Shown here: in pieces, positions 1 through 39,355 of the stretch
Numbering within the stretch: the stretch's first letter is position 1
Layout: every line of letters starts with the position of its first letter
Source of the DNA: Cyclobacteriaceae bacterium
Lineage (GTDB): Bacteria; Bacteroidota; Bacteroidia; Cytophagales; Cyclobacteriaceae
Length of the DNA: 39,355 nucleotides
Direction of reading: 5' to 3'
NCBI GenBank assembly: GCA_013373335.1
Contig: JABXHZ010000196.1
Location: 1-39,355 of the forward strand
The notes under the pieces: generated by a model
Database searches by the model: none
Told to the model about the DNA's origin: nothing
The model's input: only the letters and a program-made list of their open reading frames with translations
Made by a program: the position numbers and the translations under genes

Positions 1-450
1 GATCAGGAATTTGTTCAATCAGGCGATCAACTCCCCTACCTTATTTATTCAGAGAAGACTCATCCACTTACTAATAGTAGAGCAAAATGGAACTGGGATT
101 ATTTAAGCAATGAAATAATCAGTGCTTATCCTGGACCAGAGTTCGATTTACTTTCCTTAGACCAAAAACTACAATTGGAAAACCAGGAGTTTACTATTTC
201 CCAATTAAAAAACGGGATGGCAGTACAATTGAAGGAACTGCTTCCGAATCAATTGGGAAGTATTTATACAGCTCCTGTATTTCCAGGAACTGTACAACTT
301 ACCCATGGAGGAAAAATCATCTGCCTCCTACAAGACGCTCAAGTTACGGGAGGCTATCCCCGAATCCTTCAAATTCATGAGGATGATTTGAAAATAATAG
401 CTCAAAAAAAACCAAATCAGAAAATTCGATTTCAACTGATTACATCCTGA
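1..450 (+). CDS. pxpC: Biotin-dependent carboxyltransferase / 5-oxoprolinase subunit C-like (KipA/PxpC family), C-terminal part, 5' truncated by window edge
   Basis: Frame 1 is open from base 1 (DQEFVQSGDQLPYLIYSEKTHPLTNSRAKWNWDY...) through the given 175..450 ORF. The C-terminus contains the family-like AQVTGGYPRILQI segment. Stop TGA at 448-450. Confidence 0.75.
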   Translation, partial: DQEFVQSGDQLPYLIYSEKTHPLTNSRAKWNWDYLSNEIISAYPGPEFDLLSLDQKLQLENQEFTISQLKNGMAVQLKELLPNQLGSIYTAPVFPGTVQLTHGGKIICLLQDAQVTGGYPRILQIHEDDLKIIAQKKPNQKIRFQLITS

Positions 451-634
451 GCCAAAAAAAACAACAGTTTCTATTCTTCAGTAAGACATTAATCGCCATT
501 TCTTAAGTTTTCAAATGTCATGTAATTCATTGCAGCCATCCTTTTCTGAGATATTTTTGAAAAAACCAGCTACCGATTTGAGCAAAGAAAGATAGACTGC
601 TATCTTGAAAGGAACTTTTGAAACCCTAATTTCC

Positions 635-2146
635 ATGAATGCAGAATTGATAGAAAAAATCAAAAAACAGGGAATGAACCCTGAACTTGTTCTCCAGCAA
701 ATTGAGAATTTCAAAAATGGCTTCCCATTTCTAGAAATTACCGGGCCAGCTACTCCAGAACATGGTATCCGAATTATGGAGGAAACCGATTTGGATCATT
801 TTCATCAAACCTATCCCGAAAAAGCCTCGAAAATTGAAGTAGTGAAATTTGTTCCTGCATCTGGAGCAGCTTCTCGAATGTTTAAAGATCTATTTGCTTT
901 TTTAGATGGAGACGGAGATTTAAGCAAAAGCAAATTCGTCCAAAAGTTCATGGATCAAATAGAGAAGTTTGCCTTTTTCGACGATCTCAATGAAGTTCTA
1001 AAAAATCGTGGAACTAGCATTATGGATTGTTTGGACCGAAAAGATTACAAGGAAATCTTGGGTGCCCTTCTATTGGAAGATGGCTTGGAATATGGAAGTT
1101 TGCCCAAAGGTCTTCTCAAGTTCCATCGATATGAAAATGACACAAGGACACCTGCCTATGAGCATTTGATAGAAGGAATGCAATATGCGGTCGGTAAGGG
1201 TAACAAAGTCAAAATACACTTCACGGTTTCTCCTGAACACGAAGAAAGATTCAGAGCAGAAATCGACGGAATTGTCCCAATTTTGGAAGAAGAGTCTGAG
1301 TTGACCTTCGATGTCAGCTATTCCCAGCAAAAAAAATCCACGGACACCATCGCGGTAACCATGAATAATGAACCATTTCTAGAGGATGATGGTAGCATTC
1401 TCTTCAGACCTGCAGGTCATGGGGCCCTTTTGGAAAATCTGAATGATATCGACGCAGATTTGATTTTTATAAAAAACATTGATAACGTCGTCCCAGATCG
1501 ATTAAAAGGACCTACCAAACAGTATAAACAGGCGATTGGAGGTCTTTTGCTGGAGATTCAAGAAAAGGTATTTGATGCACTTCGTAAGCTTGATCAGGAA
1601 ATATCAAGCACAAACGTTGAAGCCGCAAAAAATGTATTTCTGAATGAATTAGGAGGAAAACTCCCATCCCATTTTGACGCCCTACCACTCATGGAGCAAT
1701 ACCAATTCATTAAAGGAAAATTGGATAGACCGATTCGAGTTTGTGGAATGGTGAAAAACACAGGAGAACCCGGCGGCGGGCCATTCTGGATTTTAGAAGA
1801 GGATGGATCCCAATCCTTACAAATTCTAGAAACGGCTCAAATAAATTTAGCTGATCCTGACTCGGAGAGACACCTTCAAGCTGCTACACATTTCAATCCA
1901 GTAGATTTGGTCTGCGGTACCAGAAACTATAAAGGAGAAAAATTTGACTTACTCAAATTCCGCGATATGAATACAGGATTCATTACCGAAAAATCGAAAA
2001 GCGGTCGTGAGTTAAAAGCGTTGGAATTGCCTGGGTTATGGAATGGATCCATGTCAGGTTGGAACACACTTTTTGTAGAAGTTCCCCTCATCACGTTCAA
2101 TCCCGTCAAGACGGTCAATGACCTGCTTCGGGAGGAACATCAATAA
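635..2146 (+). CDS. DUF4301 family protein
   Basis: Long ORF (TTG at 605; ATG at 635 is the more likely start). Sequence resembles DUF4301: VKFVPASGAASRMFKDL, LPKGLLKFHRY, RVCGMVKNTGEPGGGPFWI. Confidence 0.8.
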   Translation: MNAELIEKIKKQGMNPELVLQQIENFKNGFPFLEITGPATPEHGIRIMEETDLDHFHQTYPEKASKIEVVKFVPASGAASRMFKDLFAFLDGDGDLSKSKFVQKFMDQIEKFAFFDDLNEVLKNRGTSIMDCLDRKDYKEILGALLLEDGLEYGSLPKGLLKFHRYENDTRTPAYEHLIEGMQYAVGKGNKVKIHFTVSPEHEERFRAEIDGIVPILEEESELTFDVSYSQQKKSTDTIAVTMNNEPFLEDDGSILFRPAGHGALLENLNDIDADLIFIKNIDNVVPDRLKGPTKQYKQAIGGLLLEIQEKVFDALRKLDQEISSTNVEAAKNVFLNELGGKLPSHFDALPLMEQYQFIKGKLDRPIRVCGMVKNTGEPGGGPFWILEEDGSQSLQILETAQINLADPDSERHLQAATHFNPVDLVCGTRNYKGEKFDLLKFRDMNTGFITEKSKSGRELKALELPGLWNGSMSGWNTLFVEVPLITFNPVKTVNDLLREEHQ

Positions 2147-2151
2147 AGAAG

Positions 2152-2179
2152 AAAAGCCGGAATTAAATCCGGCTTTTTT
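2152..2179. terminator. Bidirectional intrinsic terminator
   Basis: Hairpin AAAAGCCGGA-attaaa-TCCGGCTTTT with flanking A/T tracts, between convergent genes. Confidence 0.85.
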
Positions 2180-3357
2180 TATTTCTTCCCTTCATAAAGA
2201 TCATATTTCAAAAGTCTGCAATCAATTGTTCCATTCCAAAACTCGATTCTCCGACTAGCTCTTAGCCCTACTTTTTTGGCAAGTTCTAAATTTCCCGTAA
2301 AAATATACCCTCGATAACCTGCGCATTTTTGCTTTAAAAAATCCCCTATTCTTCTATAGGTCTCAGCCAATTCCTCCACTTCACCCAAACGCTCTCCATA
2401 TTCTGGATTGAACATAATTACTCCTTTTGGCTTTTCCGGGATTTCTGTTTCGGCAAAATCACAAACTTGAAAATCAATTAAATCCTCTACTCCGGCAATG
2501 GCGGCATTTTCCCGGGCAAATGTGATGGCCTGAAGGGAAATATCGGAAGCTATGATTTTTACCCCGGGATTATCGATGATTTTATTTCTTAACTTTTTCA
2601 TTTTGGCTTCATAAGCTTCTTGAGGGTAACCCAAAATACTCATGAAAGCATAATGATCTCGATATAAACCAGGAAAACGGTTGGTTGCCATTAGTGCTGC
2701 TTCGATGGCTAAAGTACCCGATCCACACATGGGATTGATAAAGGGCACTCGTGTATTCCATTCTGTTGCATAAATGGTAGCTGCAGCGAGGTCCTCCATC
2801 ATGGGTGCTTTTCCAGGAATCTTCCGGTAGCCGTGTTTTGCTAAAGTTTCCCCTGTTGTATTCAGATAGATTTGAGCATGCGTATCCTTCCAAAATACCT
2901 GAACAACCAACCCTCTAAATTCTGATCCAGAATCGGGCCTTCTCCCAAATTTCTCCCTAAAACGATCAACGATGGCATCTTTTACCTTCACATTGACAAT
3001 CAAAGGGGTACTGACAGACTCATTTTCAACAACAGAGTTTACCGAAAAATACCCATCCACATCCAAATAATCCTCCCATGGAAGCGCCTTAATTCTCCGA
3101 TAGATATCCGAGGCATTTCGCAAATAAATAGATCGGATTTCAAATAAGACCTGGGAGGCAGTGCGAAGGTGAAGGTTTAAGTCCATGCAATCCTCCAAAG
3201 AAGCCCGGAGTTCTATCCCGGTCCGATGGATTTTTTCAGGAAAAAAGCCAAGATCTCTAATTTCCTGCTCCAAATAAGAGACCGAGCGGTCCTTGCAGGT
3301 GACAAATACACTTCTTCGTTCGTTGAAATCAAGCATGCGCAAAAGTAGAGATTTCAA
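2179..3357 (-). CDS. THUMP-domain class I SAM-dependent RNA methyltransferase, RlmL-like
   Basis: 392 aa; N-terminal THUMP-like region, then NPMCGSGTLAIEAALMA and FNPEYGERLGE methyltransferase motifs. Confidence 0.88.
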   Translation of the reverse strand: MKSLLLRMLDFNERRSVFVTCKDRSVSYLEQEIRDLGFFPEKIHRTGIELRASLEDCMDLNLHLRTASQVLFEIRSIYLRNASDIYRRIKALPWEDYLDVDGYFSVNSVVENESVSTPLIVNVKVKDAIVDRFREKFGRRPDSGSEFRGLVVQVFWKDTHAQIYLNTTGETLAKHGYRKIPGKAPMMEDLAAATIYATEWNTRVPFINPMCGSGTLAIEAALMATNRFPGLYRDHYAFMSILGYPQEAYEAKMKKLRNKIIDNPGVKIIASDISLQAITFARENAAIAGVEDLIDFQVCDFAETEIPEKPKGVIMFNPEYGERLGEVEELAETYRRIGDFLKQKCAGYRGYIFTGNLELAKKVGLRASRRIEFWNGTIDCRLLKYDLYEGKK

Positions 3358-3496
3358 AAGAAATAATTTTCGATCACTCCGTTTAAAGAATTAATACTGG
3401 AAAGATCCCGAACGATTCCGTATCTTAACCAAGATTACTAAAGCAGATATCAGCTTAAAATTATCTTTTAGAATAACCCCTTAAAACCCTCACTTC

Positions 3497-4882
3497 ATGA
3501 TACGTATGCGATTTCTTTTCCCACTGTTTTTGTCTTTCATGATCTTAGGATCTTGCACAAGCCAAAAAGAAGACAAATCAGAGGAATGGAGGACTTTATT
3601 TAATGGAAAAGATCTTTCTGGTTGGAAGGCGGTAGCGGGAGATGCTACTTTTTCAGTAGAAAACGGTGAAATCATAGGTACGGCCGAAGAAGGATCCCCT
3701 AATACCTTCCTTATCACAGAAGAGATTTTCGGGGATTTTATATTAGAATTAGAATTGAAGGTCGAGCATATTTCCTCCAATTCAGGCATAATGGCCAGAG
3801 GTCAATTTGATCCAGCTGCTCGAGACGGTAAAGGACTAGTATATGGATACCAAATAGAAGCTGATCCAACTGATCGAGCCTGGTCAGGTGGAGTGTACGA
3901 TGAAGCACGTCGAGGTTGGTTATATCCGTTGGATTTAAATCCAGAAGCTAAATCAGCATTCAAATTGGGAGAATATAATCAATACCGAATCGAGGTAATT
4001 GGGGATGAAATCAAAACCTGGATTAATGGTCAAGAAGTAGCTTATGTTGTTGATGATACCGATCGGAATGGATTTATTGGCCTCCAAGTCCATAGTATAC
4101 AAAATCCAGAAGATGCCGGAAGAAAGACCTACTTTCGAAATATTCGAATCAAAACAGAAAATCTTGATCCTCAACCTTTTAATACTGATATTTTCGTTGT
4201 AAATAACCGAAAAAACGAGTTAATAGATTATGAGATTGCAAATGGTTGGAGGTTATTGTTCAACGGAAAAGATTCTGAAGGATGGGTTGGAGCTTACAAA
4301 GACACTTTCCCTGATTTTGGCTGGAGTGTAACAGATGGTATTTTATCCATCGCTTCCTCTGGAGGTGGAGAATCATCTTTTGCCGGAGACATAGTCACGA
4401 AAGAAAAATTCAGCGCTTTTGATTTAGCTTTTGAATTTAATCTTTCGGAAGGGGCAAATAGCGGTGTAAAGTATTTTGTCACTTTATCAGAAAACAATTC
4501 AGGTTCAGCTATTGGTCTAGAATATCAAATTTTGGATGACGAAAGACACCCGGACGCCAAAATGGGCAGAGACGGAAACAGGACATTAGCTTCTTTGTAT
4601 GACCTTATCACCGCACAAAAACAAAGCAGATTTGTGAAAAAGCCTGGAGAATGGAACAAAGGAAGAATTGTAGTGTACCCGGATAATAAAGTAGAACACT
4701 ATCTGAATGGAGTAAAAGTCCTTGAATACGTTAGAGGCTCCCAGGAATTTCGTGATTTGGTAGCCTTATCTAAATATAAAATTTGGGAAAACTTTGGAGA
4801 GGCACCTGAGGGTCATATTCTCCTTCAGGATCACGGAGATCAAGTCAGCTTCAAAAACATCAAAATCAAAACCTTAAATTAA
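3497..4882 (+). CDS. Lipoprotein with two tandem DUF1080 (3-keto-disaccharide hydrolase / LamG-like) domains
   Basis: Signal peptide with lipobox FMILGSC. Two internally homologous segments: EEWRTLFNGKDLSGWKA... and NGWRLLFNGKDSEGWVG.... Confidence 0.88.
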   Translation: MIRMRFLFPLFLSFMILGSCTSQKEDKSEEWRTLFNGKDLSGWKAVAGDATFSVENGEIIGTAEEGSPNTFLITEEIFGDFILELELKVEHISSNSGIMARGQFDPAARDGKGLVYGYQIEADPTDRAWSGGVYDEARRGWLYPLDLNPEAKSAFKLGEYNQYRIEVIGDEIKTWINGQEVAYVVDDTDRNGFIGLQVHSIQNPEDAGRKTYFRNIRIKTENLDPQPFNTDIFVVNNRKNELIDYEIANGWRLLFNGKDSEGWVGAYKDTFPDFGWSVTDGILSIASSGGGESSFAGDIVTKEKFSAFDLAFEFNLSEGANSGVKYFVTLSENNSGSAIGLEYQILDDERHPDAKMGRDGNRTLASLYDLITAQKQSRFVKKPGEWNKGRIVVYPDNKVEHYLNGVKVLEYVRGSQEFRDLVALSKYKIWENFGEAPEGHILLQDHGDQVSFKNIKIKTLN

Positions 4883-4893
4883 CCCGGCAAATC

Positions 4894-6243
4894 ATGAGTA
4901 AGCAATCCAGAAGAACCTTTATCAAAAAAAGTACGGCAGCAGGTATCGGAGTATCTGCTTTAGGTGCCATTGGTTTTTCAGCAAAATCCTATGGTAGAAT
5001 CCTCGGCGCAAATGATAGACTGAATGTGGCTATCGCAGGATTGGGAAGAAGACTTGGGGCTTTTTATGAGCCAATTGGGTTGAAGTCCAGTAATGTCCAA
5101 CTCCTCTATTTATGCGATGTAATGGACAAGCAATTAACTCGTGCAGCAGAAAATTTCTCCAACCACATTGACTATCAACCCAAACTTGAAAAAAACATAC
5201 TTAAAGTATTAGAAGACAAAGACTTAGACGTTTTAATTAATGCTACTCCGGACCATTGGCATGCTCCAGGTACCTGGCTTGCTTTGGATCATGGAAAACA
5301 CGTCTACGTTGAGAAACCCTGCTCCCACAATCCCCGTGAAGGAGAGCTTTTAATTGCATTGCAGAAAAAATATGGCAAGGTGGTGCAAATGGGTAATCAA
5401 CAACGTTCAGCTCCGGAAAGCCGGGAAATCATCAAAGCTATTCATGATGGTGCGATTGGAAAAGCTTACAAGGCTGTGGCTTTTTACAGTAATGCTAGAG
5501 GACCGGTAGTCAACCCATCTCCTGCTCCAATTCCTGAAGGACTGGATTGGGAACTTTTCCAAGGTCCAGCTCCTCGAAAACCCTACATGCATGATACTTG
5601 GGATTACAATTGGCATTGGTATGGCTGGGATTATGGCACGGCTGAAACGGGAAATAATGCAACCCACGAGTTGGATGTGGCGCGCTGGGCGTTGGAAGTA
5701 TCATATCCAAGCCAGGTGCTGGTCGATGCCGGAAAGTATCATTTTGTAGATGATGGATGGACCATGTATGATACAATGGAGGCAACCTTCAAATTTTCCA
5801 ATGGGTCTACTATCGTTTGGGATGGAAAGAGCAGGAATAATTACAACACCTATGGCGCAGATCGTGGTACCATTATTTTTGGTTCCGAAGGAAGTGTTTT
5901 CGTCAACCGAAATGGATACAAGCATTACGATCGAACAGGAAAGTTGATCAAAGACAGCTCCTCTGCCGGAAATGAAGCTGGTACTGCTCTTGGAGGAGGC
6001 GGAGATATGAGTACTCGACATGTAGTCAACTTTTTCAATGCCGTTCGAGGAATGGAAAAGCAAAACTCTAATATTGAAGAAGGTGCCATTAGTACTTTAC
6101 TTTGCCATCTCGCTAATATTTCCTATCGAACAGGTGAATCACTTACCTGCGACAGTTCCAGTGGCCGAATTACCAATTCCAAAAAAGCGATGGAGCTTTG
6201 GTCTAGGGAATATGAAAAAGGCTGGGAACCTCCAAAAGTCTAA
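4894..6243 (+). CDS. Gfo/Idh/MocA family oxidoreductase with Tat-type signal
   Basis: N-terminus SRRTFIKKSTAAGIGVSALGAIGF; Rossmann segment LNVAIAGLGRRLG; INATPDHWHAPGTWLALDHGKHVYVEKPCSHN. Confidence 0.92.
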   Translation: MSKQSRRTFIKKSTAAGIGVSALGAIGFSAKSYGRILGANDRLNVAIAGLGRRLGAFYEPIGLKSSNVQLLYLCDVMDKQLTRAAENFSNHIDYQPKLEKNILKVLEDKDLDVLINATPDHWHAPGTWLALDHGKHVYVEKPCSHNPREGELLIALQKKYGKVVQMGNQQRSAPESREIIKAIHDGAIGKAYKAVAFYSNARGPVVNPSPAPIPEGLDWELFQGPAPRKPYMHDTWDYNWHWYGWDYGTAETGNNATHELDVARWALEVSYPSQVLVDAGKYHFVDDGWTMYDTMEATFKFSNGSTIVWDGKSRNNYNTYGADRGTIIFGSEGSVFVNRNGYKHYDRTGKLIKDSSSAGNEAGTALGGGGDMSTRHVVNFFNAVRGMEKQNSNIEEGAISTLLCHLANISYRTGESLTCDSSSGRITNSKKAMELWSREYEKGWEPPKV

Positions 6244-6251
6244 TTTTAAAG

Positions 6252-6285
6252 AGGCCGTATTCGAAAAAGAAAACGGCCTTTTTTG
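6252..6285 (+). terminator. Intrinsic terminator after the Gfo/Idh/MocA gene
   Basis: AGGCCGT-...-ACGGCCT stem followed by a T run. Confidence 0.8.
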
Positions 6286-6324
6286 AGTTTAAAAACTTAT
6301 CAACAGTTTCGCCATTAATTAGAT

Positions 6325-6339
6325 CTTTTGCATCAAAAG
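6325..6339. repeat. 15-bp inverted repeat upstream of uxaC
   Basis: CTTTTG-CAT-CAAAAG, perfect 6-bp arms, ending 8 bp before the ATG at 6348. Confidence 0.6.
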
Positions 6340-6347
6340 CAGTAGTT

Positions 6348-7787
6348 ATGAGTCATTTCTCATCCAAAAATTCATTTATTAATGAGGATTTTTTGCTTCA
6401 ATCAGAGTTTGCTAGAATACTCTATCATGACTATGCAAAAGACCTCCCCATCATAGATTACCACAATCATCTACCTCCAAGTGAGATTCGTTCCAATCGG
6501 GCATTTGGAACTATTTCGCAAGCATGGCTTGCAGGCGACCACTACAAATGGAGAACGATGCGCACCCTAGGCATATCCGAAAAATATATAACCGGAAAGG
6601 CATCCGATAAAGAAAAGTTTGAAAAGTGGGCGTTTACCGTTCCTTATACTGTCCGAAACCCACTTTACCACTGGACTCATTTGGAATTACAGCGCTACTT
6701 CGGAATCGAAGAATATCTTTCTGAAAAAAGTGCAACCAATATTTACGAATCATGCAATGATGCCTTATCCACAGAGGAGTATAGGACGCAAGGATTACTC
6801 AAAAAAATGAAAGTGGAAGTTGTCTGCACCACCGATGACCCCATCGATTCCTTAGAGGATCATTGGGGGTTTCATAGGGAAAATGCCGATCTTCTTCTCT
6901 TTCCTGCTTTCCGTCCCGACAAGGCTTTTGCTGTAGAAAATCCTGAAACCTATACGGATTATCTAAACAAATTGGAGCTTGCATCCAAAATTTCAATTCA
7001 AAGCTACGAGGACCTTTTAGAGGCGCTTAGAAAACGAATTGAGTTTTTTCACCAATCAGGTTGCAGACTCGCTGACCATGGCCTAGAACAATTGTATTTC
7101 TTTGAAAGGGATGAGTTTAATATTGAAGAACTATTCAAAAGAGTGCATTCCAAGAAAAATCTAAATACTAAAGAGATTCATTTTTTCAAATTTAAAACCC
7201 TTCAGATCCTTTGCAGAGAATACCATTCACGTGGATGGGTTCAGCAATTCCATTTAGGTGCTTTGCGAAATACAAATACCCGGAAACTTCAAGAACTTGG
7301 ACCGGATACAGGCTATGACTCTATTGGGGATTTTGATCAGGCGCGGGCTTTAGCTGGCTTCCTAAATTCATTGGACCAAACAGACCAATTATGTAAAACC
7401 ATTCTCTACAACCTTAACCCCCGGGACAATGAGGTTTTTGCTACCATGACAGGGAATTTCAATGATGGAAGCGTGAAGGGAAAACTCCAGTTTGGTTCGG
7501 GTTGGTGGTACTTAGATCAAATTGACGGAATGGAAAAACAACTCAATGCCCTATCCAACATGAGCATTCTTTCTTGTTTTATAGGCATGTTGACTGATTC
7601 TAGAAGCTTCCTTTCATTCCCAAGACACGAATATTTCCGTCGAATCCTATGCAATCTTGTTGGAAACGATGTACAAAAAGGGCTTTTGCCTGCTGATGAA
7701 AAATGGCTTGGTAAAATCGTCGCCGATATCTCCTACTACAATGCTAAAAATTACTTTGACTTTTCACCTGATAATTTCCAAGTTTGA
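6348..7787 (+). CDS. uxaC: Glucuronate (uronate) isomerase
   Basis: 479 aa; LPIIDYHNHLPPSEI, VVCTTDDPIDSLEDH, GWVQQFHLGALRNTN, MLTDSRSFLSFPRHEYFRRILC are UxaC signature regions. Confidence 0.95.
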   Translation: MSHFSSKNSFINEDFLLQSEFARILYHDYAKDLPIIDYHNHLPPSEIRSNRAFGTISQAWLAGDHYKWRTMRTLGISEKYITGKASDKEKFEKWAFTVPYTVRNPLYHWTHLELQRYFGIEEYLSEKSATNIYESCNDALSTEEYRTQGLLKKMKVEVVCTTDDPIDSLEDHWGFHRENADLLLFPAFRPDKAFAVENPETYTDYLNKLELASKISIQSYEDLLEALRKRIEFFHQSGCRLADHGLEQLYFFERDEFNIEELFKRVHSKKNLNTKEIHFFKFKTLQILCREYHSRGWVQQFHLGALRNTNTRKLQELGPDTGYDSIGDFDQARALAGFLNSLDQTDQLCKTILYNLNPRDNEVFATMTGNFNDGSVKGKLQFGSGWWYLDQIDGMEKQLNALSNMSILSCFIGMLTDSRSFLSFPRHEYFRRILCNLVGNDVQKGLLPADEKWLGKIVADISYYNAKNYFDFSPDNFQV

Positions 7788-7789
7788 TT

Positions 7790-8608
7790 ATGACCTCTAA
7801 ATTATTTGACATTTCAGACAAGCGGATCGCATTTTCAGGTGCTACGGGAGTCTTGGGAAAAGCCATCAGCCTTCACCTTGCTTCAGAGGGAGCTGAGCTT
7901 TTGATTCTTGGTAGAAATGCAACCAAAATCGAAGAGCTAATCCGAGAAATAGAAAAAACCGGTGGAAAGGCTTCAGGATATACATGTGATGTGACGGATT
8001 GGGAAAGCGTTTCCCAGGCCGCAAACCAAATTGAAGCTGATTATGGGTCAATCGATTTGCTAATCAATGCGGCAGGTGGAAATATGCCCGGAGCAGTAAT
8101 TCGTCCTGATCAAGATTTTCTGGATTTAGATCTTTCTGCTTTAAAGCAGGTTATGGATTTAAATTATCTCGGTTCGGTATTACCCGTCAAAGCTCTGCTA
8201 CCTCTGATGCTAAAAAACCAAAAAGGAAACATTCTAAATATCAGTTCTATGGCTGCATCCAGACCTATGACTAGAGTCATGGGCTATGCATCTGCTAAAG
8301 CGGCCATTGATAATTTTACAAAATGGCTTGCTGTAGAACTCGCCACGAAACATGGCCCTCATTTTAGGGTAAATGCCCTTGCACCAGGCTTTTTCCTTAC
8401 AGAGCAAAACAGGAGCCTTTTGACTGAATCAGATGGTTCCTTAACTACCCGAGGAAATCAAATCATTACCCATACCCCCATGAATCGTTTTGGAAAACCA
8501 GAAGATTTATTAGGCGCAGTTCAATGGCTTTGCTCCGATGCTTCTTCATTTGTTACAGGGACAATCGTAGAAGTAGATGGAGGATTCAGTGCCTATTCAG
8601 GGGTATAA
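7790..8608 (+). CDS. SDR family oxidoreductase, probable fructuronate/mannonate reductase
   Basis: [11 protein letters not shown] nucleotide-binding motif, NAAGGN, YASAK catalytic motif. Lies between uxaC and uxuA. ATG 7790 preferred over TTG 7784. Confidence 0.88.
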
Positions 8609-8634
8609 TCTATTATTGTAAAGCAATAAAACGT

Positions 8635-9813
8635 ATGAAACCAAGAATGGAACAAACCATGCGCTGGTACGGACCAAATGACCCGGTCAGCCTTCGGGAC
8701 ATCCGACAATCAGGAGCCACCGGCGTGGTCACTGCTCTTCATCACATCCCAAATGGAGAAGTTTGGCCTATCGAAGAAATCAAAAAACGGAAAAAACTCA
8801 TTGAAGATGAAGGCTTGAGCTGGTCCGTAGTTGAATCTGTCCCGGTGCACGAACAAATAAAAACCCGCACAGGAGACTATAAACTCTTTATTGAAAACTA
8901 TAAGCAAACGCTTAGAAATTTAGCCTCAGAGGGCATATTTACCGTTTGCTACAACTTCATGCCCATTTTAGATTGGACACGCACCGAACTTTACAAAGAG
9001 TTACCAAATGGGGCAAAAGCTCTTTTTTATGAAAAAAAAGCAGTCCAAGCTTTTGACCTATTTATCCTAAAAAGGAAGGAGGCATTTGAAGAATATTCTC
9101 CGGAAGAAATCCAAGAACTGCAACAGTATTACGATGCGCTGACTCCGGAAAAAAAACAACTAATTATCGACAATATTTTGAAAGGCCTTCCAGGGTCCGA
9201 GATTGGATACACCTTGGAGGAATTTGGAGAAATGCTCAAAACCTACGAAGGCATAGATGCCACCAAACTTCAGGAGCATCTGAGGCTATTTCTTGATGCA
9301 ATTGTTCCCGTGGCAGAGGAAGTTGGTGTTTACTTGACCATACATCCAGACGATCCTCCTTTTTCACTTTATGGTTTACCTAGAATCGTCTCTACTGCAG
9401 CGGATGCCAGAAGAATCATTCAGGACAATCCTAGTCCGCATAATGGTCTTTGTTTTTGCACGGGTAGCTATGGTGTGCGCTCGGACAATGACCTTATCGC
9501 AATGATCCGCGAATTTGGGGATCATATTAATTTCATTCATTTAAGAAGTACTAAGCGGGATGAGGAAGGTAATTTCATTGAAGAAAATCATTTGGATGGA
9601 GATGTTCCTATGGCCGCGGTAGTTCACGAATTACTTAAGGTCCAAGAAAAAAGAGGAAAGCGCATCCCTATGCGTCCTGATCACGGACATCAGATGTTGG
9701 ATGATTTAGGAAAAAAGACCAATCCGGGATATTCAGCGATTGGAAGGTTAAAAGGCTTAGCAGAAATACGGGGGATTGAAGAAGCAATTCTGTATCTTAA
9801 ATCCAATGACTGA
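8635..9813 (+). CDS. uxuA: Mannonate dehydratase
   Basis: [65 protein letters not shown]. Listed ORF starts at 8524 inside the SDR gene; ATG 8635 is the plausible start. Confidence 0.95.
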
Positions 9814-10357
9814 AAAAGAAAAAATGATCGCTGGCCAATTGTACCAAGCTGGTGATCCAGTTTTAGAAGCTGAGCGAATTCAGGCCCGGAAACTCCTGAA
9901 AGAATTCAATGATTCGGATCCACAAGAGAAAGATTTACGGAAACGAATCCTTGAGAATTTATTGGGTAAAACAGGCAAAAACCTTTGGATTGAGCCTCCC
10001 TTCTATTGCGACTACGGGTACAATATCAGTTGTGGAGACAATGTCTTTTTCAATTTCAATTGTGTGATTTTGGATGTCGTACCAGTGAAATTTGGAGATC
10101 GGGTATTAGTGGGTCCAAACGTCCAATTTTATCCTGCAACCCATCCCATCGATGCCAAAATTAGAGGAGAACTCTGGGAATTTGGAAAAGAAATTCAAAT
10201 CGGGTCAGATGTTTGGATCGGAGGAGGAAGCATCATTTGCCCCGGCGTGAAAATAGGTGATCGAGCCATTATTGCTGCGGGAGCTGTAATTACCAAAGAT
10301 GTACCACCAGATGTAATAGTTGGGGGTAACCCGGGGAAAATAATTCGAGAACTTTAA
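9806..10357 (+). CDS. Sugar O-acetyltransferase (maltose acetyltransferase/LacA-like, left-handed beta-helix)
   Basis: Hexapeptide-repeat sequence; [59 protein letters not shown] 9806 overlaps the uxuA end by 8 nt. Confidence 0.92.
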
Positions 10358-10368
10358 CCCATTCGGAA

Positions 10369-12144
10369 ATGACTCCATTTTATTCTAAGAAAGATCTTTT
10401 CTTCCAATTATTTGAACACTTAGGGGTGGTAGAGCTGAATCGCTATCCTTTTTTCAGAGACCATAATCAGGAAACATTCGAGCTAATTTTGGATGCCGCT
10501 GAACAGATAGCAAGCAAATCCTTGCGTCCCCTATTGACCGAAATGGATCGTAATGAACCGGTATTAGAAAACGGGAAAATAAAAATCCATCCTGGAATGA
10601 AAGAAATTGTTCGACAATTTGGCGAGGATGGCTGGATCAACGCAACCTTCCCCTATGAAGAAGGTGGCCAACAATTGCCTTGGACAATTCACTTAGCAGC
10701 TGGATTCATTTTACAAGCTGCAAATTATTCTGCGTCTGTTTTTCCATTTTTAACTTTAGGTGCTGCCAATTTAATTCGAACTTTTGGAAACAATGACCTT
10801 ATCAAACGCTTTACTCCTTCCATGTATAGCGGTGCATGGCAAGGTACCATGGCCTTAACTGAACCCGATGCCGGGAGTTCTCTGTCGGACTTGACCACCA
10901 CTGCTTATCCAACTTCCGATGAAGGAGTCTTTCGGATCAAAGGTCAAAAGATTTACATTTCCTGTGGTGACCATGATGCCTGTGAAAACATCATTCATTT
11001 GATGCTTGCTCGAATTGAAGGTGCTCCTGCAGGCACCAAAGGAATTTCGCTTTTTGTAGTACCGAAACTAATACCGGAATCCGGTGAAGCCAATGAAGTT
11101 TTTACAGAAGGGCTTTATCACAAAATGGGATATAAAGGAGCGCCTATAGCTCACCTCATGATCGGCTCTGAAAACGGAGCTCTCGGGTATCTGGTAGGCG
11201 AGCAAAATCAAGGTCTCCGGTACATGTTCCAAATGATGAACGAAGCTCGAATTGGTGTAGGAATGAATGCAGTGGCCATTGCACAAGCTGCATTCCAAGC
11301 TTCACTAGCCTATGCAAAAGAACGTCCTCAAGGTAGGAAACTTTCTGAAAAAGATCTGACCAAGCCTCAGGTCCCAATCATTGAGCATGCTGATGTAAAA
11401 CGGATGCTTTTATTCCAAAAAAGTATCTCAGAGGGATCTTTGGCTTTATTGCTTTATTGCTCCAGATTAATGGATGAATCTACCCATGAATCTGACCTGG
11501 TGGTTAAAAAGCAAAAGCATGCACTCTTGGAATTACTGACTCCAATTGCCAAGAGCTATCCTTCTGAAATGGGAATTCTAAGTACTTCTGCTGCTGTACA
11601 GATATTGGGAGGTGCAGGTTACACCCAAGATTTTCCTGTTGAGCAATATTATCGAGAAGCTAGAATCCACCCGATTCATGAGGGGACAACTGGCATCCAT
11701 GGTTTGGATTTGTTAGGAAGGAAGATCTTCCTGAATGATGGCCTGGGCTGGAAGGTTCTATACCAAAGTATTGAAGAGGACCTAGAAAAATATGAAGGAC
11801 CTGAAGATATTAGGGCAAAATTCGAAAAGGCTTGGAAAGAAGGCCAAAATGCTGCGGCTACTTTACTTCAAAAAGCACAAGAAGGTCCAGAAATTTTCCT
11901 GGCCGATGCTACCCTTTTCCTGGAGCTTTGTGGAATAATTTGCGTAGGATGGATGTGGCTGAGACAAGCTCATATAGCAACATTAAACCTTAATAAGGAG
12001 AATGCAGATACAGCATTTTTCGCTGGAAAAGTTGAAACAGCTAGGTACTTTATGGAATATGAATCACCAAAAATCTTCGCCATTTCCCAAAGAATACATT
12101 CCAATTCATACCCTACCCTTGAAATGCGTGATTATTGGTTTTGA
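10369..12144 (+). CDS. Acyl-CoA dehydrogenase with C-terminal extension (DmdC-like subgroup)
   Basis: 591 aa; MALTEPDAGSSLSDL, GQKIYISCGDHDACENIIHLMLAR, GTKGISLFVVPK, IHEGTTGIHGLDLLGRKI. Confidence 0.88.
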   Translation: MTPFYSKKDLFFQLFEHLGVVELNRYPFFRDHNQETFELILDAAEQIASKSLRPLLTEMDRNEPVLENGKIKIHPGMKEIVRQFGEDGWINATFPYEEGGQQLPWTIHLAAGFILQAANYSASVFPFLTLGAANLIRTFGNNDLIKRFTPSMYSGAWQGTMALTEPDAGSSLSDLTTTAYPTSDEGVFRIKGQKIYISCGDHDACENIIHLMLARIEGAPAGTKGISLFVVPKLIPESGEANEVFTEGLYHKMGYKGAPIAHLMIGSENGALGYLVGEQNQGLRYMFQMMNEARIGVGMNAVAIAQAAFQASLAYAKERPQGRKLSEKDLTKPQVPIIEHADVKRMLLFQKSISEGSLALLLYCSRLMDESTHESDLVVKKQKHALLELLTPIAKSYPSEMGILSTSAAVQILGGAGYTQDFPVEQYYREARIHPIHEGTTGIHGLDLLGRKIFLNDGLGWKVLYQSIEEDLEKYEGPEDIRAKFEKAWKEGQNAAATLLQKAQEGPEIFLADATLFLELCGIICVGWMWLRQAHIATLNLNKENADTAFFAGKVETARYFMEYESPKIFAISQRIHSNSYPTLEMRDYWF

Positions 12145-12221
12145 CTATTCTTGAATGAGACTCCCGTATTTTAAAAACATTTATTTATTTTGGCTTCTGA
12201 TATTTTGAAGAGAAAAATTTA

Positions 12222-13154
12222 ATGAAACGAATTTTAGTGAGTGGTGGTGGAGGATTCCTTGGAAGCCACCTATGTGAGCGTTTGCTCGAAGAAGGAAACG
12301 AAGTACTTTGTGTGGATAATTTTTTTACTGGAAATCGAAGAAATATCCACCACCTTTTGGATAATAAAAACTTCGAACTCCTTAGACATGACATCACGCA
12401 TCCGCTTTTTGTGGAGGTAGATGAAATCTATAATTTAGCCTGTCCCGCCTCCCCTATTCATTATCAATTTGACCCGGTGCAAACAACCAAAACTTCGGTC
12501 ATTGGTGCTATGAACATGCTTGGTTTGGCAAAGCGGCTAAAAATCAAAGTTCTTCAAGCAAGTACCTCAGAAGTATATGGTGATCCCGAAATTCACCCCC
12601 AACCGGAATCTTACAGAGGTAATGTCAATACATTAGGTCCTAGGGCCTGTTATGATGAAGGAAAGCGATGTGCAGAAACATTGTTTTTCGACTATCATAG
12701 ACAGCATGGAGTGTCAATCAAAGTGATGCGAATTTTCAACACCTATGGTCCAAGAATGCATCCTAACGATGGACGGGTAGTCAGCAATTTTATCGTTCAA
12801 GCATTGAAGGGTGAAGACATTACTATTTATGGTGATGGAAAGCAAACCCGTTCCTTTTGCTATGTAGATGACCTAATCGAAGGCATGTATCGATTGATGA
12901 ATTCTCGGGAAGGATTTACAGGGCCTGTGAATATCGGGAACCCGGGAGAGTTTACCATGTTGGAGTTAGCAAACCTTGTATTAGAACTTACAGAAAGCAA
13001 AAGTCAACTGAAGTTTCTCCCTTTGCCTCAAGATGACCCAATGCAACGGAAGCCTGTAATCGATTTGGCAAAAAAAGAATTGGGATGGGAACCTACTATT
13101 CCGCTTCGAGAAGGACTTATTAAAACCATAGAATACTTCAAGAGTATTATTTGA
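12222..13154 (+). CDS. UDP-glucuronate decarboxylase (UDP-xylose synthase) family SDR
   Basis: [70 protein letters not shown] are diagnostic of UXS. Confidence 0.92.
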
Positions 13155-13176
13155 TCAATGTAAAAAGTAGAATTAC

Positions 13177-13209
13177 AAATCCTGCCTCTATCGAAGCAGG
13201 ATTTTTTTT
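13177..13209 (+). terminator. Intrinsic terminator after the UXS gene
   Basis: AAATCCTGC-...-GCAGGATTT followed by T8. Confidence 0.85.
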
Positions 13210-13372
13210 GATCTATTTCCTTCTGAATAAATTCTATTGTTACCGGGAATGATTTTTTCTAATTTCCAGAGGTTTATCACCCAGAAATCAAGTCAAGAAA
13301 AAGCCCTAAGGCAGGGTTCCTTTGCTTCAAGACGAAATTTCATTCAAACTTTGAAAAACAAATAATAATCAG

Positions 13373-14893
13373 ATGAAAAAACTGGTTCTTCTTATCCTCC
13401 TCCCTATCTGTTCTTTAGGATTTTCACAAACCATTCCTTCAAAGGATAATCTTGAATCCTGGACTTATGCATCTTGGCAGCATGGCTTAAATCTCCTTGA
13501 AGAAATCGTCCAAATTCCAAATGATGCCGTCTATCCTGAACAGATCGAAGCCAATATCAAATGGTGCGAAGAGCAATTTTCAACAAGAGATTGGAAGTCT
13601 GAGACACTTGAAACTGGAGGAATCCCTATCCTTCTAGCCACAAAAGAAAATCCATCCGCTAGCAAAACCATTCTCTTCTATTTTCACATTGACGGACAGG
13701 CAGTAGATAAAAGCAAATGGAATCAGCCTGACCCTTATCAACCTGTTTTAAAAGAAAGAGATGCTAATGGGGAATGGAGAACCATCGAAATTGAAAGGCT
13801 TCAAAATGAATACAACCCAGAATGGCGAATTTTTGCCCGCTCCACTTCTGATGATAAAGGACCATTCGCAATGTTTTTGACCGCTTGGGATGCCCTGATT
13901 GATAGAAATATTCAGCCGGATTACTCAATCAAAATCATTTTGGATTTTGAGGAGGAACAAGGTTCTCCAAGGTTACCACAAGCTGTTCTTGACTACAAAG
14001 AGAAGCTTCAAGCTGACCTAATGCTAATCATGGATGGACCTCGACATATTTCAAATCGACCTACTTTAACTTACGGAGCGAGAGGCATTGCAGAAATGAC
14101 CTTAACGACCTTTGGACCCAAATTACCACAGCACAGCGGTCATTTTGGAAATTATGCACCAAATCCCGCTTTCCTACTAGCCCAACTTTTGGCAAGTATG
14201 AAAGATGAAAATGGACGGGTCAGCATACCTGGATATTACGATGGAATTAAGTTCACTGATCAAGAAAAAGCTATTTTAGAAGCAGTCCCAGATGATGAAA
14301 AGACCATTCAATCCCGATTGGGTATTGGGCGAACTGACCAGGTAGGAAACACCTATCAAGAAAGCATCCAATATCCTTCTCTTAATATTCGAGGAATGGA
14401 ATCAGCTTGGGTGGGACCTGAAGCAAGGACCATTGTACCAGCAACTGCCATGGCTGAGCTAGACATACGCTTAGTTCCTGAATCAAATCCAAATCGATTA
14501 TTTTCCTTAATTAGGGACCATATTGAAAAGCAAGGATTCCAAATATTGGATCATGACCCAAGCGATGAGGAGCGTATGAAATACCCCAAAATCGTGAAAA
14601 TGGAGAGTAAAATCTCGTATCAGGCTTTTCGAACATCCATGGAATCACCTGCTGGTGAATGGCTTCGTTCCGCTATGTATAGAGCTTTTGAGGAAGAACC
14701 TGTTCAGATCAGAATTTCCGGAGGAAGCATCCCTATTTCACCTTTTGTGGATGCGCTAAATATTCCTGCAGTAACGATTCCAACTGTTAATTCAGATAAT
14801 AATCAACATAGTCCTAATGAAAACATTCGATTGGGAAATTACAAAGAGGGAATTTTGACGATAATGAGTGTATTGACTCAACCTTTGAATTAA
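13373..14893 (+). CDS. Secreted M20 family metallopeptidase (dipeptidase-like)
   Basis: Signal peptide; FHIDGQAVD, STSDDKGPFAMFL, DFEEEQGSP metal/catalytic motifs; C-terminal SDNNQHSPNENI. Confidence 0.88.
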   Translation: MKKLVLLILLPICSLGFSQTIPSKDNLESWTYASWQHGLNLLEEIVQIPNDAVYPEQIEANIKWCEEQFSTRDWKSETLETGGIPILLATKENPSASKTILFYFHIDGQAVDKSKWNQPDPYQPVLKERDANGEWRTIEIERLQNEYNPEWRIFARSTSDDKGPFAMFLTAWDALIDRNIQPDYSIKIILDFEEEQGSPRLPQAVLDYKEKLQADLMLIMDGPRHISNRPTLTYGARGIAEMTLTTFGPKLPQHSGHFGNYAPNPAFLLAQLLASMKDENGRVSIPGYYDGIKFTDQEKAILEAVPDDEKTIQSRLGIGRTDQVGNTYQESIQYPSLNIRGMESAWVGPEARTIVPATAMAELDIRLVPESNPNRLFSLIRDHIEKQGFQILDHDPSDEERMKYPKIVKMESKISYQAFRTSMESPAGEWLRSAMYRAFEEEPVQIRISGGSIPISPFVDALNIPAVTIPTVNSDNNQHSPNENIRLGNYKEGILTIMSVLTQPLN

Positions 14894-14896
14894 AGC

Positions 14897-15604
14897 TTAC
14901 GCTTTTTTCTTCAAGCTATAAAGGTAGGGAGCTTTATGTGAGCCACCGGCGTAAAGCTTCTCATGCCTTTCAAGTATGCCTAAGCTGAGCATTTTCCGTT
15001 GGAAATTAGCCCTGTTTAGCTTTTCCCCCAAAATCGCTTCATATACCTGCTGAAGTTCTTTCATGGTAAATCGTTCTGGGAGGAGATTTACGGAAAGTAG
15101 CTTTTGGTCGAGATGCGTTCGGAGATGATCCAATGCCTTTTTAACGATAAAATTGTGATCAAAAAGTAAATCAGGTATTTCATCAACCGAATACCAATTT
15201 ATAGAATCCGAAAAAGCATCAGGGGTTGGTTCTACTTTATCATAATCGATCAAAGCATAATAGCCTATCGAAATGAAACGGTCCAACAGCCAATGATCTT
15301 TGGGAAGATCTTCTTGATGGGCGGAAAGAATTTGTTTCATAATATCCGGACGGACTCTCTCGATGGATCCAAAGGTGTAAAACTGTTCCAAAAAAATCTG
15401 ATCCAAGCCCGTTCGTTCCAAAAGCCCTCGCTTCACAGCCTCATCAAGAGTTTCATTCACCTTAACAAATCCACCTGGTAGCGCAAGCCATCCGGTTTTA
15501 TGGTACTCGATGAGAAGAATTTTAAGTTTTTCACCAGAAAAACCAAAAATGACGGAATCATAAGCTATATGCGGGAGAAAACCCGTAGTCTCCAAATTGG
15601 CCAT
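14897..15604 (-). CDS. Nudix-domain transcriptional regulator (NrtR/AraR-like), degenerate Nudix box
   Basis: N-terminal Nudix fold (LALPGGFVKVNETLDEAVKRGLLERTGL) plus a C-terminal winged-helix-like segment (FTMKELQQVYEAILGEKLNRANFQRKMLSLGILE). Confidence 0.85.
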   Translation of the reverse strand: MANLETTGFLPHIAYDSVIFGFSGEKLKILLIEYHKTGWLALPGGFVKVNETLDEAVKRGLLERTGLDQIFLEQFYTFGSIERVRPDIMKQILSAHQEDLPKDHWLLDRFISIGYYALIDYDKVEPTPDAFSDSINWYSVDEIPDLLFDHNFIVKKALDHLRTHLDQKLLSVNLLPERFTMKELQQVYEAILGEKLNRANFQRKMLSLGILERHEKLYAGGSHKAPYLYSLKKKA

Positions 15605-15655
15605 GGAATTTAAAATTTACCCAAATAAATAGGATTTCAGACAAAATGCAATTAC

Positions 15656-15678
15656 TATTGTTTCAATCAGAAACAATA
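15656..15678. promoter_or_regulatory. 23-bp palindrome, candidate operator of the adjacent Nudix-family regulator
   Basis: TATTGTTTC-AATCA-GAAACAATA: perfect 9-bp arms, 5-bp spacer, in the divergent regulator/carboxylesterase interval if the esterase starts at ATG 15691. Confidence 0.65.
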
Positions 15679-15690
15679 AATCCAGCAAGA

Positions 15691-17334
15691 ATGAGAAAGA
15701 AGGGCCTAGTGTTAATCCTTGTGCTTACTCAAATGACAATTCACCTTCAAAGTTATAGTCAGGAAAATTACGGTTTTCCTGTTCAAAAAAGCATCAAAAC
15801 TGGAATGATTGAGGGAATTTATGATACACAAACCGATGTACAAAAATTCTTGGGGATTCCTTATGGACAGCCTCCTATTGGACCATTGAGATGGAAAGCA
15901 CCATTGCCTGCTAAAAATTGGGATGGCATTAAGGAAACGAAAGCTTTTGGGCCAAGAGCTATTCAGGCACCTGTATTTGGGGATATGAATTTCAGATCAA
16001 ATGGAATTAGTGAAGATTGCCTCTACCTGAATGTCTGGACTCCTGCGAAAAGAAATGAATCAGGACTTCCGGTGCTAGTCTACTTTTATGGAGGAGGGTT
16101 TGTTGCTGGAGATGGAAGCGAACCTCGGTATGATGGCGAAAGTATGGCTCAAAAAGGAATTGTAGTCGTAACAGTCAATTATCGTTTAGAGTTATTCGGG
16201 TTTTTTGCGCATCCTGAACTATCGGCTGAAACGGATTACAAGGGTTCTGGGAATTATGGTCTTATGGATCAGAATCTAGCCTTGAAATGGGTAAGAGAAA
16301 ACATTTCATCTTTTGGAGGCGATCCTCAAAAAGTAACCATTGCAGGAGAATCTGCTGGATCCATATCAGTAAGTTATCAGATGGCTTCCCCTCTTTCAAA
16401 AGATCTAATCGCAGGAGCTATAGGAGAAAGTGGTGCAGGTATTAACCCTACCCTTGCCCCAGTTAAGCTGGAGGAGGCAGAAAAGACCGGAAAAGAATTT
16501 GCCGAAAAGGCTGGAATATTTTCCTTAGCCGAGTTGAGAAAGCTCTCAACCGAAGCGCTATATGAAATATATCAGGAATCTGGAAGATTTGGTTTCCCTG
16601 TTGTAATAGATGGATATTTTATTCCTAAAACCCTTCCAGAAATTTTTGAGGCCAAAGAACAAGCACAGGTTCCTCTTTTGGCGGGCTGGAATTCAGCAGA
16701 AATTCCAGGCATGGCTTTCATGCAAGGAAAGCCTTATACCAAAGAAGCCTTTATTCAAAAAGTAAAAGAAGTCTACCCCGAAAACTGGGAAGAGGTTTTA
16801 GCACTTCACCCCCATGAAACAGCACAAGAAGTGGAACAATCCGCAACTGATCTGGCTTCAGATCGATTTATTGCCTACAGCACTTGGAAATGGATTGACC
16901 TTCATTCAAAAAACTCCATTCAGCCCGTTTATCGCTACCTCTACAGCAAGTTAAGACCTGCTTTGCGCGACCCTAATCTTATTCCTGGTTTAGCTGGAGG
17001 AACTATGGAAAGAAATGGACAGGAAGCTCCCAAGGCAATTGGTGCTCCTCACGCTTGCGAAATTGAGTATGCCATGGGAAATCTTTCTATTGTAAATGAT
17101 TATGCATGGGAAAAGGAGGATTATAAGGTATCAGAAGTTTTCCAAAATTATTTCGCCAACTTCATTAAAACAGGTAATCCTAATGGCGAGAACCTACCGT
17201 TATGGGAAAAGATAGAGGTAAATTCCAACAGCCCGAGTTTTATAAATATTGATGTAGAAACCAGACTGGAAAAGTCTACCGTTGAGGAACGCTATCATTT
17301 TCATGACCGCTTTTATGGAAATACCAATAAATAA
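15691..17334 (+). CDS. Type-B carboxylesterase/lipase family protein, secreted
   Basis: Signal-peptide-like N-terminus from ATG 15691; SEDCLYLNVWTP, GESAGS nucleophile elbow, GAPHACEIEYAMGN His region. The listed ORF starts at 15646. Confidence 0.92.
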   Translation: MRKKGLVLILVLTQMTIHLQSYSQENYGFPVQKSIKTGMIEGIYDTQTDVQKFLGIPYGQPPIGPLRWKAPLPAKNWDGIKETKAFGPRAIQAPVFGDMNFRSNGISEDCLYLNVWTPAKRNESGLPVLVYFYGGGFVAGDGSEPRYDGESMAQKGIVVVTVNYRLELFGFFAHPELSAETDYKGSGNYGLMDQNLALKWVRENISSFGGDPQKVTIAGESAGSISVSYQMASPLSKDLIAGAIGESGAGINPTLAPVKLEEAEKTGKEFAEKAGIFSLAELRKLSTEALYEIYQESGRFGFPVVIDGYFIPKTLPEIFEAKEQAQVPLLAGWNSAEIPGMAFMQGKPYTKEAFIQKVKEVYPENWEEVLALHPHETAQEVEQSATDLASDRFIAYSTWKWIDLHSKNSIQPVYRYLYSKLRPALRDPNLIPGLAGGTMERNGQEAPKAIGAPHACEIEYAMGNLSIVNDYAWEKEDYKVSEVFQNYFANFIKTGNPNGENLPLWEKIEVNSNSPSFINIDVETRLEKSTVEERYHFHDRFYGNTNK

Positions 17335-17336
17335 CC

Positions 17337-17359
17337 AAAAGGAGCCTAGAGCTCCTTTT
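17337..17359. terminator. Bidirectional intrinsic terminator
   Basis: AAAAGGAGC-ctaga-GCTCCTTTT between convergent genes. Confidence 0.85.
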
Positions 17360-17360
17360 T

Positions 17361-19628
17361 TTATGTGTTTTTCGTTCCTGCCAGTACCATTTTCAAAGTT
17401 CCATAATCGTACTTGCCTTTGAAATGATCCCTTAACTCTTTGACTCCTTTAAATTTTTCTAAACTCCCCAAAATCTCCAAAATCACTTCACTTGGTAAAC
17501 AGTCTTCTAAATCAATCCTACCGAATGCAATGCCCTCTGCCAAATGAGATTTAATTGTAGATTCGGCAAGACCTCTTTCCAAAGAAATTTCAGCTATGGA
17601 CTTTCCTGACTCAAAAAGCTCCATTGTAATTTCAAGAGAATCTCCTTTTTGTCTTTTTGGTTTTGGACCTCCTGTTTTTCTTCTTCCTGTTTTTGATTTG
17701 ATATCTTTCAACCGCTCCAAAGCTTCTTCTTTAGCTTGGTCTATGAATTGTTTTCGGACTTTTAATAAATCTCCTTCAATCGCATTCATTATGGAGGGAA
17801 TTCCACCTAAAAAAAACTCTTCCAAAATCATTCGGATTTTTTTGATTTGGACAATTTTCTGGAAAAGAAGCTGCTCCAAAGATTCCAATCCCTGCAAATA
17901 ATTTTTTGTTTTGGAAAAATGGGATACCATCGCCATCTGCTCAATCAGACGCTTTAAAATCTCCAAAAACTTTTCTTCGTAATAATTCGAGCCCTTTTGA
18001 AGGCGCTCAAAAAACATATCCTTGTTTTCTGTAACTTGAAGATGGAGAAGTTGATTTTGAAATCGGCTGGAGTTTCCCAATTCAGCTTGGACTTGTTCTT
18101 TGATCCAAGGAATACTGGACTGCATACTTTCATCGACAAACTCAAAACTAGACTCCTGCTCCTTCTGAAAATAGACCAATTCTTTCAGGAAAGGCTCGAA
18201 ATCAAAGATTTCTCTGATGATTTTCTGCTGATAGCGCTCCCGGTGGATTTCCAATAGCTCTTGAAGCCTTTTTTGAGCTTTTGCAGAAAGCGAAAAATCA
18301 ACCACAGCCCGGTCTGAAAACAATAAATCAGCTTGAACCCTACTTCTAAGAATCAGTCCATCCAAACTTCTAAGTCGACTAAGAGCCACATACACCTGCC
18401 CAGGTGCAAACGCCTCCCCCACATCAATAATTGCCTTATCAAAGGTCAATCCCTGACTTTTGTGAACAGTCACAGCCCAAGCTAATTTGATAGGGAAATG
18501 GCTGAAAGTTCCAATCACTTCCTCATCCAATTCCTTGTTGGAGGGATTAATTACATATTTTTTATTTTCCCATATTTCCTTTCGCAAGGAAAAATCACCC
18601 CTTTCCCCATCCATCTTGACGGAAATCGAGTCTTCATCCAATGCAGTTACCGTAGCTAGTTTACCGTTAAAATATAGCCCCATTCCAGAGCTGTCATTTT
18701 TTATAAACATAATCCTTGCTCCAACTCGAAGTTCCAGTTTCTCGGGAATTGGATACAACGATTCAGGAAAATCTCCCCATATCTCGGCTTGGTAAAATGA
18801 AGACCCTCCAGGCAAATTTTGAAGTTCCTTGGTGTTAATCTGTTCCGCCTTGTAATTATGGGTTGTAATGGTAATACATTCGCTAATGGATTGAATTTCT
18901 TTCTCGGACTTGTAGTGCTTATTTAACAGCTTTATATCCTCTGAGGTGACTTGATTTTCCCTAAGGTGATTGAGAACTTGAATGAAATCATCCTCCTCCT
19001 GACGAAAAATTTTATCCAACTCTAAATAAACCATCCCGGATTGCTGAAGTGCTTTTGCTTCAAAAAAATGCATGGAAGAATAAAATCTTCGAAGAATCTG
19101 CCATTCCTGGTCTTTCACGATCGGAGGAAGTTGATAAAGATCTCCAATCAACAAAATCTGCACTCCTCCAAAAGGATCCTGAAAATTCCCTTTGACACTC
19201 TTCATCCGATAATCTATGGCATCTAGAATATCGGCTCGTAACATACTTACCTCATCAATAACTAAAAGATCCACCGACCGAAGTACGTTCTTTCTCACTT
19301 GATTTAAAGGATGCTTTCGGGCCAAGGTGCTTTGAGTGAAGAATCCATACTGATCTGTGAAATTTCCTTCTGGTTCCCGCACCGGCAAAAAACTTCCCAA
19401 AGGAAGTAAAAATTGAGAATGGATGGTCACTCCTCGAGCATGCAAAGCAGCAATACCTGTAGGAGCAACTACGATGTAGTTTTTGTAAGTATGATCAGCA
19501 AGTTGCCGTAAAAAAGTCGTCTTTCCTGTACCTGCCTTACCTGTCAGAAAAATTGGTGCTGCAGTTTGATTTATAAATTTTGCAGCTAGTTTTAATTTAT
19601 CCGTAGAAAAATCTTGCATCATAGTCAT
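17361..19628 (-). CDS. Pif1/RecD-like DNA helicase with C-terminal helix-turn-helix (RecQ C-terminal-like) region
   Basis: Walker A LTGKAGTGKTTFLRQL, LLVIDEVSMLRADILDAID, AVTVHKSQGLTFDKAIID, VYVALSRLRSLDGL; C-terminal ELFESGKSIAEISLERGLAESTIKSHLAEGI. Confidence 0.9.
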   Translation of the reverse strand: MTMMQDFSTDKLKLAAKFINQTAAPIFLTGKAGTGKTTFLRQLADHTYKNYIVVAPTGIAALHARGVTIHSQFLLPLGSFLPVREPEGNFTDQYGFFTQSTLARKHPLNQVRKNVLRSVDLLVIDEVSMLRADILDAIDYRMKSVKGNFQDPFGGVQILLIGDLYQLPPIVKDQEWQILRRFYSSMHFFEAKALQQSGMVYLELDKIFRQEEDDFIQVLNHLRENQVTSEDIKLLNKHYKSEKEIQSISECITITTHNYKAEQINTKELQNLPGGSSFYQAEIWGDFPESLYPIPEKLELRVGARIMFIKNDSSGMGLYFNGKLATVTALDEDSISVKMDGERGDFSLRKEIWENKKYVINPSNKELDEEVIGTFSHFPIKLAWAVTVHKSQGLTFDKAIIDVGEAFAPGQVYVALSRLRSLDGLILRSRVQADLLFSDRAVVDFSLSAKAQKRLQELLEIHRERYQQKIIREIFDFEPFLKELVYFQKEQESSFEFVDESMQSSIPWIKEQVQAELGNSSRFQNQLLHLQVTENKDMFFERLQKGSNYYEEKFLEILKRLIEQMAMVSHFSKTKNYLQGLESLEQLLFQKIVQIKKIRMILEEFFLGGIPSIMNAIEGDLLKVRKQFIDQAKEEALERLKDIKSKTGRRKTGGPKPKRQKGDSLEITMELFESGKSIAEISLERGLAESTIKSHLAEGIAFGRIDLEDCLPSEVILEILGSLEKFKGVKELRDHFKGKYDYGTLKMVLAGTKNT

Positions 19629-19717
19629 TCAAAGAAAAAGCAGATAAAATAAAATCCCAATTTTATCAACTAGGAATATGGTGAGTAGCATTAAAAATTA
19701 TTCTGAATCCATCTGCT

Positions 19718-21346
19718 TCACCTCTTCTTTTTCGGCTTTTTATTTTCTGGATTTTTCAAAAACATTCTTCCCACTTCTGAAGGCATAATTTGCGTTATCC
19801 CTGTCTTACAGGTTTCCCAAATAAAATTAAACGGGCCTCTATACACATTTCGAGAAGATCGAAAGGTAGCCTTTCTATAGTTATTTTGATTGGGAAGATT
19901 GGTCTTACGAAGAGCCATATTTCCCGCAAATGAGGCCAACTTATTGATATCTTGAGTTTGCCCTTCTTTCACAATTTCAATTTGAAAATCCTCAAAATCA
20001 AAGGTAAGGTCACTTTGGGCCGTGTATTCTTTTGCATCCATTTGTAACTCCAATCGATGCAATTTCCCGGAGTTGATTTTGACTCCGGATAATTCTTCTG
20101 TTATAGCATTGAGTGAGGTCAAATCCATGGGTGAAAGAGACATTGTCAACTGAAATGACTCTTCCTCATATGGCACAGAAATAACAGCATTCAAAGGCGT
20201 ATTCCCCATAAAATTGCTCTGAAGGGATATCTTCATTGCCCGTTTCTTTCGTAAGGAATCAACTGTGACGAACCCATTAATTTGGGCATTCAAATCATCA
20301 AAGCGAATCAATCCAGGTTTTTCTTTACCATCTCCTATTTCCATATAGTCAAACCGACTGTTTTGGAGAAGTACTGTGTCTATATCCACGGGAAAAGGAA
20401 TACTTTCCAACAATCCCACAAAGAGTTTCTTAGGGGATTCAACAGGCCTAGGCTTATTTTTATTTCGCAAATCGACCATTACCAAGCTATCCAATACCAA
20501 TTTATTCGCAAACGAAGACCATTTTCCATAAAGATCACTATTCGCATCTATTCCCTTTAAGGTCAAACTCTTTAAATCAAAATTGATCATATCTTCCTGA
20601 TATTCAGAAATCTCAGATGCTTGGACTAAATCGTCTGAGGTGTAGAAAGAAATGTCATCTATTTGAATTTCCTGATGCAAAAGGTCCAGATTAACGGAAC
20701 CAATATTTAGCCTTTTCCCCTTGTTCAATTCCATTTGGAGATTTTTCAAACTGCTCTTTATTTCTTCCAATTCAAAAGGGACAATATGAGTTAAGATTAT
20801 TTTATCAGTCTGAATACCAGTTGCTTGAATTGATAAATCGGTAAAACCTCCAATTCTTCTTATTTCCGTACCCTCCTGAAGAAAAAGCTCTGCAGTTCCG
20901 TTTATTACTTTAAAATTTTTGATTTCTCCCCTACGGAGAAAATCCTCAAAAAACTTCTGAAAGGCATGAGATCCTTTTTTTTCTTCTGACTTCTCGTTAG
21001 TCAGAGTCAACCGAAATGCGGGTCTATCTAAAATTGCCTCGTCAATAACCAAATGCTTCTCAATCAAAAAATCCCAAATGTGAATATTGTACAAAATGAT
21101 TTTTTCAAGGCTACCGCTAAATGAATTGGAGTCTTCACTTTTTACAGGAATGATCATGATTCGCTCGAGCTCAACTTTTTGGCTTAACAAATTCACGGAT
21201 AAATCCTCAAAGTTCAGATCATAGGACCGATTGGGATTGGTATTAATCCGACTTCTAATCAAATTCCCAACCTGGGTAGACAGATAAAAAATTATCCCTA
21301 CAGCCAAGAAAAGTAGAAAGGATAGCCCAAAAAGAATTTTTTTCAT
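19718..21346 (-). CDS. Hypothetical membrane-anchored AsmA/DUF748-like protein
   Basis: N-terminal TM segment, then long beta-rich sequence with AsmA-like features (VNLLSQKVELERIMI, LVIDEAILDRPAFRLT). Confidence 0.55.
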   Translation of the reverse strand: MKKILFGLSFLLFLAVGIIFYLSTQVGNLIRSRINTNPNRSYDLNFEDLSVNLLSQKVELERIMIIPVKSEDSNSFSGSLEKIILYNIHIWDFLIEKHLVIDEAILDRPAFRLTLTNEKSEEKKGSHAFQKFFEDFLRRGEIKNFKVINGTAELFLQEGTEIRRIGGFTDLSIQATGIQTDKIILTHIVPFELEEIKSSLKNLQMELNKGKRLNIGSVNLDLLHQEIQIDDISFYTSDDLVQASEISEYQEDMINFDLKSLTLKGIDANSDLYGKWSSFANKLVLDSLVMVDLRNKNKPRPVESPKKLFVGLLESIPFPVDIDTVLLQNSRFDYMEIGDGKEKPGLIRFDDLNAQINGFVTVDSLRKKRAMKISLQSNFMGNTPLNAVISVPYEEESFQLTMSLSPMDLTSLNAITEELSGVKINSGKLHRLELQMDAKEYTAQSDLTFDFEDFQIEIVKEGQTQDINKLASFAGNMALRKTNLPNQNNYRKATFRSSRNVYRGPFNFIWETCKTGITQIMPSEVGRMFLKNPENKKPKKKR

Positions 21347-21395
21347 GCATATAATTTAATCAGATATTTATGAAATCTTGAAACCCTTCCTAGCA

Positions 21396-22205
21396 ATGAA
21401 AAAAATACTACTTACCAAAATTCCTTTTCTCATTCTTTTATTTCTTTTTGGAACAACCTATTCTTCAATGGCTCAAGATTTCACATTGCGAATTTTATCC
21501 TACAACATCTATCATGGTGAAAATCCCAATAATCTTGGAGAATCCAACTTGGATTCCATCGCTAAACTTATCCTAGATCTTGACCCCGATGTGGTAGCAC
21601 TACAAGAAGTGGATAGCATGACCGAGCGTACCGCAGGAATCTATGGTCAAAAAATTAACCTTATTGCGGAATTAGCTAAAAAAACCGGAATGGAAGGGTA
21701 CTTCGCTAAAGCCATGGATTTTTCAGAAGGGGGTTATGGAGAAGGATTACTGGTAAAAAGTCCTGAAAATTTCCTGAAACAGACTCTTCCTATTCCTGCC
21801 GGAGGTGAACCTAGGGCTGCAGCATGGACTTCTCTGAAACTTGGCAATCAAATTATCTGGGTTGGTGGAACACACCTTTGCCACCAATTTCAAAATAATC
21901 GATTAGCCCAAGTTCAATCTGTTTTGGATTTTACCGAAAACAAAAATTCACCGGTAATTTGGATGGGAGATTTAAATTTCAAGCCATCTGACTTAGAATA
22001 CAGAGCCATTGATCCTAGCTGGCAGGATGCGGCAAAAGTAATGGAGGACGAATCCCCTACATATCAATCATCCTCGGAAGAGGGGCGAATTGATTACATT
22101 TGGTATTCTAAAAATCACTTTGAATTAATTCAATATCAAGTAATTCCAGTTTTCCATTCTGATCATTTCCCTGTTTTTGTAGAATTAAAATTAATAACCC
22201 CATGA
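21396..22205 (+). CDS. Secreted endonuclease/exonuclease/phosphatase (EEP) family protein
   Basis: Signal peptide; LRILSYNIYHGE, VVALQEVDS, VIWMGDLNFKPSD, RIDYIWYS, SDHFPV motifs. Alternative start 21378. Confidence 0.9.
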   Translation: MKKILLTKIPFLILLFLFGTTYSSMAQDFTLRILSYNIYHGENPNNLGESNLDSIAKLILDLDPDVVALQEVDSMTERTAGIYGQKINLIAELAKKTGMEGYFAKAMDFSEGGYGEGLLVKSPENFLKQTLPIPAGGEPRAAAWTSLKLGNQIIWVGGTHLCHQFQNNRLAQVQSVLDFTENKNSPVIWMGDLNFKPSDLEYRAIDPSWQDAAKVMEDESPTYQSSSEEGRIDYIWYSKNHFELIQYQVIPVFHSDHFPVFVELKLITP

Positions 22206-23050
22206 AAAAGACCTTAAGCTTGATCATTCTAGGATTATTTGTGTTGGCATGTTCCCAAAACAAGGATAAATCAGAAGTTGAATGGAGGGAACTTTTTAAT
22301 GGAAAAGATCTTCAGGATTGGCATGTTAAAATCCGAAAACATGATTTGGATGAAAATTTCGCCAACACCTTCCGGGTAGAAGAAGGCTTGCTCAGTGTCC
22401 GCTATGATGGTTATGAGGCTTTTGATCAGCAGTATGGTCATATTTTCTACAAAGAGCCTTTTTCATATTATCTACTTCAGGTAGAATACCGCTTTGTCGG
22501 CGAACAAGCTCCTGGTGGTGAAGGTTGGGCATGGAGAAACAGCGGAGCTATGCTTCATTCACAGGATCCTAAAACAATGCTGAAAGATCAGGATTTTCCT
22601 ATCTCCATTGAAGGTCAATTTTTAGGTGGAAATGGAAAAGACGAAAGAACCACATGCAATCTTTGCACACCTGGCACCAATGTCGTTTTGGCTGATACCC
22701 TTTTCACTCCTCATTGCATTAATTCCAATTCAAAGACTTTCCATGGGGATCAGTGGGTTCAAGCAAATTTCATTGTTCTTGGAGGAGAGGAAGTTCATCA
22801 CTTGGTAGGAAGAGATACCGTCTTCAGTTACTTTCAACCTCAAATTGGAGGGGGCATGGTCAATCCGGTTGATTCACTGGTAAAAAAAGATGGAACCCTA
22901 TTGGAATCCGGATATATCGCCTTGCAAAGCGAGAGCCATCCGATTGATTTTAGAAGGGTAGCGCTTATTGACATTTCTTCCTATAGAAATGATCGTGAAA
23001 AAATGAGTGAGCTTGTCCATCAGGCCTTATCCATAAAACCTATGAATTGA
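22202..23050 (+). CDS. DUF1080 (3-keto-disaccharide hydrolase) family lipoprotein
   Basis: Lipobox FVLAC; EWRELFNGKDLQDWHVK. Start overlaps the EEP stop (ATGA). Confidence 0.88.
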   Translation: MKKTLSLIILGLFVLACSQNKDKSEVEWRELFNGKDLQDWHVKIRKHDLDENFANTFRVEEGLLSVRYDGYEAFDQQYGHIFYKEPFSYYLLQVEYRFVGEQAPGGEGWAWRNSGAMLHSQDPKTMLKDQDFPISIEGQFLGGNGKDERTTCNLCTPGTNVVLADTLFTPHCINSNSKTFHGDQWVQANFIVLGGEEVHHLVGRDTVFSYFQPQIGGGMVNPVDSLVKKDGTLLESGYIALQSESHPIDFRRVALIDISSYRNDREKMSELVHQALSIKPMN

Positions 23051-23185
23051 GGGTAAATCACAAGATTTTTTAGCAAATTCAAATTAATCATTAGATTATT
23101 TAAAGATTTCAAAGCCTCATTTTAGAAAATTTGTTTTTAGCTATTGAAAATTTTTAGCCCCAAAATTTCAATTTACCCAAAAATT

Positions 23186-23224
23186 AGGCTAGATTTTACT
23201 AGAAATTTTTCCTTACACTAGCCT
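23186..23224. repeat. Inverted repeat AGGCTAG...CTAGCCT just upstream of the carotenoid oxygenase start
   Basis: Perfect 7-bp arms (23186-23192, 23218-23224), 25-nt spacer, 8 nt before ATG 23233. Confidence 0.55.
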
Positions 23225-23232
23225 GATTATTA

Positions 23233-25431
23233 ATGATTTTCAAAAAACTCTGGAATGCTTTCCTTCGCATTTTTGGCAAAGAAACATCCATCCCAGCCCA
23301 TTCACCATCTCATGAACCCCTCCTTAAAACTTCAAATAAAGAAGTTAAAGGAAGTTTAAAAGTAATTGAAGGAATACTTCCAACTGACATTTACGGAGTT
23401 TTCAATGTCTCACTTCCAGTAGGGTCCGTTAATTCTGATGGGCTCCCCTTCCCTGAAAAAACAAAAGAAGGAAAACATAATCCAGAGTTTGGATCTCCGA
23501 TAATGAATGGTGACGGAATGGTGATTCAGGTGAACTTCAACAATCCTGAACCAACCATCCAAAGCAAAATCATGAAAACCCCTTGTTATTATGCTGATTT
23601 GGCAACCAAGCAAGGAACTCCTCATCATGGATTGATGGGTTTTCACAATATGGGTATCACCCGAATGAGCATGGTCTTTGGTGCCAGGAATGAACTGAAT
23701 ACTTCCACCCAACCTGTAAAATTCAAGGGTCAAAAAAAAGGAAGCCTAATGGCAACTTATGATGTAGGACGTCCTTATTTGTTGGATTCCGAATCTTTGG
23801 AATTGATTACTCCTATGGGAAAATGCAGCGAATGGATGACAGCCGAACCCCCTATGGTACCCTGGCCCTTTGGAATTGTACAGACTTCAGCCCATCCCAT
23901 CTTCGATCCGGTTACGCAGGAAGTTTTTACCGTCAACTATTCGAGAGATAAAGGTTCCTTCACCCATTTGGAACAAACTATTCACCATCTGAAGAACAAT
24001 AGGGAATCCTTTAAAGACAAACTTGAAAAACTGGCACATGAACTGGTTGATCATGAAGATGACAAACATGTTCATCACCAAGTGACCAACTTTTTCCAGG
24101 ATTTGAATACACATGTGGAAGGCAATCCACACGATCCTGACGAACCCAAAGGAGATGTTTTCATGTATTTATTGGCTTGGAATGGAGAAGGCCCTGTGGT
24201 TCATTGGGATCTTGAAGATCAATTTGGGGACAAACTGGCGATCTATGAATGCATGCACCAAATGGGAGTTACAGAGGATTTTATTATTCTTTCCGACTGC
24301 TCCTTCAAATTTGCATTGGATTTACTATTTGACAATCCTTTCCCAGAAAGTAAAATAATCGAGCGCTTAATCAGGAGATTGGGTACTGTAAAAATGGAAC
24401 CATTTACCACGGTTTATTTAGTCAAGCGGGCAGATTTGGATCCTAAAAAAGAAAAAGTAACGGCCTATAGACTTGAAAGTCCTATCCCTCTAGAAACAAT
24501 TCATTACAGCTGTGATTATTCTAACCCTGACGGTGTCATCACGCTGTATGGGGTCCACAATGCTGCTACCTGTATTGCAGAATGGGTACGAACTTTTGAC
24601 AAAAGAGCATTAGACAAGAAACCCGTTGATCCCGATTATTATTCTCTTTTTGCGGTAGGAAGCATGGATATAAGCCGCTTGGGAAAATGGAAAATTGATT
24701 CCAAAACTCTCAAAGTCCTTGAAGAAGAAAGTCAGGTTTATGAAGATCCTGGAAAATATAAGGAAGATCATTTGGGCCCAAACACATGGACTATTGTTTT
24801 ATATACTTATCGAGATATTCTTTCTGCTGAAAAAACAGTCCCAACCATCAAACAGCTTTGGTATGTCAGTGATGGAACCGAACCGAACCTTTTGACTGAC
24901 TTTGTCTATAAACTGTATAAAAAATATCCTCACCGAAAGCTTTCCCTAGAGGAAATTAAGGATGCAACAAGGCGGGAACTTCCATTTAGTGTAACTCGCG
25001 TGAATTTGGAAACCATGGAGCCGGAGGATTATTTCCAATGCGAGAAAAAAACCTATATCCGAGGAATTCATTTTATTCCAAAGAAAAGCCCAACTCCCTC
25101 AATTCCAGAAGAATTAGATGGATATCTTTTTTGCCCAACTCAGGTGGGACACCAACAATCTGATGGAGATTGGAAATATACAAGTGAGTTTTGGGTTTTC
25201 GATGCCACCTCCATTGCTCAAGGACCAATCTGCAAACTGGCAAACGACGATGTCAAATTTGCCTTTACACTTCATACTTCATGGATGCCGGAAAGCGGCC
25301 CATCTGATCAAAGTTTCAGGATTTCGACTCAAGATGACTATGATGAGGTTATCAATAATCTTGGAATTAAAGCCGATCAAAAATTTTTGAAGCAATTCTT
25401 TGAAGAAAATGTATACCCTCATTTCAAGTAA
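23233..25431 (+). CDS. Divergent carotenoid cleavage oxygenase (RPE65/CCO superfamily)
   Basis: VIEGILPTDIYGVF, NGDGMV, and four candidate Fe-binding His contexts: SAHPIFDP, CMHQMGVTEDFIIL, IHYSCDYSNPDGVI, LHTSWMP. Confidence 0.78.
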   Translation: MIFKKLWNAFLRIFGKETSIPAHSPSHEPLLKTSNKEVKGSLKVIEGILPTDIYGVFNVSLPVGSVNSDGLPFPEKTKEGKHNPEFGSPIMNGDGMVIQVNFNNPEPTIQSKIMKTPCYYADLATKQGTPHHGLMGFHNMGITRMSMVFGARNELNTSTQPVKFKGQKKGSLMATYDVGRPYLLDSESLELITPMGKCSEWMTAEPPMVPWPFGIVQTSAHPIFDPVTQEVFTVNYSRDKGSFTHLEQTIHHLKNNRESFKDKLEKLAHELVDHEDDKHVHHQVTNFFQDLNTHVEGNPHDPDEPKGDVFMYLLAWNGEGPVVHWDLEDQFGDKLAIYECMHQMGVTEDFIILSDCSFKFALDLLFDNPFPESKIIERLIRRLGTVKMEPFTTVYLVKRADLDPKKEKVTAYRLESPIPLETIHYSCDYSNPDGVITLYGVHNAATCIAEWVRTFDKRALDKKPVDPDYYSLFAVGSMDISRLGKWKIDSKTLKVLEEESQVYEDPGKYKEDHLGPNTWTIVLYTYRDILSAEKTVPTIKQLWYVSDGTEPNLLTDFVYKLYKKYPHRKLSLEEIKDATRRELPFSVTRVNLETMEPEDYFQCEKKTYIRGIHFIPKKSPTPSIPEELDGYLFCPTQVGHQQSDGDWKYTSEFWVFDATSIAQGPICKLANDDVKFAFTLHTSWMPESGPSDQSFRISTQDDYDEVINNLGIKADQKFLKQFFEENVYPHFK

Positions 25432-28400
25432 ATGTTAAAAGAAATTGGTGATATCCATTCCCTAAAGCTGCTTTATGAAAGCAATCGAAGCAAACTCTTC
25501 ACAGCAAGTAATGAAGAGGGTGAAAATATATTGATTAAAGAGGACCTGACAGGTGATTTGGGACGGTTGCATAATGAAGCGATGATCGCCAATCGCTCAT
25601 CCCATGCTGGTTTTAATCCTCAAGTAATTCTTTACAATAGTCGGGTAGTGATGGTTCGGGAATTTTTGAAAGGAAAATCCCTAAATGAAATCATTGAAAA
25701 AAAGCCTCTACCGATCGAAAGCTTTATTCATTTTGCAATAAAAATTTGCCATCAATTACAGGATATTCATAGTAGTGGAACCCTCCACAACGACCTCAAC
25801 CCCAGGAATATCATCATTGATGAGGAAATAGATTCCTGCCGATTAATTGACTTCGAATTTGGGACATCCATTCAAAATTTAGAATTACAATTTGAACCGC
25901 TCAGCACCATATCTGGCACCATCGAGTACATTTCTCCGGAACAAACAGGGAGAATGAATAGAAAGCTCGATCAGCGAAGTGACTATTATTCCCTGGGTGC
26001 TACCTTCTATGAAATGCTAACCGGACAGCCTCCTTTCGAGGGCGAAGATGTTTTAGCAATCATTCATTGCCATTTGGCAATTCAGCCGATTCCTCCTAGA
26101 AAGCTGAATCCAAACGTCCCTAAGTTTTTAGACAAAGTTGTTCTAAAGCTTCTGGCAAAAAATGCGGAGGAACGTTATCAATCTATTCCTGGACTTTTAG
26201 CGGATTTGAATCTTTGTGAGCATCAGCTGAAAAAGAATGGCACAATTCAGGATGGAGAACCGGGTCTGACAGACATCGCCTCCAAGCTTCATATTAGTCA
26301 GCATCTTTATGGACGAGATAATGAAGTAAGTATTTTAAAAGCCCGCTTTGCAGATGCTTGTCTTGGCAGAAAAATACTGATGACGATTGGAGGGTATAGT
26401 GGAGTTGGAAAAAGTGTCCTTTGTCAAGAACTCTACAAGGAAGTATCTGTGCAAAACGGTCTATTCCTATCCGGAGCCTTTGATGTCCTGGATCGACAGA
26501 CACCTTATTTGGCCTTTATCAAGGCATTCCGACAGTTTGCGGATTGGTTAATGGCCGAGTCACAAGAAGTACAGCAATACTGGGCTAAAAAACTAAATCG
26601 AGACTTAAAGGGACTAGGCCAAATTATTGTGGATATGGCGCCTAAACTGCGTTTCATTCTTCCTCCACAGCCTGAATTAGTAAGCCTAACGGGATTTGAA
26701 AATCAACAGAGGATCCAGTTTACCATCAATGCTTTCCTTCAAAGCCTTGCTTCGGAAGACACCCCGTTGGTTCTGTTTCTCGATGATTATCAATGGGCCA
26801 ATGATGCTTCTATCGAATTGCTAAAAAGTCTCTTCAATAATTACAATTTGACCCATTTGATGGTTTTGGTAGCCTATCGGGATAATGAAACTCCAGAATT
26901 CCACCCTTTTTCCCAAGCCATCCGAACGATCAAATCCAATAATCTCGATGAAAGCCACCTTCTGATTGAAGAAATTCATTTACAGCCTTTGAGTGAGCGG
27001 CATGTTGGGATTTTGATTTCAGACACCCTTAAACTCGAATCACTCGAAGTCGCGGAATTAGCTGAGTTGATTTACTCCAAAACCAAAGGAAATCCGTTTT
27101 CAATCAATAAGTTTTTGGAGTCTTTATACAAAAACAAGCTGCTTGAGTTTGATTATACCAAAAACAAATGGACCTGGAGTATCAAAAAAATCCAGTCTCA
27201 GAATTTAAGTGATGACATTGTAGAATTACTTCTTCTTCGAATTCGTGAGCTACCTGAAAATGCACTACAGGTCATCAAGGCTGCTTCAGTATTCGGGATA
27301 GAATTTTCTCTGCATCAATTATCCATTATTACCGGTAAACCTACAACTGAGATTCATTCTTTCCTTTGGCCATTGATCCAGGAAGGATCTTTAATTCCAA
27401 TGGGAAATGATTATAAATTTATTCCTGAATTCTACAGCGAAACAAATCGGGATATTCATTTTCGTTTTGCCCATGCAAGAATTCAACAAGCCGTTTATGC
27501 CCTGTTGGAGTCTTCAGAAAAATCACTCTTTCACTTTGAGGTTGGACAAATCTATCTGCAAAAATTAAATGAGCAAGAGATAGCCGAAAGGCCTATTGAA
27601 ATCGCCCTTCATTATTCTTTGGGCTATGATGAAATTTCACGATCAAGCAACAAGGAAGAGATTGGATGGCTACTCCTCAAAGCAGGAAAGAAATCTGCAG
27701 AATCCGCCTCATTTGAAGGTGCTTTGACTTTCACCGAAATCGCATTTGAGCTTCTTGGTGATAAGCTGAAGAAATCTGAAAAATTTCAACTGCTACTAGA
27801 AGGATTAGAATACTCCTATCTGTTGAAGGATACCGAAAAGCAGGAAAAATTTGAAAAATTAGCCTTCGGAGAGGCTGAAACACTAATCGACCGTGTACTG
27901 GTCAACGAAGTCATTGTCCGGTGCTTAGGCTTTGCCAACCTACCAAAAAAGGCAGTGGATATCGCCCAAAAAGCATTGTTAGAAGTTGGAATCCATATTC
28001 CTGAAAAAGCGAGCAAATTACAGGTCATGTATCATGCGATCATGATTCAAGTGTTGATCCCCCGAAAGAAACTGCTCACAATCAAGGATATTCCAGAGAC
28101 TAACGATCCCTTAGCCCTGGCAACATTTAAGCTATTGCTAGCTGCACTTTCATCTTACTTTTTCGTCAACATTTCTACCTATCCCATTTTGATTTTTCAA
28201 ATGCTTAAACTGACGATAAAGAAGGGAATGGCTCCAGAATCGGTTGTAGGAATTGCTTCTTATGGATTGATCTTGACAACTGCCCTTAAAAAACCGGCAG
28301 ATGGTTATGAAGTAGTAAATAATTCCTTGGAATTATTGAATAAGCCGGATCGAATGAAGTATGCCGCCACCATCAATATGATGTATGTGTCGTTTACCTC

Positions 28401-30570
28401 CCACATCAAAAACAATATTGTGGATAGTATCCCGCTTACCTATGAAGGATACTTGAAAGGATTGGAATATGGAAACATGGAGTATGCCTGCTGGAATTTA
28501 TTTTTCAGTACGGCTATCAAATTTCATGTAGGAAATGATTATAAAGCGCAACTTGAAGAGGCTATAGAAACCGAAAAGTTTTCCATTCAATATAATTTTT
28601 CAAATCAAGCAGCGATCACCCAAGTAATTGAAAAGTGCTTGGCAGTACACCTTGCTGATGAAAAAGACCTTGAAAGCGAATTGAAAAATCTTCCTAAAAA
28701 ATTGGAAGAGAATTTCAGAACTGCCGAAAAAGAATCCAATCATATCTACCTCCTATCCTACTATGGATACATAGGAGCTACTCACCTGTTTTTCGGGAAA
28801 TACAGTGAAGCATTTGAGTATTATGAACATTTCCCCCTTCATATCAAGGACCAACCCAACTCATTTTTCATTAATTATTACAAAATAAACCGAGCTATCA
28901 ATGCAGTCTTTTTGATGAATCAAATCCGCGATGAAAAATTCCGAGGAGTCAATTTGAAAGATATTATTAATGAAACAATCTCGGAACTTAAATACCTATC
29001 CAAATTAAATCCGGTTTCTTATGGTCCCTACATGTCATTGTTAAGGGCCGGAATGAACTATCAAACAAATCAAGAATTGGATGTCCAATTGATGGAAAAC
29101 AGTATTACCCAACTGAAAGATCTACATCATCCAAGATATTACATCCTATTTGCAGAATTACTAAGCGTCCTTTTCAAATATGAGAAAAATCCCCGACACG
29201 AATATTGGAGAAATCAAGCCGCTTCAGAGGCAAGAAGAATAGGTGTAGAAGCAAAATCGATCCGATTGCTTCAAGAAGAAGATGAGGGAAATATTCAAGC
29301 TACTGAAAAGGAGAAAATTAAAAGAGGTTCTGTTTCTTCCAGTGAGATTGGACAAATCGACACAAAAACCTTGGTTAAAACCATGGAAGCTTTGGTGAGC
29401 GAAATAAAGTTAGAGGCGCTGCTTGAAAAACTCATTACCTATGCCATGGAAAATACAGGCGCCCAAGAAGGACATTTTCTTATCAACCGAGAAGGAAAAT
29501 GGATTTTGGAGGTTTCAACCATAGCTAATCACCAGTTACATACCCATTTCCCAAAGGTAGAACTTGAAAAAACAGAAGAGGTCAGCGCAGCAATCATCAA
29601 TTATTCCAAAGCAAGCAAAGAACCTCTGCTAATCGAAGATGCCTTGCTTTCCCAGCCTTTCGATACCGATCCCATCGTTCGGGAGAAATCACTTCGATCT
29701 GTTTTGTGTATTCCGTTTATTAACCAGTCAAAGATTTCAGGGATCATTTATCTCACACATTCCCTCAATAAAAGCGCCTTTTCAAAGGAACAGATCTCCC
29801 TTATGCGATTAATGGCAGCTCAAATCGGCGGCGTGATTGAAAATGCCCTTCTTTATGAAAACATGGAGCGATTAGTTGCAGAAAGAACTAGAGAGTTAGA
29901 AGAGGAAAAGCAAAAAAGCGACTCCCTATTGCTCAATATTCTTCCTAAAGAGATTGCTTCTGAGTTGATTCAAAAAGGAAAAGCATCTGCCAGACTTCAT
30001 GAGAAGGTTTCGGTAATGTTTGTTGATATCAAGGATTTTACAAGGATTGCTCAGCGTATGAACCCAGATGAATTGGTTCAAAATCTTCAAGTCTTCTTTA
30101 CTAAGTTTGATGAAATCATGGACAAGTATGGCATCGAAAAGATAAAAACCATTGGGGATGCATATATGGCTGCAGGTGGAATCCCAAGTCCTTCAGAAGA
30201 CCACGCTTATAAAATCACAGAGGCAGCTCGGGAAATACTTTGTTTTTCTGATGAATTCAATAAGAAAAGCGCTTTGGAAAACAAGCCTATTTTCAATGTT
30301 AGAATAGGAATTCACATTGGACCGGTGGTTGCCGGAGTAGTCGGTCATCGTAAGTTTGCCTACGATATTTGGGGAGATACGGTAAACATTGCTTCCCGAA
30401 TGGAAAGTAATTCAGAAACTGGAAAAATCAATGTTTCTGAAGATTTCTATAAAACCATCAAGGATAAATACAGCTGCGAATTCCGAGGTGAAATAGACGT
30501 AAAAAATAAAGGGATGATGAATATGTACTTTATTCACCACCCCAAAAATCCTGAGCATGTAGAAACTTAA
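25432..30570 (+). CDS. Multidomain signalling protein: Ser/Thr kinase-like - AAA ATPase - helical/TPR-like - GAF - class III adenylate/guanylate cyclase
   Basis: Kinase-like HNDLNPRNIII, SGTIEYISPEQTGRMN; Walker A GYSGVGKS; Walker B VLFLDDYQWAN; GAF-like 29370-29870; cyclase MFVDIKDFT, IKTIGDAYMAAGG, FAYDIWGDTVNIASRME. Confidence 0.93.
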   Translation: MLKEIGDIHSLKLLYESNRSKLFTASNEEGENILIKEDLTGDLGRLHNEAMIANRSSHAGFNPQVILYNSRVVMVREFLKGKSLNEIIEKKPLPIESFIHFAIKICHQLQDIHSSGTLHNDLNPRNIIIDEEIDSCRLIDFEFGTSIQNLELQFEPLSTISGTIEYISPEQTGRMNRKLDQRSDYYSLGATFYEMLTGQPPFEGEDVLAIIHCHLAIQPIPPRKLNPNVPKFLDKVVLKLLAKNAEERYQSIPGLLADLNLCEHQLKKNGTIQDGEPGLTDIASKLHISQHLYGRDNEVSILKARFADACLGRKILMTIGGYSGVGKSVLCQELYKEVSVQNGLFLSGAFDVLDRQTPYLAFIKAFRQFADWLMAESQEVQQYWAKKLNRDLKGLGQIIVDMAPKLRFILPPQPELVSLTGFENQQRIQFTINAFLQSLASEDTPLVLFLDDYQWANDASIELLKSLFNNYNLTHLMVLVAYRDNETPEFHPFSQAIRTIKSNNLDESHLLIEEIHLQPLSERHVGILISDTLKLESLEVAELAELIYSKTKGNPFSINKFLESLYKNKLLEFDYTKNKWTWSIKKIQSQNLSDDIVELLLLRIRELPENALQVIKAASVFGIEFSLHQLSIITGKPTTEIHSFLWPLIQEGSLIPMGNDYKFIPEFYSETNRDIHFRFAHARIQQAVYALLESSEKSLFHFEVGQIYLQKLNEQEIAERPIEIALHYSLGYDEISRSSNKEEIGWLLLKAGKKSAESASFEGALTFTEIAFELLGDKLKKSEKFQLLLEGLEYSYLLKDTEKQEKFEKLAFGEAETLIDRVLVNEVIVRCLGFANLPKKAVDIAQKALLEVGIHIPEKASKLQVMYHAIMIQVLIPRKKLLTIKDIPETNDPLALATFKLLLAALSSYFFVNISTYPILIFQMLKLTIKKGMAPESVVGIASYGLILTTALKKPADGYEVVNNSLELLNKPDRMKYAATINMMYVSFTSHIKNNIVDSIPLTYEGYLKGLEYGNMEYACWNLFFSTAIKFHVGNDYKAQLEEAIETEKFSIQYNFSNQAAITQVIEKCLAVHLADEKDLESELKNLPKKLEENFRTAEKESNHIYLLSYYGYIGATHLFFGKYSEAFEYYEHFPLHIKDQPNSFFINYYKINRAINAVFLMNQIRDEKFRGVNLKDIINETISELKYLSKLNPVSYGPYMSLLRAGMNYQTNQELDVQLMENSITQLKDLHHPRYYILFAELLSVLFKYEKNPRHEYWRNQAASEARRIGVEAKSIRLLQEEDEGNIQATEKEKIKRGSVSSSEIGQIDTKTLVKTMEALVSEIKLEALLEKLITYAMENTGAQEGHFLINREGKWILEVSTIANHQLHTHFPKVELEKTEEVSAAIINYSKASKEPLLIEDALLSQPFDTDPIVREKSLRSVLCIPFINQSKISGIIYLTHSLNKSAFSKEQISLMRLMAAQIGGVIENALLYENMERLVAERTRELEEEKQKSDSLLLNILPKEIASELIQKGKASARLHEKVSVMFVDIKDFTRIAQRMNPDELVQNLQVFFTKFDEIMDKYGIEKIKTIGDAYMAAGGIPSPSEDHAYKITEAAREILCFSDEFNKKSALENKPIFNVRIGIHIGPVVAGVVGHRKFAYDIWGDTVNIASRMESNSETGKINVSEDFYKTIKDKYSCEFRGEIDVKNKGMMNMYFIHHPKNPEHVET

Positions 30571-31979
30571 ACCCTCACTTGGGTGGTTCCTCCTCCTTTT
30601 AAAGTAATGGGGACCGGTTGATTGGTTTTCCAACTTCCACCAGTAAAATCCGGTACGTCAATGGAATTGGAACGGTTTGCCACAGACCATTCACTCAGTG
30701 GGCTTATACAGCTCCACAAAGCTGCGTCATACACATCCTGATCCAATGGAAGTCCATTTCGAAGACAATCAATCAATCTCCAATCCATCATAAAATCCAT
30801 ACCTCCATGTCCTCCGATTTGCTTCGCTAGTTCCCCAACTTTTTGGACGATCTCGGGAGTATATTTCTTTTCAAGTTCTTTCATTTCCTCTTCTTTCATC
30901 CAGCTATGGCCTTTTGAAACTCGGGGTTGAGGATATTTCTGCGCATAACCCTCCGTACCACTTACAACGTGAAGTCGACTGTATGGGCGAGGTGATGTCA
31001 CATCATGTTGAATCATGATCGACTTACCCAGCTTTGTTTTTACGATTGTGGTATTCATGTTTCCACGATAGGACTTGGCGGCAAATTCTGTCCAAAAAAC
31101 ATCTTTCTCAGCCAATTCTTCTGCCTTTTTTTTCATCTGGAAATCATTAGAACTTAAAGAGGTCAAATACTCCATTTGATCTCCACGGTTCACATTCAGA
31201 ATTTGACAGATTGGACCTAAACCATGAGTGGGATACAAATTCCCGTTTCGAAAATTTTCTCGAAGGCGCCACATATTTTGATAGCCAGTATCCTTATCAA
31301 AATTTAACCATAGCAAATCGTGTATATAGGCTCCTTCCACGTGAACGACCTCCCCAAAAAATCCCTCACGGGCCATTTTTAGAGTCATCAATTCAAAAAA
31401 ATCATAGCAACAATTCTCCAATTGCATGCAGTGCTTTTTTGTTCGCTCAGAGGTTTCTACGAGTTGCCAACATTCATCCAATGTTCGTGCAGCAGGTACC
31501 TCCACAGCTGCATGTTTTCCTACCTCCATGGCATAAACAGCCATAGGCGTATGCCACTCCCAAGGCGTTGCGATATAAATCAAATCTAAATCAGGTCGTT
31601 CACACATTTTTTTCCAGGCATAAGTGCTTCCCGAATAAAGCTCAGGTTGGTGAACAGTTCCTGCTAGAGACTGCTTCGCTTTTTCTGCACGTTCGGGTAA
31701 AAGGTCGCACAAGGCTTTAATTTCAACTCCCTCAATTTTACTGAGTCGATCAACTGCCCCTGGTCCTCGCATCCCTAGCCCAACAATTCCTACACGCACT
31801 ATATCAAGTTTAGGGGCTGCATAACCACACATATTAAAAAGCTGTTCACGCTCATTTCCATATTGCGCCTCCCAAGGCAAAAGAGATTGGGATTGAGCGG
31901 CAACATTGCCTAGCCCGAAAAACCCCATACCTGCAGCACTAGCAGATTTCAAAAACTCCCTTCTTCGATTGGATTTCAT
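30567..31979 (-). CDS. Gfo/Idh/MocA family protein, GH109-like (alpha-N-acetylgalactosaminidase family), Tat-type signal
   Basis: NRRREFLKSASAAGMGF signal; VRVGIVGLGMRGPGAV, YIATPWEWHTPMAVYAMEVGKHAAVEVPAA, NCCYDFFELMTLKMAREGFFGEVVHVEGAYIHD, THGLGPI. Confidence 0.88.
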   Translation of the reverse strand: MKSNRRREFLKSASAAGMGFFGLGNVAAQSQSLLPWEAQYGNEREQLFNMCGYAAPKLDIVRVGIVGLGMRGPGAVDRLSKIEGVEIKALCDLLPERAEKAKQSLAGTVHQPELYSGSTYAWKKMCERPDLDLIYIATPWEWHTPMAVYAMEVGKHAAVEVPAARTLDECWQLVETSERTKKHCMQLENCCYDFFELMTLKMAREGFFGEVVHVEGAYIHDLLWLNFDKDTGYQNMWRLRENFRNGNLYPTHGLGPICQILNVNRGDQMEYLTSLSSNDFQMKKKAEELAEKDVFWTEFAAKSYRGNMNTTIVKTKLGKSIMIQHDVTSPRPYSRLHVVSGTEGYAQKYPQPRVSKGHSWMKEEEMKELEKKYTPEIVQKVGELAKQIGGHGGMDFMMDWRLIDCLRNGLPLDQDVYDAALWSCISPLSEWSVANRSNSIDVPDFTGGSWKTNQPVPITLKGGGTTQVRV

Positions 31980-32059
31980 ATTGATTTAGATTGATTTGAG
32001 AAACTAGTTAAGAAAAAAACTGTAAAAGTCTAAATGCTATTTGACTAGGACTTCAAACA

Positions 32060-32088
32060 AAAAAACCGGAGACAACATATCTCCGGCC
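32060..32088 (-). terminator. Intrinsic terminator downstream of the DUF2892 gene
   Basis: On the minus strand: CCGGAGA-tatgttg-TCTCCGG followed by a T run. Confidence 0.75.
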
Positions 32089-32118
32089 TTTCCCAAAACT
32101 ATTACGCATTATCTAAGT

Positions 32119-32328
32119 CTATTCGCCTGTACGCTTACAAGTATTTAATCCTAATGGAAGGTATAATGGACAAAAACCAACAAAACTGGTTAGGGTAAAA
32201 ACCACACCAACCACTACGGCAATTATTCCTAATGTTCCTGCTAATACATCCGAGAAGTATAACCCGATCAGTATCGCCGCTAAGACTAGTCTAATGGCCC
32301 TATCGGTATTTCCCATATTTTTTTCCAT
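32119..32328 (-). CDS. DUF2892 (YgaP-like) small inner-membrane protein
   Basis: 69 aa; MGNTDRAIRLVLAAILIGLYF...SFVGFCPLYLPLGLNTC. Confidence 0.9.
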   Translation of the reverse strand: MEKNMGNTDRAIRLVLAAILIGLYFSDVLAGTLGIIAVVVGVVFTLTSFVGFCPLYLPLGLNTCKRTGE

Positions 32329-32404
32329 GGCATTTTTGGGTTAAATGATTGAAAATGAATTAAAATCACCATTTGAAGGTCTATAATTTCCTTTGGTGAT
32401 ACCA

Positions 32405-32416
32405 TGACAAAAGTCA
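32405..32416. promoter_or_regulatory. Palindrome TGAC-AAAA-GTCA upstream of the DUF2892 gene, possible Crp/Fnr-like site
   Basis: Perfect 4-bp half-sites with 4-bp spacer in the 179-bp interval upstream of the minus-strand gene. Confidence 0.3.
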
Positions 32417-32507
32417 CAGATAAAGCTGATTTACAGAATTTCACGAAAAATCCTATCCTAAGCCAGAAAATAACCTTTTTAAAATTCTGTTACCAAGTCA
32501 AAAAATC

Positions 32508-33725
32508 TCAGGCAATCAATTCTGTTTTTATCAAAATATCTTCTTCTAGCGTTCTATGAACCGGGCATCGATTGGCAATTTCAAGGAGCCGTTGCCGCTG
32601 AGCAGGGTCTAAGTCCCCTTCCAGAGAAATTCTACGGGTAAACTGACTTACCTTCGATTCGGATTTGTGAGAATGTTCGGAATCTTCTCTGTGGACTCGC
32701 TCATGATTTAAGTAAACAGTTACTTCCTTCAATAGCCATTTCTTTCTCTCTGAATACATTTTTAAAGTCATAGCCGTACAACTTCCCAAGGAAGCCATCA
32801 AAAAGTCATAAGGTGTAGGACCCAAATTCTTACCCCCTACCTCAATCGGTTCATCCCCAATCAAGTGATGATGGGGAGTTTTAATTTCAGTAGTGTAGCC
32901 ATCTCCAGCACTAAGCCGAACCATCACTGGATGGCCCTTTGTTTCATTTTCTTTCTTTGGACTAGCGGGAACATAGCGATTACTCCAAGAAGCAACCAAT
33001 TGCCCAATATAAACTGCATCCGAATCTTTGGAAATCAAATGATCAGCCCCATCCAATGATACAAAGCTTTTGGGATGAAAAGCTGCCTCATAAATCTTTT
33101 GGGCATTCTCTATGTCTACAACCTGATCTTGTGGCGAATGTAAAATTAAGAGAGATTTTTTTAGCCTCTTCAGCAAAATCTTCAGAGGTTCTTTTTCCAA
33201 ATCTTCAACAAAATCATTACCCACGAAAAAAGGTTTCCCCCCAATGGAAACCGGGGTTTTCCCCTCTGGAGTTGTTTCTTTTGACTCTTTTGAAGAAAGG
33301 ACTTGAATATGAGCAGGGTCTGCAGGGGCACCTATGGTTACCAAGGCAGCCACGGAAGGAATCCTAGCTGCAGCGTGCAAAATTGCCGTACCCCCTACGG
33401 AATGTCCTAATAGTAATCTGGGAAATTCATAATTTTCTCCCAAAAACCCCGCAGCATCAATTAAATCCGAAATATTTGAAGTGAATTCTGTATCTGAACC
33501 TTCCCCCTCCTGAGACTTTAAACCTGTAAAATCAAAACTTAATACAGCAATTCCTTCATTAGACAAGGCTCTTGAAATGATACTAATTGCAGAAAAATTC
33601 TTCGAACAGGTAAAGCAATGGGCGAAAATGGCAAAAAATAATGGCTGACTATCTAATGGATGGTACAAATAGCCCTTAAGGTTAACACCCTTGCGATTTT
33701 TAAAAATAATTTCTTTTGGATCCAT
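32508..33725 (-). CDS. Bifunctional alpha/beta hydrolase - OsmC family protein
   Basis: N-terminal hydrolase with LLLGHSVGGTAILHAA and DGADHLIS; C-terminal OsmC-like LGPTPYDFLMASLGSCTAMTLKMYSERK and RCPVHRTLEEDI. Confidence 0.92.
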   Translation of the reverse strand: MDPKEIIFKNRKGVNLKGYLYHPLDSQPLFFAIFAHCFTCSKNFSAISIISRALSNEGIAVLSFDFTGLKSQEGEGSDTEFTSNISDLIDAAGFLGENYEFPRLLLGHSVGGTAILHAAARIPSVAALVTIGAPADPAHIQVLSSKESKETTPEGKTPVSIGGKPFFVGNDFVEDLEKEPLKILLKRLKKSLLILHSPQDQVVDIENAQKIYEAAFHPKSFVSLDGADHLISKDSDAVYIGQLVASWSNRYVPASPKKENETKGHPVMVRLSAGDGYTTEIKTPHHHLIGDEPIEVGGKNLGPTPYDFLMASLGSCTAMTLKMYSERKKWLLKEVTVYLNHERVHREDSEHSHKSESKVSQFTRRISLEGDLDPAQRQRLLEIANRCPVHRTLEEDILIKTELIA

Positions 33726-33730
33726 TTAGG

Positions 33731-34471
33731 CTAATTTACCATCTCTACTTGAATGTTTTCCAAATTGATTTCTGACAATAATTCAAGCTCCCCTTTTTCA
33801 AAGAGTTCCTGCATTTTTTCAACAGGCGTGTTTTTATCCTCAGGTTTATAATTCAAATAATTCTGAAAACGAATACCCTGAACTGTCTGAGCTGAACTTA
33901 CTTCTCGAAAACGAATACCTCCACCATCTGTATGATAACTGTAGGCCATAAAATCCACAAAAAATGTTTCTGAATGTATCCAATAAAGGAACTCATCGTC
34001 AAAATCATCCCCTCCTCCCTCTTTCTGAAAAGTTACTTTGATCAAATGATAAGGCTCTCCTTTTAATTCTGTCTCTCCCAAATAATTTTTGATAACCGCC
34101 GCATCATTCAAACCATAAGGTAAAAGAGCAAAATAGGCCACTGAATTGACTGATCTAGAAAAAGCTCCAATTCGCTCTTCTGTCAAAGTATCTATAGGGG
34201 TCCCGTTTACTGTTCGCAAAAAGCCATCGTTATTAAGTACATCTCGTACGAGCCCTGTTGAATCCGAAAATTCACGGGAATACTCAAAGCGATTTGGACT
34301 TTTGAAAATTTGGTAGTGGAAATCCCTGAAGTCAAAATCGATCCTTGCAGACTCATAGCGCTTTCCCCCATGGGCTTCGATAGCTTTGTCTACAATTTTT
34401 TCAGCTTCTGTTCTGGGCGAACAAGCAATTAGAAAACCCAAAAAAAGAAATATTAAGACATTGATTTTCAT
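33731..34471 (-). CDS. Lipoprotein (DUF6503-like)
   Basis: Lipobox FLIAC; AEKIVDKAIEAHGGKRYESARIDFDFRDFHYQIF. Similar to the C-terminal part of the upstream gene. Confidence 0.65.
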   Translation of the reverse strand: MKINVLIFLFLGFLIACSPRTEAEKIVDKAIEAHGGKRYESARIDFDFRDFHYQIFKSPNRFEYSREFSDSTGLVRDVLNNDGFLRTVNGTPIDTLTEERIGAFSRSVNSVAYFALLPYGLNDAAVIKNYLGETELKGEPYHLIKVTFQKEGGGDDFDDEFLYWIHSETFFVDFMAYSYHTDGGGIRFREVSSAQTVQGIRFQNYLNYKPEDKNTPVEKMQELFEKGELELLSEINLENIQVEMVN

Positions 34472-36573
34472 TTGTTTACAAATTTAAATTCAAAGTTATC
34501 ATAGAGATAATCAGCTCTCAAATATAGTTTTTCTCCCGCTTCATTGATGCGATAGCTTTTTCTGATTCTATAAAATGTAAAGGGCGTAACTTGGTTAAAA
34601 TCAATATTTTCAACCAGGCTCCTATGGTCACTTAATTGGACCTCATTTCCCATCATACGTTTGGAAATGGGATCAAAATAATACCACCAAATATCATTTC
34701 CCTCTCCATACTCCACTCGAACAACCTCCGCTTCTCCTATTGGGGTTTTCTGAATTCCTTCCGAAACAAAAACAGAACCCTCTTCTTCCATCAGTTTCCA
34801 GGGTTGGGCAAAGGCATAGTAGGCTGCATCAAAATCCTTTTTCTTGGAGGCCAGAAAATCAGGGTTTTCTATTCCATTTCCGGCTATGGAATAATGGGTT
34901 TTACCTTTTGAAAAAGAAAGTACATGCTCCACCGAGTCTTGAATCCAGAAAATCTTTCCAGAAAATTCAGGTTTAAAAGAAAACTGAATCTTTTGATCCG
35001 TTTCTTTTTCAACTGAACCGTCTTCCTTCAACAATTGAGTCCATTTTCTAAATGATATAAATTCTAAATTATCCCAGTTTTCCTGTCCTCCATGTGCTTC
35101 AATAGCCTCTTTTATGATTCTCCGTGCTTCCCTTTGTTCCTTGGGTTCACAACCCCAAGAAATCAATACCACCAGTACCAATAAACCTTCGAGGAGTTTT
35201 TTGAAATACATACTTTCAGATAATTTTTCTTTGAAGATAGGGAAGTAATCCCAAGCTAAGGCAATCCCAAGTATTCCATATTCCAAGAATAGCCAGGCTG
35301 GACTTTCTTCAACAGGTATTTTTCCATAAGCCTGATACGAAAAGATCAATGAAAAACTCCAGGCAATTGCAGAAATTCGATTGACAAAAAGGCTCAAGCC
35401 CAAAACCGGCAAAATATACCAAGGATGGACTACGGGCTGAAATAAAAAATAGATTAGGTAAACCCCTACCCAAAGATCAATCAAAGGAATCAAGCGCTGG
35501 GGCTTGAGTTTTAAAGTCGTGAAAAGAATAATTATAAATGTGACTCCACCCAAGATCTTGGTCAAATAGTAAATGGTATTATATCCCTCTATCCAATAAC
35601 CTATTTCCCTACCCAAATAATAGATGGAAGCGTTAAATTCGAATTTTCCCTGATAAAGCTGGAGTGTCTGGATAAAATTCCCCCAAGCATCCTCCCAAAT
35701 CAAAGGCAAAAACGAAATACTGATTGCTAAGATTACCCCAATCCAGAAAAAGGCATGAGCCCGAGTTCTCCTAAACAAAAATAAAGACGGAAGTAAAATC
35801 AAAGGGAGTAATTTGGTACTTACAGCCAACCCCCAAAAAGACCCGGAGAGAAACTTTTTATGGCGAGTTAAAGCCCATATACAAGCAAGAAGAAAAAACA
35901 AAACCAACCCTTCAAAATGAAGATTTCCTACAATTTCCTGGATCACGAAAGGATTTAGCCAATAGAGAATAATTTTTCCCGCTGGTATTGCCAGATGTCT
36001 GAAAATCCTCAAAAACAATAAAAATACACCTACCTCTATCCCAATTAAAATGAGTCTTAGCAGGAAAATACCCCTATCTAATTCACCAATTGAGAAAAAA
36101 GATGCGGTCGCAAATAACAATTGATTTAACGGAGGATAAACGGAGAAATAATCAGGAGAATTAAGTAAAGGAATAGTTTTTTCAAAAAACCTAGTAGAAT
36201 CCTCAAATCCCTCCTGACGCATCCACTGATGGGGGGTATATTCATAAGGATTCTCTCCAGAAAGTACCACTTCCCCATCCCAAAGGAAACGGACATAATC
36301 CTCTGACCAAAGTGGAGTTGAATGGATTAATAGAGTCCGAATAAAAAGGCCGAGTATAAAAACACCTAACCAATTTTTTAGTCCTCTCCACTGCCAAAAT
36401 AACCCCAGCATTGCCAGGAAACTGAGAAGATAGACTAGAAAAATGAACTGAAAGTCCTCTCGAGGGAAATGATATCCTAAAAGATAATTCCCACCAATCA
36501 GTAGAAAAATAAAAACACCAACCAGAATATGATTATGCTTTTCTTTCACAAGCCTAGTTGCTTTCGGAGCCAT
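34468..36573 (-). CDS. Fusion: multi-TM glycosyltransferase (polyprenyl-phosphate-mannose-dependent/GT87-like) + C-terminal lipoprotein domain
   Basis: Residues ~1-450 hydrophobic with SEDYVRFLWDGEVVLSGENPYEYTP and VYPPLNQLLFA. Residue 455 begins MYFKKLLEGLLVLVVLISWGC (signal plus lipobox), then ARRIIKEAIEAHGGQENWDNLEF. Confidence 0.8.
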   Translation of the reverse strand: MAPKATRLVKEKHNHILVGVFIFLLIGGNYLLGYHFPREDFQFIFLVYLLSFLAMLGLFWQWRGLKNWLGVFILGLFIRTLLIHSTPLWSEDYVRFLWDGEVVLSGENPYEYTPHQWMRQEGFEDSTRFFEKTIPLLNSPDYFSVYPPLNQLLFATASFFSIGELDRGIFLLRLILIGIEVGVFLLFLRIFRHLAIPAGKIILYWLNPFVIQEIVGNLHFEGLVLFFLLACIWALTRHKKFLSGSFWGLAVSTKLLPLILLPSLFLFRRTRAHAFFWIGVILAISISFLPLIWEDAWGNFIQTLQLYQGKFEFNASIYYLGREIGYWIEGYNTIYYLTKILGGVTFIIILFTTLKLKPQRLIPLIDLWVGVYLIYFLFQPVVHPWYILPVLGLSLFVNRISAIAWSFSLIFSYQAYGKIPVEESPAWLFLEYGILGIALAWDYFPIFKEKLSESMYFKKLLEGLLVLVVLISWGCEPKEQREARRIIKEAIEAHGGQENWDNLEFISFRKWTQLLKEDGSVEKETDQKIQFSFKPEFSGKIFWIQDSVEHVLSFSKGKTHYSIAGNGIENPDFLASKKKDFDAAYYAFAQPWKLMEEEGSVFVSEGIQKTPIGEAEVVRVEYGEGNDIWWYYFDPISKRMMGNEVQLSDHRSLVENIDFNQVTPFTFYRIRKSYRINEAGEKLYLRADYLYDNFEFKFVNK

Positions 36574-37433
36574 TCATCTTCTACTCCATTTTTGGTCCAA
36601 TAGTCGATCAGCATTTTTTCCTTTCGAATAGCAAGAGACCGTTCTTCTCGACCACTTGGCGATATACGTATCTCTTCCCAACTCACAATCTCAAAGGGAA
36701 AAGTTTTAATAAATTGAATCTTTACCGTACGGTTCAATTCAGGGTATTCAATTACAAATTGATTGGTCTGCTGACCCAATTCTTCTAAGCTTATTTCTGC
36801 CCGATAGGCTTTGAAGGGGATATGAGCAAATCGTTGAAAAGTTAAAGATGGAATTAAGCGAATATTACCTTTTGGCACCAATTCCGGATTCAACCGTATT
36901 AAATTAAAAATCTCATCTTCAGAAGAGGCATCCACTTTAAGCTCTTGGTCTCCTTCCGACTCAAAGTAAGAAAAGAGTTTTGCCTGATACGCTGCATTTT
37001 TCCAATTCAATTGAGCAAAAGTTTGGCCGCACCATTCCGAAACAGAGTGAGTGATTTTAAATGCAGGAACATCATCCTGGACTGGAGTAAATACCGACAG
37101 CATGGTATGGTAGGGATAAATCCCTGTCTCGAAATCCCTTGTCATATTAAGCTTGAGGACTTTTCTTGCATCTCCTCCAGCACTTTCCGGATCATCTAAT
37201 TTAACCTGCTTTCTTCTGGAAAAATCTTCAGTAACAAAAATCATTACCGTTTTTCCTTCCCGCTCTTCTCCGTACCGACTCTGCTTCAGGTCAAAGACAT
37301 TAATCTCTGCTTTTCCTTGATACCAATAAGCCCCGAATTGCTCTTCATCAATGATTTCTCGGCTTTTAGGACCACAAGCCGTAAAAAAAACGAATAACAA
37401 AAAGGCCGATAAGGCAAACCACGTAGATTTCAT
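36546..37433 (-). CDS. Uncharacterised lipoprotein
   Basis: Lipobox FFTAC; 295 aa; GAYWYQGKAEINVFDLKQSRYGEEREGKTVMIFVTEDF. No recognisable enzyme motif. Overlaps the downstream ORF start by 28 nt. Confidence 0.7.
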   Translation of the reverse strand: MKSTWFALSAFLLFVFFTACGPKSREIIDEEQFGAYWYQGKAEINVFDLKQSRYGEEREGKTVMIFVTEDFSRRKQVKLDDPESAGGDARKVLKLNMTRDFETGIYPYHTMLSVFTPVQDDVPAFKITHSVSEWCGQTFAQLNWKNAAYQAKLFSYFESEGDQELKVDASSEDEIFNLIRLNPELVPKGNIRLIPSLTFQRFAHIPFKAYRAEISLEELGQQTNQFVIEYPELNRTVKIQFIKTFPFEIVSWEEIRISPSGREERSLAIRKEKMLIDYWTKNGVEDEWLRKQLGL

Positions 37434-37446
37434 AAATCAAAGTGCT

Positions 37447-38145
37447 TCAGGCTTTCCAATATTTAAAAATGGTCAAAATTATTTTATATCCTGCACCAAT
37501 TACTCCTTTTACCGTTCCACTCACCTTGGATACTCCAATGCGCTTTCGATAGGATACGGGTACTTCAAGGTATCTCAATCCCCTTTGATGAGCCTTGATC
37601 TGCATTTCAATAGTCCAACCATAATTTTCATCCCTCATTTCCAATTCGAGTAGCTTTTTCCAAAGGATAGCACGAAAAGGCCCTAAATCAGAATAATGAG
37701 CTCCCTGAATCCATCTCATCAAAGTCGTTGCAAGCCAATTTCCAAAAACCTGGGGCAAAGTCATGGAGCCTCTTTCTCGATTTCCCATAGCTCTTGACCC
37801 TATTACCATGTCAGCCTTCCCCTCTTCAATAGGCTTGATTAACAAGCCCATTTCTTCTGGATAATCACTAAAATCACCATCTAAAAATACCAATACGTCG
37901 GGTTGAACTTCTTGGCTTTTAATCCAATCCATGGCAGTAAGGCAGGCTTTCCCATAGCCCTTTTGCCCTTCGAAAACTACAATAGCACCTGATTTTTGAG
38001 CAACCTCTGCGGTTGAGTCCGTAGAATTATTATTGGCCACAACAATATGCCTCACCCAGCTAGGAATAGCCGAGATAACCTTCGGAATAGATTTTTCTTC
38101 ATTAAAAGCCGGGATGATTACATCCACTAGAAGTCCTGACGACAT
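37447..38145 (-). CDS. Family 2 glycosyltransferase (DPM1/polyprenyl-phosphate sugar synthase-like)
   Basis: VDVIIPAFNEEKSIPKVI, VLVFLDGDFSDYPEE, MVIGSRAMG, DLGPFRAI. Confidence 0.9.
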   Translation of the reverse strand: MSSGLLVDVIIPAFNEEKSIPKVISAIPSWVRHIVVANNNSTDSTAEVAQKSGAIVVFEGQKGYGKACLTAMDWIKSQEVQPDVLVFLDGDFSDYPEEMGLLIKPIEEGKADMVIGSRAMGNRERGSMTLPQVFGNWLATTLMRWIQGAHYSDLGPFRAILWKKLLELEMRDENYGWTIEMQIKAHQRGLRYLEVPVSYRKRIGVSKVSGTVKGVIGAGYKIILTIFKYWKA

Positions 38146-38150
38146 GAATT

Positions 38151-39355
38151 TTACTTTCCTAAACTATATGATCGAAATGAGGTGATAAACACCATCCCAT
38201 ACCCAAAGGCAAGCATAGCATGAAATGGTAAAAACAAAAAATATTCATAACGAAAAGCCAATATCACCATAAAGGTAAATATGAGAGAAAGCCCACCTTC
38301 GATCCAAGTTGTCAGAGGCATAGAAATCTTCAGGTAGCGATTTGTTTTAAGATTAGATTTACCGGCCTCTAGATTGAATTTGGGAGTTCGAATAAAAGGA
38401 GACTTCTTACCACTTAGTCCTTCCCATACTGCCTGTGCATTATGCAAAGCCATCCCCATGGAAACGGAAAGAAATAAGGGTAAAATCAAAATGGATTCCA
38501 ATAAACTGGCCCAAAAGCGTTTTCGTGAATAGAAGTGGGAAACAAAATACACCAATGCAATAATTGCAAAACCTATTAGGAACAGACCCGCAATTCTTGT
38601 CAAAGAAGTCGAAACCCCATTCAAACCCAACCAAGCCACCCCAATGCTTGAAAGGCTTACTGTAAGAATTACCAGGAAAATACTGCTATTGAATAAATGG
38701 GCTACAGCATGCATTTTGGTTTTAAAGGGAAAATTGGAAGCGAGGACAGATTGGGCATGTTTTCGAGCACATTCAGCGCCGCCCTTATTCCACCGGAACT
38801 GCTGTGATTTAATTGCTGACATAATGGGCGGAAGCTCGGCCGGGGAATGGATTTCTGGTTTATAGACAAACTTCCATCCCTTTTTTTGAGCCCGATAACT
38901 CAAATCCAAATCCTCAGTCAACGTATCATCCTCCCAATTCCCGGCATCAACAATACAAGTTTTTCTCCATACACCTCCGGTACCATTGAAATTTATAAAA
39001 GCTCCCAAAGTATTCCTTCCTACTTGTTCGATCGTAAAATGAGCGTCCAAAGCAAAAGCTTGAAGTCGCGTTAATAGGGAATGATTTTCATTCAAATGCG
39101 TCCATCGGGTCTGAACCATTCCAACACGATCATCTTGAAAATAGGGAATCGTTTTTTTCAAAAAATCGGGATTTGGAAGAAAATCCGCATCAAAAATGGC
39201 AACAAACTCTCCTTTGGCAACAACCAGCCCTTCACGAAGAGCCCCAGCTTTAAAGCCTTTTCGATTACTACGATGAAGGTAAACAAAGGGAAAGGCGGGA
39301 TATTGCTTTAGTTTTGCCTGAATCAAACCACTTGTTTCATCAGTGCTATCATCCA
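38151..39355 (-). CDS. Membrane family 2 glycosyltransferase (cellulose synthase-like), 5' truncated by window edge
   Basis: Frame stays open to the window end on the minus strand (...DDSTDETSGLIQAKLKQYP). FDADFLPNPDF, TLTEDLDLSYRAQKKGW and QQFRWNKGG (QxxRW), then several TM helices. Confidence 0.92.
   Translation of the reverse strand, partial: DDSTDETSGLIQAKLKQYPAFPFVYLHRSNRKGFKAGALREGLVVAKGEFVAIFDADFLPNPDFLKKTIPYFQDDRVGMVQTRWTHLNENHSLLTRLQAFALDAHFTIEQVGRNTLGAFINFNGTGGVWRKTCIVDAGNWEDDTLTEDLDLSYRAQKKGWKFVYKPEIHSPAELPPIMSAIKSQQFRWNKGGAECARKHAQSVLASNFPFKTKMHAVAHLFNSSIFLVILTVSLSSIGVAWLGLNGVSTSLTRIAGLFLIGFAIIALVYFVSHFYSRKRFWASLLESILILPLFLSVSMGMALHNAQAVWEGLSGKKSPFIRTPKFNLEAGKSNLKTNRYLKISMPLTTWIEGGLSLIFTFMVILAFRYEYFLFLPFHAMLAFGYGMVFITSFRSYSLGK

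Follow-up and report, generated by a model that had tools for sequence, protein, structure and literature searches.

A conserved palindrome beside an NrtR/AraR-type regulator gene points to an esterase-centred regulon in Bacteroidetes

Is the 23-bp palindrome between a gene for a Nudix-type regulator and a carboxylesterase gene the operator of that regulator? The question arises from a preliminary description of the window, by which we mean the whole 39,355-nucleotide stretch of DNA analysed here. That description proposed the palindrome as the binding site of an NrtR-family regulator controlling the secreted esterase, and held the annotated esterase start to be too early. The following features are involved:

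14897 to 15604, minus strand: NrtR/AraR-type transcriptional regulator with a Nudix-like effector domain (degraded catalytic box) and an NrtR winged helix, from Pfam and structure matches
15656 to 15678, no strand: predicted 23-bp palindromic operator, TATTGTTTC-AATCA-GAAACAATA, conserved across Bacteroidetes upstream of the NrtR/AraR-type regulator family
15691 to 17334, plus strand: type-B carboxylesterase (COesterase), predicted to be secreted, from Pfam; start at 15691 preferred over 15646
15646 to 15690, plus strand: in-frame N-terminal extension MQLLLFQSETINPAR, probably untranslated, which spans the operator and is shared with the two closest relatives only

The palindrome has two perfect arms of 9 bp each and a 5-bp spacer. 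It lies 52-74 bp upstream of the regulator ATG (15604, minus strand) and 12 bp ahead of the ATG at 15691; its sequence, position and distances as first described were all correct on re-checking. No other site in the window matches it at up to 3 mismatches (shuffled sequences give an expectation of 0.02), and it is the sole exact copy in the genome, a 3.34-Mb draft that is 85.5% complete.

Conservation of the palindrome was assessed at related loci. Named orthologues of the regulator place the genome in the genus Algoriphagus and extend the family over Cytophagia, Flavobacteriia, Chitinophagia and Saprospiria. Same-genus genomes keep both the regulator-esterase pair and the palindrome. Across Bacteroidetes, 55 of 80 NrtR-like loci carry the core ATTGTNNCN5GNNACAAT, at no more than one mismatch, in the 250 bp upstream of the regulator, compared to 0.05% of shuffled upstream sequences, although the motif-bearing sequences are related and not independent, so that the counts overstate the statistical weight. 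Most of the information in the motif lies in ATTGT, C, G and ACAAT; a TA outside one arm is near-invariant as well. At the motif-bearing loci the COesterase gene is mostly divergent, and at two further loci (L237 and L244) the motif lies approximately 340-360 bp from the regulator and adjoins a carboxylesterase gene. Some carriers of the regulator have no operator-like site, locus L224 and genome G065 among them; L224 also has no divergent carboxylesterase. Conservation in relatives was thus observed both within the genus and across the phylum, and comparative genomics bears out the proposed role: the palindrome is very probably the binding site of the neighbouring regulator.

More distant NrtR-like regulators (L268, L270-L273, L257-L265, L275 and L280) carry related palindromes, for example ATTGTATC-N5-GATACAAT, and next to some of them lie genes for ThuA/GSDH proteins or for a small protein similar to the target at L102, suggesting that these loci may encode sister regulators with related regulons.

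Palindromes are bound by many bacterial factors, and linkage is no proof of identity. A different transcription factor sharing the intergenic region could therefore be the one that binds, but we regard this as very improbable, since motif and regulator are found together across Bacteroidetes, also at loci with a different neighbouring gene, the dyad geometry fits the AraR operator, and motif density is near background where the regulator is missing. The densities were obtained by scanning Algoriphagus genomes with a slightly generalised pattern at one mismatch and with the reversed pattern as a control. The 42 regulator-bearing genomes (196 Mb) contained 181 sites (0.92/Mb) and 21 control matches (0.11/Mb), and the 19 regulator-less genomes (56 Mb) contained 10 sites (0.18/Mb) and 3 control matches (0.05/Mb). 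Site density is hence about five times higher with the regulator than without it; the genome sets share ancestry, which makes these numbers descriptive. Outside coding cores lay 89 of the 116 sites examined (own-promoter sites left out), compared to one of the 10 sites in regulator-less genomes, where the other nine were inside. The motif is rich in A and T, and part of the listed sites are noise: 27 of 122 examined fall within genes. In three regulator-less genomes (G018, G064 and G075), one target carboxylesterase has no close homologue and matches alpha/beta-hydrolases only weakly. Such a homologue (62% identity) is present in a fourth, G023, and a search of the surrounding 4.7 kb turned up nothing that matches the motif core at zero or one mismatch.

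A blind scan for perfect matches covered 148 genomes from across the phylum; seven had hits, three of them Algoriphagus. The 145 other genomes held five sites in four genomes. Four of these sites lie just upstream of a gene whose translation has a Nudix/NrtR-like N terminus, two of them with a divergent COesterase-like gene, and the fifth is inside a gene.

Which genes would such sites control? The 89 sites outside coding cores stand upstream of carboxylesterases (21), CE1-type or putative esterases (14), ThuA or GSDH proteins (10, plus 4 shared with GH3), CitMHS transporters (4), amidohydrolases (4), TIM-barrel isomerase-like proteins (2) and other genes (29); one site has no nearby gene start. 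The ThuA class includes ThuA-glucose/sorbosone-dehydrogenase-cytochrome proteins. In the genome studied here, three two-mismatch sites precede a carboxylesterase gene, a divergent GH3/ThuA pair and a CE1-type esterase gene. The genome-wide scan suggested in the preliminary description yielded recurrent sites before esterase and sugar-enzyme genes in relatives, next to the single exact copy in its own genome. Control of the esterase by the regulator is supported by comparative genomics, with the qualification that this esterase is one among several predicted targets. No gene of arabinose catabolism was found in the target classes identified, and none of xylose catabolism in the target classes or regulator neighbourhoods that were examined. 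A secreted-looking protein of 124-126 amino acids with no Pfam match recurs beside operator sites or NrtR-like genes (L102, L151, L159, L180 and L280).

The same contig carries a uronate/3-keto-sugar catabolic locus (3497-9813), which encodes a two-domain 3-keto-disaccharide hydrolase, a GFO/IDH/MocA oxidoreductase, UxaC (glucuronate isomerase) and UxuA (mannonate dehydratase); the motif search of the window found no operator copy within this cluster. Other genes in the window encode a PIF1-like helicase with a C-terminal HTH_40 domain (17361-19628, minus strand) and a 1712-amino-acid protein with protein kinase, AAA ATPase, GAF and guanylate/adenylate cyclase domains (25432-30570), directly preceded by an RPE65-like carotenoid-oxygenase gene (23233-25431).

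With the annotated start at 15646, the palindrome would be esterase coding sequence. The window and the two closest relatives do have an open frame from 15646 onward. However, a COesterase could be recognised near the site in 44 relatives, and in 42 of them it starts past the palindrome, mostly with an ATG 32-44 bp from its left edge (35 bp for the ATG at 15691), and a hydrophobic segment, judged by eye to resemble a signal peptide, starts at 15691. A coding palindrome is hard to reconcile with this and we give it hardly any credence. Because nearly all of these relatives start past the palindrome and the extension from 15646 is limited to the two closest of them, 15691 is the preferred start, in agreement with the earlier view that the annotation begins too early.

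Promoters in Bacteroidetes follow the consensus TAnnTTTG at -7 and TTTG near -33 (PMC7366714). Two candidates were placed around the operator:

15635 to 15663, plus strand: candidate esterase promoter (putative, weak consensus), TTT at 15635-15637, then after about 18 nt the -7-like TATTGTTT (15656-15663) or TACTATTG (15653-15660)
15623 to 15653, minus strand: candidate regulator promoter (putative and weak, by eye and from partial TTG conservation), ATTG just outside the palindrome, then TTTATTTG 19 nt on

The candidate esterase promoter overlaps the operator. In relatives, the TA at 15653-15654 is near-invariant and TTT is most often found at the corresponding spacing; in the esterase promoter of the window itself, the -33 equivalent is this weaker TTT and the -33/-7 match is weak. 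A TTG stands 18-19 nt before the operator arm (TTG-N18/19-TATT) at 15 of the 19 COesterase and CE1 target sites near a start codon, so that the arm would occupy the -7 position in these two target classes. Repression through promoter occlusion is therefore the likeliest mode of action that we infer.

The same operator could also serve a regulator that acts mainly as an activator, or that has opposite effects at its two divergent promoters: the palindrome is just upstream of the likely -33 region of the regulator promoter, and some targets (ThuA, CitMHS and part of the COesterases) have their start codon approximately 100-156 bp past the site. Activation nevertheless appears unlikely to us, as a dimer bound over the -7 position of the COesterase and CE1 targets would block the polymerase, and AraR of Bacteroides thetaiotaomicron (BtAraR) is a DNA binder that is released by its effector (PMC4666351).

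Another idea is that the palindrome is no protein-binding DNA site and works instead as an RNA hairpin, an attenuator or stability element in the esterase mRNA leader. The plus strand does fold stably (9-bp stem, -10 kcal/mol, z = -3.3), and variable arm positions are complementary more often than in shuffles, a test that cannot tell DNA from RNA because both readings predict symmetry. Yet the likely transcription start would fall inside the stem, the distance of the motif from start codons ranges from 23 to 156 bp, the motif also stands between divergent genes, at many target sites a change in one arm is not compensated in the other (TATTTT...ACAATA), and motif occurrence tracks the regulator gene. 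In spite of the stable fold, position, occurrence and uncompensated changes make a hairpin function exceedingly improbable, and we rejected it in favour of a DNA operator.

The regulator protein itself matches PF00293 (Nudix, 38.7 bits) and PF21906 (NrtR winged helix, 76.2 bits), both above cut-off, and the AraR_C winged helix PF19368 with a lower score than PF21906 (32.8 bits, cut-off 23.8). The top PDB matches of its AlphaFold2 model (pLDDT 83.8) are AraR and NrtR; by sequence and predicted fold, the best solved relatives are the AraR structures of B. thetaiotaomicron, followed by NrtR of Shewanella oneidensis. It is the only NrtR_WHD protein found in its genome (85.5% complete). With the NAD-type NrtR equivalog NCBIfam NF050029 it scores 103.9 (cut-off 400), and no NAD metabolism genes were found among the linked or predicted target genes examined. 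The proposed link between a Nudix-type regulator and the palindrome is supported by comparative genomics, with the refinement that the regulator is nearest to the sugar-responsive Bacteroidetes AraR branch and not to NAD-type NrtR.

Its Nudix box is impaired: REXXEE reads RGxxER, with Gly60, Glu63 and Arg64 invariant in 54 of 54 orthologues. Since two of the three Nudix glutamates are replaced in all of these, the domain likely has a sensor role. All 54 orthologues have Tyr34 where AraR has the arabinose-contacting Arg34, which argues that the effector is probably other than L-arabinose; Arg83 and His150, equivalents of the AraR residues Arg86 and His131 that likewise contact arabinose, are invariant. 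So are Arg198 and Arg203, which align with AraR Lys179 and Lys184, while the position of AraR Arg180 is mostly Ala, which fits a different sequence preference.

From these comparisons we propose that the regulator binds the palindrome as a homodimer, between the divergent promoters of its own gene and the carboxylesterase gene. The apo-regulator would most likely block RNA polymerase at the esterase promoter and probably tune its own gene. The catalytically dead Nudix domain would sense a small effector, probably a sugar or sugar derivative and not L-arabinose, upon which the DNA would be released. The same regulator would control unlinked site-bearing genes for other carboxylesterases, CE1-type esterases, ThuA-glucose/sorbosone-dehydrogenase-cytochrome proteins and GH3 enzymes. 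We consider this explanation as a whole, with operator, blocked promoter, sugar-like effector and co-controlled unlinked targets, highly probable.

The predicted operator, its link to the regulator and the recurrent esterase and sugar-enzyme sites point to a gene-control circuit of known type that has not yet been described. The family, the architecture and the logic of the operator are already known; the regulator group, its motif and the esterase-centred regulon appear to be new, as none of them, nor any NrtR-esterase regulon of Bacteroidetes, was found in the literature searched, mostly outside subscription papers. One may speculate further about a global regulon throughout Bacteroidetes, in which a Nudix-fold sensor of a sugar-like effector represses secreted esterases and periplasmic oxidative sugar enzymes, and the operator arm doubles as the atypical -7 element of the phylum; we offer this tentatively and lean somewhat against it. 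For a group of secreted carboxylesterases and ThuA/sugar-dehydrogenase proteins, whose physiological role is mostly obscure, the analysis provides an operator, a regulator and a candidate regulon that can be tested, and it would extend the sugar-sensing NrtR branch past gut Bacteroides. The identity of the effector would indicate the natural substrate of these esterases.

Like NrtR of S. oneidensis (PDB 3gz5, 3gz6) and NAD-type NrtR, the regulator has the same domain organisation and, by prediction, a palindromic operator near its own gene; it differs from the NAD type in its linked and predicted genes and in its score far below the NF050029 cut-off. With XylR of B. thetaiotaomicron (BT0791), compared by description only, it shares the Bacteroidetes NrtR branch and a predicted link to sugars, but XylR is reported to be clustered with xylose catabolic genes (PMC3878776, PMC4666351), which are not linked here. 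BT2160, linked to a 3-keto-glycoside operon, was dropped as a relative because it is SusR-like according to PMC3878776. AraR of B. thetaiotaomicron (BT0354; PDB 5bs6, 5dd4, 5deq) is approximately 30% identical. It differs in Arg34, which contacts arabinose O4, in the intercalating Arg180, in its half-site (GTGT, here TTGTnnC) and in its target, the ara operon, in place of esterases and oxidative sugar enzymes. The two share the Nudix-like and winged-helix architecture and fold, the impaired Nudix box and several predicted unlinked carbohydrate-related targets. The AraR operator oligos contain GTGT-N7-ACAC (PMC4666351) and the present site reads GTnT(C)-N7-(G)AnAC; both place a G at +/-7 relative to the dyad, which an identical dimer geometry would lead one to expect.
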